Below, one piece after another: positions 1 to 64,000 of a stretch of DNA of 64,000 nucleotides. The stretch's first letter is position 1; each line of letters begins with the position of its first letter. The notes beneath the pieces are model-generated. The model had not been told where the DNA came from. It saw only the letters and a list, made by a program, of their open reading frames with translations, and ran no database searches. The stretch covers positions 310,001 through 374,000 of the forward strand of contig JAOZHS010000002.1 in the NCBI GenBank assembly GCA_026014745.1, read 5' to 3'. The stretch is from Candidatus Bathyarchaeota archaeon. GTDB taxonomy: Archaea; Thermoproteota; Bathyarchaeia; Bathyarchaeales; Bathycorpusculaceae. The position numbers were made by a program, and so were the translations under genes.

Positions 1-208
1 CGCCCTCAGTTTTCTCGATGCGGTACCCTTGTTTTTGGAGTTTCCAAAACCAGTCTCTAAGCAGCGTGTATTGGAGGTAGGTTGTTTTTGCTTCGACGCC
101 GTTTCTAAACTTGATGGTTTGAGGGGTGGACGAGTTTCTTAGCTGCATGACAGCCCAAAAGCTGCGCGTTGTTTGAATCGTTCGGTACAAGCCACTTAGT
201 GTTGGCAT
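1..208 (-). CDS. Partial protein, possibly FkbM-type methyltransferase N-terminus
   Basis: An open frame starts at ATG 208 and runs off the left edge of the window, so about 69 N-terminal residues are visible. The peptide contains IKFRNGVEAKTT followed by YTLLRDWFW, resembling the FRNG...RD pattern that precedes the methyltransferase fold in many archaeal FkbM-family proteins. That match is from memory and is weak. It lies 70 bases downstream of the HxlR-type regulator on the same strand and could share its transcript. The catalytic part is outside the window, so function stays tentative. Confidence 0.45.
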   Translation of the reverse strand, partial: MPTLSGLYRTIQTTRSFWAVMQLRNSSTPQTIKFRNGVEAKTTYLQYTLLRDWFWKLQKQGYRIEKTEG

Positions 209-278
209 ATAGCACTCCAAATTAAGTCAGGGTGTAGGCATAAACATTTTTCGTTTGTCGTATCAAACCAAAAAAGGG

Positions 279-710
279 TTAGACAGAACTTGAAGTATAA
301 TACAGCAGCGGCAGCGCTAAAAGTACGGTGTCTTTGCCTTTGGAGGTTAAGGCGTATTCTACTCGAAGCGGCGGACCCGGGGTGACGTTGCGTGTTATGT
401 AGCCGTGTTCTTGGAGCATTTTTAGTTTGCCAGATAAGGTGCGGCTGTTTACGCCTAGGATTTTTTTGATGTTGCCAAAGCCCATGGTGTTTTTTAGGAT
501 TAGGGTGTAGAGGATTTCGAGGCTCCATTTTTGGAAGAGGAGGTTGAAGCTGTCTTGGAGGCTTTCGACTTCGTCTTTGAGTTCTTGGGGAGTGATTTTT
601 TGGGTTTTTATGATGTCGTTGAAGACGACTTCTACGCCTTGGAGCACGTGGGTCATGCGTTCTTCGACGATTTTTCGGAATTCTGCACTTAGGGTTAGGG
701 GGGCGCTCAT
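279..710 (-). CDS. HxlR-family winged-helix transcriptional regulator
   Basis: The 143-residue protein carries a winged-helix DNA-binding domain from about residue 58 onward. The segment WSLEILYTLILKNTMGFGNI is followed by an ILGVNSRTLSGKLKMLQEHG recognition-helix region and a wing ending in YALTSKGKD, which is typical of HxlR/MarR-like regulators. The N-terminal 50 residues look helical and may help dimerise. It is divergent from the geranylgeranyl reductase gene across a 95-base intergenic region with a small dyad, so it may control that gene or itself. HxlR proteins often sense redox or reactive compounds, but the ligand cannot be read here. No obvious conserved sensor cysteine is present. 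Confidence 0.85.
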   Translation of the reverse strand: MSAPLTLSAEFRKIVEERMTHVLQGVEVVFNDIIKTQKITPQELKDEVESLQDSFNLLFQKWSLEILYTLILKNTMGFGNIKKILGVNSRTLSGKLKMLQEHGYITRNVTPGPPLRVEYALTSKGKDTVLLALPLLYYTSSSV

Positions 711-760
711 GGTTATACTCGGTTGGGTTTAGGTTACTTCACAGTTTATTAAGCTTTACA

Positions 761-776
761 TATACAACATGGTATA
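761..776. promoter_or_regulatory. Candidate operator dyad between HxlR and reductase genes
   Basis: TATAC, six bases, then GTATA forms an exact inverted repeat midway between the two divergent start codons. It overlaps the AT-rich segment (about 754-765) likely to be the TATA box of the reductase gene. A winged-helix dimer bound here could block that promoter. The arms are only five bases, so chance is possible. Confidence 0.35.
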
Positions 777-805
777 CAAAGTAAAGTTACATTGGAGGAT
801 ACATC

Positions 806-2170
806 ATGGAAAAATATGACGCCATAGTTGTAGGCGCAGGCACAGCCGGCTGCCTTGCAGCAAAAACCGTAGCTGAAAAAGGCCTCAAAGTCTGCCTCAT
901 CGAAAAGAAGCCCAAAAGCGAAATCGGAGAAAAAATCTGCGGCGACGCCCTAGGCGACCACCACCTAAACACTCTGGGTCTTGAAAAACCCACAGGCGGC
1001 GAATTAGAAGCCAAAATCGACGGCATCAAAATCTACAGCCCCGACGAAAACACCGTGTTCACCATCGCGGACAAAGACTTCGTCGGCCACATCCTAAACC
1101 GCCGCCTCTTCGGGCAGTGGCTGCTCAAGAAAGCCACCGACGCAGGCGCGCAATTACAGGATAACATGAATTTCCGCAGCCCCATAATCGAAAACGGCGC
1201 AGTCGCGGGCATAACCGTCAAAAACATGAAGACGGGCGCAGTCAAAGAATTGCGCGGCAAAGTAACCATTGACGCGACGGGCTACTTTGGCATGGTCCGC
1301 AAGCAGCTCCCCGCCGAACTCGGCATTGACCGCGAAATCGACAACGCCGACGTGGAAGCTTGCTACCGAGAAATCCGCCAGCTAAAGCAAGAAACAGAGG
1401 ATACTCGTTTCTGCGAAATTTACCTTAACCAACAAGCCTCACCAGGCGGCTACGTCTGGATTTTCCCCAAAGGCGGTGCACGCGTAAACGTAGGCATCGG
1501 CACCTGCATGCGCAAAACAGGCTATCCGAATCCTAAAGAGCAACTCTACAAAACCGCGTTTAGCAAACCCATGTTCGACGGTAGCCTCGTGTTGACGGGC
1601 GGCGCATGGTTTGACCCTGTCCGCAGACCACTTGACAACATGGTCGGCAACGGTGTTATGCTGGTCGGCGACGCTGCCTCACTGGTTAATCCGATTCATG
1701 GCGGCGGTATTGGTCCCAGCATGCTCAGCGGATTCTATGCGGGTCAGCAAATCGTCGATGCACTCGGTAAAGGTGAGCCCACCAAAGAGGCGCTGTGGGG
1801 CTACAACAAACGCTACATCAACACCTACGGCAAAAAACAAGGCACCCTCGACATCTTCAAAATCTTCCTCCTATCCTGTAGCGACGACGACTTAAACTAT
1901 GGCATGAACCAAAAACTCATGACCGAAGACGACGTCTTAAAGGCAGGCATGGGCGACGACTTCCACCTCAACATCACCGAAACCGCCAAACGAGTCTTCC
2001 GCGGCATCCGCAAAGTCGGCTTCCTCAACAAACTCCACAACACCGTAAGCATGATGAAAGAGCTAGGCGCACACTACAACACCTACCCCGAAACCCCAGT
2101 CGGCTTCGAAGCATGGCAAGCCCAGACAATAAAGCTGATTGAGGAAGGACACAAAAAACTCGTCGACTAA
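806..2170 (+). CDS. Geranylgeranyl reductase family FAD-dependent oxidoreductase
   Basis: This 454-residue flavoprotein fits the family that saturates the isoprenoid chains of archaeal membrane lipids (digeranylgeranylglycerophospholipid reductase type). The N-terminus has the dinucleotide fold VVGAGTAGCLAA, followed by EKICGDAL, which carries the conserved cysteine region of the family. The second FAD motif is GVMLVGDAASLVNPIHGGGI near residue 285. Total length matches the family. GGAGG at 794-798 sits seven bases before the ATG, fixing the start. A related role, such as menaquinone or other polyprenyl reduction, cannot be excluded because the family has several paralogues per genome. Confidence 0.88.
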   Translation: MEKYDAIVVGAGTAGCLAAKTVAEKGLKVCLIEKKPKSEIGEKICGDALGDHHLNTLGLEKPTGGELEAKIDGIKIYSPDENTVFTIADKDFVGHILNRRLFGQWLLKKATDAGAQLQDNMNFRSPIIENGAVAGITVKNMKTGAVKELRGKVTIDATGYFGMVRKQLPAELGIDREIDNADVEACYREIRQLKQETEDTRFCEIYLNQQASPGGYVWIFPKGGARVNVGIGTCMRKTGYPNPKEQLYKTAFSKPMFDGSLVLTGGAWFDPVRRPLDNMVGNGVMLVGDAASLVNPIHGGGIGPSMLSGFYAGQQIVDALGKGEPTKEALWGYNKRYINTYGKKQGTLDIFKIFLLSCSDDDLNYGMNQKLMTEDDVLKAGMGDDFHLNITETAKRVFRGIRKVGFLNKLHNTVSMMKELGAHYNTYPETPVGFEAWQAQTIKLIEEGHKKLVD

Positions 2171-2187
2171 AACCAACAAAACCAACC

Positions 2188-2206
2188 TTTCTTTTTTTCT
2201 TTATTT
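2188..2206 (+). terminator. T-rich tract after the reductase gene
   Basis: A run dominated by T lies about 18 bases after the stop codon. Archaeal RNA polymerase terminates at such U-tracts without needing a hairpin. Confidence 0.5.
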
Positions 2207-2284
2207 CAAGTCTTATTTTTGCACTTATAGAATGCGTGTCCGTTTGCAGTTGCTGTTCACTGCTTTCCGATGCTTTCAACGAAC

Positions 2285-2390
2285 CTATTTGCAGCCTATT
2301 TGGATCCTATTAGTGGTTCTATGTAGAAACCTAAGAGGGGTAGGTCACTATTGACCCAAAACAAGCCCATTAACATGTTGAAAACCAGTA
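2285..2390 (+). repeat. Dispersed intergenic repeat, copy A
   Basis: This 106-base unit recurs at 61420-61525 with about eight mismatches by eye and, in inverse orientation and more diverged, at 6245-6328. It begins with CCTATTTG-type units spaced 11 bases apart and contains a conserved hairpin ACCTA-loop-TAGGT. It lies between two convergent genes (reductase and MFS exporter). It may be a small RNA gene, a processing or termination element, or a relic of a mobile element; the sequence alone does not decide. Confidence 0.8.
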
Positions 2391-2427
2391 GAAATCCCCG
2401 CTTCAAAAAGTTGGGGGAGGGTGCGGT

Positions 2428-3846
2428 TTATTTGTTGTCGGCTTTTTTGGCTTTAAACGTATAATTCTTGACGGACAGGCTCAACGCAATGATGACTATG
2501 GCTAGGGCGATGGCTACGGCGAAGATGACGTTGAAGGCTGTGGCGTCGGCAAGCACCTCGTTTAGATGCGTCACCGTATAGGTGGACATCAGCGTGGTTG
2601 CGATGACGGGTCCGATGGCGCCGCCGAGGTTGCGTAGCATCGTGTTCATGCCAAACCCTACGGCGACTCGGTCAGGCGGCAACGAAGTCGAAATCATGTT
2701 CACAATCGGAATCGTCAACGAGAGAACGCCGACAAACGCAACGGCGGAGTTAAGCATCAAATTCAGCGGCGAAGAACGCTCAAAAATGAACATCAACAAC
2801 CCCAAAATGCTCACCACTGCGCCCACCAGGAGAATGGGCTTAGGCCCGATTCGGATAACCAGCTTACCCATCAAGGGCCCCATGAACAGCATAATAAACG
2901 TGCCCGGCGCTAACGTCAACCCCGTCGCCACAATATCGAGCCCCAACCCGTAAGGCGTCGGCTGCTGGGCATAGTAAACCACGGCGAAGAACAGCAAAAA
3001 CATCACCAAATTCGTGATTATACCGACGAGGTTGGCTACTAGGACGTTGCGGATTTTTAGCAGCCCCAACTCTATTAGCGGGTGGGAACTGCGATTTTCG
3101 TACACAAAAAAGCCCACCGTCAAAATCGCGCCAACGATGAGTATGACTAAGTTTTGCAAAGAAGCCCACCCCGACGTCGGCGCATTCGTGATGTAGAGCA
3201 AAATCAGCACAATACCAGCCATAAGCATCGAGACGCCCACATAGTCCACTTTGCTTTTCTGCCCCGGCACATCCTTCTTAATCATCTTAAACGCCAAAAA
3301 AAACAGCACTATGCTCAAAATCATGGCAGTGTGGAAAGCCCAGTGCCAAGAAAGATCCTGCACAATATAGGCGCCAATGATTAAGCCGATTGCTGCTCCG
3401 ATGGCGAAGGTTCCGCTGATAATCCCCTGCGCGGTTGCGACTTTCTCTTTGGGGTACACGTCGGCGATTATCGCTAACCCCAAGGGCACAATCGCAAATC
3501 CGATGCCTTGAATGGCTCGGGCAAGGATGAGCAGATAGATGTTGGGGGCAAACCCCGCTAAACCCACACCCGCCATATAGAAGAGCAGGACTAAAAGGAA
3601 CGTTTTTTTCTTGCCGTAGATGTCGCCGAGTTTTCCAAATAGGGGGGCTACGGCGGCGCCGACGATGAGGAAGGCGGAGGTTATCCAGGAGGCGGTGGTG
3701 TCGGAAGCGTGGAAGTCGGTTTGGATGTTGGGGATGCCAGGGATGACCATGGTTTCGACGTAGTTGACGAGTAGGCTGACGGCGGTTACGGTTAGGAGGA
3801 TTTGGGTGGCGTAATGGCTTGGGCTGGGGGATTTGGTTTTGTTCAA
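2428..3846 (-). CDS. MFS exporter, DHA2 (14-helix) drug-transporter type
   Basis: The 472-residue protein is almost wholly hydrophobic and shows about 14 predicted membrane helices, as in the EmrB/QacA branch of the major facilitator superfamily. The loop after the second helix has GKLGDIYGKKK, the MFS motif A. Helix 5 has GPA-like small residues (GTFAIGAAIGLIIGAYI), resembling antiporter motif C. A proton-driven efflux pump for hydrophobic compounds is the likely role; the substrate is unknown. The start is a TTG. The gene is divergent from the CorA fusion gene, with a 238-base AT-rich spacer that must hold both promoters. Confidence 0.85.
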   Translation of the reverse strand: MNKTKSPSPSHYATQILLTVTAVSLLVNYVETMVIPGIPNIQTDFHASDTTASWITSAFLIVGAAVAPLFGKLGDIYGKKKTFLLVLLFYMAGVGLAGFAPNIYLLILARAIQGIGFAIVPLGLAIIADVYPKEKVATAQGIISGTFAIGAAIGLIIGAYIVQDLSWHWAFHTAMILSIVLFFLAFKMIKKDVPGQKSKVDYVGVSMLMAGIVLILLYITNAPTSGWASLQNLVILIVGAILTVGFFVYENRSSHPLIELGLLKIRNVLVANLVGIITNLVMFLLFFAVVYYAQQPTPYGLGLDIVATGLTLAPGTFIMLFMGPLMGKLVIRIGPKPILLVGAVVSILGLLMFIFERSSPLNLMLNSAVAFVGVLSLTIPIVNMISTSLPPDRVAVGFGMNTMLRNLGGAIGPVIATTLMSTYTVTHLNEVLADATAFNVIFAVAIALAIVIIALSLSVKNYTFKAKKADNK

Positions 3847-4084
3847 AAGTGTTTCGCCTTGGCTGGCGGTTGGGGTTCCACTGGCGTGGTGGTGGACCGT
3901 TGGACTGTTGGTCAGCCAATTATGCCAGAGTAATCGTTGGATATAAACAAGTCGCGGTTTGGTCAGCTGTTTGTTGTTTATTAATCAAACAAGCAACCAT
4001 ATACACGCTACATATAATAATTTTAAGCTATAGCTGAATTGTTTGATGCAGTTTTAAGCGAAGCTTTATCAATTAAGCTTTGCC

Positions 4085-5566
4085 ATGCTAGAGTATATGA
4101 GCACCCAAGCTTCTATGGAGCCCTTACCCCGTTCGCTCTACCCCCCAAAAGCAGACCCCCGAGCAGCCATGCGAGAAATGGTCGACGCAGTATTCAACGA
4201 CAAATTCATGATAATCATCTCCACCATAATTATACCCATCATCTTAATCAACTACTTCTTCACCGTCACCCCCCAAGGCCAAAGCTTCCTCGACATCACC
4301 GACTGGACCATCGTCATAATATTTGAGGTCGAATACTTCTCCAAACTCTACCTCGCCCCCAACCGCTGGGAACACTTCAAATCCCCCTGGCACCTAGTCG
4401 ACCTCTTCATAATCACCATCCCCCTCATCCAAATAACACAAGTTTTTAGCTTCGCACTCCCAAGCCACCCCACGCTTCTGCTTAGGCTCCTAACCATCCC
4501 CCGCGTCTTCGCCGTCGGCAGCCGCGCCGCCATAGGACGAAGAACCAAAGGCACCACCGCAGGCGTCACCAGCCAACAGCCAAACACCATCATCCAGCTA
4601 GTCGACATAAACCAAAAAACCACAACCCCCATCAGCTGGGATGAACTGCAATCCCGCCTCGTCAACGACCCAACCCAAGAATGGATAGACATACACGATA
4701 TATCCGACGAAGGCTTCGCCCAGCTAAGCAACATGCTAAACATTCCCGAAGCCCAATTCAGGGGCAACCTCATTGACGAAATCTATCCCCACCTTGATCA
4801 TTCTGAAAACGTCAGTTTGCTGTTTTTGCAGTCAGGCAAAATCATCTACCCCAAAACGTCCGCGAATTACTTAACCATAGTCCGCTCAGGCATCATCGTA
4901 ATCAACCGCAAAAACAAAATCTTAACAGTCTCTAAACATAACGTTGACTTGCCAGACAAGGTATTTCGCAACTTGCCAAAGACCACTGTGGAAGGCAACG
5001 TTGTCGCAACCACGCTTTTTAGCATCCTTATGAACGTTTTAAATGACTACAAAGCGCTCCTATCCGAAGTTGAGATGGAAGTCATCAAAATCGGTGACCT
5101 GCCAAAATCTAGGTTGCCGCAGGATTTTTTGGAGCGGATGTATCGCTTCGGCAAAGAGGTGGGCCGCGTCGCCTCTAATATTGTTCACTTCAAAGAGATG
5201 CTTAGCCTCATAAACACCGGAAACATTTTCGTGGAGCGGTTTGACCACAAAACTGAACAAGCCTTCCACATCCTGCAGGATACCACACAGTTTCTAAACG
5301 AGATAGCCGATGACGTCACGGGCAGTTTGCAGTCCATAATTGACCTCTACATCAACCAGACATCATTTGATACGAATCGGATTCTCAAAATTTTAGCGGT
5401 CATCACGGCGTTGGCGATTTTTCCCTCGGCAATCGGCGGCATTTTGGGTATGAACCTGCTTGATGTACCCTACACGGCGGTGTTGTGGCAGATTGTTATG
5501 GTTATTTGTTTAATCATGTTTTTCATGGGGTATGCGTGTTTGAAGCTGGGTTGGCTTAAAACGTAG
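4085..5566 (+). CDS. Voltage-sensor-like membrane domain fused to CorA-type cation transporter
   Basis: The 493-residue protein has two parts. Residues 41-153 form about four membrane segments resembling an S1-S4 voltage sensor: acidic residues in the second segment (E81, E83), FKSPWHLVDLFII for the third, and LLLRLLTIPRVF with spaced arginines (R134, R140, R147) for the fourth. No pore helices follow. Residues about 166-430 match the cytosolic funnel and long stalk helix of CorA, then two membrane helices with the signature GMN at 455-457 (GILGMNL). CorA proteins form pentameric Mg2+/Co2+ channels. Voltage or membrane control of Mg2+ flux is inference. A second in-frame ATG lies at 4097. Confidence 0.85.
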   Translation: MLEYMSTQASMEPLPRSLYPPKADPRAAMREMVDAVFNDKFMIIISTIIIPIILINYFFTVTPQGQSFLDITDWTIVIIFEVEYFSKLYLAPNRWEHFKSPWHLVDLFIITIPLIQITQVFSFALPSHPTLLLRLLTIPRVFAVGSRAAIGRRTKGTTAGVTSQQPNTIIQLVDINQKTTTPISWDELQSRLVNDPTQEWIDIHDISDEGFAQLSNMLNIPEAQFRGNLIDEIYPHLDHSENVSLLFLQSGKIIYPKTSANYLTIVRSGIIVINRKNKILTVSKHNVDLPDKVFRNLPKTTVEGNVVATTLFSILMNVLNDYKALLSEVEMEVIKIGDLPKSRLPQDFLERMYRFGKEVGRVASNIVHFKEMLSLINTGNIFVERFDHKTEQAFHILQDTTQFLNEIADDVTGSLQSIIDLYINQTSFDTNRILKILAVITALAIFPSAIGGILGMNLLDVPYTAVLWQIVMVICLIMFFMGYACLKLGWLKT

Positions 5567-5632
5567 CAGTTTATGCCTTGAAGGTAAAAGGCTTAAATTC
5601 AAAATTGACGTTGCATAGTTTGGTGAAGAAAT

Positions 5633-5983
5633 TTGGTTTATTGCTCTAACTGTGGCTCAAAAATAGATGATGAATCATTCTTCTGTCCCAAATGCGGCAC
5701 CCGCACGCCCAAGGGTAAAGCCGCAAACGCAGCCTACCCAACTGATGAACTCCGAGACGCCTTCTATCAAGTCGGAGTCGAAGTCGAGAAAGCATTCACC
5801 CTAGCAGCCCACGAAATGCATGCTGCCTTCAAAAGAGTCAGCGAAGACATCAACCAAAAACACGCCACCACCCAAGGCGGCACAATCTGCTCCAAATGCG
5901 GCACCCGAAACCCCGAAGGCTCAGACTTCTGCAGCAGCTGCGGCGCAAAAATCGAAACCGAAGCATCCACCACAACCACATAA
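5633..5983 (+). CDS. Double zinc-ribbon protein
   Basis: The 116-residue protein has two short zinc ribbons at its ends: YCSNCGSKIDDESFFCPKCG at the N-terminus and ICSKCGTRNPEGSDFCSSCG near residue 86. Between them is a charged helical segment of about 50 residues. Such proteins are common in archaea, often as adaptor or regulatory modules, but no specific role can be assigned. The start is TTG, supported by GGTGA seven bases upstream. It ends in a threonine-rich tail. It lies 66 bases after the CorA fusion and may be co-transcribed with it. Confidence 0.75.
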   Translation: MVYCSNCGSKIDDESFFCPKCGTRTPKGKAANAAYPTDELRDAFYQVGVEVEKAFTLAAHEMHAAFKRVSEDINQKHATTQGGTICSKCGTRNPEGSDFCSSCGAKIETEASTTTT

Positions 5984-6007
5984 TCCCACTTTTTTGGATA
6001 GGTTCTT

Positions 6008-6226
6008 TTGGAAAAATCATCCCGAAATCGAGGAATCAAAGCAGATGCCTTACTTTGCCCTAGCTGCTGCGTAGAATATGTGGCAGTAAAGTTTGATCTT
6101 GACATAGACGGCAGTATCCTACATGATGTAGACGCACTCAAGTGCCCATCGTGTGGGGAGGAGATGTTTACGCCTCAGCAGCTACAGACAATACAAAAAC
6201 GCAGCGAAAACGCCTCTAAACCTTAA
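6008..6226 (+). CDS. Small YgiT-like zinc-finger protein
   Basis: The 72-residue frame has two CPxC knuckles, LLCPSC near residue 16 and ALKCPSCGEEMF near residue 45, ending in a helix LQTIQKR. The second half resembles YgiT/MqsA-type zinc fingers, known as antitoxin N-termini, but no partner toxin is adjacent. The start codon is uncertain: TTG 6008 has only a weak upstream GGATAGG, and no ATG occurs in frame. It is probably co-transcribed with the preceding zinc-ribbon gene. Confidence 0.6.
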   Translation: MEKSSRNRGIKADALLCPSCCVEYVAVKFDLDIDGSILHDVDALKCPSCGEEMFTPQQLQTIQKRSENASKP

Positions 6227-6244
6227 ATTTCCGAAAAACTATTG

Positions 6245-6328
6245 ATGCGCTAAAAAGCCAATACCGACCTACCCCTCTATAGGTTCTGCATAGAGTTTCT
6301 AATAGCATCCAAATAGGCTACAAATAGG
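6245..6328 (-). repeat. Dispersed intergenic repeat, copy C (inverted, diverged)
   Basis: Read on the minus strand this segment aligns with the repeats at 2285 and 61420: CCTATTTG units 11 bases apart, then the hairpin ACCTA-loop-TAGGT with the flanking GGTCGGTATTGG, and a GCGCAT near the end. The loop differs in length (eight instead of seven bases) while both stem arms are kept. It lies between convergent genes. Confidence 0.7.
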
Positions 6329-6349
6329 TTAAAGTCCGAAGCTGACAAG

Positions 6350-8437
6350 TTAGCGTTCGATGGAGATTTTGCTTATTGAAGCTTCTTTCTCCAGAACTAC
6401 CACATGTTCAGCTTTAGCAGCAAATGCCTCGCTGTGGGTGACGGCGATGATTTGTTCGATGGCTTTGAATCGGCTAATGGCGTCGGCTAAACGTTCGATG
6501 CTGCCGTCTTCGCTGCCCAAGTTCTCTGTTGGCTCATCCAAAACCAACATGCTCAAACCGTGCCCCGTCCGCGACTGCATAATAAGTTGCCCAAGCCCCA
6601 ACCGATACGCAAACGCCAACAACGTGCGTTCGCCGCCAGAGAGGTTGCTGACTTCCCGATTCTGCCCCGACTCACTTTTCACAAATGGCGTATAAGATTC
6701 GTCAATGAGAACGTTTAGCAGGGGAGTTTCGCCGCCTACTAAACTGTCAAGTACCTGCTGGACAAAATTACGCAGCACCTTGACGTATTCTCCTCTGAGT
6801 TTGGGTTGAATGCTGCGGTAGGCATCTCGGATGGCAGTGAGAAGTTCGGCGGTTTTTTGTATTTTTTGCATGCGGTCAAGTTTTTCTTGAGCTTGATTAA
6901 TGCGCTCTTTTGTGTCGTCTAGGCGGCGTGATAGGTCTTGTTTGCGGTTTTCTTTGGTGCGTAAATCCGATTCGATGGCAAAAACCTGCTTTAAGGCTTG
7001 GTCGCGCTGCAGGCGTGCGGCGTCCACGTCTTGGAGGTTAAATCTGCCGATTTCTAGCTGAACCGCCGCTAATTCTTGGCGCAATTCGCCGTCTGACCTT
7101 TGTTTTTGCACAAACTCCTCAGAAAGGTGGGATAGGTTAGTTTCTTCTTCAGCTATGCGCGACTTCAAATCCGTCTCCTTGGTGAGGCAGGTTTGGAGGT
7201 TGGTGCAGGCTTCGGATGCTTGGGTTTTGCTTTTCTGCAAATCCGCTACTTGAAGCCGAAGCAAGTTGATGTTTTTTTGGCGTTCTTGGTTCTCGTGTTC
7301 TATGCGGTGCATGAGATCAGTTTTATAATCACCCGTCAGGGGCTGGATACAGAGGGGACACATGTCCTCTTTCTCCAACGACACAGCACGTTTCTGGTCC
7401 TGCTGCATACTACGGGCGGTGGCTTCCTGCTCAGCACGCAAGGTACTGATTTTATCATCAAACCCAGCCAGACAAACCCGCAACTCCTCAACCGAGAGGT
7501 TTGGCGCCAGCCCCACCTGCGTAAGCTTCTCGATGCAAACCTTAATTTGGGTTTGCAAAGATGTTTGGCGTTGGATAAGGTTGTCGAGTATTGTTTTTTT
7601 GCCCTCTAAGCGTTCCGTGAGTGAGGCGAGGTTGTTGGTTGTGTTTTGGATGTTTGCGTTTAGGCGGGCTTCTTTGCGTTTGAGTTCCTCGACAGCGAGT
7701 TTTTTGTCCTCGAGCGCTTTGAGTTTTACATTAGCTTCTTCAAGTAGCTGTTTGGCGATCTCAACCCGTTGCTTTTGGTCCTCTAAATCTATCTCTAAAA
7801 GCGTGAAATCTTCGCTTGCCCGATTATAATCAGCGTTAAGCTTCTCTAACCCGTTGACGTCAGGGTCTTTTTCGTATATGCGCTTTTCGGTTTCGTAGTC
7901 GCGTTGGTATTGGGCGATGTTGGTCCATGCTTCCTCATAATCAGATAAGCCGAAGAGTTCGTCAAGTTTTCTTTGGCGGTCCCGAGGCGTAACATCCAAC
8001 AGTTCCTTGAGGTGCTCTTGGCGGAACCAAACAATTTCACGGTACAAATCCTTGTCTAATCCCGTGATGGCTTTGAGTTGCTCAGCTACCGCGTCGGTTT
8101 TTGAGCAGGCAAGAAGCCGCTCGTCTTCAAAGAGTTTGAGCTGCTCCACATCTTGACTAATACCCTTGCCTTTGCGTCGGAGTCCACGGACAAGTTTGTA
8201 GGTGCTGCCGTTATGGCTAAACTGCACCGTAACCTTTGCCGCCTCCGCGTTTTCCCGCAGCAAATATTCAAAACCCCGACTCACCGAATCGCCAAACAAC
8301 GCAAAATCCAACGCATAGAGCACACTGGATTTGCCGCAGCCTAACCCGCCGACGAGACAGTTGAAGCCGCGGGTGAAGGGTACTGTGGATTTTTGGTGGC
8401 TGCGGATGTTTTCAAGTTGGACGATTTCGATTTTCAT
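6350..8437 (-). CDS. rad50: Rad50 DNA repair ATPase
   Basis: This 695-residue SMC-like ATPase works with Mre11 to process DNA double-strand breaks. The Walker A GGLGCGKSS is at residues 30-38, the ABC signature LSGGE near 599, and Walker B MLVLDEPTE near 632. The centre is a coiled coil interrupted by a zinc hook, CPLC at 360-363. Its length is below the roughly 850-900 residues of well-studied archaeal Rad50, so the coiled-coil arms are short. Its ATG overlaps the mre11 stop in an ATGA, indicating translational coupling. Confidence 0.93.
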   Translation of the reverse strand: MKIEIVQLENIRSHQKSTVPFTRGFNCLVGGLGCGKSSVLYALDFALFGDSVSRGFEYLLRENAEAAKVTVQFSHNGSTYKLVRGLRRKGKGISQDVEQLKLFEDERLLACSKTDAVAEQLKAITGLDKDLYREIVWFRQEHLKELLDVTPRDRQRKLDELFGLSDYEEAWTNIAQYQRDYETEKRIYEKDPDVNGLEKLNADYNRASEDFTLLEIDLEDQKQRVEIAKQLLEEANVKLKALEDKKLAVEELKRKEARLNANIQNTTNNLASLTERLEGKKTILDNLIQRQTSLQTQIKVCIEKLTQVGLAPNLSVEELRVCLAGFDDKISTLRAEQEATARSMQQDQKRAVSLEKEDMCPLCIQPLTGDYKTDLMHRIEHENQERQKNINLLRLQVADLQKSKTQASEACTNLQTCLTKETDLKSRIAEEETNLSHLSEEFVQKQRSDGELRQELAAVQLEIGRFNLQDVDAARLQRDQALKQVFAIESDLRTKENRKQDLSRRLDDTKERINQAQEKLDRMQKIQKTAELLTAIRDAYRSIQPKLRGEYVKVLRNFVQQVLDSLVGGETPLLNVLIDESYTPFVKSESGQNREVSNLSGGERTLLAFAYRLGLGQLIMQSRTGHGLSMLVLDEPTENLGSEDGSIERLADAISRFKAIEQIIAVTHSEAFAAKAEHVVVLEKEASISKISIER

Positions 8438-9639
8438 TTGGTGAGCTCCTCGATTTGTTGTCTGACTTTTTCGTCCTGTTTGCGGGTCAGGGGCTCGATT
8501 AGGTTGACGGCGCCGTGGGCGATTTTGTCTGCTTCTTCGGGGCTGTAGCGTTCGCTAAAGATTTGGAGGAAGTACTCGTAGGATTTGGTTTTAAGGTCCT
8601 TGAAGTCGCCTTCAAAGATGGAGCGCACCACCTCGTCAGAGACAGCGGTTTCTTTGAGCAGCACAATGGGGTGGACAAGGAGCGCTTTGGGGGCGGCGGC
8701 GCGGATTTTGCCGATTTCAATTTCAGTGCGGCTCGCCTCCACAGGCAAAGTTCCCCTAAGCACAGGTATGACCACGGCGTCGGCGGAATCAGCTTCACGA
8801 ACCATACCCGTCGCGTTCTCGGTGATTTGAGCCGCCGACATGCCTGTGTAATCCTGCTCTAGAATAATGAAGCGACGCGGACACGCCAAGTCAATGAGTT
8901 GCGGGGTGGCTTGCCCCTTTGCGTCGACCGTAACGTGGTAGAAGCCTTTGATGTAGTGCGCTTCATCATAGCCCACGGTTTCGGTGCAGCCTGCATACGC
9001 TAAGACGCCACCTTTGAATTTGCCCAAGAACCGTTCATGAATGTGCCCCGCCGCGTAGTAGCAGAAGCCATCAGGTAAGTCATTGGGGCTGAGTTCAGCT
9101 TCTATAAAGGGCGGTTTCACTTCGGGCAGGTCGAGAGCGCCGTGGAAGACGAATATGTTGGCGATGTCTGGTTGGGGAGTGGGAGGGTTGTCGGCGAGGA
9201 AATGGGGAAGGGCTTCTTGAGTCTTGTGACGGTTATGATAATTAGGTATGCCATATACGTAGCAGGTGTCGGGTTTACTCCAGCACGCGCCGGGATGCCG
9301 CGGCAGATGAGTTATGAGTCCTGCACTATCAAGGGGGTAGAGGATGGTGCTGGTTATGGTGTTAGGCGCCGAATCATGCGACCCATCCACAGTAAGCACA
9401 GGGATGCCTGCGTCTCTGAGGCGCTTAAAGCTGCGAATCGTGTTTTCCAAGGTGATGTTGGAGGGGCGAGGCTGATGAAAGAGGTCGCCAGCGATAATCA
9501 TGAAGTCGGGATGAAGCTCGATGGTTTTGTCCACAAGTTCGCTAAAGGCATTATCGAAGTCTTGGCGGCGTGCCTCTAACCCATACTGTGAGTAGCCTAA
9601 GTGGAGGTCGGAGGCGTGGACAAAGCTAAACGGCTTCAA
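8434..9639 (-). CDS. mre11: Mre11 DNA repair nuclease
   Basis: The 401-residue calcineurin-like phosphoesterase carries the Mre11 motifs HASDLHLGYSQYG at the N-terminus, IIAGDLFHQ, FVFHGAL and AAGHIHER. With Rad50 it forms the complex that resects DNA ends. The third motif is GSHD instead of the usual GNHD, replacing an asparagine that coordinates the second metal in studied Mre11 proteins. The start is TTG with a weak GGTAAT upstream. The C-terminus includes the Rad50-binding helices. It is first in a two-gene operon with rad50. Confidence 0.92.
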   Translation of the reverse strand: MKPFSFVHASDLHLGYSQYGLEARRQDFDNAFSELVDKTIELHPDFMIIAGDLFHQPRPSNITLENTIRSFKRLRDAGIPVLTVDGSHDSAPNTITSTILYPLDSAGLITHLPRHPGACWSKPDTCYVYGIPNYHNRHKTQEALPHFLADNPPTPQPDIANIFVFHGALDLPEVKPPFIEAELSPNDLPDGFCYYAAGHIHERFLGKFKGGVLAYAGCTETVGYDEAHYIKGFYHVTVDAKGQATPQLIDLACPRRFIILEQDYTGMSAAQITENATGMVREADSADAVVIPVLRGTLPVEASRTEIEIGKIRAAAPKALLVHPIVLLKETAVSDEVVRSIFEGDFKDLKTKSYEYFLQIFSERYSPEEADKIAHGAVNLIEPLTRKQDEKVRQQIEELTK

Positions 9640-9983
9640 AGCGATTACCTTTTTCTTTGAAGGTAGAGTTTGGGGTTGCCTGTTTTAAGTCTTTACCATC
9701 TTAGTGGATTAAAATTTTGGGCACACTAAATGACTGCCACAAAGTCCGCAGACGCTAAAACCTATTTATACTTATATAAGGGAGGGTGTAGGTTTCTGAA
9801 CTGATGACCACCAAGCCAAAAGGGCATACATCACGGCTGCATTTGACGCGTTCCAGCAGTCAACAAGTGTATTTGGTTATGCGCTTTGTCTGTGGGCGTC
9901 GATAAGTTTTTATGTTCCGTCTAAGTCTCATAGGTGCACCAACGTATATTAAACACAGCAAAATAATGGATTGATGGACCAAA
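9640..9983. other. Intergenic region before uS10 with two promoter-like boxes
   Basis: This 344-base spacer separates mre11 (minus) from uS10 (plus). An AT-rich TATA-like element at about 9764-9778 stands 25-30 bases before an ATG at 9804. A second, GTATATTAA at about 9949-9957, is placed for uS10 itself. No tRNA or other stable RNA is recognisable. Confidence 0.5.
9804..9905 (+). CDS. Possible 33-residue leaderless small protein
   Basis: ATG 9804 opens a 33-codon frame ending in TAA 9903-9905. The TATA-like element upstream would put transcription start almost at the ATG, as in leaderless archaeal mRNAs. The peptide is basic and unlike any family I know. It could equally be a leader or a non-coding transcript upstream of uS10. 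Confidence 0.2.
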   Translation: MTTKPKGHTSRLHLTRSSSQQVYLVMRFVCGRR

Positions 9984-10292
9984 ATGGTAAGAAAAGCTCG
10001 AATACGCCTCACAAGCACCGATTACGCGAAACTTGAAACGGTTTGCGGAGAACTCAGAAGCATAGCTCAGAAAACAGGCGTTAAAATGAACGGTCCAGTA
10101 CCGCTTCCCACTAAACGTCTACGTGTTCCAGTCCTTAAGGGTCCATCCGGCGAAGGAACAGCCACATGGGACCGCTGGGAAATGCGCATTCACAAACGCC
10201 TCATCGACATCGACTCTGAAGAGCGCGTTATGAGACGCATTATGCGTATCCGTGTACCCGAAGAAGTGCACGTAACCATCGAACTCATCTAA
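9984..10292 (+). CDS. rps10: Small ribosomal subunit protein uS10
   Basis: The 102-residue protein matches archaeal S10 over its full length: [20 protein letters not shown] at the N-terminus, the [20 protein letters not shown] loop, and a C-terminal [15 protein letters not shown] strand. It is part of the head of the 30S subunit. In many archaea it follows the elongation factor 1-alpha gene; here that gene is absent and uS10 has its own promoter region, so its operon has been broken up. Confidence 0.97.
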
Positions 10293-10392
10293 GCCTTTTC
10301 TGCTTGTCTTCTTTTCCATTTCATTTTTCCTTTTAGCCCAGAGCATACCCTTTTTAGCCAAATTTAGCTACACCCTTGATTGAGGTGAGGGC

Positions 10393-10560
10393 ATGAAGGA
10401 ATGGCGATGTATAATGGTGGAACATCATGACACTGTTGGACCCGCAATCATAGAGTGGGAAAAACAGGGCTGGCGGATCCATACATATTCGACCGCGGGG
10501 CTAGTCGGCGCACTCAACTATACCGTGAATCATTACCTGCTTTTTGTCAGAGGAGAATAA
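10393..10560 (+). CDS. Small 55-residue protein, DUF4177-like
   Basis: A strong ribosome-binding site, GAGGTGA at 10383-10388, lies just before ATG 10393, and the frame closes at TAA 10558-10560. The peptide has a WEKQGWRIHTYS core and ends VNHYLLFVRGE, resembling small DUF4177-type proteins in which a strand, a helix with EGWE-like residues and a final YLLFKR strand are seen. That family has no known function. It lies 100 bases after uS10 on the same strand and is convergent with the protease gene. Confidence 0.65.
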   Translation: MKEWRCIMVEHHDTVGPAIIEWEKQGWRIHTYSTAGLVGALNYTVNHYLLFVRGE

Positions 10561-10568
10561 CACTCCGC

Positions 10569-11393
10569 TTACCAGAAGAAAAACCAGCCAGTAAAAACGG
10601 CCAAGATGACGCTTGGGATAAAGACGGCTGCCCAGATTTTCTTGTTCAAACTAAATACTTTATAGCCATCCAAGATTCCGAACGGAACCATGTTAAATAC
10701 CGCCATGAACGCGTTAATGTAAGCTAGAAAGGCTAACACAACCAACATTGCACCACTTACCGGCAATGCAAAGAATAGTGCGAGGAAGGCTACGGAAAGA
10801 ATCAAGTTGGTTAACACTCCAGCAACAGAGATTTTTACCATGTCTTTTGCGCTTGAGGGTTGACCGCCAATCATCATGGCGCCTGGTGAAATCATCTTAA
10901 AGGGCAGAAACACCGAGAACAGTGTTAGAAGGGCACCCCAAGTGGTAAGTCGGAATTCAGCCCATAAACCTGCTTTCTGTGCCGAAACTTTGTGGGCGAT
11001 CTCATGCACCAAAAAGGACGCGGTCATTAAAACAGCGAAAATTGACATCGCCGTCAAATCCCATGGCCACCCGTCCAAGAAAACCTCATATAAGTACATC
11101 GAGAAGCCGATGCCGATGACAAGGGCTGCTGCGATGCTTATGTGTTTGACTTCTTTTTGGCTAAAGAGGATGCGGTTTTTACGTTTGTAGGGGTCTTGAC
11201 CGTAGACGTAGCTGTAGTTGTAGCTGTTGTAGGCTTGGTTGGTCATAACTTGTTCTTGGCGTTGCGCGCGGGCGTTGCTTATGCCTGGGCAGTTGTGGTT
11301 TTCTGGTAGACGGTGTGCACTGCAGAATTGTCCGCCGCAGAAGGGGCAACGGAATGGAAGCATGGTTTCTTGTCCACAAGCTTGGCACTGCAT
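10569..11393 (-). CDS. Site-2-type membrane metalloprotease with AN1 zinc finger
   Basis: The 274-residue protein starts with an AN1-type zinc finger using C3, C6, C16, C19, C24, H27, H33 and C35 in the exact family spacing. A linker follows, then about six membrane helices with the M50 active site HEIAH at 130-134 and the third metal ligand in LDG (D242). Such proteases cut substrates within the membrane, for example anchored regulators or signal-peptide remnants. The finger-protease architecture recurs in archaea. The target here is unknown. Confidence 0.88.
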   Translation of the reverse strand: MQCQACGQETMLPFRCPFCGGQFCSAHRLPENHNCPGISNARAQRQEQVMTNQAYNSYNYSYVYGQDPYKRKNRILFSQKEVKHISIAAALVIGIGFSMYLYEVFLDGWPWDLTAMSIFAVLMTASFLVHEIAHKVSAQKAGLWAEFRLTTWGALLTLFSVFLPFKMISPGAMMIGGQPSSAKDMVKISVAGVLTNLILSVAFLALFFALPVSGAMLVVLAFLAYINAFMAVFNMVPFGILDGYKVFSLNKKIWAAVFIPSVILAVFTGWFFFW

Positions 11394-11477
11394 CTAGATG
11401 ACGCCTTTTTTATGATAGTGCATGTGGTTTCTTATATTTTTACGCCAAAACTAAACCCAAAACGCAAGCCCAAACCA

Positions 11478-12011
11478 TCACGCACTGGGCACTGCGCTCT
11501 GTTTTTTGTTGGTTTGGTAGCTGGAATATGCGATCAAGGCAGCCCAATACGCGACGCCAAATATCCCCAGATAAACACACAACAGGTACTCTTCAGGACT
11601 ACCTATACCAGCTTGCAGCATCGGGTTAGCTGTCCACGGATAAAAAGGCTCCATCTCCGAGTAAAGAAAAGCATCCAGCAACACGTGCAGCCACGCCCCC
11701 AGGACGCCCGCCAACAGAAACGACCTAAGTTTTAGGGGCTTGCGGGTTTCTAGCTGGATTTTTTGGTAAAAAGGCTGCAACGGCTTCTCAATCCAAAACA
11801 TCACCGCCCCCAAAGCCAGCCCCACCGCTGAAGCCAACAGCAAAGAATGCAGATAGCCATGCAGTGGGTAAGGCAGCCCCAAAACCAGAACCAAAAAAGG
11901 CTCCACATCCAAAATCACATTAGCAACTATGAAGGTAGGCGCATGCAGGTACCTTCTCAGCGGCAACCCCACGGCTAAGGCAGGGCCTAAATGGAATGGC
12001 GTGAAGGGCAT
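11478..12011 (-). CDS. DUF457/YdjM-type membrane-bound metal-dependent hydrolase
   Basis: The 177-residue membrane protein has MPFTPFHLGPALAVG at its start, NVILDVEPFLV in the second helix, LHGYLHSLL in the third, and WLHVLLDAFLYSEMEPFYPW later. The spaced H, D and E residues fit the DUF457/DUF4184 group of predicted metal-dependent hydrolases. The reaction is not established for this group. The C-terminal tail is short and polar. Confidence 0.72.
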   Translation of the reverse strand: MPFTPFHLGPALAVGLPLRRYLHAPTFIVANVILDVEPFLVLVLGLPYPLHGYLHSLLLASAVGLALGAVMFWIEKPLQPFYQKIQLETRKPLKLRSFLLAGVLGAWLHVLLDAFLYSEMEPFYPWTANPMLQAGIGSPEEYLLCVYLGIFGVAYWAALIAYSSYQTNKKQSAVPSA

Positions 12012-12430
12012 AAAGCAGCTTATGTGTTGGTTGCTTGTTATGGTTTTGGGTATTCGCTACCTGTGGGAGATGTTGGTAGTCTCTGAAGGAAACCCCGCCA
12101 TAACAGTAGATCAAATTTTTTGTTTTGTCTCTTTGTGTGGGTGTGGCGGTTTACGGGATACCACAAGATGGTTGTAGGTCTGGGTTGTTTTTTGGGTTTG
12201 CTGCCTGTTTTGGGGTCTGTTTGGATGTGGCATAACCAGAGTCCCCCACACGCCTAACATAGAGGCATGTTGAAACCGCCGCCATGTGCATGTGGGGCAA
12301 TGTATAGACTGGTTTTTTCTCCACAAGAACCAGCCACAAACAAACTTTTTGATCTATGTTAAAAAAAGTCATAATGGAAGAATGGGGGTTTGCGCCCTCT
12401 ATCCAGAGTTTTGGACAAAAGGAAAGAGGG
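12012..12430. other. Intergenic region, one hairpin, no gene seen
   Basis: This 419-base spacer lies between two minus-strand genes. It contains a six-base-pair hairpin, CTGGTT at 12309-12314 pairing with AACCAG at 12328-12333. Frames crossing it lack coding character. The promoter of the DUF457-like gene should be near its right-hand limit. Confidence 0.4.
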
Positions 12431-12775
12431 TTAGCTATATTCTCGGAAGGTATGGCCGCAGTCGGTGCACCGCAGAAACTGAGTGGATGATTCGTCTGCG
12501 CCTCGAGTTTGTACCAACCAAACAAACACTGTGCTGTTGTTGCATTTTGGGCATTTGAAATGTATTGTTGGTTGGGTGCTTAGCTGTTTCTCCTTGTCGA
12601 TTACGGCAACCATCTGTTTGGGGTTATGCGGGATATTCTTTAAATCCACTTTACCCACGTTAACGTCTCGATTGGTGTAGCCGCATTTTTTGCAGGTCAA
12701 CACAAGCATAGCTTGCGTTCCTGTCTCAACAGCTTTTGTCGCTAGAATTGAACCACATTGGGGACAAAACTCCAT
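12431..12775 (-). CDS. tfs: Transcription factor S (TFIIS/RPB9-like)
   Basis: The 114-residue protein has two zinc ribbons: MEFCPQCGSIL...TCKKCGY at the N-terminus and FKCPKCNN...LRCTDCGHTFREY at the C-terminus. The second carries the acidic loop in QTRGADES, whose D-E pair reaches the RNA polymerase active site and triggers cleavage of backtracked transcripts. Length and layout match archaeal TFS. The ribosome-binding site GAGGT lies seven bases before the ATG. Confidence 0.93.
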   Translation of the reverse strand: MEFCPQCGSILATKAVETGTQAMLVLTCKKCGYTNRDVNVGKVDLKNIPHNPKQMVAVIDKEKQLSTQPTIHFKCPKCNNSTVFVWLVQTRGADESSTQFLRCTDCGHTFREYS

Positions 12776-13123
12776 TCAACATACCTCACATTTTCGGGGC
12801 TGTCAGTGTGGGGGTTAACCTTATGCAAGCAATTTTTAGGAAGGGAGAGGGAGAAACTTTTGCTGCATTGAAGTTAACCCTGATTACTGAAGCCTCCATT
12901 TTCGTTACCCACCATTTAGCTCAATTGAAAAATAAATAACAGTGTGACTGCACTCTGCCTACAACAACCGTGATCCATGGTATTTTTCAATATTTTTCTC
13001 TACAAAAAACATGGAAGAACTTTCTAAAGAGGGGCTCAAACTTTATGTAGTTGTTCAGGTTTTTTGTGAATCTAAGCACAATAGTATAGTGCCTTGATTT
13101 ACTCTTAGTGTAGGTGAAACTTT
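12776..13123. other. Divergent promoter region of tfs and the hdr-mvh operon
   Basis: This 348-base spacer must hold promoters in both directions. Two small plus-strand frames occur: ATG 12823 to 12939 (38 codons) and ATG 13011 to TGA 13097 (28 codons). The second ends 26 bases before hdrC and could be a leader peptide, but neither has a clear ribosome-binding site. GGTGA at 13113-13117 belongs to hdrC. Confidence 0.4.
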
Positions 13124-13678
13124 ATGGCTGAAGCAACAGCCCCAGTAACGTCCACAAAAGATCAGCCTATAAAAGCTTCCGAAATCGACCCCAAATTCAA
13201 ATACGAACTCCAAAAAATCCACGGAAGCGAATCAATTTTGAAATGTTTCCAGTGCGGAACATGTACCTCGGATTGTCCAGTAGCAAGATACAGCGATTCA
13301 TATCGACCCCGCACGCTAATCCACATGGCGCAGCTAGGCCTCAAAGAGCGCGTGCTCAGAAGCGATACGCTTTGGCTCTGTGCTGCCTGCTTCACCTGCA
13401 CTGACCGATGTCCCCAAGATGTCGAAGTTGCAAACGTCATACGAGTTTTCCGTAATCTCGCTATAGAAAAAGACTGTATCCCCCAAGTTTTCAAGGATCA
13501 AACCCAGAGCTTGCTTGAATCGGGCTACGCTTACAAAATCCCCGAGCTCAGAGTCAAAAAACGTGAATCTCTGGGGTTACCGCCACTGCCAAAGGGCGAT
13601 GCGGAAAACGTAAGGAAGGTCCTCAAAGGCGTAAAATATATTGAAAGAAACTCAGGAGCAAAATCCAGTGGGCAATAA
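13124..13678 (+). CDS. hdrC: Heterodisulfide reductase subunit C-like iron-sulfur protein
   Basis: The 184-residue soluble protein binds two [4Fe-4S] clusters through C41/C44/C47/C51 (CFQCGTCTSDCP) and C86/C89/C92/C96 (CAACFTCTDRCP). HdrC relays electrons to HdrB. The N-terminal 30 residues and the C-terminal KGVKYIERN tail lie outside the core. GGTGA at 13113-13117 supports the ATG. It is the first gene of the operon hdrC-hdrB-mvhG-mvhA, with overlapping genes throughout. Confidence 0.88.
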   Translation: MAEATAPVTSTKDQPIKASEIDPKFKYELQKIHGSESILKCFQCGTCTSDCPVARYSDSYRPRTLIHMAQLGLKERVLRSDTLWLCAACFTCTDRCPQDVEVANVIRVFRNLAIEKDCIPQVFKDQTQSLLESGYAYKIPELRVKKRESLGLPPLPKGDAENVRKVLKGVKYIERNSGAKSSGQ

Positions 13679-14561
13679 ATACCTAATTTTCCTCGGCTGC
13701 GCTATCCCCTACCGTGTCTCCAGTTATGAAATCAGCGCCCGTAAAGTCCTCACGGGACTCGGCGTAGAACTCGTCGAGATGCCAGAATTCAACTGCTGCG
13801 GACTCCCCCTTGACGCCGTAAGCCACGAAACAATGCTAATTCTCGCAGCCAAGAACCTCGCCATAGCCGAAAAGCAAGGCCTAAACATTCTAACATTATG
13901 CCCCGGATGCGCGGGAACCCTCAAAAAAGTTAACAAAATCCTAAAAGAAGACAAAACCCAACGAGACGAAGTCAACAGCCACCTAAAAGAGGCTAACCTC
14001 GAATTCAAAGGCACCATAGAAACTAAACATCTTCTCCAGTTCCTAAAGGAAGACGTCGGCTTAGAAAAAATCAAAGCCGCGGTCACCAACCCCCTTATAG
14101 GTCTAAATGTTGCTGAACACAACGGCTGCCATATCCTACGCCCCAAAGAATACATTGACTTTGATGACCCCGAAGACCCTCAAACCCTCAAAAACCTAAT
14201 TGAAGCAACAGGCGCCACCTGCCTCGATTATATTGATGAAACCGAATGCTGTGGTGCACCCAGCGTCGGTGTCAACGACAAAATCGCCTTATCTCTTGCT
14301 CGAGACAAACTTGACCACATAAAACAGGTCAACGCCCAAGCCTTAATCACCATATGTCCTTTCTGTCACATCATGTATGATACAAACGAATTGAGAATAG
14401 AAAAAATGTTTAATGAGGCCTATGGCATTCCCATACTGCACTATCCCCAACTGTTAGGATTAGCCATGGGCATGACTCCTGAAGAGTTAGCAATGCATGA
14501 ACTCAGAGTAAACCCAACAAAAATAATCCAACAAACCACCCAAGGAGCAAACAAACCGTGA
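13668..14561 (+). CDS. hdrB: Heterodisulfide reductase subunit B-like (double CCG domain)
   Basis: HdrB holds the catalytic site that reduces a disulfide, CoM-S-S-CoB in methanogens. Two CCG modules are complete: C11, C43-C44, C78/C81 and C154, C194-C195, C230/C233, counted from the GTG start at 13668. In HdrB these bind the two noncubane [4Fe-4S] clusters. GTG 13668 is chosen because AGGAG (13654-13658) lies nine bases upstream; an earlier TTG at 13641 would overlap hdrC further. Its substrate in a non-methanogen would be unknown. Confidence 0.87.
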   Translation: MGNKYLIFLGCAIPYRVSSYEISARKVLTGLGVELVEMPEFNCCGLPLDAVSHETMLILAAKNLAIAEKQGLNILTLCPGCAGTLKKVNKILKEDKTQRDEVNSHLKEANLEFKGTIETKHLLQFLKEDVGLEKIKAAVTNPLIGLNVAEHNGCHILRPKEYIDFDDPEDPQTLKNLIEATGATCLDYIDETECCGAPSVGVNDKIALSLARDKLDHIKQVNAQALITICPFCHIMYDTNELRIEKMFNEAYGIPILHYPQLLGLAMGMTPEELAMHELRVNPTKIIQQTTQGANKP

Positions 14562-15547
14562 CGCAAAACAAACTAAAAATAGCCTTTTACTGGGCTGCAA
14601 GCTGCGGCGGCTGCGAAATCGCCGTCTTAGACATAAACGAAAAAATCCTTGACGTTACCAAAATCGCTGACATCGTATTCTGGCCAGTAGCCTTAGACGT
14701 CAAATACAAAGACGTTGAAGCCATGGAAGACAAATACATTGACATCACCTTCTTCAACGGTTCCATCCGCAACAGTGAACAAGAACATATGGCAAAACTC
14801 CTACGAGCAAAAACCAAAACCTTGGTAGCGTTTGGCTCCTGCGCCCATGAAGGCTGCATTCCAGGCTTAGCTAACCTTAACAGCAAAAAAGAGGTATTCG
14901 AGCAAGTTTACCTTAAAGAAAAATCAAACGTTAACCCAAACGCGGTAACACCTAAAACCCAAAGCCAAGTTAAAGAAGGCACCCTAAAAATCCCCGAATT
15001 CTACGACACCGTCAAAACCCTATCCCAAACAGTAGAAGTCGACTACTTCCTTCCAGGCTGCCCACCGCCAGTTAAACTAATCGCCGCCGCCATCGACGCC
15101 ATCGCCAACAACAACTTACCCAAAAAAGGCTCCGTTCTTGCCCCTCCCAAAGCAGTCTGCGACGAGTGCCCCCGCAAACGCGAAAACAAAAAAATCGACA
15201 AAATCTACCGCGTCTACGAAAAAACTCCTGAACCCGAAAGGTGCCTCCTTGAACAAGGTATCCTCTGCATGGGACCCGCAACCCGAAGCGGCTGTGGCGC
15301 ACAATGCCTCAAAGTAGACATGCCATGCACTGGTTGCGGTGGAAAAGCCCCCAACGTTCCTGAACAGGGAGCAGCCATGATAACTGCGTTAGCCTCTATC
15401 CTTGGCTACGACAGTGTAGAAGGCAAAACCCAATACACCGAAAAAGAAATCGAAGATTTAATCAACCAAATAAAAGACCCCGTTGGCACCGTATACATGT
15501 ACAGTTTGCCATCTTCAATCCTTAAACGTAAGGTGATAAAAGAATGA
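14558..15547 (+). CDS. mvhG: F420-non-reducing [NiFe] hydrogenase small subunit (MvhG-like)
   Basis: The 329-residue subunit carries the electron-relay clusters of a group 3 hydrogenase. The N-terminus has AASCGGCE (C16, C19), the middle GSCAHEGCIPG and PGCPPP, completing the proximal cluster. The C-terminal part has many further cysteines (CDECP, LCMGPATRSGCGAQC, PCTGCGG) for medial and distal clusters. There is no Tat signal, so it is cytoplasmic. The GTG start overlaps the hdrB stop as GTGA, so translation is coupled. Confidence 0.88.
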   Translation: MTQNKLKIAFYWAASCGGCEIAVLDINEKILDVTKIADIVFWPVALDVKYKDVEAMEDKYIDITFFNGSIRNSEQEHMAKLLRAKTKTLVAFGSCAHEGCIPGLANLNSKKEVFEQVYLKEKSNVNPNAVTPKTQSQVKEGTLKIPEFYDTVKTLSQTVEVDYFLPGCPPPVKLIAAAIDAIANNNLPKKGSVLAPPKAVCDECPRKRENKKIDKIYRVYEKTPEPERCLLEQGILCMGPATRSGCGAQCLKVDMPCTGCGGKAPNVPEQGAAMITALASILGYDSVEGKTQYTEKEIEDLINQIKDPVGTVYMYSLPSSILKRKVIKE

Positions 15548-17001
15548 AAGAAATCCTAATTGACCCAATAACTCGGCTCGAAGGACACGGCAACGTATCC
15601 ATATTCCTCAACGACCAAGGCGAAGTAGAAAACGCCTACCTCAAAATCCCCGAACTAAGAGGATTTGAGAAGTTCTGCATCGGCAGACGAGCCGAACTCA
15701 TGCCCCAACTAACCACCCGCATCTGCGGAGTCTGCCCAGTCGCCCACCACTTCGCCGCAACCAAAGCACTTGACCAAGCATTCAACGTCGAAGTCCCATC
15801 CGCAGCAAAGAAACTCCGCGAACTCATGTACACAGCCTACTTCATCTACGACCACACACTACACTTCTACTACCTAGGCGGACCCGACTTCATCGTAGGC
15901 CCCGAAGCACCCCCAGAAAAACGAAACATCCTAGGCGTCATCGAAAAAGCAGGCATAGAAGTCGCCAAAGACGTCATCAAACACCGCGCCTACGGACAAA
16001 AAATCACCGAAATCATCGGCGGAAAAGCCACCCACCCCGTCTGCGGACTCCCCGGCGGCATATCCAAACCATTAAGCGAAGAAAACCGCCAACAAATCGA
16101 AACCATGGCATCCTCCTGCCGCAACTTCGCACAGTTCACCCTAAAACTCTTCCACCAAATCGTCCTAAGCAACAGCCAATACTTAGACATGATAACCAGC
16201 AAACCCTACACCATGCCCACCTACTACATGGGAACCGTTGACGAACACAACAAAGTCAACTTCTACGACGGCAAAACCCGAGTCGTAACCCCCAACGGAA
16301 ACGAATTCCTCAAATTCAACGCCCAAGACTACCTCCAACACATCGGCGAACACGTCGAAGAATGGACATACAGCAAGTTCCCCTACCTCAAAGCAGTCGG
16401 TTGGAAAGGAGAAGTCGCAGGCCCAGACAGCGGCATCTACCGCGTTGGACCCCTCGGCAGACTAAATGCCTCAAACGGCATGGCAACTCCGCTCGCACAG
16501 GCAGAATACGAAGAAATGTATAGCACCCTCGGCGGCAAACCTGTGCACAGCACACTCGCGTTCCATTGGGCACGCCTAATCGAGCTCCTTTACGCTACCG
16601 AACGATGCATGGAACTCGTCACTGACCCCGAAATCACCAGCACCAACGTCCGCAACAAACCCACCCAGGAACCCACCGAAGGCGTCGGCATCGTCGAAGC
16701 AGCCCGCGGCACCCTCATCCACCACTTCACACTCACCCCAGATGCACTCGTCAAAGACGTCAACATGATAGTCGCCACCACCAACAATTACCCAGCCATC
16801 TGCATGAGCATCCGCGACGCAGCCAAAGGCCTAATCCACGACGGCAAAATCGAGCAAGGCATCCTCAACAAAGTCGAAATGGCATTCCGCGCCTACGACC
16901 CCTGCTTCGGCTGCGCAACCCACGCCGCAACCGGACAAATGCCCCTAACAGTCGAGGTTTTCGACGCACAAAAACGGTTACTTGACAGCGTTAGCCGTTA
17001 A
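15544..17001 (+). CDS. mvhA: F420-non-reducing [NiFe] hydrogenase large subunit (MvhA-like)
   Basis: The 485-residue subunit contains the Ni-Fe active site. The four ligands are in RICGVC (C61, C64) and DPCFGC (C454, C457). A 25-residue extension after H460 would be removed by a maturation protease, as in most [NiFe] enzymes. It oxidises or evolves H2, passing electrons through MvhG. The ATG overlaps the mvhG stop (ATGA). The usual electron-transfer partner MvhD and flavin subunit HdrA are not in the window. Confidence 0.9.
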   Translation: MKEILIDPITRLEGHGNVSIFLNDQGEVENAYLKIPELRGFEKFCIGRRAELMPQLTTRICGVCPVAHHFAATKALDQAFNVEVPSAAKKLRELMYTAYFIYDHTLHFYYLGGPDFIVGPEAPPEKRNILGVIEKAGIEVAKDVIKHRAYGQKITEIIGGKATHPVCGLPGGISKPLSEENRQQIETMASSCRNFAQFTLKLFHQIVLSNSQYLDMITSKPYTMPTYYMGTVDEHNKVNFYDGKTRVVTPNGNEFLKFNAQDYLQHIGEHVEEWTYSKFPYLKAVGWKGEVAGPDSGIYRVGPLGRLNASNGMATPLAQAEYEEMYSTLGGKPVHSTLAFHWARLIELLYATERCMELVTDPEITSTNVRNKPTQEPTEGVGIVEAARGTLIHHFTLTPDALVKDVNMIVATTNNYPAICMSIRDAAKGLIHDGKIEQGILNKVEMAFRAYDPCFGCATHAATGQMPLTVEVFDAQKRLLDSVSR

Positions 17002-17005
17002 CTTT

Positions 17006-17046
17006 GTGCCTTTTGGCACCCAGCTTTTTATTTTTAACAATTTTTT
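17006..17046 (+). terminator. Hairpin plus T-tract ending the hdr-mvh operon
   Basis: GTGCC-TTTT-GGCAC forms a perfect five-base-pair hairpin five bases after the mvhA stop, followed by a long T-rich run from 17025 to 17046. The convergent flippase gene ends at 17060. Confidence 0.75.
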
Positions 17047-17059
17047 GCAAATCGGCGTT

Positions 17060-18643
17060 TTAGACCCTTAGCAGAGTCATCAACTTCTCAACCAAAACGA
17101 GCAGCCTACAGAAAAACCTGCCAATAGCCCCCAAACCTTCAACCATACCCCTCAAATTAGCCAAATCCGAACGGGTAATTGAGCGAGTAAGCAACATAGC
17201 AACAAGCACCACCAAAACAAAGAAGGGGACGCCTACAACGAGGAGAAGCCAACTCGCCAAAGGCAAAGCAGCAACAACAAGATACGTTAAAACGCCAGCC
17301 ACGGCTGAAGAAAGCAGGATTTTAGCTGAAGAAACCCAATCCACAACTACGCCATAAGTTTTTTTGATAAACCCTAAACCGATAAAGATGCCAGGTAGAA
17401 CAGCAGTCAACGTTGAAAAGATAAGGCCATACACGCCGAAATTCATAATCAAAAGATAACCCATCGGGAAACCTATCAGCCCAGTTAATAGGCCCAGCTT
17501 CATCATGTAGGTTGTTTGGCCCTGACCATTCAGAAACCCTGTTAAACTAAGATACCCAAAGGCGGTATAGAAATATTGAATCGCTAATAGCGCCAAAAAA
17601 AGCGGAGCCAAAGTATAGGTGGCGCCGAAAAGTGTTTCAACACCCGGCGTAGCCAAACACATCACTAAGGCAGTGACTGGAACCACAACAAAAGCGGCAT
17701 ATTTAACAGAGAACTGAAAAACGTTCCTAAGAACAATCTTATCTTTCTCTGCGTCGAGTTTCGAGAAGGCAGGAAACATCATCGTCGTAACGGGAATTGC
17801 GAAAAAAGTGATTAACACAACAAAATTCATTGCGATACTATAGTTGCCTATAGTTACGTTTTCTGTGGTGTAGTAGATGGGGAGCAGAAAGGCGTAGAAT
17901 TGTGGAAGCAGCAGTGTAACAATTGTTGCAAGCGATAGGGGTAAACAATACTTCAGCAGGGTAGTCAAGTATGCCGTTATTTGCAGCTTATTTGAGGGTG
18001 GTTTGGGTAGCTTTCGATAGATAACCAAAACAAGACCGACCCCGATTATGCTGGCAATAAAATTACCCGCTAAAAAGCCAACAGAGGCTCCAGCCGTTCC
18101 CAGACCTAAAGCAACAAGGGCTATGATAAGCGCAGTTTTTGAGATGCTTTGACCAATAATCATGATGCTGTTGAGTTCCATTTTCTCAACCCCAGTAAAA
18201 GCCGCCGTAGCAGCATTCACCAAGCCGTTGGCGAAGATAGAAAAAGACACAATTTGTATAAGCGAAGCAATCTCGGGACGATTAAACACGCTTGCAGCCA
18301 AAAAATCAGCCAAGAAAAAGGATACAACCGAAAGAACAAGGCCTATTATCATTTCAAAGATTATGCCCGTAATATAGATGCTGCGGATTTCATCAAGCCT
18401 GCTCTCGGCACGGTACTGCGCGGTAAATCGAACCATGGCAGAGGTTATGCCCCAATCACGGAAAACCTGAATAAACGTCGGAACCGTCAAAACGACAGCG
18501 TACAATCCATAGAGGTCTGAGCCGAGGAGACGTGCAATGAAAATCGTTCCTACTGACAGAATTAGCGTTGAAATTACTAATCCCCAAAGCAGGTGAAAAC
18601 TTCCTGCAGTTGAAACCTTGGCAATATCAACAGCTTTACTCAT
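17060..18643 (-). CDS. Polysaccharide/oligosaccharide flippase (MOP superfamily), copy 1
   Basis: The 527-residue protein has about 14 membrane helices and the start LLWGLVISTLILSVGTIFIA typical of Wzx-like flippases. These move lipid-linked glycans across the membrane. It is clearly paralogous to the protein at 21845-23434, with the same start MSKAVDIAK and nearly the same length. A short C-terminal stretch (YLVVAALPLASWLLLVVGVP) is identical, matching a near-identical DNA block. The two copies flank two nucleotide-sugar dehydrogenase genes. Confidence 0.85.
   Translation of the reverse strand: MSKAVDIAKVSTAGSFHLLWGLVISTLILSVGTIFIARLLGSDLYGLYAVVLTVPTFIQVFRDWGITSAMVRFTAQYRAESRLDEIRSIYITGIIFEMIIGLVLSVVSFFLADFLAASVFNRPEIASLIQIVSFSIFANGLVNAATAAFTGVEKMELNSIMIIGQSISKTALIIALVALGLGTAGASVGFLAGNFIASIIGVGLVLVIYRKLPKPPSNKLQITAYLTTLLKYCLPLSLATIVTLLLPQFYAFLLPIYYTTENVTIGNYSIAMNFVVLITFFAIPVTTMMFPAFSKLDAEKDKIVLRNVFQFSVKYAAFVVVPVTALVMCLATPGVETLFGATYTLAPLFLALLAIQYFYTAFGYLSLTGFLNGQGQTTYMMKLGLLTGLIGFPMGYLLIMNFGVYGLIFSTLTAVLPGIFIGLGFIKKTYGVVVDWVSSAKILLSSAVAGVLTYLVVAALPLASWLLLVVGVPFFVLVVLVAMLLTRSITRSDLANLRGMVEGLGAIGRFFCRLLVLVEKLMTLLRV
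17217..17290 (-). repeat. Near-identical DNA block shared with flippase copy 2
   Basis: About 74 bases match 22009-22082 with only two differences, while the rest of the two genes differs at many positions. This local identity suggests recent gene conversion between the paralogues. Confidence 0.7.
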
Positions 18644-19107
18644 TGAACATCCTCAAAAAAGACACATGAATATCAAAAAAACCGTCTATTGATATTAGTA
18701 AAAAAGTAGTTCATCCGCATTAACGTATTCTTTTTTGTTGACCCGCGGGTTGATTATACAGTTTGCATATACAGTTTGATATACAACTCATAGGCAGCAA
18801 ACCAGAGAAGAGTGAAATAGGTAACTAGCTGCGAAAACACGTTTTTCAAAAAGAACCCAGTGATGCTATTCAGCGCGGCATTTCCAATTGAAAACAGACC
18901 CCAACGGGAGTATGACCATTAACCAAATCTGCGAAGTTAGCCAATAGTCCCCCAGCATAAACAAAACTATAACTTAGATGGTTAATTCAAAAACCTTGAA
19001 AGCGAAAAGAGAAAAATTGAGTGATCTTACGGACAGTACATAATTGAGCAAAACATACTTCAGTACTTACGCTTAAATAGTTAAAAAATCACTTGTGAAT
19101 AATTCCG
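18644..19107. other. Divergent spacer with a decayed membrane-protein fragment
   Basis: The 464-base spacer holds the promoters of flippase 1 (minus) and the dehydrogenase (plus; AT-rich box near 19072). On the minus strand about 45 codons (roughly 18748-18910) read as a hydrophobic peptide ending YFTLLWFAAYELYIKLYMQ before a stop, with no start codon. The first ~110 bases upstream of the flippase resemble the same position before flippase 2 (TTGATT.TACAG). This suggests the duplication included upstream DNA. Confidence 0.4.
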
Positions 19108-20007
19108 GTGGAAAGATTGGCAAAAGAAAGCGTATTAATAATTGGACTCGGCGAAATCGGACACACACTATTTGCACTCTACACAGAAAGAAAAACAGAA
19201 TTTGACTCCTACGGAATAGACTTAGACCCCGCCAAAATGGCTGAAAATAACCAAAGCATTGAAAATATTCCAAAAAACGTCTCAGTCCTACAGGTTGCTA
19301 TGCCTTGCGGCAACCCAGACAATTTCGCCAAAATAGTAGCGGGCTACGTAGACCAATACAAACCAAATCTCACAATCATCAACAGCACTGTTCCACCAGG
19401 AACCACCCTAAAAGTCGCGGCTAAATGTGGTTGCTTGACAGCACATTCACCTGCCCGAGGCGTCCATATAACCACTGAGCATATGATTTGGGAAATGAAA
19501 CGCTGGCCAAAATACGTAGGCGGCGCAACACCTCAAGCAGGCGAACTGGCAAAGGCACATTTTGAGAAACTCGGGCTACAGGTGAAAATGCTCAAAAGTT
19601 GCCGTGAAACCGAATTAGCTAAGCTTTTTGAAACCACATACCGCGCATGGATGATTACTTGCTTCCAAGAAATGCACCGCATCGCACAATCCTTCGACGC
19701 AGACTTCAATGACACCGTAGACTTCCTAGAAGACACCCACCGACAACGCCTAGACAGACCAATAATGTTCCCAGGCTATATCGGCGGCCACTGCCTAATC
19801 CCCAACACAGAGTTACTGCTGAAATCCTATGATTCAGATATGCTACGGCTGATTTTGGAGTCCAACGAAAAGCGTAAAGAGGAAATGAAAAACCCAACAA
19901 TTAAGCAGGAAGCAGAAAAAGTCGCCGCAAGAGCAGATAAGTTACAAAAGGACTTAACTGGCGAGAGGAATGTGACTTTACCCCAAAGCCGAGGAAAAAC
20001 GCGATAA
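19108..20007 (+). CDS. Short nucleotide-sugar dehydrogenase-like NAD protein
   Basis: The 299-residue protein resembles UDP-glucose/GDP-mannose dehydrogenases, which oxidise a sugar C6 to a uronic acid. The Rossmann start is LIIGLGEIGHTLF, NSTVPPGTT matches the conserved loop, and the catalytic-cysteine region reads GYIGGHCLIPNTELL. It then stops about 65 residues later in a charged helical tail and lacks the C-terminal sugar-nucleotide-binding domain of normal 420-480-residue enzymes. It may act with another subunit or on another substrate. The start is GTG; no strong ribosome-binding site is visible. Confidence 0.75.
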   Translation: MERLAKESVLIIGLGEIGHTLFALYTERKTEFDSYGIDLDPAKMAENNQSIENIPKNVSVLQVAMPCGNPDNFAKIVAGYVDQYKPNLTIINSTVPPGTTLKVAAKCGCLTAHSPARGVHITTEHMIWEMKRWPKYVGGATPQAGELAKAHFEKLGLQVKMLKSCRETELAKLFETTYRAWMITCFQEMHRIAQSFDADFNDTVDFLEDTHRQRLDRPIMFPGYIGGHCLIPNTELLLKSYDSDMLRLILESNEKRKEEMKNPTIKQEAEKVAARADKLQKDLTGERNVTLPQSRGKTR

Positions 20008-20342
20008 TTTTTTTTGACTTTTATCGATCCCCCAAATGAGCGATGAAAGTCTTTTCTGAAGCAATTAGGCTCAAGAAGGAAATATCTATCGGGGCTTACG
20101 AAATTATTAGTGAATAGTAACATTTGGAGTTTTGCGGAAATATGTATAACGATAGAATTCAGAGGGTCTTAGCTGCTTCTGAAGCCCTCACGGGCACCAA
20201 TTTGTTAAATTGTAGAGGTTAAAGCCTAAGGTGTTAGTTTTTACCTGTAGGCTGTCGGGCAGCGGTTGTAAGGTTGAATAATAAACAATAAATAACTTAC
20301 TTGTCCAATAATATAAAAAAGGCTGTCCCTGGTGGCAATTAC
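20008..20342. other. Structured leader region before the second dehydrogenase
   Basis: Three hairpins lie in a row at 20162-20189, 20198-20212 and 20223-20253, with an alternative one at 20184-20195 that shares bases with the first. A TATA-like stretch is at about 20140-20152. No gene is seen in the region. Confidence 0.5.
20162..20253 (+). ncRNA. Candidate structured RNA or regulatory leader
   Basis: Hairpin 1 pairs GAGGG(T)CTT with AAGCCCTC (one bulge). Hairpin 2 is perfect, CAATTT-GTT-AAATTG. Hairpin 3 pairs AGCCT-A-AGGT with ACCT-GT-AGGCT. GCCC-TCAC-GGGC at 20184-20195 would break hairpin 1. Such competing pairs are seen in riboswitch-type leaders, but no known class is recognised. It may also be an independent small RNA. 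Confidence 0.35.
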
Positions 20343-21743
20343 TTGATTGATGAATTAGTTAATAAAATTCACTCAAAGCAATTTAATTTGGCAGTTATAG
20401 GCGCTGGTTACGTCGGACTTCCTACTGCTGCATTATTTGCTGATGCCGGTTTTTTTGTTACTGCTGTTGATATAAGGCCGGCTATTATTGAGGAAATTAA
20501 TAATCGAAAATCCCCAATTGATGAACCTAATTTAGAACAGATGATTGCCCGTAATGTTGAAAAGGGCAAGCTTAAAGCATCTCTAACATCAACTCTAGAT
20601 TTCACCAACTTGGATGGAATAATATTTTGTGTACAAACACCAATAAATAACCTAAACAGCCCTGATTTATCCTATCTTCTTACAGCCGTTGAAACTGTTG
20701 GTTCCTATCTGCGCAAGGGTGCATTGGTCACCATTTGTAGTACCGTTCCACCAGCAACCGTCCGCGATAGGATAAAACCTATGCTGGAATCGCTAAGTGG
20801 GCTAAGCGTAGAAAAAGATTTCTTCTTAGCATATGCACCCGAAAGAATTGCACCTGGAAAAGCACTTAACGAGTTTGTAGAAAGCCCTAGACTAGTTGGT
20901 GGCATTGGACCTTTGAGTACAAAAGTGGCTGTGGCGTTATTTAATTCAGTCTGCAATGAGGTGATAGAAACCGATGCCTCAACTGCAGAGATCTCTAAGC
21001 TTGCTGAGAACACATTTAGAGATATCAACATTGCTTTTGCGAATCAGTTAGCGCTCATTTGCGAACAAAAAGGCGTTGACTTTACTAAGGTAATTGCGCT
21101 TGCAAATACGCACCCGCGAGTTCATATTCATACCTCTGGACCAGGGGTGGGTGGGCCTTGTCTAACAAAGGATCCGTACCTTCTCATTCATGAAGTTTCT
21201 GATTTTGGAAAAAACATAGTCACAACCGCTCGAGAAATTAACAATTACATGCCTCGGCATATTGTAGAATTAACTTTGAATGCCCTGAAACTTAACGGCA
21301 AGAAGATAGATCATTGCAAAATAGCCGTGCTAGGAACCGCATACAAAGCTGATGTAGATGATCATAGGCTCAGTCCCGCTGAACCAATCATTTGGCAACT
21401 TGTTCAATTAGGCGCAGAGGTTTTTACTTTTGATCCTCATTGTGCAGAAGCTTTCGCCTCGAAAAAGGCAAAAAATATTTTAGATGCCGCTAAAGAAGCC
21501 GATTGTCTTATAATAACTGCAGACCACTCTGAATTTAAGAATATGTATCTACCTGACATTCGTACTGTTATGAATGAGAAGCCATCAATTATAGATGGTA
21601 AAAGGATAATCAATCCACAGGAAGCCGAAAAACTTGGTTTTTCGTATTTTGGTGTAGGTTACGGTAGACAAAACGATGTAGGTGCACAATCAATTATGTT
21701 AAAAGAAAAAGTGTTTGCCACATCAAAAAGCACAACCAGCTAA
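20343..21743 (+). CDS. UDP-N-acetyl-D-mannosamine/UDP-sugar 6-dehydrogenase (WecC-like)
   Basis: This full-length nucleotide-sugar dehydrogenase makes a UDP-uronic acid for surface glycans. It has the NAD fold LAVIGAGYVGLPTAALFADAG, the loop ICSTVPPAT, the lysine/asparagine region SKLAENTFRDINIAFANQLA, the catalytic cysteine in GPGVGGPCLTKDPYLL, and the C-terminal domain with LGTAYKADVDDHRLSPA. TTG 20343 is preferred because GGTGG (20331-20335) lies seven bases upstream; an earlier in-frame TTG at 20301 would add 14 residues but has no binding site. The gene is richer in A+T than its left neighbours. Confidence 0.87.
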   Translation: MIDELVNKIHSKQFNLAVIGAGYVGLPTAALFADAGFFVTAVDIRPAIIEEINNRKSPIDEPNLEQMIARNVEKGKLKASLTSTLDFTNLDGIIFCVQTPINNLNSPDLSYLLTAVETVGSYLRKGALVTICSTVPPATVRDRIKPMLESLSGLSVEKDFFLAYAPERIAPGKALNEFVESPRLVGGIGPLSTKVAVALFNSVCNEVIETDASTAEISKLAENTFRDINIAFANQLALICEQKGVDFTKVIALANTHPRVHIHTSGPGVGGPCLTKDPYLLIHEVSDFGKNIVTTAREINNYMPRHIVELTLNALKLNGKKIDHCKIAVLGTAYKADVDDHRLSPAEPIIWQLVQLGAEVFTFDPHCAEAFASKKAKNILDAAKEADCLIITADHSEFKNMYLPDIRTVMNEKPSIIDGKRIINPQEAEKLGFSYFGVGYGRQNDVGAQSIMLKEKVFATSKSTTS

Positions 21744-21844
21744 GTTAATATGCGAAATAAAGCCTTTAACGGGAAAAAACCCCTACCGTGTTTGATGGGT
21801 CTTCGCCATTGGAATAATAAATTCCCGTGTTAGCTTCAAAAAAA

Positions 21845-23434
21845 TTAGCCCTGCTTACCCAAAAGTTTCATCAACTTTTCAAGAATTATTAGCAGCTTGT
21901 TAATAAAACGGCTAAAAGACCCCAAACCTTTAACCATAGACCTCAAAGCTACCACGTCGGATTGTGTAATTGACCGAGTAAATAACAACGCGGCAAGCAC
22001 AACCACAACAAAGAAGGGGACGCCTACAACGAGGAGAAGCCAACTTGCCAAAGGCAAAGCAGCAACAACAAGATACGTCAAAAGCCCAGCCACAGCCGAA
22101 GACAGAAGAATTTTAACTGAAGAAACCCAATCCAGGCCTATATTGTAGGTTTTTTTTATGAAACGTAAACCCATAAAGATGCTCGGAAGCCCAGCGGTTA
22201 AGGTTGTAATAATGAGACCTAAAACTCCATAATTCATTATCAAGAAGTAACCCACCGGGAAACCAATTGTGCCAGTCAATAAACTTAGTTTTAACACGTA
22301 ACTCGTTTTACCCTGGCCATTCAGAAAACCGCTTACACTTAAATTACCAAAAGCTGCATACAAGTACTGAATCGACATAAGTGTCAAAAAAAGAGGCGCC
22401 AAAACGTAAGTTTCACCAAAAAGCGTTTCGACACCTGGCCCAGCCAAACTCATAACTAGAAAGGTAACAGGAACCACAATAAGAGAGGCATATTTAACAG
22501 AGAACCTAAAGATGTTTCCTAGATCCACTTTATCTTTTTCTGCATCCAACTTAGAGAACGCAGGAAACATCATAGTGCTTATGGGCATGGTGAAGAAGCC
22601 GATGAGAACTACAAAATTAAGCGCTATGCCATAATTTCCGATGGGAACATTGTCAGTTACGTAATGTATGGGAAGCAGAAATGCATAGAACTGAGGAAGC
22701 AAAGTTGTGATAATAATACCAAAAGACAGGGGCAAACAGTAACTCAACATGGTAGTTAAGTATTCTTTTAGATGCAGTTGTTTCGACACTGGCTTCGGCA
22801 GGCTGCGATAGATAACGCTGACCAAGGAGATTCCGATTATGCTTGCAATAAAGAGGCCAACGGTGTAACCTATCGTGGCTCCAGCAGTACCCATACCAAA
22901 AGCCACCAGCACGATTATAATTGCTGTTTTAGCAATATTTTGACCAACAATCATTATACTGTTTAGCGCCATTCTTTCATAGCCTGTGAAAACAGCTGTA
23001 GCCGCCGTGACTAGGCCGCTGGCAAAAATGGAAAAAGAAGCGATTTGTATAAACGGAGCAAGCAGTGGCCGGTTAAATACAGTAATCGCTAAGAAATCAG
23101 CGGAGAAAAAGGATAAAACCGAAAGCAACAAACCTAGTATAACCTCAAATATTATTCCGGTAAGGAATATACTGCGGATTTCATCAAATCGACCTTCAGC
23201 TCGATACTGAGCGGTAAACCGGATCATAGCCGAGTTTATTCCCCAGTCACGAAAAACCTGCATAATTGTTGGAACAATTAAAACGATCGTATACAAACCG
23301 TAAAGATCTGAACCAAGAAGTCGAGCGATAAATATAGTGCCTATGGAGGAGATAAGGGTTGAAATTACCAAACCCCAAAGCAGATGAAAACTTCCAGTTG
23401 TTGAAGCTTTTGCGATGTCAACTGCTTTACTCAT
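21845..23434 (-). CDS. Polysaccharide/oligosaccharide flippase (MOP superfamily), copy 2
   Basis: The 529-residue protein is the paralogue of the flippase at 17060-18643, collinear along its length, with about 14 membrane helices. It likely exports a related but distinct lipid-linked glycan, or one copy may be redundant. The C-terminal extension KLLIILEKLMKLLGKQG is basic. It is convergent with the UDP-sugar dehydrogenase gene, which could supply one of its glycan's sugars. Confidence 0.85.
   Translation of the reverse strand: MSKAVDIAKASTTGSFHLLWGLVISTLISSIGTIFIARLLGSDLYGLYTIVLIVPTIMQVFRDWGINSAMIRFTAQYRAEGRFDEIRSIFLTGIIFEVILGLLLSVLSFFSADFLAITVFNRPLLAPFIQIASFSIFASGLVTAATAVFTGYERMALNSIMIVGQNIAKTAIIIVLVAFGMGTAGATIGYTVGLFIASIIGISLVSVIYRSLPKPVSKQLHLKEYLTTMLSYCLPLSFGIIITTLLPQFYAFLLPIHYVTDNVPIGNYGIALNFVVLIGFFTMPISTMMFPAFSKLDAEKDKVDLGNIFRFSVKYASLIVVPVTFLVMSLAGPGVETLFGETYVLAPLFLTLMSIQYLYAAFGNLSVSGFLNGQGKTSYVLKLSLLTGTIGFPVGYFLIMNYGVLGLIITTLTAGLPSIFMGLRFIKKTYNIGLDWVSSVKILLSSAVAGLLTYLVVAALPLASWLLLVVGVPFFVVVVLAALLFTRSITQSDVVALRSMVKGLGSFSRFINKLLIILEKLMKLLGKQG
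22009..22082 (-). repeat. Near-identical DNA block shared with flippase copy 1
   Basis: This is the partner of 17217-17290, with two differences in about 74 bases. It encodes the TLPLASWLLLVVGVP-like helix region near the C-terminus of the flippase. Confidence 0.7.
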
Positions 23435-23883
23435 CTGCTAGTTCCTCAGGAATGCAAGAGTGTTAGCAAACAATGGTTTATCATTTGTGGTAAAACGAAG
23501 GCTCCTCCGCTTTAAAGAGTGCTTGTTAGCCGCAAATTGATTGTACAGCTTCCAACTGCAGACGTATTATTTATGTAGTTTTGCGGTTCACCTTGTTTTA
23601 TAGAGTGGGCTCTCAGGAATTTGGTTATTTGTAACTGGCTGTAACCACACAAGTTTTTATTCAAAAAAGGACCCGTTATTCTTGTAGCGATAGTTTGCTG
23701 GGATATTTACCCCACTGCATTCCACCAACCATAGTTGCCCTCAGTAAAAAACTGATTTTCAACAATGCACTTCCCAAGAAAGGTAGCTGCTCGTAAAATT
23801 GGCAATCATTCGAGCAGCACAAAAATGCATTGAAAAGCATTCACAGACGGGTTGAATCCCCCCTCGCAGGAGGAAAAATTTTC
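23435..23883. other. Divergent spacer related to the one upstream of flippase 1
   Basis: The spacer holds promoters for flippase 2 (minus) and the beta-helix gene (plus). TTGATTGTACAG at about 23537 matches TTGATTATACAG at about 18750, each about 105 bases from its flippase start. A weaker match around 23655-23690 parallels the fragment at 18840-18870. No intact gene is seen. Confidence 0.4.
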
Positions 23884-25431
23884 TTGAAAATGCATTTTAA
23901 TTTGAAGCTACCCTTAGCATTATCAGTCGGCTTGCTTTTAATTGGATTATTCGTAGGTCACGTCGGCTTAAACAGCGATTTAAGCAATGACCAAGCAGTC
24001 GTAGCTTTGCCTCAAACACTCAAGGTATCAATCAACCCCCAAGGACCCGTACTAATGACGTTAAACCAGATTCAAAGATTCACAGCTAACGTCAGCGTTG
24101 AAGATGCAGAGGCAAATTATGAATGGTCTATAGAAAACGCTTCAGCGGATTCTTCGATTAACGGAACGGAGCACCTTTTAGTAACTCAAGGGAAAGAGGC
24201 TTCTTTCCAGTTTCTGATGCCAAGCATAGACAATTGTTGGTTGAATGTGACCGTAGAGAGCAATAACCAAGAAGCAACAGACAACATCAACATCCAATAC
24301 ATATCCAGCCAACCGAACCCTACCAGCAAACCACAAAACCCCACCCAACAATACCCAACCCAAACACAAACACAACAAACCACCTCAAACCAAACCCAAA
24401 ACAACAACATATCCTATGCCCCTCCGCTACCGCTAAACCCCAACTATATCATACAAAAAACAAGCGATAACCTGTACCAAGCCATCAACTGCAGCAACGG
24501 AAACATTGATTTTTCGTCAACAGACGCAGACTCAATCTTCCATAACGTATTCGCCTACCCAGATATACAAGTGGAAGTATCATCAGGCATCTATAACCTC
24601 AACTCAAGCATCACCGTAAAAAATAATCAGCACTTATCCGGATACGGGGCAACCATAAACATGACGTTAACATCAATAAAACCAACCCGAGGCCCCGCAG
24701 TGTTTTGTAGCGACAAACCAATAAATAACACCATAATCGAAGGCTTCACCATCCAGTTACACGCAGATGGATACTTCAACCAAGGCATATACCTCAACAA
24801 CCCACACAACTGCACATTACAAAACAACAAAATCTACGACGCCTACAACCGAGGAATTAGCCTAGACGGATGGGCTTACAATTATGGCGGCTCAGAAAAT
24901 AAAATCTTAAACAACTACGTAGAAAAAACATACTCAGACCAACTAGGTGAAACTATCGTTTTAGGTAACCAGAATGATTCGCGAGTAAGCGGCAATGTAG
25001 TGATTGGAAGCCAGCAGGGCGGTATCACTTTGAGCGGTTGCTTTAGAGTAGAAGTAACAGGCAACACTATAAGTTATTCAGATGGGCAAAATGTTGGATA
25101 CGGCGGCATAGACCTAGAAGCCTCAAGCAACAACACCATAACAGACAACACCATAAACGGAAAAGGCACAGGAACCGGCATAAGAGTAAGCCGCGGCGCC
25201 TACAACAACACATTCAACCACAACAACATATCCAACGTAGCATACGGCATAAAATTGATAGACACCATGGGACCAGCTTCCTACAACAGCTTCTCAAACA
25301 ACAACATAAGCAACACTATAATCGGAATTTCCATTTGCAGCAACACCTGCAATTTCAACACTTTCACAAATAATACAATAACAGCAACGGGCAAGAGTAT
25401 TGAAGACTATGGCAGTTACAATAGTTACTGA
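23884..25431 (+). CDS. Secreted right-handed beta-helix protein
   Basis: The protein of about 515 residues starts with a membrane/signal helix (LPLALSVGLLLIGLFVGHVG), then an Ig-like segment, a Q/T/N-rich linker near residues 155-185, and a parallel beta-helix (pectate-lyase/NosD type) of about 300 residues. Repeated N-N-x-I coils such as NNTITDNTINGKGTGTGIRV are evident. It probably binds or cleaves surface polysaccharide. TTG 23884 is chosen because GGAGG at 23869-23873 lies ten bases upstream; an in-frame TTG at 23830 has no binding site. Confidence 0.78.
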   Translation: MKMHFNLKLPLALSVGLLLIGLFVGHVGLNSDLSNDQAVVALPQTLKVSINPQGPVLMTLNQIQRFTANVSVEDAEANYEWSIENASADSSINGTEHLLVTQGKEASFQFLMPSIDNCWLNVTVESNNQEATDNINIQYISSQPNPTSKPQNPTQQYPTQTQTQQTTSNQTQNNNISYAPPLPLNPNYIIQKTSDNLYQAINCSNGNIDFSSTDADSIFHNVFAYPDIQVEVSSGIYNLNSSITVKNNQHLSGYGATINMTLTSIKPTRGPAVFCSDKPINNTIIEGFTIQLHADGYFNQGIYLNNPHNCTLQNNKIYDAYNRGISLDGWAYNYGGSENKILNNYVEKTYSDQLGETIVLGNQNDSRVSGNVVIGSQQGGITLSGCFRVEVTGNTISYSDGQNVGYGGIDLEASSNNTITDNTINGKGTGTGIRVSRGAYNNTFNHNNISNVAYGIKLIDTMGPASYNSFSNNNISNTIIGISICSNTCNFNTFTNNTITATGKSIEDYGSYNSY

Positions 25432-25498
25432 GAACGGGATTGAGAATTCCAGTTGAAACTTATCATTATGCTGAACCTACGGAGTACATTTTCCGCCA

Positions 25499-27847
25499 TC
25501 ATTTCTTTACAAAGACAGCCGTAAGATTATAGTCCCAATAGTTAACTCTGACTGGATTTTCAGGACCACAAAGGCGCTCATCATTTAGCATCCAATGATC
25601 CAAGCGGTAACCTTCATCGGGATAAGCGTAAATCGCCTGCACTCCCCAATCGTAATAGATTCCTGAAGGCGGATCCGTGTATCCACCCTCCGATGGCAAG
25701 ATATTAATGAAAGTGGGATAACGCCAAGAACTAACGAAAGGCGACAAAGGAGAAGCGTCACTGTAGGCAACCGTAGCAGCTGAAGAGTTGAATCTGAAAA
25801 GCCATGCATCACCAACCTGCTTAGCAACAGAAAAGTACGGGGTCGAGAGAAATTGGGTAGCGTTAAAGTGTCTATACTGGGGGTTTTGGAGTGAATACAT
25901 AGTTGCTTTTGCGCCAATATAGATGTAGGAAATGTTGTATTGGATTAACAGTGGAACCGCATGCAGATCGAACGCGTCAGCTGTTAATATTGTCATCAAA
26001 TCGGTGTAGTTTTGAAAATTGCTGTATCTAGAAACAGTTATCCGCTGGGTTATGGAAGTAACGTATTGACCGCTATCCCCCATGGAAGTTAAGAGTACAT
26101 CAGACGTAGGTACATTATCGGAAATCCAGTTCATCAAAGCCAAATCGTCTGCCCCAAGCGCAGAGTAAGTATTCAACTGTGAAGAAGCCAGAGCGTATTT
26201 ATGCAGTTGCTGATCAACGGTCGGAACAAGTAACAAAAAAGCACCAATTACAACCAGAACCACCAGAATACACGCAACTATCCGGGGTGTAAATCTACCC
26301 AGTCGTCTACCAGCAACAAAAAATAACCGCTTCAAGGGGGTATACACAAAATACAAAACACAAAAGACCACAGCCGACGTCAATACGGTTCCAGCAATAA
26401 AAAAGTGCTGCCAAATTCGTTGGGAATCAAAAAAAGATAACAAAAGATTGATCGGCAAATCAATTGTTAAAGTCAAATAGGTCAGGAGCACTAACATAAA
26501 AGCGTAAATAATCAAGATACCCATAGCGAACTCTTTTGCTTGAATAAAAAGATCAGACTTTCTTCTAATTTGAATAAATATTAGGAAAAGTGCCATTAAA
26601 AGAGCGCACGGAGTCAAAGCTAACAAATAACTAAAATCAGAAAATAAAGAGGACAATTTAGGGAAATCTAACAACCAATTAAAGTTTATCCAGTCAGCGA
26701 CAAGCGTAGCATAAACAGTTGAAGCTGGACCAGAGTCTATAGGTGAAAGAATGTTAGCAATAACATAGCGGTCAAAAATTAAGCAGAGGTAAGGAAAAGC
26801 AAAAAGCAAAGGTATAAAAAAACAAGCTATGGACTTGGAAGCTTTGTTCCAAGACCACGTATCGTGTTCCGTCCAATTACACGCATGCCGCAATTTTTTG
26901 ATTGCAAAGATTATTGTAAACCAAAAGAAAGTTAGCAACAAAGCTACGGGATAGGTCTCCGATGCAATAAAAAAAACCAATCCCATTATTCCCGCCATTA
27001 AGGGTGTGATACGCCGTTCCTTTAACAAAAATAGAAAAACCAAACTCATGCCACTTATCGAGACGTATAGAGATGTTAAAAGCGGCAGACCCCCCCAAGA
27101 TAATGGAAGCCAAGATATCGCACCTGTAAAAAAAGCTGTAATAATTAAACCTAAAATCGCAAGAACCCTACGCTCGAAAAGGCATTGCAACATCACATAC
27201 ATAGAAAGCGCTATCAAAGCAGGCAAAAAAGCGCTCACCATCAGAACTATTTTGGGTATGCTAACACACAATACAGTAGACAGAAAAGCACACAAAACAT
27301 GCACTCCTGTTGGATAACTAAGAACAAAGTTACCATAAGGTTCTGCAGAACGCGTTAACAATGCATTCGGATTATCAAATATCAGTCGTGTTACTAAGGT
27401 ATGGAAGGCAGCGTCATCATTAGTGGAGCCATAGTAACCAGTTATGAGTGAAGCGGAAAAACAAAGAACCACCAAAATAACAATGAAAACTATAATGAGA
27501 GGTAAATGTTTTTTCGGAGAAAATTTGGGCAATATTTGTTTATTCAGCAATGACCTTGAAAACCAAAGACCAATTGCTGCAACAGAAACGGTAGCTATTG
27601 CAGTCAGCGCATACGAGAAAGGAAACAGTGCAAAAAACACAGAGAAAGCCAAAACAAACCCGAAGCCCGCGAAAACTCTGAAATTGACTCTCTGAAGAAA
27701 AGGGTAATGACTAAAGGGATCATCTTTTTTGCTTAGCCTGCAGATTACCTTCAAAATTCCGAAGCCGACCAAATAAAGTAGTAAAATGCTAAGGATGGAA
27801 AAAAGAACAGAATCAACCAAAGATATCTGAGTCCAATCCCACCACAT
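25499..27847 (-). CDS. Large membrane protein, GT-C-type glycosyltransferase candidate
   Basis: The 782-residue protein has about 13-15 membrane helices up to residue 550 and an outward C-terminal domain. After an early helix the outer loop has STNDDAAFHT (D144, D145), the position where GT-C enzymes hold their catalytic acid. The C-terminal 60 residues (DEGYRLDHWMLNDERL) resemble a small beta domain found in surface proteins. GT-C enzymes move sugars from polyprenyl-phosphate donors on the outside. Assignment is by topology and motif, not by close homology. Confidence 0.55.
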   Translation of the reverse strand: MWWDWTQISLVDSVLFSILSILLLYLVGFGILKVICRLSKKDDPFSHYPFLQRVNFRVFAGFGFVLAFSVFFALFPFSYALTAIATVSVAAIGLWFSRSLLNKQILPKFSPKKHLPLIIVFIVILVVLCFSASLITGYYGSTNDDAAFHTLVTRLIFDNPNALLTRSAEPYGNFVLSYPTGVHVLCAFLSTVLCVSIPKIVLMVSAFLPALIALSMYVMLQCLFERRVLAILGLIITAFFTGAISWLPLSWGGLPLLTSLYVSISGMSLVFLFLLKERRITPLMAGIMGLVFFIASETYPVALLLTFFWFTIIFAIKKLRHACNWTEHDTWSWNKASKSIACFFIPLLFAFPYLCLIFDRYVIANILSPIDSGPASTVYATLVADWINFNWLLDFPKLSSLFSDFSYLLALTPCALLMALFLIFIQIRRKSDLFIQAKEFAMGILIIYAFMLVLLTYLTLTIDLPINLLLSFFDSQRIWQHFFIAGTVLTSAVVFCVLYFVYTPLKRLFFVAGRRLGRFTPRIVACILVVLVVIGAFLLLVPTVDQQLHKYALASSQLNTYSALGADDLALMNWISDNVPTSDVLLTSMGDSGQYVTSITQRITVSRYSNFQNYTDLMTILTADAFDLHAVPLLIQYNISYIYIGAKATMYSLQNPQYRHFNATQFLSTPYFSVAKQVGDAWLFRFNSSAATVAYSDASPLSPFVSSWRYPTFINILPSEGGYTDPPSGIYYDWGVQAIYAYPDEGYRLDHWMLNDERLCGPENPVRVNYWDYNLTAVFVKK

Positions 27848-28134
27848 AGCATATCATCGCAAGGTTAGTTAATGCAAATTGAGTAAACACTAACATTCTA
27901 ATACATTTGCCAAAAAAAACATTAAAAGGCACCAACATGTATAGCACGGTCAGAACGAGTATTCAGCGTTCTGCACGCACCCAGCCTAAATTTCAGTCAC
28001 AGCGACATTCATTAAATTATAGTGCAAAGCATTAACCAATACAATGTCAGCACATCGAAAGTTCAATAATAGTATCCATTTTCACCACCGTCACCACTTC
28101 TTCCAGCGACACCCAAAAAAAGACCCCCGTATTC
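27848..28134. other. Spacer between two large membrane-protein genes
   Basis: This 287-base AT-rich spacer lies between two minus-strand genes. It should hold the promoter of the left gene near 27850-27920. No gene or repeat was seen. Confidence 0.35.
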
Positions 28135-31100
28135 TCACACCAATTTTTTCAAAACTAACAAAATTAATAGAGCAACAGGGAGCAACAGTAAACAAATTAA
28201 GAAAAATATAGGCATATTTGAAAAAATAGTGTACTGAGTTGCTTGGGAATTATCTCCAGAAAATTGTGGCAAAGTTAAGTCGCTAATGGCTTGGTAATTA
28301 TCGGAAATGGCAACAGTAAACTGCGTGAAACCAGTAAGGGACAGATCTTGACCGTAAACCTCAACCGAGAGATTTGGATAATTATTCAGATATAATTTAG
28401 AGAAAGTAACGTTCTGAGAAGTTATCTCAGGCGTTCGGGCATATAAATTAAGGGAATTAATAGGCAAAATCGAAAGCGTTTGTACATCATCCAGATATGT
28501 AATGTTTCCATCAGCAGTAGTTATCTTTAAAGTTGCGTTACCCAAACCATTAATTGAAAAAGAGGCATTAAATCTGAGCAAAGAGTAGAAACCACTACCA
28601 CTATCGATTACAATCGAGGATGAAAAAATAGAGCAAGTTGAGTAGTTAGCCAACTCAACAGCCGTCACATTGAAAAATTCCGAAAGACCCTTTTGAGAAG
28701 CAACATTAACAGCACCAATATGTTGAGTACCTGAAAACAAGACGGAATTAGTTTGGACAGTGGTGTTTGCACTGGTTATCGATTTTGCGTAACCGTTCAG
28801 TTGGCTTAAAGGATTTGTCCGCACTATTTCAGGCAGATTACTCGTCTTGAGAATGTTGGTTACAACGTTATACCATTCAGATTTTTGGCTACTACTGTAG
28901 ATAGCATCATTAATTGGAGCTAAATTAAAGTACAAAACGTTCCCGCCCGAAGAATAACCTTTTTCTACCAAGAGAGGAGAAACCGAATCACCATAATAGC
29001 ATAAAACTGTAGTATCACTATTTGCTGAAGTAACGGGTATTGATAGTTTAGTAGGTAGTGAATATTTCGAGCCATTTACTACATTAATAGTTTGGATGTC
29101 AGCAACGTCTCCCGGAGAGGATAACATAGTTTGGGCAAAGTAGCCAGTTCCTGTTTTGTCCAGAATAATTAGGTGACCGCCCGATTGAACGTAGTTCAAG
29201 TAATCGGTGACTGGCCTAAAAGTTGTAGAATAGTATTCAACTAAAAAGTCATCGAACCCTACTTGGAAAAATCTGTTATAATGAACTCCAACTTGTCCAG
29301 CTACATTATTTGTATGGGAAATTAAGTTGGTCCCGTTCAAAGACATTACTCTATTCTCACCACTTACGGTTAATTTTAGGTTAAAGGTGTCCTCAAATGC
29401 CCAAGTGACATTAGTTTTAAGACCGGGCCAAGATGGTGAAGCTCTTTCTACGCCGTTAATGAAGTCCCGGTATAGAAGGTAAACATTATTGTCATTACTG
29501 AAAAATACATCTGCCAAGCGGTAGTTTTTTGCGTCTTCCCATGAATAAACAATACTCGCATAATTAAGTATCGAAGAGTTTCCAATCAAAGGAGTAATAT
29601 TAACACTGATTGAAAAATTGTCTGCGGTAACTGGGTACAAAATTATGCCCTCATCACCCCTTGCGTTTCCTCCGATTAGTTGCTGATTTTTAAGTTCCCA
29701 CGTTCCTTTTTGAGAAGAATAATCCTCTAATGTTTCCCGCGTAAAGGCATCAGCCATTGTGTGTACAACATAATTTTCACGTGGAGGATCAAAAGGAACT
29801 ATTAAAGTGGAATAATTAAGGGCAGCGTGGTCAAGGTCGGAGACTGTTGTAAAATTAAAATTGTTATATGCAAGCGAATCATAGACCAAATTTTTATCTA
29901 TCGAAAGTGATTGATCGTAGGGGATAATTAAAGCTGTTTCACTATTTGATTGCGGATAAGAAAGAGCTGGAACAGCATATATTGAAACCTCGGAATTTTC
30001 ATAAGATTTAGAAAGCGTTGGAAGATAGTTCGCAAGGAAGCCATCACCATAATTCGCTAAGAATGCCTGGTCACGGGCATTGATATACAGGTATGCATGC
30101 GAATACATTGACGCACGGTAAAGTTGAGTTAGGGCTAATTCTTGAGAAGCAGCGTTATACAATAATTGCTTCAACCCAAGTGAATCAGGAGGACCCGCTA
30201 AGGTCACCATTTCCCCTGAAGTGCTCGTTACTGTAGCCACCCATGCATTCGGATCATGATTTAAAATGTCTTTTAGAGAAGATATCGCAGAAGATTCGTT
30301 CGAAGTAGCAAAGTGGGTACTTTCGGAGCTTGAAAGTGACCAATATTCAGCATTTAAGAAAGCTGTAGAAATTCCGTAACAACAAACTAAACCGATTAAA
30401 GTTATCGAAATGAGTTTATATCTTGAGGGAAAAGTGAATTTTAATTTGTTTATTAATAACAGCAGAGGCAAAGGCGATAAAATCGCAAGAGGTATTTTTA
30501 TGAACCACAAAAACCGCTTTTCCCAATAGCCGGCATTAAAAAAGTAAAGATTCATTATTGAAACCAGTGTTCCAGCCAAGAAAACGAAAAACAAAAACGC
30601 AATAAAGAATTTAAGCGAATTATATTCATCAGGCTTTCTAACAACTAAGTTAATTGCAGCCACCGAAAGTAAGCCAGTGATACCCAAGATAAAGGGATAA
30701 ACAAACCAAGGTACCAAACCAATACTGTCCACCTGAGAAGTCCGAAAACTATTCAAAAAGAAGAGCCAAGAGACCAACGCGATAATATATACAAATGTCA
30801 GAGCATACACAGACAAACGTAATAAGCTACAACGAGTTTCACGTAAGGGTTTGATTTTTTTACTCAGTTCTGGAAGTTTGATGGCGCGAGTGCAGAGTGA
30901 AAGAATAACTGCCAAAAGCGGCAAGGCGATAGATGCCATTAATGCCGTGTCGAAAATAAAACGGGAGGTAAAAAGCGAAAATAGGTAATACACAAGAGGA
31001 ATAACTAAAAAGGCTAGTAAAGCGCCTTTTAAGGCACCTGAAATATTTAGGGGTGATTTGCGAGCAAATATACCATAAACAGCCAAGAAGGTAACTAAAA

Positions 31101-32313
31101 CGACTGCTTCAGTGATATGTGTTAAGTATAATATGGTTACAGTTATTGAAAAAAGCGCAATGAATGAACGGGAAGATAAATCAGTTTTACTGAGGAGAAA
31201 CAGCGCGGCAATTAAGAGCAAAAATGAAACAGTGCTCGGAACATACCATAATCCCAGAAGACCATACAAAGTTCCATTGTAAGTCTTATCTGCAACAGCA
31301 GTCAGCAGTTGTAATTGTGTTAGTGTAGAGCCCTGAAGCTTTAGATAAGCTAAATATATCCACGAAAAACCTCCGTAACTATTTGTGAATAAACTCCAAA
31401 ATAAGGTGGCGACAGAGGGTAAACTTGGGTGGATATTATTTAGGTAACGTTTCGCCATTACATAGAAGGCCACAGGTAACAGAAGATTGATAGATAACTG
31501 GGCAAGTTGACTACTAAGATATTGAGCATCAGAAACAGCCAAGAAAGTTGACTGATTTAAATGACTGAACAAGTAAGCGGAACCAATGTACAGTTGAGGC
31601 GATCTGTTGAGAGTCAAACACCAGTTATAATGGCGAGTTATATCGGTTCCCGGCATCAATGCGAATCCGGGATACATCGAAAAGAAAGTAATCGCAAAGA
31701 AAAGAATCGCGATTAACAAAGCAAACACGTCAATAGATTTTGAGAAAGACGGTTCTTTCGAGAAGGTGAACGTTTTACGAATGTATAGACAGTATACTGA
31801 AACTATACCTAAAATGATATACCCTGATAAAGTGGCGATAATGCGAGTTTGCTCACCAAAGGACAAAAGAATAAGTGCAAGAAAACCGGTGACTGCGAAG
31901 CTCAGTACATATGAAAGAAGTAAACCTTCAAGTTTGGTGAGATACTGGTGAAGTTTAGCTATATTAACAATAGCAAACCCAGGAAGGAAAGTGGTAATGA
32001 ATAAAGACAGGAAAAGCTGAGGAAGAGTATTCTCAAAAGATAATAAATGAAGAATAAGCAGTATAACGCCAAAGATTATTAACAGAAAACTCAACAAGTA
32101 TGAAATTTGGAGCGAATTAAACTTATTTTGTTTTAAATTCAATCGAACATCATTGCCTATGAAAATGAAATAAATAACTAAAATTGTGGCAACTTCAAGA
32201 ACAAATAATGGATATTTAACCCATGATTGTAAAAGCCAGAGGGTTAAAGAGGAAAAAAGAATTGAAATGCATAAAAGCACTATAAAAAACGCGCGTGAAT
32301 TCAATTTAACCAT
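28135..32313 (-). CDS. Giant membrane protein with LamG-like outer domain, GT-C candidate
   Basis: At 1392 residues this is the largest gene. About 16-18 membrane helices fill residues 5-660. The first large outer loop contains LMPGTDITRHYNW (D224), as expected for a GT-C acid residue. The outer half includes a concanavalin/LamG-like domain around residues 860-1010, with ILYPVTADNFSISVNITPL and KLTVSGENRVMSLNGTNLI. A final membrane helix (LICLLLLPVALLILLVL) anchors the C-terminus. Potential N-x-S/T sites are many. A role in surface glycan assembly is inferred from neighbours; substrate is unknown. Confidence 0.5.
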   Translation of the reverse strand: MVKLNSRAFFIVLLCISILFSSLTLWLLQSWVKYPLFVLEVATILVIYFIFIGNDVRLNLKQNKFNSLQISYLLSFLLIIFGVILLILHLLSFENTLPQLFLSLFITTFLPGFAIVNIAKLHQYLTKLEGLLLSYVLSFAVTGFLALILLSFGEQTRIIATLSGYIILGIVSVYCLYIRKTFTFSKEPSFSKSIDVFALLIAILFFAITFFSMYPGFALMPGTDITRHYNWCLTLNRSPQLYIGSAYLFSHLNQSTFLAVSDAQYLSSQLAQLSINLLLPVAFYVMAKRYLNNIHPSLPSVATLFWSLFTNSYGGFSWIYLAYLKLQGSTLTQLQLLTAVADKTYNGTLYGLLGLWYVPSTVSFLLLIAALFLLSKTDLSSRSFIALFSITVTILYLTHITEAVVLVTFLAVYGIFARKSPLNISGALKGALLAFLVIPLVYYLFSLFTSRFIFDTALMASIALPLLAVILSLCTRAIKLPELSKKIKPLRETRCSLLRLSVYALTFVYIIALVSWLFFLNSFRTSQVDSIGLVPWFVYPFILGITGLLSVAAINLVVRKPDEYNSLKFFIAFLFFVFLAGTLVSIMNLYFFNAGYWEKRFLWFIKIPLAILSPLPLLLLINKLKFTFPSRYKLISITLIGLVCCYGISTAFLNAEYWSLSSSESTHFATSNESSAISSLKDILNHDPNAWVATVTSTSGEMVTLAGPPDSLGLKQLLYNAASQELALTQLYRASMYSHAYLYINARDQAFLANYGDGFLANYLPTLSKSYENSEVSIYAVPALSYPQSNSETALIIPYDQSLSIDKNLVYDSLAYNNFNFTTVSDLDHAALNYSTLIVPFDPPRENYVVHTMADAFTRETLEDYSSQKGTWELKNQQLIGGNARGDEGIILYPVTADNFSISVNITPLIGNSSILNYASIVYSWEDAKNYRLADVFFSNDNNVYLLYRDFINGVERASPSWPGLKTNVTWAFEDTFNLKLTVSGENRVMSLNGTNLISHTNNVAGQVGVHYNRFFQVGFDDFLVEYYSTTFRPVTDYLNYVQSGGHLIILDKTGTGYFAQTMLSSPGDVADIQTINVVNGSKYSLPTKLSIPVTSANSDTTVLCYYGDSVSPLLVEKGYSSGGNVLYFNLAPINDAIYSSSQKSEWYNVVTNILKTSNLPEIVRTNPLSQLNGYAKSITSANTTVQTNSVLFSGTQHIGAVNVASQKGLSEFFNVTAVELANYSTCSIFSSSIVIDSGSGFYSLLRFNASFSINGLGNATLKITTADGNITYLDDVQTLSILPINSLNLYARTPEITSQNVTFSKLYLNNYPNLSVEVYGQDLSLTGFTQFTVAISDNYQAISDLTLPQFSGDNSQATQYTIFSNMPIFFLICLLLLPVALLILLVLKKLV

Positions 32314-32429
32314 TTAGATACACACGCAGCTTGATTCGCTTTTGAAAGTATGAAACCCTCAAAATCGTCGAATATTAAATGTCGAGCTAACAAATGTACT
32401 GCAGGATGTTTTTTGCCAAACATTGTTCG

Positions 32430-33620
32430 TTAATGAGCGCTTGTAAGATATATGTCTTTAAGATTGTTAAGATATAACTCAGAGATTTTCTTTCTGTCAA
32501 AGTTATTTTTGACAAATATCTCAGCGTTGTGCCCCGCGGTTTTTCTTAATGAGACATCTGCGACGAATTTGGAAAGAACATTTGCCAATTCTTCATCATT
32601 TAATGGGTCCACAACAAAGCCAATTTCATTATCGCGTATTATTCGAGCTAATAAAGAATCAGGATATGCTGTTGCCACGACAGGTTTCCCGCAGGCGCAG
32701 TATTCAAAGAATTTTGCAGGCAGAGAATTTTTCCAAAGCGGGTTATCATCATAGGGTATTATACCTACATCAGCGGAGGATATTAAATCGTTTAATTTTT
32801 GTTTCTCGCTTATTACCCCAAGGTAAATAATTTTGTTGCTTATACTCAGTTCCTTGGCTAACTCAATAACCTTATTTGTGTCGCCCTGACCAGCGATGAA
32901 CAGTTGAACATCATAACAGCCATTTATTAACCTCTTAACGGATTTGAGAACAACATCCAAACGATAATAAGAGCCTATTCCGCCAGAGTAAATGAGATTT
33001 AACTTTTTATCAGAAGATGCAAACGTAGGCAGCGGTTTAAATGTTTTAATATCAGCACCGTTGGGCAATATTTTTACCTTCGATATGCCGTTGCCGCGCA
33101 TTTGTTCATAATAAATTTTTGTCACGACCACCATTAAGTTCGATTTGAGATACATAGAAAAGGCGGTTTTTTTGACCATAGAATAAAAAAATTTGTTAAT
33201 GCCGTTTGAATTATTTATGCTGAAATTTTCCCATTCATCTCGGTAGTCCATAACATTTTTTATCCTCAGTAGTTTACATGCGGCTAAAGCGCCGATGCCT
33301 ACGTCGCCGGGAGGGACAGAAATCACTACAACATCCGGTTTTTTAATACCTAGGAAAAAGAAAGAGCTGAAAAACGAGGATACACAGTTAAGGGCAAATA
33401 TAAATGGACTATGAGAACTTATGTAAAATGCCAAATTGTAGATACCAATGTTAGGGGACGAAGAGTTAGAACCTGCCTGTTTTAGCGTTGATGGAGTAAA
33501 AGTTCCCAATACGTCAATTTTGTGGCCTTGCCCAGACCAGTCATTTGCAAAAAAATGAATTCGAGTCCAAGCTGCTCCAGCAAAAGGATTGGGAAAACCT
33601 AAGATTAATGAAACTTTCAT
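32430..33620 (-). CDS. GT4-family glycosyltransferase 1
   Basis: The 396-residue protein has the GT-B fold. The donor-binding half shows LIYSGGIGSYYRLDVVLKSV, IAGQGD and KFFEYCACGKPVVATAYPD, the E...G.P motif of GT4. It transfers a sugar from a nucleotide donor, retaining configuration. The gene is the last of a run of six GT4 genes on the minus strand from 39768 down to 32430. Confidence 0.85.
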   Translation of the reverse strand: MKVSLILGFPNPFAGAAWTRIHFFANDWSGQGHKIDVLGTFTPSTLKQAGSNSSSPNIGIYNLAFYISSHSPFIFALNCVSSFFSSFFFLGIKKPDVVVISVPPGDVGIGALAACKLLRIKNVMDYRDEWENFSINNSNGINKFFYSMVKKTAFSMYLKSNLMVVVTKIYYEQMRGNGISKVKILPNGADIKTFKPLPTFASSDKKLNLIYSGGIGSYYRLDVVLKSVKRLINGCYDVQLFIAGQGDTNKVIELAKELSISNKIIYLGVISEKQKLNDLISSADVGIIPYDDNPLWKNSLPAKFFEYCACGKPVVATAYPDSLLARIIRDNEIGFVVDPLNDEELANVLSKFVADVSLRKTAGHNAEIFVKNNFDRKKISELYLNNLKDIYLTSAH

Positions 33621-33649
33621 AGTATCTCGACTTTTTTTGATGCGTTTAA

Positions 33650-34762
33650 TTAGTTTGACTCTGCCTTATGCCACAAGGAGTTGAAAACGTTTAAGTATAC
33701 GCCGACGATATTGCCAATTTCGTGATTGTTCAGAACATAATTTCGGCCATTTGTGCCCAATTTTAGTCGTAAATTATAATCAAGCAACAATTTACTCACA
33801 TCCTTTACTAACTGCGAGAAATTTTTAGAGCACATACCTAACTGGTTATGGTAAATAATTCCGTCGGGGTCTACTCGAAGACTAACCACAGGCAGATAAT
33901 AGGTCCAAGCCTCCAACATTGTATTAGGAAAACCTTCGATAGAGGAGGTGTTTACAAGCACAGAAGCGTTTTTGAAGTATTCACCTATTTTTGAATGAGC
34001 AACAAACCCGTTAAAATGCAGATTAGGTACACCTTTGGCGACGCCTTGAACCATACTAAATAATTCAGGAGGATCCCCTTTACCGCCAATCATCTCAAAA
34101 TGCAGAGAAGGCAACGCCTTAGCGACCTCAATATACAATAGGGGATTCTTTACTGACGAGATAGTTCCAACCCATAAAGCCGTAGCTTGCGATTTTTCAC
34201 TTTCAGCGTTGGGTAATTCACAACCATTTTTTATCAGTACACTGCTTAGGTTGAAGCGTTTCTTTAAAATATACTGTTGGAATTTGCTCTGGGCAATAAT
34301 TGAATCAGCACGTTTAAGTTCAATTAAACTTGAGAGACTATCGATAAGGCTTTTTTTGCCATTAAGAGAGACACCAGTAACCATTGAGTCCGTTGCAATT
34401 CTATGAACAAATTTCTTTCTAAAGATAAAACAGAATATTGGCAATACCCCAGTTGAACCTGCTTCATGTACGTAAACGTCCGCATTTGCTTTTTTAAGAG
34501 CAGAGAAAATTGAGATAACTTTTCTAAAACTTGAAATTCGACTTACTGCATCTCGTTTATAGGTTTTTATAATTTCTATACCCTTTATGACTTCTTTTCT
34601 TTCTGTGCCGTGCCAATAAGTTACAAAGGCAATTGCACACCCTTTATCATACAGTTTTTTTCCTAAGATAACCTGTTCAACTTCAGCTCCGCCGGCGTAT
34701 TCAGAATCTTGTTGATCAGCAATAGTAGGGTAAGAATTCAGAGATAAAAAACAGATCTTCAT
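33650..34762 (-). CDS. GT4-family glycosyltransferase 2
   Basis: The 370-residue protein begins MKICFLSLNSYP and has the GT4 donor site IGEYFKNASVLVNTSSIEGF followed by PNTMLEAWTYYLPVVSLRVD. The N-terminal half includes YAGGAEVEQVILGKKL, a nucleotide-sugar or acceptor loop common in the family. ATG 34762 is preferred to the GTG nine bases earlier because homologous proteins start MKI. It follows the previous gene without a gap. Confidence 0.85.
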   Translation of the reverse strand: MKICFLSLNSYPTIADQQDSEYAGGAEVEQVILGKKLYDKGCAIAFVTYWHGTERKEVIKGIEIIKTYKRDAVSRISSFRKVISIFSALKKANADVYVHEAGSTGVLPIFCFIFRKKFVHRIATDSMVTGVSLNGKKSLIDSLSSLIELKRADSIIAQSKFQQYILKKRFNLSSVLIKNGCELPNAESEKSQATALWVGTISSVKNPLLYIEVAKALPSLHFEMIGGKGDPPELFSMVQGVAKGVPNLHFNGFVAHSKIGEYFKNASVLVNTSSIEGFPNTMLEAWTYYLPVVSLRVDPDGIIYHNQLGMCSKNFSQLVKDVSKLLLDYNLRLKLGTNGRNYVLNNHEIGNIVGVYLNVFNSLWHKAESN

Positions 34763-34771
34763 AAAAACCAC

Positions 34772-35908
34772 TTACATGCTACAAGCTATTCTATAAATTT
34801 CAGTAATTTTCTGAAGATAAATCGGAATATCGAAGTTACGCTCGAGATAAATTCTTGCTGATGAACCTAATTTTTCCCTTAGTTCAGCATCATCTATTAA
34901 AGACGATATCTTTTCAGCAAGTTCATCAGGGTTTTTTGGCTGAACAAGAAGACCAGTCGAACCATCAGTGATAGCTTCAGCAACGCCCCCAACATTTGTC
35001 GCTACAATAGGTTTGCCGGCAGCCATGCATTCTAAAATGTAAAAAGGGAAGTTTTCGGTTACTGAAGGCAAAACACAAATATCAGCTAAATTAACAAGCA
35101 CCGAATATACATTAGGCCAGCTTATACGACCTGTGAAAACAACATTGTTTGCTATTTTTAAGTTCAAGGCAAGTTTTTTCAAACTTTCTTCGCTGGCTCC
35201 GCTACCAACAAGATAAAAAGTTGCTTTTCGGGACTTCAAAATTTTCTCTGCAGCCAATAACAAATATTCTTGCCCTTTTATGGGAGAAAGATTACCTACG
35301 CAAACAATATTTATACCAAAATCCGTCTTTTTAACTGGACTAGGCTCAGATGTCGCCTTATCAAAGGTCTTTAGATCCAAAGTATTATGCAGCACAATCA
35401 GTTTTTTGGGTTTAAGCCCATGTGTTATAAGCGCATCACCAGTAAAAGATGAAACAGGCAACACAAGATCTGTACAATGATTAAGTATAGAAACAAATGT
35501 CGACCATTTGAACCTGTTAGATGAATTCGCCATGGGCACAAAATGCACTGAGGTAACAACAGCCACTTTCTTTCGAGCAGACTTTATTGCAAAATACGCT
35601 TCAAAGGCGCCTAAAACGCCCTGGGCATGAATAACATCTATTTTATAAGTTTTGATTGCTTTTTTTAGAAAGCCTATGCTCCGTATAACATCGACAATAG
35701 ATTGTTTGTCAAAAGATGGGCAGGTAAGTTTGGGGATATTGTTTTTTTCTAATAAAGCAGACAAGTCAGGTATTTGTTCACCGGGACTAGAAATGACTGT
35801 TACCTGGTTACCTGAATTCTGCAAATTTACAGAGATAGAACTAAGATGGTATGAAAGACCAACTCCTGCAGAAGAACCGACGAATAAAATCCTTAAAGGC
35901 ATTGACAT
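34772..35908 (-). CDS. GT4-family glycosyltransferase 3
   Basis: The 378-residue protein has GSSAGVGLSYHLSSIS near the N-terminus and a classical GT4 C-terminus: VGNLSPIKGQEYLLLAAEKI, LADICVLPSVTENFPFYILE and MAAGKPIVATNVGGVAEAIT. The three acid and glycine motifs are intact, so it should be active. It sits four bases from its upstream neighbour and is probably translated in the same operon. Confidence 0.88.
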   Translation of the reverse strand: MSMPLRILFVGSSAGVGLSYHLSSISVNLQNSGNQVTVISSPGEQIPDLSALLEKNNIPKLTCPSFDKQSIVDVIRSIGFLKKAIKTYKIDVIHAQGVLGAFEAYFAIKSARKKVAVVTSVHFVPMANSSNRFKWSTFVSILNHCTDLVLPVSSFTGDALITHGLKPKKLIVLHNTLDLKTFDKATSEPSPVKKTDFGINIVCVGNLSPIKGQEYLLLAAEKILKSRKATFYLVGSGASEESLKKLALNLKIANNVVFTGRISWPNVYSVLVNLADICVLPSVTENFPFYILECMAAGKPIVATNVGGVAEAITDGSTGLLVQPKNPDELAEKISSLIDDAELREKLGSSARIYLERNFDIPIYLQKITEIYRIACSM

Positions 35909-35912
35909 ATTA

Positions 35913-37130
35913 TCACGATGTTAAGAGATTTTTTTTGTTTTTGGAGCATTGCTGATAAATGTTTTCCAGGGTTTCAACGATTGTTGCCCAACCAAAATTT
36001 TTGAAGACAAAGAATCGACCATTTGCACCCATCACTTTTGAGCGTGCTGGATCAACTAAGAGACACTTAATTGAATTTACCATAGCAGGAATATCGTCGT
36101 AATTGATAGCAAATCCAAAATCCCCATCTTTTACATGACGCGCCATGGGGGTTTCAGAAATTACAATAACGGGAAGACCGCATGCGGCAGCCTCTAAAGA
36201 TACTAATCCAAATGGTTCAAATTTACCGGGGTAAATACATACAACAGAATCAACAAAGGCAGCTTTTTTATCGAACTCGCTAGGTAATAAACCAGTTATT
36301 ACAACAAATTCGGATAGATTAAGAGAGTTTATCAAAATAGTCAATTCTTTTAAATATCCATCGTCTGCGCCGATTATTACTAAACGGATATTTTTCTCTT
36401 TTGAGTTCGTTATCAAATTTGAGAAAGCCTTAACCAGAAAAGACAAACCTTTGATTTCGTTGATTCGACCTAAATATAAGATTATATTATCCTCGGGGGC
36501 AATGTTGAATTTCTTTTTAAACGATCCTTTTGGAGGTAAATCTGTATAGGCAGCTAAATCCAAACCGTTTGGCACAATTTTGATTAGATTATCAGGTACA
36601 CCTACGTTCCGATATTGCTGAGATTCTAAATCAGTGAGGGCAATCACAGCCGATGCGTCTTTTAATATATGATAACCAAAAGTTAGATCAAAAAGACGTT
36701 TTCTAATTTTTTTTCCAAAGTGTATTAATGAACCGTGAGCTGAAATCACGTAAGGAACATTATATTTTTTGGCATAGTAATGGATAACTATGTTTTCAAA
36801 GGTCAGGTATTCGTGTCCGTGAATGACATCAAAATTTTTGATTTGACTTTTAATGAAGCGTATAGTATCTATAGATAATGTTAAACTGGTAGCTCGTGTA
36901 AACATACGGCTCAAAGTTTTTGTTCGAATTATTCTAGACGATAAAGGAAGAACACCTAAATCAGCAGTATCTTGTTTGAGTCTTGTACCTGTATTTATCA
37001 TATCTGAGGTTAGCACTACAACGTCATGACCGTTTTTTAGCAAAAAATTTGCTGTATCATAAACGACTCTATGAGAACCTGCCCAAACGTTTTTGGGGTC
37101 AAGGATTGGGGTGACAAGTAGTATTTTCAT
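35913..37130 (-). CDS. GT4-family glycosyltransferase 4
   Basis: The 405-residue protein shows the acceptor-side loop VWAGSHRVVYDTANFL, ILYLGRINEIKGLSFLVKAF in the hinge, and YPGKFEPFGLVSLEAAACGL in the donor site. It is closely related to glycosyltransferase 5 (37324-38493), with the same order of motifs and SAHGSLIHFGKKIRKRLFD against QAHGILGQSNSASRKIFD. The two probably arose by duplication and may add successive sugars. Confidence 0.86.
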   Translation of the reverse strand: MKILLVTPILDPKNVWAGSHRVVYDTANFLLKNGHDVVVLTSDMINTGTRLKQDTADLGVLPLSSRIIRTKTLSRMFTRATSLTLSIDTIRFIKSQIKNFDVIHGHEYLTFENIVIHYYAKKYNVPYVISAHGSLIHFGKKIRKRLFDLTFGYHILKDASAVIALTDLESQQYRNVGVPDNLIKIVPNGLDLAAYTDLPPKGSFKKKFNIAPEDNIILYLGRINEIKGLSFLVKAFSNLITNSKEKNIRLVIIGADDGYLKELTILINSLNLSEFVVITGLLPSEFDKKAAFVDSVVCIYPGKFEPFGLVSLEAAACGLPVIVISETPMARHVKDGDFGFAINYDDIPAMVNSIKCLLVDPARSKVMGANGRFFVFKNFGWATIVETLENIYQQCSKNKKNLLTS

Positions 37131-37323
37131 ACTTTTCAGATTACCTTTCCAGCGTGTACAATTAGCTGATAATTAAGAAGACAATCCATGGGACGCTTAC
37201 AAAGCGGCACTGGATAATGATGGATCATGATCATACCTTATGTTTTCGCTCTTTCGGTTTAGAAACTTGGAGAATTCAATGAATTTTAAGAGGTCAATAA
37301 TGCGTCTCGACAATTTTACCTGC

Positions 37324-38493
37324 TCAAGAATTTTTAGTTTCTGCAATTACACTCTTATAAACATCTTCGATTTGAGTGCAAATGTTTGAAATATCATAAA
37401 TACTTACGAATTTCGAGGCATTTAGACACATATCAGCATCATTTTTTAATGCAGATAATATTACGTCACTTAACTGATCAACATCGCCGGGTTTAAAGAG
37501 CATTGCAGTTGAATTAGGTACAAAATCATGAATCCCTTCAAACTCCGAGGAAACGACCTTTTTGCCGCATGCATATGCCTCAAGTAAAGCCATAGGAAAC
37601 ATTTCATACCAAGAAGGCAGAACAAATAAATCGGCATCAACCAACGCTTCCTTCTTATCAGCACCAGATAGTGGCCCAGTAAATACAACTTTATTCAATA
37701 TGTTAAAGGAAGCAATGAGGGACATAAGTTGATTAAGAAAACCATCATCCCCACCAGCTATTACAAGCGTAACATTATTTTTTTGGTTTAGAACTTTAGC
37801 AAAGGATTTGACAAGTACATCCAAACCTTTGACACGATGTATACGACCTAAATAGAGAATAACCTGTTCTTTTTCAGCAATGTGATATTTCCGTTTGAAA
37901 ACGCCCTTTGCTGGCATTTGCGCATATTCAGAAAGGTTAAGACCGTTAGGGATGATACACGTTTTTCCTATAGGAACACCTGCACGGGTATATTGTTCCT
38001 GCTCTTTTTTGTTAAGGGCCAAAACAGCTTGAGCATTAAATAATATTTCACGCCCATAAAAAAAATCAAATATTTTTCTAGACGCTGAATTACTTTGACC
38101 CAAGATGCCGTGCGCTTGAATAATGTAAGGAACATTCGTTTCTTTTGCAAATTTGAAAGCGACAATGTGTTGGTACCCTCTTAGTTCATGAAGATGGATT
38201 AAATCAAATTTTTGATCAGAAAAGGCTTTTTTTATTGCGGGAGTATAAAAAAACCCAAATTTATCTGAAAGAAAGGGGTACTTGTTATCAAAATGGCGCA
38301 CATTTATGCCCTCAAATGTCTCGGTTTTGTTTTCGGTACTTTCTTTTAGATTACTCCTTTTTGCATCTGAACAAAAAACGGTCACTTCATGACCTCTTTT
38401 AGAGAGTTCTTTTGATATTTGATAAACAACTTGTTGTGATCCGCCAAAGAATTCTGGAGGATTAAAAACAGGAATTACTTGAAGTATGTTCAT
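37324..38493 (-). CDS. GT4-family glycosyltransferase 5
   Basis: The 389-residue protein starts MNILQVIPVFNPPEFFGGSQ, with ILYLGRIHRVKGLDVLVKSF and LPSWYEMFPMALLEAYACGK in the donor half. All GT4 signatures are present. It is preceded by a 54-base gap and followed by a 193-base AT-rich spacer without a gene. Confidence 0.86.
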   Translation of the reverse strand: MNILQVIPVFNPPEFFGGSQQVVYQISKELSKRGHEVTVFCSDAKRSNLKESTENKTETFEGINVRHFDNKYPFLSDKFGFFYTPAIKKAFSDQKFDLIHLHELRGYQHIVAFKFAKETNVPYIIQAHGILGQSNSASRKIFDFFYGREILFNAQAVLALNKKEQEQYTRAGVPIGKTCIIPNGLNLSEYAQMPAKGVFKRKYHIAEKEQVILYLGRIHRVKGLDVLVKSFAKVLNQKNNVTLVIAGGDDGFLNQLMSLIASFNILNKVVFTGPLSGADKKEALVDADLFVLPSWYEMFPMALLEAYACGKKVVSSEFEGIHDFVPNSTAMLFKPGDVDQLSDVILSALKNDADMCLNASKFVSIYDISNICTQIEDVYKSVIAETKNS

Positions 38494-38547
38494 GTTTGTC
38501 AGCGGGGTAAGTGAAATCAGTTTTTTAGTGTGTAATTTCGAGAATAT

Positions 38548-39768
38548 TTAGTTTGGTTTATTCAATGACTCGAATATCTGTTTGAGTTGAAAACCAATTT
38601 TTTCTAAAGAAACATGCTTGTTAACATAATCTTTGCCGTTATTCCCAAGTTCTTGTGCATATTGCGGGTTTTCTTTTAGAGTTAAAATTGCTTGGGCTAA
38701 AGCTTGGTAATCGCCTGGTTGTATAATAATTCCGGAGTTGCTTTTCGAAATATATTTTCCCGGTTGACCTCTTGAACAACAAAGTATTGGTTTTCCTACG
38801 GCTTGGTATTCATAAAGTTTTGAAGAAATGCCCATCTCAATTGAACCTGCACCGTTCAAAGGTAATATGAGGGCATCAGCGTTACTCATCACCTGCGCAA
38901 CGTCTTGGCGGCTAATTATGCGGTCGACAATTTCTACATTTTTGAGTTGATGCTCCCGTACTTTTGTCCGCAGTTCTACGGCCAGTTCTCCACCGCCTTG
39001 AATGACAAAGTGGATAGTCGAATAGCGGGACAGTAGTTTTGATGCTTTAAAAATTTGTTCAAAATCGTATGCCGGTGAAAATGCACCGATGTATAAAACC
39101 GTGAAGGGTTCATCAGCGGTTTTGCGGGTTTTAGAATTGGCAATATCGAACATTTTTAGGTTTACGCCAGCGGGGACAACCATAATTTTTTCAGTTGGAG
39201 TGGAATATTTAGATTCTATGACATCCACATAGGCAGGGCTAATTGCAACTATAGCTGAAGCTGATTTGTAAGCGATCTTCGCGGATGTTTCGCCTATGCG
39301 TGCAAGTGGCGACGTTGCATCTAACCCTAAATCAAATAGGGCCTCGGGCCAAAGGTCATCAACGTTTTGGACAAGTGGTGCTTTAGTAAAAAATTTATAG
39401 AATAAACTTGGAGCCATTGAGAGAATATTTGGGTTTGAGGCGAAGATTACGCATGGCTTTCCTATGAGTGGAAGAGCAAGAATGGAAGAGATAATAAACG
39501 AGGAAAAAAGAATGACTCGTTTGGCAATACCTTCTGAGGCTACAGGAGGGACAAAGGTTCTAATTATTCGAATTGACCCATCGTATTCAATTTTTAATAA
39601 ATGACGTTTGTATTTTTGGGGGATAATCCCTTTTGGATAGTGAGGAAAAGCGGTAAGAACAGTAACATCACAACCGGCTGTTGTGAGGCCATGAGCAAGG
39701 TTACTTGCTCTTGTGGCTCCACCGCCCATATCGGGAGGGAAATACTGCGCAATCAACAGGACTTTCAT
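38548..39768 (-). CDS. GT4-family glycosyltransferase 6 (WbuB-like)
   Basis: The 406-residue protein starts MKVLLIAQYFPPDMGGGATR, the pattern of WbuB-like GT4 enzymes that often use N-acetyl-fucosamine or similar sugars in bacterial O-antigen loci. The central helix segment RVILFSSFIISSILALPLIG is hydrophobic and may contact the membrane. The donor site is SKLYEYQAVGKPILCCSRGQ. The specific donor is not readable. Confidence 0.85.
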   Translation of the reverse strand: MKVLLIAQYFPPDMGGGATRASNLAHGLTTAGCDVTVLTAFPHYPKGIIPQKYKRHLLKIEYDGSIRIIRTFVPPVASEGIAKRVILFSSFIISSILALPLIGKPCVIFASNPNILSMAPSLFYKFFTKAPLVQNVDDLWPEALFDLGLDATSPLARIGETSAKIAYKSASAIVAISPAYVDVIESKYSTPTEKIMVVPAGVNLKMFDIANSKTRKTADEPFTVLYIGAFSPAYDFEQIFKASKLLSRYSTIHFVIQGGGELAVELRTKVREHQLKNVEIVDRIISRQDVAQVMSNADALILPLNGAGSIEMGISSKLYEYQAVGKPILCCSRGQPGKYISKSNSGIIIQPGDYQALAQAILTLKENPQYAQELGNNGKDYVNKHVSLEKIGFQLKQIFESLNKPN

Positions 39769-39780
39769 TAATATCAGAAA

Positions 39781-40797
39781 TTAAAAGAAATCTTGAGAGC
39801 GCTTGATGTTATCCCAGTTATCGCCAAACCATTTGTGAATATTTTTAAGACCATCTTCAAATGTCACTTTGGGCTCGTAATTTAATATTTTCTTAGCTTT
39901 ATCTGTACAAGCTAGCAAACGTGTTTTTTTATCCCAATCTCTACGTTCCTTATAGACAATACCCGCAGAACTACCAGTTATTTTTAGTATCTGCTCTGCA
40001 AGGTAGCTAACAGATATTTCTCGTCCAGTCCCCAGATTTATTGCTTCACCTATTGCGTCTTTATAGAAAGCCATCGCCAGTAAACCATTAACCAAATCAC
40101 CAACGTAAGTGAAATCGCGTGTCTCATCGCCAGTGCCTGTAATTGGGAGAGGCATATTATTCATTGCCCAATAGAAGAAATTGGGAATAACATTACGATA
40201 TTTTCCAGGCACTTCACCTGGACCGTACATGTTAAAAAAGCGTGCATTTACAATGGGCAAATGATATAGATTATAAAAATAATTGGTATATAATTCTCCA
40301 ATCATTTTGGTAACTTGGTAAGGCGTATAGAGCCGCATTGAAGCATCATGTTCTTTGAAGGGAATTTTCGAGTCAGACCCGTAGATACCGCAACCAGAAG
40401 AGGAGTAAATAAACCGTTCAACATTCACTAATTGCGCATACTCTAAAACCTTTAGAATACCCATACCGTTAACCATTAAGTCGGTTTCAGGATTATCCAC
40501 AGAGTTTTGGTTTGCAAAATGGGCAGCTAAATGATAAATAATCTGCGGTTTTTCCTTAAAAGCCCATTTTAACTTCTCGTCGTCGAGAATACTGCCATTA
40601 ATAAAGGAAACTTTTGGGTGGATAGGGATATTCCATTCATAAGAAGAGGATAAATCATCTAAAATGATTATTTTTTTGGTTGGCAAGTTGCAAAGAGTTT
40701 TAACTAAGTTGGATCCTATTGCCCCAGCGCCACCAGTAACTAGTATTGTTTTATTTTCAAAGTTTTCTTGTACTTTGCTCAAACTATTTATCTCCAT
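39781..40797 (-). CDS. NDP-sugar epimerase/dehydratase (extended SDR) 1
   Basis: The 338-residue protein is an extended short-chain dehydrogenase: LVTGGAGAIGSNLVKTL for NAD, the catalytic SSSGCGIYG and YTPYQVTKMIGELY (Y..., K), and NARFFNMYGPGEVPGKYRN for sugar-nucleotide binding. Likely a 4-epimerase or 4,6-dehydratase on a UDP- or dTDP-sugar. ATG 40797 is chosen: it lies eight bases after the preceding stop, with GGTGA upstream; earlier in-frame ATGs at 40836 and 40815 overlap that gene. Confidence 0.83.
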   Translation of the reverse strand: MEINSLSKVQENFENKTILVTGGAGAIGSNLVKTLCNLPTKKIIILDDLSSSYEWNIPIHPKVSFINGSILDDEKLKWAFKEKPQIIYHLAAHFANQNSVDNPETDLMVNGMGILKVLEYAQLVNVERFIYSSSGCGIYGSDSKIPFKEHDASMRLYTPYQVTKMIGELYTNYFYNLYHLPIVNARFFNMYGPGEVPGKYRNVIPNFFYWAMNNMPLPITGTGDETRDFTYVGDLVNGLLAMAFYKDAIGEAINLGTGREISVSYLAEQILKITGSSAGIVYKERRDWDKKTRLLACTDKAKKILNYEPKVTFEDGLKNIHKWFGDNWDNIKRSQDFF

Positions 40798-40804
40798 AAT
40801 TGGC

Positions 40805-41725
40805 TTATTCACCATATAATTTTTTAAACCACTCAACAGTTCTTCGCATACCTTCCTCGGGAAGCACTGACAATTTGAAATCTAAGTCTTTTCTTGCTTT
40901 TGATGCATCAGGAGTTTTTATTTTTGTTGTGAAGGGTTCACTTTCTTTATAGATTACCTTTGAATCATCCTTACCGAGGTTTTGTAATATCAAGTCGGAA
41001 ACATACTTGATATCGTATTGCGTTTCGCCACCAAAGTTGTAGACTTCACCTGACTTAAAATTGCCAATTATGTTTGCAAACGCCCTACAGAGGTCTTCAA
41101 CATATTCTAACGTGCGTTTATGTCCTAAAAATACAGTGTATGGTTCATTATGCATCGCTTTGTAGATAAATTTAGGTATCCATCCGCGATATGGCGTATA
41201 ATGCTCACCGACACCATAGACATTAAATAAGCGCATCCTGACAGTTTCGGTTCCAAACATGGCCGCTGAATTGAGAATCTGTAACTCATTTACCCATTTC
41301 GAAATGGCATAATCATTCATTTGTTTGATGGGAATATTATCCATAACATCTTCCCGCATTACACCGTCATAATCGCCATAAACTTCTGCACTGCCAAAGA
41401 AAATCATTCGAAATTTTTGTTTTTCCTGCAGCCTTAGAATATTTTTGGTTCCAGTTGCATTGGTAGCCCACAGATTTTCGTAATAATCTTCACCGTTCCA
41501 CCGACCGTATTCGGCGGCAGCATGATAAACGTAGTCAAACTTGTGCTCTGAAAACATTCGTTCCACTTGGCTAAATTTACTTACGTCACAACGTATGTAG
41601 TTAGGTTGCCAAGAGTGCATGATGTCACAGGCCCAAGTCTCGTATCCACGATTATTTAGTTCACGAATAAGATTCGAGCCGATAAAACCCGAACCGCCGG
41701 TTACTAATACCTTCTGTTTTTTCAT
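40805..41725 (-). CDS. NDP-sugar epimerase/dehydratase (extended SDR) 2
   Basis: The 306-residue protein has VLVTGGSGFIGSNLIRELNN, the active site in IFFGSAEVYGDYDG and DYAISKWVNELQ, and the sugar-nucleotide region VRMRLFNVYGVGEHYTPYRG. It modifies a sugar nucleotide, like its neighbour; the two may act in sequence in one pathway. Its start codon ATG overlaps the stop of the preceding GT2 gene by four bases. Confidence 0.84.
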   Translation of the reverse strand: MKKQKVLVTGGSGFIGSNLIRELNNRGYETWACDIMHSWQPNYIRCDVSKFSQVERMFSEHKFDYVYHAAAEYGRWNGEDYYENLWATNATGTKNILRLQEKQKFRMIFFGSAEVYGDYDGVMREDVMDNIPIKQMNDYAISKWVNELQILNSAAMFGTETVRMRLFNVYGVGEHYTPYRGWIPKFIYKAMHNEPYTVFLGHKRTLEYVEDLCRAFANIIGNFKSGEVYNFGGETQYDIKYVSDLILQNLGKDDSKVIYKESEPFTTKIKTPDASKARKDLDFKLSVLPEEGMRRTVEWFKKLYGE

Positions 41726-42714
41726 ATGAGTTCACGCTTTTGATTACTATGATTAAATTTGTTAGCCAAACGTGTAATCGCATATAGGATTATAGCAGTC
41801 AATGTTAGAAAGAACCCTATTAAGAGAAAGGCTATTGATGCTAATGCAACGTTGGTAACGATTTCTCTAGTTTTTATAAACATGTCTAGCAACCAAAGAC
41901 CAAAAGAGACACCTATGATAATGGAAATAGCACCGGGAATTCCAAGAAATGGAAGAGGACGTTCTTCTACGACAAGTTTAACAAGGGACATTACAAGTCC
42001 AATGCCGTGAGTAAACGGATTTTCAGTAGAAGTCTTGGCACCTACGCTGGTGGCATACTTGCAGGAAATAGGAACCTCATAAACACGCAACCCAGCCTTG
42101 TTAATTGCACGTAACAACTCTACACTGGCGCTCATACCAGTTTCATACATCGATAATTGATCTAAAGCAGATTTACCATAAGCTCTAAAGCCGCTCTGGG
42201 CGTCACTAACATTACCTCCGCCATTACTACTTGAGGTGTTAGCTAATTTTGTGATAACCTGAATACCGAATTTTCTATACTTTGGCATATCAGCTGTTCC
42301 GCTATCTGCCTTGAATCTGCTGCCAAGAACCACTTCAGCCACGCCATCTTCTATGGGTTTAATTAATTGAGGTATTTCCGAGGGGTCATGTTGTCCGTCG
42401 GAATCCAAAGTAACCAGAACGTCAGCGTTTAATTCTTTGGCGCGTTTAAACAGGCTTTGTAAAGCTGCGCCATATCCCAAGTTTTTTTCATGACGAATGA
42501 CAACTGCACCTAGCCGTTCGGCTATTTCGCTAGTCATGTCAGCTGAGCCGTCATCACATACAACAACGATGTGTGCGTATTTTTGGGCGCCTAAGACAAC
42601 TCGCGCAATTGTTTTTTCTTCATTATAAGCGGGGATTCCGGCAATTACTAGCAAACCACCACTAACAGCATCAAAGTTATTTAGTGCCGCCCCGTTTGCT
42701 TGTATTTCGACCAA
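41722..42714 (-). CDS. GT2 polyprenyl-phosphate glycosyltransferase (DPM1/AglJ-like)
   Basis: The 330-residue protein has the GT-A fold: VIAGIPAYNEEKTIARVVLG, VCDDGSADMT, and the metal motif LVTLDSDGQHD. QSGFRAYGKSA and the cytosolic domain match enzymes that load a sugar onto dolichyl or polyprenyl phosphate, here followed by two C-terminal helices (residues 254-275 and 288-315). It could begin an archaeal N-glycan. The start is TTG 42714, directly after the preceding stop, with GGTGC upstream. Confidence 0.85.
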   Translation of the reverse strand: MVEIQANGAALNNFDAVSGGLLVIAGIPAYNEEKTIARVVLGAQKYAHIVVVCDDGSADMTSEIAERLGAVVIRHEKNLGYGAALQSLFKRAKELNADVLVTLDSDGQHDPSEIPQLIKPIEDGVAEVVLGSRFKADSGTADMPKYRKFGIQVITKLANTSSSNGGGNVSDAQSGFRAYGKSALDQLSMYETGMSASVELLRAINKAGLRVYEVPISCKYATSVGAKTSTENPFTHGIGLVMSLVKLVVEERPLPFLGIPGAISIIIGVSFGLWLLDMFIKTREIVTNVALASIAFLLIGFFLTLTAIILYAITRLANKFNHSNQKRELI

Positions 42715-42906
42715 TCAGTTTAGCACCTTGTTGTCTTCAATTAGCGGTTGCAAGCCATCTTTCAGAGATATTTGCTGTGTGATGACTTTTAACATTTTAG
42801 CTTTTGGGTTATTTGTGTGTCTTTCACCGATACTTCTGAAGGGGAACGTTCCATATTGTATTCCTATGTTCGAGGGAAGCTCAGTGACCAAATCAGCAGG
42901 TGTCAT
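42715..42906 (-). CDS. Small hypothetical protein upstream of the GT2 gene
   Basis: ATG 42906 opens a 63-residue frame whose stop directly abuts the GT2 start. The sequence is protein-like (GIQYGTFPFRSIGERHTNNP) but I recognise no family. The frame is open for about 30 more codons upstream without a standard start, and overlaps the end of the next gene, so it could be the tail of a gene broken by a frameshift. Confidence 0.4.
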   Translation of the reverse strand: MTPADLVTELPSNIGIQYGTFPFRSIGERHTNNPKAKMLKVITQQISLKDGLQPLIEDNKVLN

Positions 42907-42932
42907 ATCAGTTAATACCGTTAAGCGATTGG

Positions 42933-43451
42933 CTATGTGTATTTGTGTGTAACAGCTAAGAAAACTGCAAACGATTGGTCGGATGCCCAGCTTTTTGCAG
43001 TTTTGTTACCCCAATTTACCGCTATGCTACTGATTTTTTGAGCTAAAGGCGCGCCTACAGTGCGTGTCAGTTTGTCTATCGTGTTTTCCATGGTCTGCTG
43101 CAGTTTTTCTATTATGGCCGTCAGTATTTTGGCCAGCTTTGGGCTTCTTATGTTGTCAACGTACCGGAGTGTGAGGTCGAATATGCCTCTTTCAAGCGCG
43201 TTTAAGGCTCTAAACCAAATGCGGCGACGTAGAGCTGTTCTTTTAAGTTGAGAAAACTTTGCGGTGGATATGAAAACCTGACTTGGACTGTTTGCTTCAG
43301 GGGGGCTTGCACGCTTAAAGATTTTTTCTTTAACATGCAATACGGACCGTATCACCCTGTTTTCATACCCTCTCTCGTCACAAGTAATTAGAAAGGATAA
43401 ACGCGCTATGTTAGATATAAAAGCTTGCACACTAAAAGGACAAACGCACAC
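42933..43451 (-). CDS. Conserved hypothetical archaeal protein
   Basis: The frame of up to 172 residues has a well-formed C-terminal 110 residues: LKRTALRRRIWFRALNALER, then DLTLRYVDNIRSPKLAKILT, and NWGNKTAKSWASD near the end. I recall uncharacterised archaeal proteins with a comparable R-RR-W-F-x-L-x-LER start, so a real gene is likely. The N-terminal 60 residues look less conserved and the start codon is uncertain. It is cationic and helical; a nucleic-acid or membrane-surface role is possible but not shown. Confidence 0.5.
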   Translation of the reverse strand: MCVCPFSVQAFISNIARLSFLITCDERGYENRVIRSVLHVKEKIFKRASPPEANSPSQVFISTAKFSQLKRTALRRRIWFRALNALERGIFDLTLRYVDNIRSPKLAKILTAIIEKLQQTMENTIDKLTRTVGAPLAQKISSIAVNWGNKTAKSWASDQSFAVFLAVTHKYT

Positions 43452-43520
43452 TTACTATTTAGTCAAGTTAACTTATGGTCACTTGTTAAATTATGCGGAT
43501 TTTACGCTGATTTAGTGAAT

Positions 43521-46277
43521 TCAAAAAAAGCGTTTCAGCTGTGTTAAGTAGGAACCAACGAGATAGGTGACACATAGAATTAACGTGATTATTGAAATTA
43601 TGCAAAAAACGTAAAACCAAGATTGGGGCTGATAAGAAATGGTTACTTCGAATTGCCCTGTAGAGTTTATGAAGAAGCCTGTTAAACCAAGGTATAGGGG
43701 CGTAGCAGTAGTTTGTTGACCATCGTATTTGGCAATCCAAGAGCTATCTAAGGATTGACTGGTCACTATAACAAAGGGATCTGTGGCGTTTATGGTTAGT
43801 TTCATTTCTGCGGGGTTGATGTTTTGGTATTGTATAAGTGATACGGTCGAGTTTGGGTTAACGTTGTAGAGTTGGTCAAGGTTTTTTGTAACAAGTTGTT
43901 TGGTATGGGAAGTCACGTTAACGTTGTTTATCCAAAGGGTATTTTTGACTGGAGAGTCAACGATTAGACCTGAACACCATATTTGTACTTGAATGTTTTT
44001 TGTGTATATGTTTGAGGGGCTGAATTGTAGTTTTGGGGTAGTCCAATTAGATTTGCCTTGGGTGGTTTCCGATGTGGCGACGTAGCTTAGAAGGGACCCG
44101 TTTGATGCGTACTCAAAAACGCGCAGGTAGGCTTGATAGTAGCCTTGTCCTTTAACGTCTGCTTGAACGTCATAAGTAGTTCCATATACAACGGGGATAG
44201 TGGGGGAACCGATTATTTCCCAGTGAAGGGGTGTATTCCAGAGGTTTACTTTAAGTGAACCGTTATCTGCCGTGATTTCTGTTACCCCGTAGGCGCTCGG
44301 ATAGCTGTTATAATTTGATTTATTTGTCCACTCTTGCAGGGCTTGGGGAGAATTGAAATTCCAGAAGGCAGCGGTCTCGTTGAGGGTTTCGATTGTTATG
44401 CTGGTTTGGTTAAATTCTGAAGTGGGGAGAACATACACGAGTGGTTTAGCCGCGTCGTATTCGTAAATGTCGAGTTCTCCGAAGGATTTTATTAAATGAA
44501 GATAAGGTTGTTCTGAGAAGAAGTCAGCCATTTTTTCAGGTGACGGCATATTTCTGTTTGTTACGTTGACATCGTTTCGTTGAAGTATGTATTTGATGTT
44601 TAGTGAGTCCAGCAGGAGTCTAAAGGTGGTTTGGTTGTTGTTAATTGTCGATTGGGACAGTTGGTTTAGAGCGGTTACCGATTCGGGTTTTAAAACGTAA
44701 CTGTAGAGGTAATCGGAAGACACTACTGGCTTGTCAATTAATGATACAAGCAGTTGGTCGATTCCGTAATAGCCCCAAGTGTAGGGCATTTGGTAGAAAT
44801 CATCCAGAGGACTAAAGAGTACTTTGTAGTCGCCGGTTTGGCTATTTATCCAAGACGCCGCGTCATACCAGTAATTGGGAATGGCTACATATGAGGAATA
44901 GGGGAAATCCTGCGTTTTGGTTTCAAGAGGGTTAAGAAGCATGGGATAAACTGCAATCAGCAGTATTGCTGCCAAAAAAACAGGAACCCCGACTTTTACT
45001 AGGCGCCTGCGTTTTTTAACCGTTAAGTTAGCTAGTTTCGCGGTGCTAAAGCCGATTAGTGGCGCCAAGAAAAGGACCATCAGTAGTGTGAATTTAGTGG
45101 TGGGTTCTCGGAACATATTCATTAGTGGCAGTTGATACAGCAAAGCGTCGCTCAAAGGTTCATGGATGCCTTTTGCGAGGAACAGAAAAACGAGGATACC
45201 CGCCATTAGGCACACGTTGAGTTTTGATTTGTCGGTTTTAAAGAGTAACGCGGTTGCTGCCAAAATGAAGGGCACAAAGACCAGTATGGCAAGGATAGGT
45301 TGGAACGGCGGGGCTTGTGCACCGACTGCTAGGGAGGTATACTGAGAGATTACTAAGGGGCTGGAATATGAGTAGAGGTAGGGGACGTAGTCGGGGAGCC
45401 AACTCCAGATGCCGTTTAGCCAAAACAGGTTGAGGAAAGAGGACCGTTCTTGGGTCCAACTCCAACTGCCGATGTTTATTGTGGAATTGAGGGCGTGTGG
45501 AGAAAAAAGATAGACGTTGAGGAAAGGCAGAAGCCACCATATGTTAAGGGGGATGGCGGTTAAGGCGATTTTTCCTATAGTTACAAGTAGAGGGCGTAGT
45601 TGTTTTCGGTATTTTATTAAATCGTATAGTACTACGAGGAATAATGCGATTAGCATTAGAACAATGTTTGTGGGATTTATGCTTGCCACCGAGAAGGCGA
45701 TCATTGAAGTGATCGCTAAACAGATAATCAGCCGGTTTGCATGTCGATTTTTTTGGGAGTAAGCGGCAGCCACTGCATTAATTAGCAATGCAACGAGCAG
45801 TGGGATAAAGGTGTAAGTCCAAGCCAAGCCCAGATTTAGTCGGCTTTGCATTACGAAAAAATTAAACATGTAAAATATGCTTGCGATTAACGGAGCTACC
45901 TGCAGGGCGGGGTAGAGGGATTTTGTGAGATAAAGCATTGAAAGCCCTGCACCGATTAAAAAGAAGATTTGAAAAACGATCTGGATGGCGTTGACGTTTA
46001 GCCCAAAGGAGTGCAAGGAAACTGCTATGTACTCGTAGATTATGTAGGCGGGGGTTAAATCGGCGGTGCCCATTGGATTGGGAGACCACAGGTATCTTGC
46101 GGTGTTTAGGGTTTTTTGGAAGTTTATGTAGTTTGGGTAACTGTCGCCGTTGCTTATAATGAATCCAGGTTGGAACCAAAAGAGGGGGATAAGCCCTAAG
46201 AGGACTATGATAAGGACTGCCAAAAGGGTTGTTCTATGGAGTGCTGTAAAAGTCCTCAAGCGAGTTAGTAACGGCAT
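43521..46277 (-). CDS. Large membrane glycosyltransferase candidate (GT-C, DUF3367-like)
   Basis: The 918-residue protein has about 12-13 membrane helices in residues 18-450, then an outer domain with beta-rich carbohydrate-binding character (residues 640-800), and a final helix. The first outer loop reads ISNGDSYPNYINF (D45), like the acid residue of arabinofuranosyltransferase-type GT-C enzymes (DUF3367 group). It probably adds sugars from a lipid-phosphate donor outside the cell, or transfers a glycan to protein. The last 20 residues after the helix are short and basic. Confidence 0.6.
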   Translation of the reverse strand: MPLLTRLRTFTALHRTTLLAVLIIVLLGLIPLFWFQPGFIISNGDSYPNYINFQKTLNTARYLWSPNPMGTADLTPAYIIYEYIAVSLHSFGLNVNAIQIVFQIFFLIGAGLSMLYLTKSLYPALQVAPLIASIFYMFNFFVMQSRLNLGLAWTYTFIPLLVALLINAVAAAYSQKNRHANRLIICLAITSMIAFSVASINPTNIVLMLIALFLVVLYDLIKYRKQLRPLLVTIGKIALTAIPLNIWWLLPFLNVYLFSPHALNSTINIGSWSWTQERSSFLNLFWLNGIWSWLPDYVPYLYSYSSPLVISQYTSLAVGAQAPPFQPILAILVFVPFILAATALLFKTDKSKLNVCLMAGILVFLFLAKGIHEPLSDALLYQLPLMNMFREPTTKFTLLMVLFLAPLIGFSTAKLANLTVKKRRRLVKVGVPVFLAAILLIAVYPMLLNPLETKTQDFPYSSYVAIPNYWYDAASWINSQTGDYKVLFSPLDDFYQMPYTWGYYGIDQLLVSLIDKPVVSSDYLYSYVLKPESVTALNQLSQSTINNNQTTFRLLLDSLNIKYILQRNDVNVTNRNMPSPEKMADFFSEQPYLHLIKSFGELDIYEYDAAKPLVYVLPTSEFNQTSITIETLNETAAFWNFNSPQALQEWTNKSNYNSYPSAYGVTEITADNGSLKVNLWNTPLHWEIIGSPTIPVVYGTTYDVQADVKGQGYYQAYLRVFEYASNGSLLSYVATSETTQGKSNWTTPKLQFSPSNIYTKNIQVQIWCSGLIVDSPVKNTLWINNVNVTSHTKQLVTKNLDQLYNVNPNSTVSLIQYQNINPAEMKLTINATDPFVIVTSQSLDSSWIAKYDGQQTTATPLYLGLTGFFINSTGQFEVTISYQPQSWFYVFCIISIITLILCVTYLVGSYLTQLKRFF

Positions 46278-46370
46278 TACTTTATTTTGAGTGTAACTAT
46301 ATTAATAAAGTTGAAGAAAAAAACGTACTCAGGGCAAACAGGGCATTTAGCAAAAAAGTGGACGCCCGAT

Positions 46371-47393
46371 TCATCGCACATTTGGAACGCCAACACTCTT
46401 CATTATCACAAGTTTACAGTAGCCCCTAACCATTTTCTTCCCCAAAACGCGGTCAGAGGTTTTTCTCAACTGTTGAACTCTCAGTCTATCACGGTAGGCA
46501 TCTGGGAAAAATCTAACATTATAAGAAACAGCCCTCAAGAGAGCAACAGCAGTCTGGGGCTTTTTATAGGAAAACCACAGAGCGCTCTCAAAGAGCAATG
46601 CCCCACAGTAAAAAGGCAGTATCCCGAAAACGTTTGCTAAATCATAGTTCTTAAGCAGAGTCCGCAGTGTGTTTCGTTCTCTAAAAAAAATACGTTGATT
46701 ATTGGTTGAATATTTTGAGGCTTTGAGTACGCCGCCCTCTAGGCTGCCGCCGCTTGCATGAAAAATCTTTGCTGAACCGTTTACTGTGAGTAAATAACCG
46801 GCAAGTTGGGCGCGCCAACTTAGGTCTAAATCCTCCGCGAACATAAAATAGTTGTCATCAAAAGCGCCGATTTTTCTAATTACGTCAGATTTAATCAGCA
46901 TCGCGCAACCGGAAACAAAAAAGACTTTGTTTTTATCTTCAGGTTTTTTTAGCGCTAAGGGATAGCCGAACCTGTCGATGGTCATGCCGAGTTCCTGAAG
47001 GGTTTCTCGATTATACAGGTCGTACACTGCCGGAGCGACAATACCCAATGACTCGTCACTCTGGATTGTGTCAACTATTTTTTGTAGAAGGTCCCTGTCT
47101 GCGGCTGTATCGTTATTGACTAAGAAAAGGTAGGCAGGATTTTGTTTTTGTGCATATGCTATTGCAAGGTTGTTTCCTTGAGCAAACCCAACGTTTTTTG
47201 AGCCCTCTATGACTAAAACGTTTGGGAAGTTTTTTTTGATGAAATTCACTGAATTGTCAGTTGAAGCATTATCGTAAACTATTATCGAGTAATTCGGATA
47301 AGTTTGTTCTTGAAGAGAGCTGAGGCAGTTATTTAGGTATTTTAAACCGTTATAGTTGACAATAATTATTGCTACTTTGGGTGCCTTAATCAT
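46371..47393 (-). CDS. GT2-family glycosyltransferase (rhamnosyltransferase-like)
   Basis: The 340-residue protein has AIIIVNYNGLKYLNNCLSSL, VYDNASTDNS, FLVNNDTAADRDLL (metal motif) and MFAEDLDLSWRAQLAGYLLT (catalytic ED). This set is typical of inverting GT2 rhamnosyltransferase-type enzymes of polysaccharide loci. One weak hydrophobic stretch near residue 262 may associate with the membrane. Its start overlaps the end of the next upstream gene by eight bases. Confidence 0.85.
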   Translation of the reverse strand: MIKAPKVAIIIVNYNGLKYLNNCLSSLQEQTYPNYSIIVYDNASTDNSVNFIKKNFPNVLVIEGSKNVGFAQGNNLAIAYAQKQNPAYLFLVNNDTAADRDLLQKIVDTIQSDESLGIVAPAVYDLYNRETLQELGMTIDRFGYPLALKKPEDKNKVFFVSGCAMLIKSDVIRKIGAFDDNYFMFAEDLDLSWRAQLAGYLLTVNGSAKIFHASGGSLEGGVLKASKYSTNNQRIFFRERNTLRTLLKNYDLANVFGILPFYCGALLFESALWFSYKKPQTAVALLRAVSYNVRFFPDAYRDRLRVQQLRKTSDRVLGKKMVRGYCKLVIMKSVGVPNVR

Positions 47394-48468
47394 TATTTAT
47401 CAACTTAAGGAAGCACTCAGCTGTTATATCCCAACTAAATTGCTTAGCATAATTTAAAGCATTTACACTTAACTTCTCCTTCAACCCGACATCAGTCAAA
47501 ACATCAATGCTTTTACACGCTAAATCTTCAACATCACCGTTCTTTGCCAGTAGACCAGTCTCGCAGTTTCTCACACTATCACATAAACCGGGCGCATCAT
47601 AAGCAACCGCAGGTGTACCCAACGCGTTTGCCTCGATAACATTGAGACCCCATCCTTCACGTACGCCTGAAACTAAAAGGAGGGAACATTTTTTGAGCAA
47701 TGCCCTGCGTTGATCTGAATCTATATTTCCGAAGAACTTTACGCCTGAACCAGCTATACCTTCTAATTGCTTCCTGAAGGGGCCATCGCCAAAAACCCAT
47801 AATTCAGCATCAGGAACTTTCTGTTTAATGATTTCAAACGCCCGGATAGCATGGTCGGGTCTTTTTGCATGCTTCAACCGACCAGAAAAAGCCACTATGG
47901 GTTTTGATTCCTTCCCAGACAAATCCGATAGAGGTTTAAAATTCAAGCCTTCAGGCACAATTGACACATCTCTAAAGCCTAATGCCATCAAATCTTTGCG
48001 TGTACTCTCGGAAACCGTAACGGTAGGTATGTTTACGTATTGTTTTAGCCAACGGTTTTCAAGAAAATGATAGCCGACGTAGCTGACGGGGAAGGGCGTT
48101 TCATAAAACCAAAATTCTCTGGCTAGCTGATGAATCAGCGCTACCACTTTTTCATGGTTTTTCACAAATTTCTGGGCAAAAAAAGGCTGCGTGTTTATTT
48201 CATCAATAACAACATCAAAGCCGTCGTGCCTAAAGCGGTTCAGATAGGCTTTTTTTGCTTCCCCATAAATTCCAAATCGTCCGCCTGCTCTGACGATTTT
48301 TATTCCGTCAATGCACTCTTCTTTTTTGCAACCCGCATACTCTGAAGTAAACAAAGTCACGTCATGACCATGGGCAACCCAGCGTTTAGCGACTTCATAT
48401 GTGAAAACTTCAGCGCCGCCCATGGAAGGGTTTAGCCAGCAACGCCAATTAAACCAGAGTATGTTCAT
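47386..48468 (-). CDS. GT4-family glycosyltransferase 7
   Basis: The 360-residue protein starts MNILWFNWRCWLNPSMGGAE and has IVAFSGRLKHAKRPDHAIRA and SGVREGWGLNVIEANALGTP, both GT4 signatures. GSLT-like substrates cannot be read. ATG 48468 is chosen over the GTG 12 bases earlier because relatives start at MNILW and GTGA lies eight bases upstream. It forms an overlapping pair with the rhamnosyltransferase-like gene. Confidence 0.85.
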   Translation of the reverse strand: MNILWFNWRCWLNPSMGGAEVFTYEVAKRWVAHGHDVTLFTSEYAGCKKEECIDGIKIVRAGGRFGIYGEAKKAYLNRFRHDGFDVVIDEINTQPFFAQKFVKNHEKVVALIHQLAREFWFYETPFPVSYVGYHFLENRWLKQYVNIPTVTVSESTRKDLMALGFRDVSIVPEGLNFKPLSDLSGKESKPIVAFSGRLKHAKRPDHAIRAFEIIKQKVPDAELWVFGDGPFRKQLEGIAGSGVKFFGNIDSDQRRALLKKCSLLLVSGVREGWGLNVIEANALGTPAVAYDAPGLCDSVRNCETGLLAKNGDVEDLACKSIDVLTDVGLKEKLSVNALNYAKQFSWDITAECFLKLINND

Positions 48469-48495
48469 TGCTGATTTCACTTAGGAATAGAGGGG

Positions 48496-49233
48496 CTATA
48501 TGTCTTTTGTTACAATTGAACGTTGATACCAACGAGTTATCTTTAGTCGGTATGCGATGCCCAGCAAATCGACAAACATACGCCAAACTTCTTTAGGCTT
48601 AAATTGAGAAGTGATATTGAGTGATACAGGCATTTCAACGATTTTTAGATCAAAAAGGTGAGCAACCGCCAATAATTCTACGTCAAAAGCGTAGCGTTTC
48701 ACGGCAAGGCGGGGAATAATATCGTTAACTGCACTGCGTTTCATTGCCTTTAAGCCGACTTGCGTGTCTTTTAGGTTAAATCCAATCAATAACCTGACTA
48801 GCACGTTAAATGTGCGGCTGAGGAACTTTCGGCCAAAGGGCATGGAAACAACAGAATTAGGATGCCATTTGGTAGCGATTACTAAATCAGCGTGCTCCAA
48901 TTCTTTAACATACATTGAGATGACAGCGGGGTCTATGTCCATGTCGCTATCAATGAAGACTACTATGTCGCCGGTTGCCTCGAAAAAGCCAGTTTTTACT
49001 GCATACCCTTTGCCGGTGTTTTTTGGGTAGTGGATAACTTTTACGTGACAGTTTCTTTGAGCATATTGGAGGGCTTTAGTGAAGGTTTTGTCTTTACTTC
49101 CATCGTCTACGACCAGAATTTCGTATTGAATGGAATTATCCTTAATCATATGGTCAATGGTTCCCAAGGTGTCCTCAATGAAGATTTCTTCATTGTATGC
49201 AGGAAGTACAAAAGAAAAATTAACTTGACCCAT
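48496..49233 (-). CDS. GT2 dolichyl-phosphate glucosyltransferase-like
   Basis: The 245-residue GT-A enzyme has FVLPAYNEEIFIEDTLGTID, VVDDGSKDKTF, VVFIDSDMDIDPAVI (DxD), and DTQVGLKAMKRSAV. It lacks C-terminal membrane helices and resembles ALG5-type enzymes that make polyprenyl-phosphate glucose, donor for the GT-C-type proteins nearby. The ATG overlaps the stop of a small membrane reading frame upstream. Confidence 0.85.
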   Translation of the reverse strand: MGQVNFSFVLPAYNEEIFIEDTLGTIDHMIKDNSIQYEILVVDDGSKDKTFTKALQYAQRNCHVKVIHYPKNTGKGYAVKTGFFEATGDIVVFIDSDMDIDPAVISMYVKELEHADLVIATKWHPNSVVSMPFGRKFLSRTFNVLVRLLIGFNLKDTQVGLKAMKRSAVNDIIPRLAVKRYAFDVELLAVAHLFDLKIVEMPVSLNITSQFKPKEVWRMFVDLLGIAYRLKITRWYQRSIVTKDI

Positions 49234-49519
49234 TTAGAACCACTTCGTGTTTTCTATTTTTTCTAAAAGACGCCAACTGCAGGATTACGCCCACAGTCAA
49301 AGCGAAGTAGGCGCAGTTGGCAACTGATTCTGCAACAAATTCTGAACCGCCGGCTAAGAATACAGCTGCGGCAACTAAAAGAGCAAGAAACCCAGCGATA
49401 AAGAGATAACTCCAGTCTTCAATTGTAAGCGCCTGAAATTTTGCCAGAATTTGGCGTATATTAGTTTCATTGCTAGTTGTAGTGATATTGAGCTTCCTAG
49501 GCCTTTCCTTCCTATTTAT
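49220..49519 (-). pseudogene. Small two-helix membrane reading frame lacking a standard start
   Basis: Between stops at 49520-49522 and 49220-49222 the minus strand is open and protein-like: a polar N-terminus (NETNIRQILAKFQALTIEDW), a helix YLFIAGFLALLVAAAVFLAG, and a second ANCAYFALTVGVILQLASF, ending in basic residues. No ATG, GTG or TTG occurs before the second helix. It may be a gene broken near its 5' end or one using an unusual start codon. Its end overlaps the dolichyl-phosphate glucosyltransferase-like gene by 14 bases. Confidence 0.45.
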
Positions 49520-49627
49520 TTATGTGTGCGTTCCTGAATTTAACGTTTCGCAAAAGGCACATTATGCTAATTTATAGTTAATATTTAGCCAATTTATCCA
49601 TAACATTCCAGAAATTTTGTATTACAA

Positions 49628-51250
49628 TCAAATAGGCAAATACTTGTAAATTGCAATATTATTGCTGTGATACAGCATTTGGAAAGACGAAGGCGCATTT
49701 GTTTGCCCATACCATCCGGTGCCGTTAATCCACCAAATTAGATACAGAGGGGCAGGATTATTTGCGTGCGTAGTGTTTGCTGCCTCTGCGGGGTCACCGT
49801 AAGAATACGGAATCACCCTGTCGCCATCAAAGTCTAAAGTTGCCCAACCGTAGAAGGCTGAATGCACGAGCAGATTACCGTCTTGGGGCAGATTATTTTT
49901 CGCCCAGTTGAGTGCGTTGACAACGTCTTGACAGTCACTTAGCTGAACCGTGTTCTGGAGCATAGATTTAGGAATGTAGGTGGGGTAACTACCATAATAG
50001 CTCAGGGCGTCGCTGTTAGGCAGCACCATAAAACCTAAACTCAAAAAGACCAGCAGCGAACCAACCGCCAATTTGTACCCGACATGATACCATCGCCATT
50101 TTAGCCTACTAAGACCCTCAACTGCATAAAACGCAAGGGGGAAAATAAGCAGAAGCGTCCAACGGTAAGGTAGTACGCCGCCTAAAAAGAAACTGTTGGG
50201 CAGCACCATCGCAAGGACCAAGGGAACCAGAAGCCAAATGAGCCATGCTTTGAGTTGGAGGTTGCTTTTGAAGCGAACTCCAAAGATAAGCAAGGGAACA
50301 AGCGGGAGATAACAGAAGGCGAGGAAACCCAAGGTGTTAGTAACTAATGCCAGTTGGGAATAGGAAGTGATGGATTGAAAACCTGCTGCGAAATTGCCCG
50401 AATAACCTGTAAATGGAACGCTGTAGAGGAAGTAATTACCGTAAAGTATGCCCAGGAACAGCGATGCAGCAGGAAGGGAACAGAGGACCAATTTTAGTCC
50501 TTCGACTTTTTGGTTTTTTAGAAGCATATTCACGATTGTTGCAAGAACAATAAAAAACATGATAACTGTAACAAGTTGATGGGTGAATGCAATCAAGAGA
50601 AGACTTAAAGAAAGGATTATTGCGGTTTTTGGGGTTAGATGGTTTTTGTGTAAGCAAATTAAGGCGATGAATAGAAAGATTAGACCCAGTTCGGAGCGGA
50701 ACATGTCCCATGATATGCGTAAGCTCACAAAAAATAGGGTTGAAAGAAGGGCTACGGTTAGGCTTTTGTTGGGTGACCATGATAGGGCTTTGTTGGCATA
50801 GTAGTAGACGGCGAGGGATAGTAAGCCCAAAAGTATGGGGGCAAATATTTTAAGCGTGAAAACTATGGAGGCGCCTGCGGAAGTTACTGTCATCAGCATC
50901 AGATAAATCAAGGGCGCTGAAGAGACTAAATGCCAAAAGTCCACGCCGTTAGCTAACCAGTTAAGGGTGTTGGGGACATAATAGGCGATTGTGTCAAATC
51001 CAACCAAGTACGGACCCATTAAAATTTCAGGTATGGCTCGAACTATTGTTGGAATCAAAAACGCTATGAAGGGAATTATGAAGGATGCGTTTTTGCTAAA
51101 CCAAAGAGTACGTTTATTTTGAGCCACTTTTAACCGCCAATTTGGATAAATGTCAGAGTAATAGTGTGTAAGTCGCCAGCCTAAATGCCTTGCGTCTACA
51201 TGAAGTTCAGCGTTTTTAGGCATTAGAACCTTTTTGTTTCTTGAATACAC
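49628..51250 (-). CDS. Multi-membrane GT-C-type glycosyltransferase candidate
   Basis: The 540-residue protein has about 11-12 membrane helices from residue 55 to 415 and a small outer C-terminal domain. The first outer loop is LVGFDTIAYYVPN (D86), like the catalytic acid of GT-C enzymes such as oligosaccharyltransferases and mannosyltransferases. The C-terminal domain lacks a WWDYG motif, so it is not a standard AglB. It is separated from the surface-protein gene by a T-tract terminator. An in-frame ATG at 51223 is an alternative start. Confidence 0.6.
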   Translation of the reverse strand: MYSRNKKVLMPKNAELHVDARHLGWRLTHYYSDIYPNWRLKVAQNKRTLWFSKNASFIIPFIAFLIPTIVRAIPEILMGPYLVGFDTIAYYVPNTLNWLANGVDFWHLVSSAPLIYLMLMTVTSAGASIVFTLKIFAPILLGLLSLAVYYYANKALSWSPNKSLTVALLSTLFFVSLRISWDMFRSELGLIFLFIALICLHKNHLTPKTAIILSLSLLLIAFTHQLVTVIMFFIVLATIVNMLLKNQKVEGLKLVLCSLPAASLFLGILYGNYFLYSVPFTGYSGNFAAGFQSITSYSQLALVTNTLGFLAFCYLPLVPLLIFGVRFKSNLQLKAWLIWLLVPLVLAMVLPNSFFLGGVLPYRWTLLLIFPLAFYAVEGLSRLKWRWYHVGYKLAVGSLLVFLSLGFMVLPNSDALSYYGSYPTYIPKSMLQNTVQLSDCQDVVNALNWAKNNLPQDGNLLVHSAFYGWATLDFDGDRVIPYSYGDPAEAANTTHANNPAPLYLIWWINGTGWYGQTNAPSSFQMLYHSNNIAIYKYLPI

Positions 51251-51281
51251 AAAGAAAGCAGAGTTGTCTTTTGAAGGTTGA

Positions 51282-51304
51282 TTAAAAATAAAAAAAAAGA
51301 AAAG
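51282..51304 (-). terminator. Long T-tract after the PQQ-propeller gene
   Basis: Read on the minus strand, a T-rich run of about 22 bases follows the surface-protein stop by 15 bases. This is a typical archaeal intrinsic terminator and would stop a strongly expressed transcript. Confidence 0.6.
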
Positions 51305-51318
51305 GATTGGTTGTTGTT

Positions 51319-54105
51319 TTATGGGCGTTTGCGTAGGATAAGGATAGCTACGACTGCGATTGCAACAATAATGGCCACTGCGGCTGCTGCCGTGTAAGTC
51401 ATGATTGCTGAAACAATCGTTGCTTCACTAACTGGGGTTGCTGCGGGTGTTGGAGTTGCTGCTACATCATCTGCTGCAAAGTAGGTCTGAGCGTATGAGC
51501 CGCTGTAGCCTTTAGAGCCTGCAAAGGTTGCAATGATCTGGTAAGTGCCAGAAACTTCAGGCTTATACTGCAAAGCAAAAGTGCCTGTCGCATCGCTTGT
51601 GACATCGCCTAGGTGTTGATAGTTGCCGTTAGGATCAATAGCATCAATAGTGACTGGGACACCAGTAGTGTTTGTGGGCATAGCTTGGTTCTCGTAGAGG
51701 TACTCCATCCATGCAGACATGCTATCATCAGAGACAGCAGGTGTACCTTCTAGAGTGAAGTCATAGAGGTTGTTAGTGTTGCGTCTGCCAGATTGAGTTT
51801 GATCAGTAACTGTGCCAGTGATCATTACGCTAGAGCCAACAGTTGCGCCAAGTTGAGGAGCAGAAACGGTAGTTGCACTTGTTCCGGGGCCGATGCAGTA
51901 GATTTGGTTGTCAAAGTAGTTAAGACCAACAACTCTGCCATCACCCATCTGCATATACATGCCAGTTAAGTGAGCACCGTTGTCTGCACTCATGCCAAGA
52001 AGCGTCCAGATTTCGCTGCCGTCAGTTGCGCTGATGCATCGAATGTTGGGGCCTCTCCACATAGGTTGACCAACAGAGTGCTCGCCAGTGAGCAGATAGA
52101 TTTTGTCGTCGCAGATTGCAAAGATGTTGAGTGGATAGTTGCCGTAGGGGGATTCGCCGCCGATGTTAGTAGCAGTGTAATTCCAGACTTGTTTGCCAGT
52201 AGCCATGTCATAAGCAATGCAAACACCGCCATAACCAGTGGTCAAAAGAGTGTGGTTGTAGTAGTTGGTTTGTGTGCTGTAGTAGTTGTTGTCTGGTTCA
52301 GGTTCAGTTTCCCAGAGGGCTTGACCTGTTTTCATGTCAAAAGCCCAGTATTTGAGTTGCTTTGTAGAGTGGAAGAGGACAACGTTATCTTCTGGATAAA
52401 CGCCGACCATGCTGTATGAGCCGAACATGCCGCTGGTTTCGTTGTTTGCGGTTGGTAGGTAGGGTGCTGAGTAGGTTGTAGTCCAGAGTTGTTTGCCTTC
52501 GCTGCCTTGTTCAAGGCTAAGACACCAGAGTTTGGCTTTAACATCGCCTAATTCGTTGTTTTGGCCCATTGTACCAAGGATGACAAACTCATCATCAGTA
52601 CCAGTGCCGCCAACGCGTACGGTAAGAATTGAGCCTGTCTGGTTAACAATGCTGCTGAGTGCGATTGGTGTGGGTATAGATACGTTGAATGTGTAGCCTG
52701 TGCTTCCGTCTAATACACGACCTTGCTGGTAGACTGGACCGCCGCCAAAGCCTCCGCCTTCAGGACGCCACTGCCAGTAAGTAGTACCGGTATTGGGACC
52801 AGTTGCGGTTAAGCCCAAAACGTTGGTGTTATTCCAACAGGTCAAGTAGTAGTTGGGGTTTGAGGCTGTACCATAGTTGACAAGGTTGTACCAGAGCATT
52901 TCGCCGGTAGCGCCAACCACGTTTGTGCCGCTTTGAGTTGCGTTAGCAATGTAGGCGACAGTTCGTAGAGGTAGTGCGTATCCGTCTTGCATAGCCAAAA
53001 CAGTACCGTTACCAGAACCCATAGCAGTACCAAGATTAGTCCACAACATAGAGAATCCGCCATGCTGGTTAGGAGACTCATAATCATAGATCTGACCATA
53101 AGAAGGCATCTTAGTATTGTTATAGTAACCGAGCAATTCACCAGAGTATAAGTCAACTACGTTAATGCCAGTAGCTAATGATTGTTGTGTGTATGCATCT
53201 GCACGATCAGCATAATAGATTCTGCCGTTTAGGATGATAGCGTTGAATTCTAAGCCTTGATAGTGACCAGTCTGATAGCCAGTTTCACCGAAACGCTCAT
53301 CCATAATACCGCCAACATAATACTGACGAGTCCAAAGAATGTGACTAGTCTCAGTGCCAGTACCATAAACATACCGAGTAGTAGTACCGCCAGATTGACC
53401 AACAGGTTGTAGCCATGCACCAGTGCTGTAGGTTGCTTGTAGCCAGTTACCGCCTAATTGACTCCAAAGACGACTTGCGTCGTTAATTGGACGAGTCCAG
53501 TAAGCGGTTGGAAGAGGAGACTCATTCCAAAGGGGTAAAGCTTCCGTTTGAACGGTAAAGGTTACAATAGAGCTTTCATCAGCAGTGTAGTATTGGTTGT
53601 AGATGTTGGGGTAACCGTATTGTTTTGGTGTTGAAGCGCCACTAACTAGGGTGGTGTTCTTCCATTGTGCAGGGAAAAGAGCCTGAACAGTGTAAGTACC
53701 AACCTGATCGGGTGCAAACATTACGTAACCGCCACCAATAGAGTCCTGCTGATTAGTAGGAACATCATAGATGGTAGAGGTTCCATCTGGAGCAGTCACA
53801 TTAAAAGAAACGCCACTCCAGGTAGCACGGTTGAAAGCACCAGAAATGACACCTTCGGTTTCTCCAGTATCAGGGGGCATGTCAGCAGTCCAGTAGACAA
53901 GCAACTGGTCCTGACCAACGCCGATGAGACTACTAGAGACACTACAGTAGACGTAGGAGGTGTGAGAGACAGTATATGTAGCAGCAGAAGCAGAGGGGAT
54001 AATGGCAGCAGCGACAGAGACGAAGAGAAGCAAAGAGATTACGGTAGCAGTTGTTTTTGCGTTGAATAATTTCCTGCTTTCATTTTTGAGATTTAGAGAA
54101 TTCAC
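51319..54105 (-). CDS. Surface protein with PQQ-like beta-propeller and membrane anchor
   Basis: The 928-residue protein starts with a signal segment (ATVISLLLFVSVAAAIIPSA), then an Ig-like region, a propeller of PQQ-like blades (for example CIAYDMATGKQVWNYTATN and CISATDGSEIWTLLG), a second Ig-like region (TITGTVTDQTQ position near 760), a T/P linker (ATPTPAATP) and a final helix with RKRP. It is displayed on the outside. The strong promoter, binding site and terminator suggest high expression, as for an S-layer or major surface protein; that role is inferred. Confidence 0.82.
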   Translation of the reverse strand: MNSLNLKNESRKLFNAKTTATVISLLLFVSVAAAIIPSASAATYTVSHTSYVYCSVSSSLIGVGQDQLLVYWTADMPPDTGETEGVISGAFNRATWSGVSFNVTAPDGTSTIYDVPTNQQDSIGGGYVMFAPDQVGTYTVQALFPAQWKNTTLVSGASTPKQYGYPNIYNQYYTADESSIVTFTVQTEALPLWNESPLPTAYWTRPINDASRLWSQLGGNWLQATYSTGAWLQPVGQSGGTTTRYVYGTGTETSHILWTRQYYVGGIMDERFGETGYQTGHYQGLEFNAIILNGRIYYADRADAYTQQSLATGINVVDLYSGELLGYYNNTKMPSYGQIYDYESPNQHGGFSMLWTNLGTAMGSGNGTVLAMQDGYALPLRTVAYIANATQSGTNVVGATGEMLWYNLVNYGTASNPNYYLTCWNNTNVLGLTATGPNTGTTYWQWRPEGGGFGGGPVYQQGRVLDGSTGYTFNVSIPTPIALSSIVNQTGSILTVRVGGTGTDDEFVILGTMGQNNELGDVKAKLWCLSLEQGSEGKQLWTTTYSAPYLPTANNETSGMFGSYSMVGVYPEDNVVLFHSTKQLKYWAFDMKTGQALWETEPEPDNNYYSTQTNYYNHTLLTTGYGGVCIAYDMATGKQVWNYTATNIGGESPYGNYPLNIFAICDDKIYLLTGEHSVGQPMWRGPNIRCISATDGSEIWTLLGMSADNGAHLTGMYMQMGDGRVVGLNYFDNQIYCIGPGTSATTVSAPQLGATVGSSVMITGTVTDQTQSGRRNTNNLYDFTLEGTPAVSDDSMSAWMEYLYENQAMPTNTTGVPVTIDAIDPNGNYQHLGDVTSDATGTFALQYKPEVSGTYQIIATFAGSKGYSGSYAQTYFAADDVAATPTPAATPVSEATIVSAIMTYTAAAAVAIIVAIAVVAILILRKRP

Positions 54106-54157
54106 TTATTTTTATCTCCAATTTGTTTATAGAGCAGAAGACGATACGCTAGTTCGC

Positions 54158-54166
54158 TTTATAAAA
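54158..54166 (-). promoter_or_regulatory. TATA box of the PQQ-propeller gene
   Basis: TTTTATAAA on the minus strand lies about 55 bases before the GTG start; transcription would begin near 54136. GGAGA nine bases before the GTG completes a strong expression signal. Confidence 0.6.
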
Positions 54167-54339
54167 CTTTTGCAAGTTGAACCTTTCAGGTAGCTCAACA
54201 CGATAAATTTTGATTAACAACAAAAAGGATACTTTTTGGGACACTTTTTCAAACAATTTTTAGAAGACCCAAAAAAACCGTATTCGCACAAGATTAATAT
54301 TTGCGGGCTTACGTTAAAAAGCCAAGGCGATAATAGCGA

Positions 54340-55128
54340 ATGATTAAAAATAAACAGGCAAACAGCAGCGTTACCATTGGCTTAAGCATCTTATGCGTAA
54401 TCCTCCTCGCCAGCACCATAGGAACCCTCATCTACTACAACCACCCCGCTCAAACCAATCCAGACCAAACAGAGTTAGAAGCCCAACTAGAAGAAGCAAA
54501 CAAAACCATCACCAACCTCAACAGCCAATTAGCCCTCCTAGAAGATGCAAACGACACAATCACTGACTTAAACAATCAAATATCAAGTTTACAAACGCAA
54601 TTGGCAAACGCTCAATCTGGTGACCAAAGCAGCCAAATAGCCATCCTTCAAACCAAAGTTACCAACCTAAACAAAACAGTCACACAACTTACCGACTACT
54701 ACAACTCCTTAATGTATGTTCTAAACACTGAACTACACGACACTTCAGTTGCATTAACGGCAGCAAACAATCAAAAAGCAGCATTGCAGACACAGGTAGA
54801 TAACCTTCGCGCAATCACTAGTCTCAATATGTCGGCAACATGGATCAATCAAACAGTTAATCAGAATGCAGGTTCATTCACCCACTGGAATGACACCGCA
54901 GAGTATGCAGGATACATAACGGTTACCTTAACTTCAACAGCAACACCACTCTATGCACACGTAATCTACTCTTCACATGGGGTAGATTATGACGTACAAA
55001 TCAACATGGCAGGCAGCGGTACCGCGTATTTTCCAGTGTTACCCTCTGATTACGTCGAGGTAATAGTGGGCAACGGCTTGGCATCAGGCTCTGCATCCAT
55101 CCAGGTAACTGTAACCTATTATTATTAA
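54340..55128 (+). CDS. Membrane-anchored coiled-coil protein of unknown function
   Basis: The 262-residue protein has an N-terminal membrane helix (residues 11-33), an outer coiled coil of about 100 residues rich in L, N, Q and T (ITNLNSQLALLEDANDTITD), and a beta-rich C-terminal domain of about 100 residues ending in VTVTYYY. Archaeal surface proteins of this layout are common and uncharacterised. It is divergent from the PQQ-propeller gene. A TATA-like ATTAATATTT lies at about 54291-54300. Confidence 0.65.
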   Translation: MIKNKQANSSVTIGLSILCVILLASTIGTLIYYNHPAQTNPDQTELEAQLEEANKTITNLNSQLALLEDANDTITDLNNQISSLQTQLANAQSGDQSSQIAILQTKVTNLNKTVTQLTDYYNSLMYVLNTELHDTSVALTAANNQKAALQTQVDNLRAITSLNMSATWINQTVNQNAGSFTHWNDTAEYAGYITVTLTSTATPLYAHVIYSSHGVDYDVQINMAGSGTAYFPVLPSDYVEVIVGNGLASGSASIQVTVTYYY

Positions 55129-55132
55129 AATC

Positions 55133-55149
55133 ATTTTTTTCTTCTTTTA
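55133..55149 (+). terminator. T-tract after the coiled-coil protein gene
   Basis: A T-rich run starts five bases after the stop codon; a likely intrinsic terminator. Confidence 0.5.
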
Positions 55150-55232
55150 GTCATTGTTTACTTTGCAAAGCAACAATCGAGGTATTGGATGCCAAGTGCG
55201 CAGAACAGCACCTTAGAATGGCTAACTTAGGA

Positions 55233-56753
55233 TTATTTTTGTAAGGCGTAGAGAGCAGCATCTAAAATTATGGCGTTACCGTTGGAGCTAACGTGCGAGA
55301 TCGAATTTTGGAACCAGTCAGCACCATCATAGTAGCCATGCAGAGGGTCAGGCGTCATGTTTTCTAACCATATACACATGTTTTTGGTAAAAGTTGAATT
55401 CGCCAAAGCCAGAAAAGAAAAGCCCACTTTAGTGTAAACACAAGGGGTAACGACATCGTAGTCATAGTAAGTATTTTGGTTACTGTTTGTTATAGTCCAA
55501 GGCTTTCCGTTGGGTCCAACAACCCAGCCATATAGCCAGCCGCGTGTTGTGGTTAAGCCCTCGCTGGGAGCCATGTAATGTCCAGTTTCAGCAAAGAAGG
55601 CTTCAGTGGCAAGAATTACCTGTTGTGTTAAAGCCAGTAGACGTTCATGGTCCGCGTTGTTTATCTCAAATAGCGAACTAAGAAGAGGCTCATTGCATAT
55701 TGGCGCTTTGGGTAATTCGACGCCGAAAGTCGTTATGTTGCCAGAGTTGAAAACGTTTGTCAATATCTTGCTGGGTACGTCTCCGAGTTCTTGAGGCCAA
55801 AAACATGCAAACCCACTAATGATAAAGTATGCGTATAAGCCATTACTGGAAGAATATTGTTCCATCCCTTGAACTAGGGCATGATAGTCGCTTCGGGTGT
55901 AAACAACATAATTAATACGGTCAGCCAAGGAACTGTTGTAGATTTTGAGATTGTTTAGTGCCAAAAGCAACCGACCGGCATCTGCGCCATCAACCAGAGA
56001 AGTTGCTAAATCAGATTGCTCACGGTAATTACGACCAGTTGTTGCATCATAAAACCAAAACGGATAGTTCGTTGTCGCATTTAGTTCTCGAGTTTCCAGA
56101 AAAGTCACGACTTTTTCAAATCGTCCAGAAGACCCCCAGGCGCCGTCAACGCCGATTAAGCCTATTTTCTCAGCAGCGATTACAGCTTGAATATAGGAGC
56201 CTAAATCCCAATCAGTAAACGCCGGATAATCCACGCCGCCAGAGTAAGGAAGCCCTAACTGAGAAACACCTACCCCGGGCTGGAAGAAATTCCAAGCGTA
56301 CTGTGCAATTGCCATCCAAACAGTGCTGTTGACGTCTTTTGCGGTCCCAACTACTCCAGGAGCTTTAGGCGTAATTAATAGCGGGTTTTGGGTACTTCCG
56401 GGAACATTAATTGGTCTTAAAGGATCAGGTGATGAGGAAGGATTACTGGTTGCTTGAGAAGTCGGTGAAGAAGAAGGGGTGGTTCCGTTTATTGGAGGCT
56501 CAACGTTGGGAGTTGATTTAGGGATAAACATAACCATGGAAACTAGTAGAGTAACAATAATTACCACGGTTATGATGATTTTTTTGGTTCCACTCAAATG
56601 CCAAATCCGTTTTTTGCCTGCTTGGGTGTCAGTGGGTGAAGACCAAAATTTCTTGTGCATAAAAGAGAACCTTTGCGGACTTACCAAGCCGTAAATAGCC
56701 TCAAAAGGAAAAATACGGTTCGGTAAAAGGTTTTTTACCCTATTCAAGCCCAC
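55233..56753 (-). CDS. DUF3131-like membrane-anchored protein
   Basis: The 506-residue protein has a membrane helix at about residues 58-77, an S/P/T-rich linker, and an outer alpha-helical domain of about 380 residues. FTDWDLGSYIQAVIAAEKIG and the following LETRELNATTNYPFWFYDAT match the start of DUF3131, an (alpha/alpha)-toroid-like domain found next to cellulose-synthase-like enzymes in bacteria. It sits 139 bases downstream of the GT2 synthase gene on the same strand. A role in polymer processing is inferred. The start (GTG 56753 or ATG 56660) is uncertain. Confidence 0.68.
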   Translation of the reverse strand: MGLNRVKNLLPNRIFPFEAIYGLVSPQRFSFMHKKFWSSPTDTQAGKKRIWHLSGTKKIIITVVIIVTLLVSMVMFIPKSTPNVEPPINGTTPSSSPTSQATSNPSSSPDPLRPINVPGSTQNPLLITPKAPGVVGTAKDVNSTVWMAIAQYAWNFFQPGVGVSQLGLPYSGGVDYPAFTDWDLGSYIQAVIAAEKIGLIGVDGAWGSSGRFEKVVTFLETRELNATTNYPFWFYDATTGRNYREQSDLATSLVDGADAGRLLLALNNLKIYNSSLADRINYVVYTRSDYHALVQGMEQYSSSNGLYAYFIISGFACFWPQELGDVPSKILTNVFNSGNITTFGVELPKAPICNEPLLSSLFEINNADHERLLALTQQVILATEAFFAETGHYMAPSEGLTTTRGWLYGWVVGPNGKPWTITNSNQNTYYDYDVVTPCVYTKVGFSFLALANSTFTKNMCIWLENMTPDPLHGYYDGADWFQNSISHVSSNGNAIILDAALYALQK

Positions 56754-56892
56754 CAGCCCACAACATACTTCTAATCGGAAGATATGCTAGGCGATGTAAT
56801 TTAAGATTACCCCAAATTGAAGACCCCACATTTTATCGATGCAGATAACATGCGATAAGTCAGAAAAATCGGTGAAGGGTGATTATGACTCT

Positions 56893-58146
56893 TTAAGAGG
56901 GAGCTGCAGCCCCAAGAGCTGGAGTTGCCAATGTACCCGTTTTAACGGTTTTACTCCAATCCCTTTTCCTTCTAAACAATAATTTTAGAAAAGCCCAACC
57001 GGCAATAACCATCTGAATCAGCCAGTAAAAGTAAATGCAAGGTATCCACAAGATGTTGCGGGGTTTGATGGGTTTCTCGGAAGCAATTAAGCCCACGCCG
57101 ATTGAAACTATGGATACGGCGGTTAAGGCGATAACAAGCCCAGTGAAGTTTATGATGGGTGTGCTTTGCCACAGAAAAACCGCCACAACAAACCAGTTAA
57201 TGTAGCTTAGTAGCGAAACAACCATCATGAAGGGGCCGCCAAGCGAGATTTCTGCATCCACGGTTCTTTTGTTGAGGGTATTGAGTAAGCGACCGTATTT
57301 TAGGGCGGTTTCCATGTAGCCTCGATACCAACGGACCCTTTGTTTAACGAGGTTTCCCAAATTTTCTGGGGTTTCTTGCCCTGAACAAACGTCGGGTGCA
57401 TATTTGACGGAGTACTTTTTCTCAACTAACCGAAGGGCTAATTCTATGTCTTCGGTGAGGGAGTTTTCGTCCCAGCCGCCCAGTTCTTCGAGCACGTTGC
57501 GCCTCACGAATTGGCAGCTTCCCGTTAGCGGAACAAATAGCTGCATGTGTTCTCTGCCGCTAAGTAACGCTTGGAACCAGGCTTTTTCCTCCATGGATAT
57601 AACGCGGGTGAGAGCGTTGCTTTTTTCGTTTATAGAGGTGGTTCGCCCTTGTATTGCTACGATTTTTTGGTCTTTGAAGTATGCAGCGGTTTTTAGTAAT
57701 ACTTCTTTTTCGGGGAGGCTATCCGCGTCAAAGACACCCACTATGTCGCCGTTTACGTAGGGCAATGCAAGGTTAAGCGCGGCGGGTTTTCCTTTTGAGG
57801 TCTGTTCAGAGATGAATTGGATGTTTTGGGGGTATTTATCGACGAATTCGCTGCAGATTTTGGCTGTGCCGTCTTTAGAGTTGCCGTCGATTATGATTAT
57901 TTGCATTTTTTCTTTGGGGTAATCGACGTTTAGGATGCCGTCTAAGCATCGGCGTATGACGGCTTCTTCGTTTTTTGATGGAATAATAAGCGAGAAACTT
58001 GGGAGGGGGTCTTGTGCAGTTATTTGGGGTGGCGACTGCTGTTTGCGTTTGCTTCTTACGCCCATGTATATTATGGAGCCATTGTAGATGGTCCAAAAGA
58101 GCAGAACTGCTAAAAGCACCGTGGAGAAGACATCAAACGCTATCAT
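56893..58146 (-). CDS. Processive GT2 glycosyltransferase (cellulose/hyaluronan synthase-like)
   Basis: The 417-residue protein has one N-terminal helix, a GT-A domain and three to four C-terminal helices. The processive-synthase motifs are complete: IIIDGNS, DAD (140-142), TED (231-233) and QRVRW (269-273). Such enzymes polymerise a beta-linked polysaccharide and push it through their own membrane channel. There is no PilZ domain, so no cyclic-di-GMP control. With the DUF3131-like gene it forms an exopolysaccharide pair. Confidence 0.88.
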   Translation of the reverse strand: MIAFDVFSTVLLAVLLFWTIYNGSIIYMGVRSKRKQQSPPQITAQDPLPSFSLIIPSKNEEAVIRRCLDGILNVDYPKEKMQIIIIDGNSKDGTAKICSEFVDKYPQNIQFISEQTSKGKPAALNLALPYVNGDIVGVFDADSLPEKEVLLKTAAYFKDQKIVAIQGRTTSINEKSNALTRVISMEEKAWFQALLSGREHMQLFVPLTGSCQFVRRNVLEELGGWDENSLTEDIELALRLVEKKYSVKYAPDVCSGQETPENLGNLVKQRVRWYRGYMETALKYGRLLNTLNKRTVDAEISLGGPFMMVVSLLSYINWFVVAVFLWQSTPIINFTGLVIALTAVSIVSIGVGLIASEKPIKPRNILWIPCIYFYWLIQMVIAGWAFLKLLFRRKRDWSKTVKTGTLATPALGAAAPS

Positions 58147-58534
58147 AGATACCCAACATATGTTCCTTTATTCTCAATTGATTGGCAGGCAAGCATTTGA
58201 AATTATTGACATGTTGATAACCTGTATGATAATTGGACATGTAAAACCTTGCCCCACAAGTATTAAAAGCGCAGATAAACAGGTATCTCATGCATTTCCA
58301 CATATATTTGTTTAAACTTTTTAAGGTTTGTTTTTCCGTAACAGCTCCCTAAGATATATGGCTATTGTTTATCTGATAATAAATCAATTTAGCGCCAAAA
58401 ATGCTTTCAACTAAACAAAATTTTATCAGTTAAATGCTATTTAGTGCATCATGTTTGTTGTTTTGGTGTAGTTACTGCTTGTAAGAACACTTAAAGCACC
58501 CGAACGACTTTTTTCTTTAAGAGCGCTGCAATCA
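58147..58534. other. Divergent spacer, no gene seen
   Basis: This 388-base AT-rich spacer lies between the divergent synthase and matrixin-type protease genes. GTTAAATGCTATTTAG at about 58431-58446 is the best TATA-like element, but it stands about 90 bases from the protease ATG. No RNA gene or repeat is recognised. Confidence 0.35.
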
Positions 58535-59458
58535 ATGCGTTGGCTTTTTCTTGTTTGTCTAATAATTTCGGGAGTTCTTTTGGCTGATACACCATTAGCG
58601 CAGGTAGAAGTGCAAGCGCAAAACGAGGGCGAATCGTATTCACTGATTCTACAGGGGTTTGCATGGAACCACACCACCCTCGAACTACTAATCGTTACGC
58701 CCAGTGATGCATCGTGGTGGAATAACGAATTTTTGAATGCTTCACTACGCGCGATTGGTCAATGGAATGAGGCGGTAGTTAATTTTTCAGCAGCTTATCC
58801 TGAATTCGCCTACCTCTCCAGCGTTGAGATAGTGACTACTGTGTCGGATAAGATGGATTCAGGCTACGACATTTACATGAACTGGACAGCCACACCGTTG
58901 AGCAGCACCAATAATGAGGTGGGGTTATCCAAAATTTTTGCTTACCAAAACAGCGCTATCGTTAACTGCACCATGAGCCTTGCCACCCAAACCAATTATG
59001 GTCAAGCCCTAAGCATTGTGGATATGCAGAATGTGGCGCTTCACGAGTTGGGGCATGCGTTTGGTTTGGGTCACTGCAACTACACGCAGGATTTGATGTA
59101 TCCAGTTTATTATCTGGCAAGTGGCCCTAAGGACGTGTCTTCGCTGGATGCCTATGGCGTGGCGTTCCTGTTTGGATGGCTGATTAGCCCCAGCGGCTTT
59201 TACCCTACCAAGGCATGGCTAAACCAGTCATCGGTGCTCTCGCCCGCTGAAGTAACCTACACGCAGATTCCTGTTTCACCCGACAACGCGGCACCCCAGA
59301 CGCTTGCAACCAACCCCATAGTTATGCAGCTTTTGTTGCTTGCAGCGATTTTGCTGCGTCCAGAAATTTTGATCACCATAGTTGCGATTTTGGTATTCTT
59401 CATTGCCTTGGGGATAGTTGTGAGAAGAACAAGGTACAGGTCTAAGGCTGATTCATGA
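58535..59458 (+). CDS. Matrixin-type (M10-like) zinc metalloprotease, membrane anchored
   Basis: The 307-residue protein starts with a signal helix (WLFLVCLIISGVLLADTP), has a metzincin catalytic domain with HELGHAFGLGH (H170, H174, H180) and the Met-turn LMYP (M188), then a linker and a C-terminal membrane helix (EILITIVAILVFFIALGIVV). It would act outside the cell, turning over surface proteins. There is no clear prodomain cysteine switch. No ribosome-binding site is obvious. Confidence 0.85.
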   Translation: MRWLFLVCLIISGVLLADTPLAQVEVQAQNEGESYSLILQGFAWNHTTLELLIVTPSDASWWNNEFLNASLRAIGQWNEAVVNFSAAYPEFAYLSSVEIVTTVSDKMDSGYDIYMNWTATPLSSTNNEVGLSKIFAYQNSAIVNCTMSLATQTNYGQALSIVDMQNVALHELGHAFGLGHCNYTQDLMYPVYYLASGPKDVSSLDAYGVAFLFGWLISPSGFYPTKAWLNQSSVLSPAEVTYTQIPVSPDNAAPQTLATNPIVMQLLLLAAILLRPEILITIVAILVFFIALGIVVRRTRYRSKADS

Positions 59459-60065
59459 AGGCAACAAATTCTTTTTGGCTTCGCGGTTTTAGGACGTAGT
59501 TAGTTTTTTTCTCTACGCCTATGGTGGAGCTGGGGGTTTTGCCGTAGTCGTGCCCAGGAAAAACCTTAACATCATCGGTTAGTTTGAGGATTTTGTTGAA
59601 GAGGCTGTCGTAGAGGGCTTCGGGGTCTCCGCCTGCGAGGTCAGTTCGTCCACATTCCCCCACAAAAAGCGTGTCTCCCGTCAAAAGCTTATCCTCATCG
59701 ACTAAGAGGCAGATGCCGTCGGGGGTGTGGCCGGGTGTGTAGATTACTTTTAGGGGGATTTTGCCTACGTAGAGGGTGTCGCCGTCTTCGAGGCGGACAT
59801 TGCAGGGAACTTTGGAGGTTTTATAGACCGCGACTTCGGGGGCAAACAGGCTGGAGAGTTCTATGTTGCCTGCAGTGTGGTCGCTGTGTCCATGGGTGTC
59901 TATGACGTATTTGAGTTGGAAGTTTTGGGTTTTGAGGATTTTGATTATTTCGCCCGCGTTATAGCTGGGGTCAACGACGGCAGCTTCACCGCTGGCTTGG
60001 TCAGCGATTATGTAGGAGTAATTGTCGCCATGCTGCTGAACCTGCTTAAAGAACATACAAGACAC
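59442..60065 (-). CDS. Metallo-beta-lactamase-fold hydrolase (glyoxalase II/ETHE1-like)
   Basis: The 207-residue protein has the metal site THGHSDH (H58, H60, D62, H63), YTPGHTPDG, LLTGDTLFVGECGRTDLAGG and FPGHDYG. This pattern fits small hydrolases of the hydroxyacylglutathione hydrolase or persulfide dioxygenase group. GRTDL is the usual marker, but the substrate, perhaps a thioester or persulfide, cannot be fixed. It is convergent with and overlaps the protease gene by 17 bases. Confidence 0.85.
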   Translation of the reverse strand: MSCMFFKQVQQHGDNYSYIIADQASGEAAVVDPSYNAGEIIKILKTQNFQLKYVIDTHGHSDHTAGNIELSSLFAPEVAVYKTSKVPCNVRLEDGDTLYVGKIPLKVIYTPGHTPDGICLLVDEDKLLTGDTLFVGECGRTDLAGGDPEALYDSLFNKILKLTDDVKVFPGHDYGKTPSSTIGVEKKTNYVLKPRSQKEFVAFMNQP

Positions 60066-60089
60066 CGTGCATTATGGTGCGGTTGGGGG

Positions 60090-61316
60090 TTAAAAGCCGT
60101 TTCCGCCTATTAGCGTTTGGTTCCAGAAGTAGAGCCGCCTATACTGCCCCGCAATGGGGAATTGTTGGTCATCGTAGATTATGTCGAAGTTGGAGCCGTA
60201 TTCTTTGAGGAGTTGTCGGGTGGTGTTCCAGATTTGTGCGGACACCTTGTCGGGTGGCCAGAGACCCCAAAGCGGGTCGTTGGGGTTTCGCATTCCCCAG
60301 CCGTAATTGTTAGGCATGACAAACGCGACGGTTGGCGGCGGCTTGACGGTTAGGTAGGGGATGTCGTTCCAGAATTGCTCCATTGCCGCTAGTTGGTCTT
60401 CGGTTAGGATTCCGTAGGGGTTGTCGTCAATTTGGGGGTAATCGAAGATGACTGCATATTTTGCGCCTGCCTCGTAGGCTTGGACGAGTTGGCTGTAGAG
60501 TTCGGTGCCGTTTACGAGGTAGGGGGGTTGGTTGTAGGTCCAGGTTATGATGGCGCCCCAGGTTTTGTTTTGCACTCGGGCAGCTCCCCGCGCCAGCGCG
60601 ATGGTTTGGTCGATGCTTTGGTTGGAGCCGAACTCGGCGAATATGGTGTCGTAGCCGCCTTTGTAGTCGAACCAGTACAGGGCGTAGTCGCTGGTGTAAG
60701 CGTGGATTTCGCGGCTTTTGAGTTCTTGGAGCCCCACCCCATTTTCTACGCTGTCTAAGAAGTGATATGCCGCCTGACTGTTATCCACAGGTGAAGACCC
60801 GTTTAGATGCAAATCAATCGCGTTGCCGCCGTCATGCGTGTAGTACCTCGACGTGTTGCGTATGCGGATTTGGTTGAAGTACCCCGTCCAATTGGTATCT
60901 ATGGTTTGCCCGCCGGGTTCATCATTGAGGTAAACGCCTAAGAAGCGGCTGCCCCAAGTGGCTTTGGCGTAGTCAAGCCATGGGATTTGCCAAGTAATGT
61001 TGGGGTTGAAGTACCCGAACGCTGCAATCACATACAAATCTGCGGCCACAGCGTAGTTGAGAACTTCGTTTAACGCGGTTTCGTTTATGCTAACGGGATA
61101 GGACTGCATGACAAAGAGATTAGTGAAGCCTTTAACTCGGTCAATGAGGACTTCGGCGTCTGATGTGGTGTTGCCGTTGAAGGAAACCCCGAAGAAAAAC
61201 TCTGGTTGCGCAGCACCGTTATTGTTCGAGGTAAGGTAGGGCCAGATAAGCAGAGCAGAAACCAAAGCAGCCGCTACAACCACAACAAAAATGGATAACA
61301 GAAGGGCGCTCCTCAA
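60090..61316 (-). CDS. Membrane-anchored TIM-barrel, glycosidase-like protein
   Basis: The 408-residue protein has an N-terminal anchor (LLLSIFVVVVAAALVSALLIW) and an outer domain that reads like a TIM barrel: FFFGVSFNG, RFLGVYLNDEPGGQ (candidate acid E133), HDGGNAI, AIITWTYNQPP and YAVIFDYPQID. Such layouts occur in glycoside-hydrolase-like surface proteins, but no defined family is recognised. It is near the exopolysaccharide genes, which suggests a glycan substrate; this is inference. Confidence 0.55.
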   Translation of the reverse strand: MRSALLLSIFVVVVAAALVSALLIWPYLTSNNNGAAQPEFFFGVSFNGNTTSDAEVLIDRVKGFTNLFVMQSYPVSINETALNEVLNYAVAADLYVIAAFGYFNPNITWQIPWLDYAKATWGSRFLGVYLNDEPGGQTIDTNWTGYFNQIRIRNTSRYYTHDGGNAIDLHLNGSSPVDNSQAAYHFLDSVENGVGLQELKSREIHAYTSDYALYWFDYKGGYDTIFAEFGSNQSIDQTIALARGAARVQNKTWGAIITWTYNQPPYLVNGTELYSQLVQAYEAGAKYAVIFDYPQIDDNPYGILTEDQLAAMEQFWNDIPYLTVKPPPTVAFVMPNNYGWGMRNPNDPLWGLWPPDKVSAQIWNTTRQLLKEYGSNFDIIYDDQQFPIAGQYRRLYFWNQTLIGGNGF

Positions 61317-61419
61317 AAGAATCGCCTCCGAAAATCAGCCACAAAAATCAAAAATACCATGCCCCCGCAACTAAAAATAGGTTCCCAATCTACGAGGCGC
61401 AACAAAGAACACCGTTTAG

Positions 61420-61525
61420 CTATTTGCAGCCTATTTGGATCCTATTAGTGGTTCTATGCAGAAACCTAAGGGGGGTAGGTCCGTATTGGCGCAAAACAAG
61501 CGCATTAGCATGTTGAAAACCAGTA
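61420..61525 (+). repeat. Dispersed intergenic repeat, copy B
   Basis: This 106-base unit differs from copy A at 2285-2390 at about eight positions by eye. It has the 11-base-spaced CCTATTTG units, the hairpin ACCTA-AGGGGGG-TAGGT, and the end GTTGAAAACCAGTA. It lies in the 258-base gap between two minus-strand genes, opposite to their direction, and about 59 kb away from copy A. Confidence 0.8.
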
Positions 61526-61574
61526 ATTAAGGGAAGGGTGTAGACCCAGAGGCTATCCGTTAAGGTGTACTTGG

Positions 61575-62027
61575 CTAATTGATTGGTTTTTTCCATCCGC
61601 CATTGCTAAAACGCGCAAGCACCCCAAAGGGAAAGGACAGCAGCACCAAGTCGATGACGGTTATGGAGGTGAATGATAAGTCGGTGGTTGTTTGCATCAC
61701 AAGATTCACCGAGGTAAACAGGAGCACCAAGAATATGCCGTTTAGCCAAAACCCAACCTGCCATCCGCGGGTTTTATAGAGCAACTGGATGAGGACGATA
61801 TTGAGGACGCCTATGATTAGCGGTTGAATGAGGTAGGTGATTATGGCGAGGAAGGCAAAGCCAAAGGGCGGCATGTAAGAAATGAGTTGAACTGTTTCGG
61901 AATTTATCCATACCTGAGCAATAACCAAAACCGCCACTACAAAAACCCCCTGAATCAAGAGCTTCTCGATTAAATGCAGATGCCGTAGATGATTGAAGAA
62001 TCGGTTATCAGTTAGCGTTTTTTGCAA
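61575..62027 (-). CDS. Small four-helix membrane protein of unknown function
   Basis: The 150-residue protein has four membrane helices (residues about 25-43, 52-76, 88-106 and 119-134) and short loops. I recognise no family. Its TTG start overlaps the preceding glycosidase-like gene by 20 bases, so it is probably translationally coupled and may work with it. Confidence 0.6.
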   Translation of the reverse strand: MQKTLTDNRFFNHLRHLHLIEKLLIQGVFVVAVLVIAQVWINSETVQLISYMPPFGFAFLAIITYLIQPLIIGVLNIVLIQLLYKTRGWQVGFWLNGIFLVLLFTSVNLVMQTTTDLSFTSITVIDLVLLSFPFGVLARFSNGGWKKPIN

Positions 62028-62937
62028 TCCAATCCCCCACTGCAGTCATTGTTGGTCTATCCCGAATGCCATAATTATCGAAATCACTATTCCAATACAC
62101 CAGCCAGCAGCCCTTCAAACCCATGTTCCTAAACAGAGTGAGCCCCTTAATGATAAAATCAGTCTGGGCTTGACTGTCGCCCGTGGACATGCCGAACTCG
62201 GTTATCACCACATCTTTACCAGTGATTTGATGCAGGTTATTGATGAAATGCGGCGACAAAACCAGAAAAGACTCCATGAAAATATCTAAACCTACAAAGT
62301 CCAGTTTGCTGCTAAGCTCCATAGGCACATTGATACGCAAAACGTAGCCAATGCCAAAGTTAGTATAGTACTGCACAGGCAAATTGTGGGCAGTTATGGT
62401 TTGATACATTAAGTCAAATTTTGAGGTTAACTCGTCATCAGTAAAAAGCGAACCCACAGTCCAGCTTTGGGACAATTCAGGCTCATTTAACACCTGAATG
62501 TAGGAGAGGTGACTGCCCCAACGGTCCAGATAATAATCGATTTTCTCAACGGGACAAGCGTTTTGAACCACTAAAGCAACCTCTAAACCCGCGTTGTCGG
62601 TGGCGGCGAAGAACTCGTCGGCTTTGAGGTTCATGGTGTCGTTGTAGTCTTCAGGGTTACATTCAAGCGTTATACGAATAACTTTGAAGCCTAAATCGTG
62701 AATACGCACAACTTCGCCGCTGATTTGGGTCAAGTTGTCCTGTTCAAAAACATAATGGATACCGACTTTGAAGTCGGAATTCTGATTTTTCTCAGCCTGC
62801 GCAAAATGCTGGTAGGGAAAGAAAACCTGCAAAAACACCAAGCAGATACAAAGCGAGATTATGATGAGGTTCTTGATTAAACTCTTATTTGTAAACCCCA
62901 CAAATGCTCCAACAACGCTTGAAACCAGCTTGTTCAT
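62008..62937 (-). CDS. Clan GH-A-like glycoside hydrolase, membrane anchored
   Basis: The 309-residue protein has an N-terminal helix (residues 20-41) and a TIM-barrel domain. IQVLNEPEL (E152) matches the conserved acid/base strand 4 motif of clan GH-A, and VVITEFGMST (E247) the nucleophile strand 7. These are the two catalytic residues of GH5/GH39-type retaining enzymes. It likely trims a surface or environmental polysaccharide. ATG 62937 is the first methionine before the helix. Confidence 0.78.
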   Translation of the reverse strand: MNKLVSSVVGAFVGFTNKSLIKNLIIISLCICLVFLQVFFPYQHFAQAEKNQNSDFKVGIHYVFEQDNLTQISGEVVRIHDLGFKVIRITLECNPEDYNDTMNLKADEFFAATDNAGLEVALVVQNACPVEKIDYYLDRWGSHLSYIQVLNEPELSQSWTVGSLFTDDELTSKFDLMYQTITAHNLPVQYYTNFGIGYVLRINVPMELSSKLDFVGLDIFMESFLVLSPHFINNLHQITGKDVVITEFGMSTGDSQAQTDFIIKGLTLFRNMGLKGCWLVYWNSDFDNYGIRDRPTMTAVGDWIAKNAN

Positions 62938-63016
62938 AGACCAGCATTATACATAGGTTGATGTTATATATTTTAATGAAAAAAGCGGGCTCCAAAAAGA
63001 ATGGAGCTGAAACAGC

Positions 63017-64000
63017 TTAATAGAAACTCTGAATCGGCGAGTCTTCTGCGACAGGTTCAGCGTTGAGCGGCGTGATTTTGGTTTTAGTGAGAGCTTTGAT
63101 GTTGTTGAAGTCACTCATTTCGCCATAGCTAACTAAAGTGATTGCGGTTCCTTCTTCGCCTTTGCGTGCGGTTCTGCCAATGCGGTGGAAATAGACTGGG
63201 GGATCATTGGGTACATCGAAGTTGATGATGTGGGTGATTCCTTCTATATCTAAGCCTCTTGCGGCAACATCAGTTGCAACTAGAAGGCTGCATCTGCCAA
63301 CTTTGAAGTCGTTAATGGCACGGTCGCGTTGCGCTTGAGTGAAGCCTGCGTGGAGCACTTGGGTACGGAAGCCTTTCTTGTAGAGTTGGTCAGCAAGTCG
63401 ACTGGTTTCATGGCGGGTGCGACAGAAAATGATGGCTTTGTCGACGCGGTCATCGTGGAGAATTTCGCAGAGGGCACCGAGTTTGCTGCCTTGATTTACA
63501 ACGGTGTAGTATTGTTTCATTTGGGTGAGGGCGATTTCGTCTTTGCTGACAAGGATTTTCTCTGGGTTTTTGAGGTAGCGGTTACAGACGCGCCACACAG
63601 AGTCATCCATGGTTGCGCTGAAAAGGCTCGTTTGGCGTTCACGCGGAGTTTTGGAGAGGATATATTCTACGTCTTCTGTGAAGCCCATGTCAAGCATGCG
63701 GTCAGCTTCGTCAAGAACCACAATGCGTACACCTGATAGGTTAAGTACGCGGCGTTCCATAAGGTCAATGAGTCTGCCGGGTGTGCCGACAACGATTTGG
63801 ACACCGCTGGCTAAACTGTGGATTTGTTTGTTAATTGATTCTCCGCCGTAAACGGCTAAAACTTTGATGCGTGAATATTTGCCGAATTTTGATAGGTTAT
63901 CGGCAACTTGCACCGCTAATTCGCGTGTAGGAACCAAAACTAGTCCTTGGACGCCGCGGACTTCACGGTCGAGCCGCTGAACCATTGGGACGCCGAATGC
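63017..64000 (-). CDS. DEAD-box RNA helicase, truncated by window edge
   Basis: The frame is open to the right edge, so the N-terminus with the Q and Walker A motifs is outside. Visible are PTRELA, TPGR, DEAD (VVLDEADRMLDMGF), SAT (SLFSATMD), FCRTRHET, ATDVAARGLDIEG and HRIGRTAR, all motifs of a complete helicase core. It unwinds short RNA duplexes, for example in ribosome assembly or cold adaptation. The C-terminus is short and has no extra domain. Confidence 0.93.
   Translation of the reverse strand, partial: AFGVPMVQRLDREVRGVQGLVLVPTRELAVQVADNLSKFGKYSRIKVLAVYGGESINKQIHSLASGVQIVVGTPGRLIDLMERRVLNLSGVRIVVLDEADRMLDMGFTEDVEYILSKTPRERQTSLFSATMDDSVWRVCNRYLKNPEKILVSKDEIALTQMKQYYTVVNQGSKLGALCEILHDDRVDKAIIFCRTRHETSRLADQLYKKGFRTQVLHAGFTQAQRDRAINDFKVGRCSLLVATDVAARGLDIEGITHIINFDVPNDPPVYFHRIGRTARKGEEGTAITLVSYGEMSDFNNIKALTKTKITPLNAEPVAEDSPIQSFY

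Follow-up and report, generated by a model that had tools for sequence, protein, structure and literature searches.

The window analyzed, a stretch of 64,000 nucleotides, comes from contig C2 of a Candidatus Bathyarchaeota genome (G000; 2.7 Mb, 97.5% complete). Two paralogous genes for polysaccharide biosynthesis (flippase-like), 72-79% identical in aligned 300-nt stretches, are found in a region also hosting sugar-nucleotide and glycosyltransferase genes. An ORF of 1392 aa had no Pfam match at E 1e-5. Three copies of a short repeat are interspersed with the genes (Table 1), all in gaps outside long ORFs. Copies 1 and 3 are each located between convergent genes, and copy 2 (61420) separates two ORFs transcribed in the same direction. 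Identity between copies 1 and 2 is 92% along 106 nt, and copy 3 is 82% identical to either of them over 72-76 nt. A 30-nt pattern, CCTATTTGNNNCCTATTTGGATNCTATTAG, is matched three times in the window and was never found in 100 shuffles. The three related intergenic copies noticed in a sequence-only reading of this DNA are thus real, and so are the near identity of two of them and the inversion and divergence of the third; the 106 bp then taken as the unit are not the basic unit. CTAT/CTATT units are spaced 11-12 nt within the copies, in agreement with the 11-base spacing described in that reading. Rfam gives no match within the window, in line with the sequence-only reading, which had matched the repeat to no familiar family.

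Table 1. Repeat copies, adjoining modules and other features of the window
Feature	Positions	Strand	Description
5' module at copy 1	2252-2283	+	GCTGTTCACTGCTTTCCGATGCTTTCAACGAA; common to a subset of G000 copies (alignment)
Copy 1	2284-2390	+	extra 11-mer CCTATTTGCAG, core unit 2295-2344, tail TATTGACC...CATTAACATGTTGAAAACCAGT
3' module at copy 1	2391-2420	+	around ATCCCCGCTTCAAAAAGTTGGGGGAG; AT-rich centre, G-rich right arm
Copy 3	6245-6328	-	core unit 6268-6317, AAACTC variant, truncated tail
Flippase-like gene	17060-18643		paralogue of the next
Flippase-like gene	21845-23434		paralogue of the preceding
ORF, 1392 aa	28135-32313		
ORF	60090-61316	-	copy 2 lies upstream
Copy 2	61419-61525	+	core unit 61430-61479 plus tail
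ORF	61575-62027	-	copy 2 lies downstream

The basic unit is a core of about 50 bp with a tandem period of 61-63 bp, to which optional modules are joined. The core fits the consensus CATATTTGGAnCCTAWTAGnnnnTCTATGCAGAAACCTATAGAGGGGTAGGTC. Its CTAnTA motif holds the only invariant positions across the 98 units compared, namely the T and A letters. Sites host 1 to 4 units arranged head-to-tail, and unit starts are mostly 58-66 bp apart (mode 61-63). The unit contains AT blocks; its TA steps recur about every 11 bp, roughly a turn of the helix, with peaks at positions 2, 13, 16, 25, 37-39 and 46, and the AA/TT/TA power over the units peaks at 10.5 bp (0.52 vs 0.24 in shuffled sequences). The core is followed by a tail module, TATTGGCG...GCCATTAGCATGTTGAAAA, and the 5' module shared by a subset of G000 copies ends with TTTCAACGAAC. 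As judged by eye, about 60 bp separate the G-runs of one module from those of the next. A TATA-like module found in relatives, TTWWATAGGGGGATAGGGTCTA, has 37 matches in G013, none in genomes devoid of core units and none in G000; the module at 2391-2420 is possibly the counterpart of this TATA-like/GGGGG module.

Other modules were noted on the side. The sequence TTWWATAGGGGGATAGGGTCTAnnGCAGAGCAACAAA, with 37 matches in G013 (for example at loci L253 and L265) and 6 in G029, is often found 3' of core units and sometimes alone; its TATA-like part is mainly TTAAATA, TTATATA or TTTTATA. A further recurrent module, approximately CCTATAWATAGGGGGGCTATAGAAAAAAATYGCA, is located some 60 bp downstream in G013 (L265, L266, L263), and a similar one in L080 of G032. 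At G013 loci L065, L127 and L234 a different repeat, GGTCGTAGTAAA / TTTACTACGACCAT, adjoins several elements.

Genomes of the genus, most of them draft metagenome assemblies, were searched with a sequence-only model built from the 98 units, the E-values of which are rough. As 150 candidates were scored per genome, the largest counts may be lower bounds. The search detected 94 core units in G000, and the family is hosted by congeners as well: 134 units were counted in both G012 and G025, 111 in G024, 96 in G013, 83 in G022, 60 in G018, 57 in G029 and 29 in G008. Overall, nine genomes host 29-134 units and three host 2-7 (7 in G015, 5 in G010, 2 in G001); in the 20 other congeners the model found no core unit. 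G032, which belongs to another genus of the same family, has 15 DNA matches. An exact 24-nt probe searched in 84,980 species matched Candidatus Bathyarchaeota only, in 15 contigs. The repeats are a family of about 100 short, non-coding intergenic DNA elements, carried by some species of Bathyarchaeota. Nothing relevant was found in the literature on repeats of Bathyarchaeia. On a tree built from two genes, species rich in elements are intermingled with species lacking them, and at least six changes are needed to account for their distribution.

Two possible sources of the repeats were considered and discarded. A viral origin was dismissed since no viral contig in IMG/VR matches the one exact pattern searched. 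An autonomous parent was sought in the low-copy genomes G001, G010 and G015; the copies are mostly low-scoring, and no linked transposon was seen in the loci inspected. The sole strong copy of G033 (L121) is located at a contig end, near a TFB-like ORF, and may be a relic or misbinned.

The genomic context was monitored with mechanical (longest-ORF) gene calls. Only 8 of 81 elements overlap a called ORF of at least 100 aa, and the confinement to gaps seen in the window therefore extends to the family. Convergent gaps account for 23/83 of the gaps with elements and for 23/149 of the other gaps at the same loci (p=0.04); the corresponding figures for divergent gaps are 14/83 and 48/149 (p=0.013). 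Gaps hosting elements have a median length of 384 bp, vs 232 bp for those lacking them. Elements and core units are randomly oriented relative to the neighbouring genes. The sequence-only reading had also envisaged a simple mobile-element relic, carrying terminal repeats or falling randomly inside genes. The low overlap with ORFs does not fit such a relic, nor does the lack of terminal inverted repeats in the three window copies and their flanks. The only palindrome is a 12-nt imperfect one, made by the overlapping sequences CTATTTGGATCC/GGATCCTATTAG in copies 1 and 2.

All three window copies feature the tracts ACCTA and TAGGT, earlier interpreted as the arms of a stem kept by selection. The stem is preserved in the window and not beyond it: over the 98 units it is paired in 62.9% of the cells. 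The ACCTA arm is often ACTAT or ACGAT while the TAGGT arm stays. Pairs changed on both sides number 4, vs 4.2 in shuffles. The percentage of paired cells and the count of doubly changed ones slightly exceed those of shuffles, as related sequences allow in the absence of structure. RNAalifold predicted 0 pairs on the 98 units, and single copies do not fold better than shuffles on either strand (z from -0.37 to 0.91). A second candidate, the tail stem TATTGRC/GYCATTA, was similarly rejected, as it shows no covariation (9.90 vs 10.00 +/- 0.18 with arms permuted among copies). Selection on an RNA hairpin is thus not supported, and of the two targets of selection proposed in the sequence-only reading, RNA structure and DNA binding, the latter is the more plausible. 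Since no RNA fold is found and orientation to genes is random, we conclude that any action of the repeat is exerted as DNA.

A set of 100 further loci of relatives was derived from the best-scoring matches, and positions were paired via the neighbouring proteins. Elements lie on the same strand at the matching gene end in 43 of 46 pairs; counted as independent positions, the agreement is 21 of 24 (p=0.0003 vs a chance of 50%). By a rough calculation from the sampled loci, most positions appear to be common to the sister species G012 and G024, and perhaps a fifth to G000 and these two. The gap between a phoU-like gene and pyrE is occupied, always on one strand, in G012, G024, G013, G000, G022, G029 and G008. 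The same gene pair is found with an empty gap in the element-free G005, G003, G006, G017, G016 and G021. The gap measures 153-452 bp with units, and mostly 52-167 bp without (421 bp in G021). Copy 2 of the window is matched behind the corresponding gene by elements of the same orientation in G012 and G024, and by none in G022. At the apgM site the element of G000 is absent from relatives, save for a G018 unit found further downstream of the same gene. Target duplications could not be read from empty sites, as congener flanks are too diverged and gaps align mainly in the genes. With positions common to species from different parts of the tree, the species pattern is more simply read as a series of losses; insertions that hit identical sites independently are a less simple alternative.

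While positions are shared, sequences are not correspondingly alike. The identity of units at matching positions in G012 and G024 is 0.84, vs 0.82 for random cross-genome pairs. Within genomes it reaches 0.88 in G000 and G012, and is 0.81 in G013 and G024. Array structure also differs among species at one shared position. Repeats that hold position while their sequence changes are a useful test case for gene conversion in archaea.

The reading we prefer, to which we assign about an even chance, is that these lineage-specific, modular non-coding repeats are, or once were, dispersed protein-binding sites. Sites that hold their positions, evolve in concert (as seen in two genomes or more) and vanish as a set suggest a putative factor acting in trans. 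A protein encoded by the element-rich species would recognize one helical face of the unit, and would maintain the sites, in position and in similarity, through selection for binding, through copying or conversion of units between sites, or through both. Were this factor lost, all sites would decay together. The random orientation of elements relative to genes is as expected of DNA sites, and not of RNAs or promoters. Several data do not favour the binding-site reading. The analysis yielded no partner protein. None of histones, TFB number and Y1 transposase tracks the repeats, and TFB number was accordingly discarded as a correlate. Taken singly, consensus sequences are no more than marginally phased, within-genome homogenization was not observed in G013 and G024, and the fast internal change of arrays at one position is unexpected under strict site conservation. 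That some 100 strand-oriented sites, inherited in position, changing in concert and lost as a set, are read by a putative archaeal DNA-binding protein as a new chromosome-organizing or regulatory system is a bolder proposal, advanced tentatively.

The main rival is a selfish element, similar to REP/BIMEs or MITEs and moved by a putative transposase, which would have spread in an ancestor, been reshaped by array expansion or conversion, and been deleted where the mobilizer was lost. We consider this a serious contender, if a distinctly less probable one. High copy number, G000 copies up to 95-97% alike over 100-130 nt, mosaic modules and variable unit number all fit this reading, and so do the depletion of elements in divergent, promoter-bearing gaps and the greater length of the gaps in which they reside. 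The lack of terminal inverted repeats speaks against it, and at many sites both position and strand seem to have been inherited, not newly acquired. Moreover, the Y1 transposase PF01797 is absent from G000 and from the element-rich G012, G013, G018 and G022, which led us to reject it as the mobilizer; it is present in several element-free congeners.

Bacterial REP/BIMEs associated with RAYTs likewise comprise some 100 short copies between the genes of a genome, form mosaic arrays and are patchy by species; in contrast, the unit described here is non-palindromic, its arrays are head-to-tail rather than alternating, and G000 has no Y1 transposase. MITEs and enterobacterial repeats of the RU/ERIC type are likewise small, non-coding, intergenic and present in many copies, but differ for the terminal inverted repeats, missing here, and because many positions here are common to several species. 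CRISPR arrays, too, are made of direct repeats that recur roughly every 60 bp. Unlike these, the present family consists of 1-4 diverging units at many dispersed sites, with short related linkers and no unique spacers.

Both the binding-site and the selfish models predict a co-occurring protein. If a factor acting in trans maintains the sites, the contrast of presence and absence within the genus lets a comparison of gene content find it. This would reveal either a new site-specific archaeal DNA-binding system or a repeat spreading without a known REP transposase.

That the repeats are sequences preferred for histone positioning seems improbable. In this reading, the spacing of the TA steps by about one turn and the 61-63 bp period would match the roughly 60 bp that an archaeal histone tetramer wraps. 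The period and the 10.5-bp AA/TT/TA peak resemble the archaeal nucleosome-positioning sequence; footprints of about 60 bp with 10-bp AA/AT/TA/TT phasing are known in other archaea (PMC3691661). Unlike such sequences, the repeat is highly sequence-specific, and conserved tracts such as TGCAGAAAC are more specific than wrapping requires. When consensus sequences are taken one by one, their helical phasing is marginal or absent (p=0.03 for G000, 0.27 for G012). Histone genes are found in 32 of 32 genomes, with or without repeats, and their presence was discarded as a correlate.

About as improbable are arrays of promoters or transcription starts, a reading prompted by modules in which the TATA-like TTWWATA precedes GGGGG. 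The TTWWATAGGGGGATAGGGTCTA module is abundant in G013 and matched only in element-bearing species, as this reading would have it, but G000 has no match, the next downstream gene is often oppositely oriented, and core units have no orientation preference. Least probable of all is the structured small RNA, or 3'-UTR RNA element, suggested by the sequence-only reading, given the lack of a consensus fold, of convincing covariation and of an Rfam match in the window, z values near 0 and random orientation to genes, even if stems that look good by eye are found in some copies, such as TATTGAC...GTCGATA in L063.

Follow-up and report, generated by a model that had tools for sequence, protein, structure and literature searches.

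The hdrC-hdrB-mvhG-mvhA operon of this soil-type Bathyarchaeal archaeon most plausibly encodes the hydrogenase and disulfide halves of a soluble group 3c-type Hdr-Mvh complex, which a fused HdrA-MvhD protein encoded at a remote locus would complete in trans, following a single loss of the operon's own upstream hdrA and mvhD; we put the probability of this reading at about three in four. Genes for all Hdr-Mvh parts are present in the genome, divided between the operon and the fused gene, and the enzyme is probably complete and encoded at two sites.

The four-gene operon and its boundaries

The operon lies in the window, the 64,000-nucleotide stretch of DNA analyzed here, with the following features.

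13035-13049, plus strand: TATA-like element CTCAAACTTTATGTA, lying about 75 nt upstream of hdrC, read by eye; putative promoter
13124-13678, plus strand: hdrC, two-[4Fe-4S] subunit (TIGR03290, 127 bits, under the cut-off of 160)
13641-14561, plus strand: hdrB, disulfide-reducing subunit with two CCG domains (TIGR03288, 286 bits, under the cut-off of 345)
14558-15547, plus strand: mvhG, [NiFe] hydrogenase small subunit (217 bits with the VhuG model, under the cut-off of 450; PF01058)
15544-17001, plus strand: mvhA, [NiFe] hydrogenase large subunit (430 bits with the VhuA model, under the cut-off of 800; PF00374)
17006-17019, plus strand: terminator-like hairpin and then a T-tract, between mvhA and the convergent neighbor

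As the sequence-only reading had described, these are four overlapping plus-strand genes with neither hdrA nor mvhD among them. The overlap between hdrC and hdrB is 38 bp, or 11 bp if hdrB starts at GTG 13668, which is more likely than a start at TTG 13641; hdrB and mvhG overlap by 4 bp, as do mvhG and mvhA. The upstream neighbor (12431-12775) is divergent and the downstream neighbor (17060-18643) is convergent, and the four-gene unit therefore stands alone. In an alignment of hdrC upstream regions that covers 18 loci besides that of the window, CTCAAACTTTATGTA is the best conserved block. The single terminator proposed for the operon is plausible only: the hairpin and T-tract are present, but the scan for terminator-like sites found 6 against a shuffle mean of 8.7 and thus did not exceed the shuffled expectation.

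The NCBIfam and Pfam names for the four products are HdrC, HdrB, VhuG/MvhG-like, and VhuA/MvhA-like. None of them reaches its NCBIfam equivalog cut-off, and the scores are such as divergent members would be expected to give. HdrC has a dicluster domain and matches HdrC of the solved HdrABC complexes 7bkb, 8rvu, and 5odc, while PF02754 is found in two stretches of HdrB, which matches its counterparts in 9sfi, 8rvu, and 5odc. The PDB matches of the hydrogenase subunits include the Mvh/Vhu relatives 5odc, 9sw2, and 9sfi. MvhG aligns with MvhG of 5odc across nearly its full length, and MvhA was aligned with 7t2r (the best match), 5odc, and 9sw2. Both the N-terminal and the C-terminal CxxC metal-ligand motif, RICGVC and DPCFGC, occur in the MvhA translation, each aligned with 7t2r_D; these nickel-ligand motifs are features of group 3c, as are VhuA and VhuG as the best NCBIfam models (below their equivalog cut-offs).

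The remote HdrA-MvhD gene and known two-locus systems

Both genes missing from the operon were found by the genome search that the sequence-only reading had proposed. They are fused in one gene on another contig (G000:C1:1132500-1134950), in keeping with that reading's option that hdrA and mvhD lie elsewhere, and their true absence from the genome is rejected. An hdrA-mvhD locus elsewhere with matching coexpression had been named as the finding that would make this a simple operon split; the fused gene provides its genomic part, and the two loci would presumably be coexpressed. Conserved TATA-like boxes precede both loci, and alignment of the upstream regions, judged by eye, gave no further promoter motif shared between the two.

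The fused protein has 817 residues, is type Ia or HdrA2-like, and carries its MvhD portion as a C-terminal fusion (FlpD at residues 667 to 790). It scores 1073 bits against the HdrA2 model NF040770, for which the cut-off is 1100, and is therefore called HdrA2-like here rather than filed under that family. It is the only HdrA with a flavin domain found in the genome; a second HdrA for the operon was rejected, since the other matches cover just the ferredoxin/FlpD part of the query. The FAD residues linked to bifurcation are kept (E369 and K421, equivalent to E356 and K409), C209 is the equivalent of Cys197, and the MvhD cysteines are kept too. At the loci of relatives, E369 is found in 54/54 and K421 in 53/54, the remaining one lying outside the alignment. 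The gene stands behind one for an FwdF-like polyferredoxin, which matches the FmdF/FwdF chain of 7bkb best and lies upstream of hdrA on the same strand in all 54 loci examined (51 genomes).

This arrangement resembles HdrA2B2C2 of Methanosarcina acetivorans (MA2867-2868 and MA4236-4237), for which two papers describe an HdrA-MvhD fusion beside a polyferredoxin and an unlinked hdrC-hdrB pair (PMC9963511, PMC5296606). According to the same papers, that complex comes from two operons, with HdrA2 and the polyferredoxin in one and HdrC2B2 encoded separately (PMC9963511), and the recombinant HdrA2, HdrB2, and HdrC2 proteins form a complex (PMC5296606). The Bathyarchaeal genome has the same two-locus layout, with HdrA-MvhD adjoined by a polyferredoxin and hdrCB unlinked. 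The split itself is already known from M. acetivorans, and what is new is the history of loss in a Bathyarchaeal clade. The two cases differ in several respects, however. The M. acetivorans complex uses F420H2 and ferredoxin, with no mention of a hydrogenase at its loci, whereas mvhG-mvhA follow hdrCB in the Bathyarchaeal operon. The polyferredoxin gene is upstream of hdrA here and, in M. acetivorans, downstream of the gene called hdrA1 (PMC2838876). Moreover, mcrA and comA were not found in the Bathyarchaeal genome. Matching chains for all six subunits are found in the Methanothermococcus HdrABC-MvhAGD complex (5odc) and the Hdr-Fwd/Fmd supercomplexes (7bkb, 9sw2-9sw6, and 9sfi), although HdrA and MvhD are one protein in the Bathyarchaeal genome, unlike in those structures.

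Loss of the upstream genes and distribution across genomes

Other Bathyarchaeal operons share the hdrC-hdrB-mvhG-mvhA block and its gene order but carry their own HdrA of about 1000 residues and a separate MvhD directly upstream of hdrC. These hdrA-mvhD-hdrC-hdrB-mvhG-mvhA operons were seen in L085, L098-L100, L103-L105, L198, L199, L202, L204, and others. Pfam gives two flavin modules in one of the long HdrA proteins, which by our reading of those matches would be type II-like. Type III hdrA with mvhADG has been reported for Bathyarchaeota (PMC12054007); assignment of the long HdrA to type III with a GltD insert was rejected on account of the two flavin modules and because GltD and FlpD are separate upstream genes.

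The 23 Bathyarchaeal operons without upstream hdrA and mvhD form one clade (support, 100/99; 100% of 200 bootstrap trees), which argues for one single loss of the long hdrA and mvhD. Thus, the earlier description of the operon as "reduced" is correct with respect to its evolution. The clade tree was built with L119 and L138 (Thermoplasmata; hdrA upstream and mvhD downstream) and the long-branch L203 left out, and an earlier combined tree had dropped L104, L105, and L093 as duplicates. An AU test does not reject a single clade made up of L085 and the reduced operons (P = 0.41). In the clade, 22 further operons have the four genes as a conserved block, with 70 to 88% identity per protein in most cases. 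After the loss, HdrCB-MvhGA probably passed to the remote HdrA-MvhD as a new partner.

The fused HdrA-MvhD gene is present in all 17 sampled genomes that have the reduced operon (G032 and 16 genomes of genus g1), and the reverse loss, in which hdrCB and HdrA-MvhD are kept and the hydrogenase genes were not found, is seen in 10/32 genomes of the genus (these and the other genus g1 counts were tallied by hand). The co-occurrence carries little weight alone because HdrA-MvhD is nearly universal (a match in 58/61 genomes). These distributions do not support the sequence-only option that MvhGA feeds HdrCB directly as a non-bifurcating H2:disulfide reductase. The overlap of four genes in one unit that excludes hdrA would suit such a route, and direct pairing with HdrB has been proposed for other archaeal hydrogenases, but these direct cases are described as belonging to group 4, not 3c (PMC9723716). 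An intact HdrA-MvhD is encoded in the window genome and in all 17 sampled operon genomes, and the related operons have hdrA and mvhD beside the same four genes. MvhG, furthermore, resembles its counterpart in 5odc, which works with MvhD and contacts it in that structure. A direct route is thus improbable.

We regard as unlikely, but still worth weighing, an F420H2- or ferredoxin-dependent enzyme of the HdrA2B2C2 type, composed of HdrA-MvhD, polyferredoxin, and HdrCB, to which MvhGA would be an occasional accessory rather than the chief supplier of electrons. Within genus g1, hdrB is found in 28/32 genomes and an mvhA orthologue in just 16, and G011 retains an mvhA remnant of 29 residues with a stop beside hdrB. 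The score of 1073 against the HdrA2 model (cut-off 1100) and two encoded proteins with an FrhB/FdhB C-terminal domain point the same way. However, mvhG and mvhA of the window are intact and overlap with hdrB in one unit.

Counting against the two-locus complex, neither module is tied to the other, since some genomes keep only one. Among these draft genomes, in which gaps are possible, hdrCB is kept in G014 and G028, where no FlpD/MvhD domain was found and HdrA gave no match at E <= 1e-100, and HdrA is present in G039 and G046, where HdrB gave none at E <= 1e-20. The retention of HdrA-MvhD in the latter pair, together with a tandem-FlpD (FlpD-FlpD/NfnAB-like) operon in the window genome, would be compatible with HdrA-MvhD and its polyferredoxin serving another complex, e.g., with that operon, and with the hdrCB-mvhGA proteins being a decaying remnant. 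The four genes are intact, though, with catalytic and cluster motifs kept, and their conservation across the clade makes decay very unlikely. In favor of the two-locus complex, the gene order in G049 and G055 is polyferredoxin-hdrC-hdrB-hdrA, followed by mvhD where the contig extends, and the HdrB encoded there falls in a group with one linked to mvhGA (support, 97/91), which indicates that like HdrCB sits with either module.

Possible electron flow and metabolic context

In the preferred two-locus complex, the operon would supply MvhG-MvhA as the hydrogenase half and HdrC-HdrB as the disulfide half, and the remote HdrA-MvhD would supply the bifurcating and docking part in trans, an arrangement that would date from the loss of the long hdrA and mvhD in the clade ancestor. 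MvhA would split H2, and electrons would pass via MvhG and the [2Fe-2S] MvhD domain to the FAD of HdrA, where they would be bifurcated. One branch would run through HdrC and HdrB to a disulfide-like acceptor, and the other to ferredoxin or to the FwdF-like polyferredoxin encoded beside hdrA, from which the low-potential electrons would probably go on to formylmethanofuran dehydrogenase and the Wood-Ljungdahl branch. The fused MvhD is a putative rather than certain entry point for electrons from H2, given that HdrA2 of M. acetivorans runs on F420H2 with no hydrogenase.

A search for mcrA found none in the genome, which fits the description of the host as a non-methanogen, and methanogenesis is rejected. 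There was likewise no match to comA, in a search that was also silent in the M. acetivorans control. With no match to either of these two markers of a host that makes or uses CoM and CoB, CoM-S-S-CoB is an unlikely acceptor. FwdB and CdhA were found. Tentatively, the complex may be a rewired hybrid, in which the block, having once lost its own HdrA, joined an HdrA2-type HdrA-MvhD, a type that receives its electrons from F420H2 elsewhere, so that H2-driven bifurcation would feed formylmethanofuran dehydrogenase through the FwdF-like polyferredoxin, in the manner of Mvh-Hdr-Fwd but in a non-methanogen and with a disulfide as the other acceptor.

The fused gene closes what looked like a hole in the energy metabolism of a group that is abundant but uncultured, and it shows that annotation from the operon alone would lead to the false prediction of an enzyme that does not bifurcate. 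If the change of partner is true, this single clade, with its single loss, is a well-placed example of an electron-bifurcating complex that exchanged its flavin core, and it provides six defined genes with which to test what disulfide Hdr reduces in non-methanogenic Bathyarchaeia.

The operon and the fused HdrA-MvhD protein

The operon contains neither hdrA nor mvhD; the sequence-only reading had noted both as missing and had proposed that they lie elsewhere or that the hydrogenase feeds HdrBC directly. Its four genes are arranged as that reading described:

13124-17001, + strand: overlapping genes hdrC, hdrB, mvhG and mvhA

Family scans and solved-structure matches concur on these identities, with all four NCBIfam scores below the equivalog cut-offs, and in alignments read by eye, MvhA, MvhG, HdrB and HdrC all keep their metal-ligand and cluster motifs. 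The operon is flanked by a divergent gene on its 5′ side and a convergent gene on its 3′ side. The single terminator proposed for its end is plausible, but the candidate found by a terminator scan was not above chance. The window also holds two very similar flippase-like genes (17060-18643 and 21845-23434; 527 and 529 residues), between which sit two UDP-sugar dehydrogenase-like genes (by eye).

HdrA and MvhD are absent from the operon but not from the genome (2.7 Mb, three contigs, 97.5% complete), in which the window spans positions 310001-374000 of contig C2. A genome search located an FlpD/MvhD domain at position 1134498 of contig C1, within a long frame. The 817-residue protein encoded there, which comprises HdrA (residues ~17-660) and MvhD (~664-798), is the only HdrA with a flavin domain found in the genome; thus, the two subunits are fused and moved. 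Upstream of this gene, and overlapping it, lies a gene for a 298-residue polyferredoxin. By eye, this protein has six cluster motifs, and among solved structures it best matches the FmdF chain of 7bkb, an Hdr-Fmd supercomplex. The same search revealed two further FlpD/MvhD domains in a tandem-FlpD protein on contig C2. An overlapping operon on C2 (L005:7440-10904, about 698.4-701.9 kb) encodes a two-FlpD/MvhD-domain protein together with NfnA/DHODH-like FAD/NAD and GltA/NfnB-like proteins; it may be an NAD(P)H module, which could dock as MvhD does.

K409 and E356 are reported to hold the bifurcating FAD state of HdrA (PMC12054007), and Cys197 to be a ligand common to both halves of the HdrA dimer (PMC9012536). 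The fused protein has the equivalents K421, E369 and C209. Across 54 loci encoding type Ia HdrA in 51 relatives, all 54 keep both E369 and C209, and 53 keep K421, the one exception being a locus whose alignment stops short of that residue. Cysteines of the MvhD domain aligned with 5odc_D are kept, except for one that is leucine. HdrA with a fused MvhD is classed as type Ia in PMC12054007. The protein scores 1073 bits with the NCBIfam HdrA2 model, short of the cut-off (1100), and we therefore call it HdrA2-like.

Co-occurrence and gene order in relatives

Across 61 genomes (the source and 60 relatives), matches were found to HdrA-MvhD in 58 (E ≤ 1e-100), to HdrB in 55 (E ≤ 1e-20), and to MvhA in 55 (E ≤ 0.001, which also counts distant paralogues). 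A hand count over the 32 genomes of the genus put hdrB in 28 and HdrA-MvhD in 30, against 16 for an mvhA orthologue (79% or more). These counts, together with G011, where a short, stop-containing piece of mvhA survives next to hdrB, suggest that the hydrogenase is the part lost most easily; draft assemblies may hide genes. All 16 genus genomes with the hydrogenase, and G032 from a sister genus, hold both hdrB and HdrA-MvhD (17 of 17). In 12 others of the genus, hdrB occurs with no mvhA orthologue, and 10 of these have HdrA-MvhD. Within the genus, more than one HdrA match (E ≤ 1e-100) is seen only in G008, in which the second HdrA and the mvhA orthologue are on different contigs, and G022, which lacks an mvhA orthologue; this argues that the fused protein is the operon's remaining partner.

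In two relatives (G039 and G046), HdrA-MvhD is present but HdrB gave no match at E ≤ 1e-20, which speaks against strict pairing. The two remaining genus genomes with hdrB and no mvhA orthologue, G014 and G028, retain hdrC-hdrB (loci L176 and L182), and no HdrA match (E ≤ 1e-100) or FlpD domain was found in them; a different protein may partner HdrCB there, or these assemblies may be incomplete.

In 54/54 loci examined (51 of 58 genomes), HdrA-MvhD is preceded by a same-strand polyferredoxin gene, at ≤40 bp or overlapping in 49. In G049 and G055, hdrC and hdrB are placed between polyferredoxin and hdrA, and their HdrB clusters with one from an mvhGA-linked operon of the same family (97/91); therefore, one HdrCB family occurs linked to either module. 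A short hdrB-like fragment between polyferredoxin and hdrA in G042 (L163:9497-9661; 49% over 165 bp) may be what is left of the linked operon.

Origin of the reduced operon

The operon was compared over 73 loci from one set of relatives, plus loci from further relatives. A second state has a ~1000-residue HdrA and a separate MvhD immediately 5′ of hdrC; at L202, the one locus checked with Pfam, this HdrA has two flavin modules, and FlpD and GltD-like genes lie further upstream. In a tree of joined HdrC, HdrB, MvhG and MvhA (38 rows), the 23 rows that lack hdrA-mvhD upstream fall into a single clade (support, 100/99; 200/200 bootstrap trees), and another combined tree has the same Bathyarchaeal clade (SH-aLRT, 99). 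Given the root on the Njordarchaeal locus L115, the reduced operon is the product of one loss. In the MvhA tree, sequences from Methanomassiliicoccales and two MAGs labelled Euryarchaeota (L107, L112, L113, and L132) are nested within the Bathyarchaeal clade, which suggests horizontal transfer of mvhGA.

The two-locus layout, with HdrA and polyferredoxin apart from hdrCB, is already known. HdrA2 with polyferredoxin and HdrC2B2 are encoded by separate operons in Methanosarcina acetivorans (PMC9963511), its recombinant HdrA2B2C2 subunits assemble into an active complex (PMC5296606), and the expression of such separate hdrA-pfd and hdrCB loci is reported to be coordinated (PMC2838876). In the open-licence literature, we found no account of hdrA being lost once from the Bathyarchaeal operon, nor of Mvh being served by an HdrA2-like protein in a Bathyarchaeal setting; these two points would be new here.

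Acceptor and electron flow

The genome encodes FwdB (two copies), CdhA, and FrhB-type proteins. At L214:1150-3397 (C1, about 12.6-14.9 kb), a few kilobases from CdhA, an FrhB-type gene adjoins methylenetetrahydrofolate-reductase-like and CofE-like genes (the latter two names by eye). A check for mcr genes, as the sequence-only reading had proposed, found no mcrA match in the genome. Nor was comA matched, although this search is a weak test: it likewise gave nothing in the control, M. acetivorans, which makes CoM by another route. Because neither gene was matched, CoM-S-S-CoB is an unlikely acceptor. PMC7886697 describes as unclear which disulfide Hdr reduces in a Bathyarchaeal genome that has MvhADG and HdrABC, and PMC9534799 says the same of what most annotated hydrogenases do in such genomes, group 3c included. 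Most likely, MvhAG would oxidise H2, and electrons would enter at the MvhD domain and bifurcate at the HdrA flavin, one branch leading via HdrCB to a disulfide-like acceptor and the other via the ferredoxin domains of HdrA to ferredoxin or polyferredoxin.
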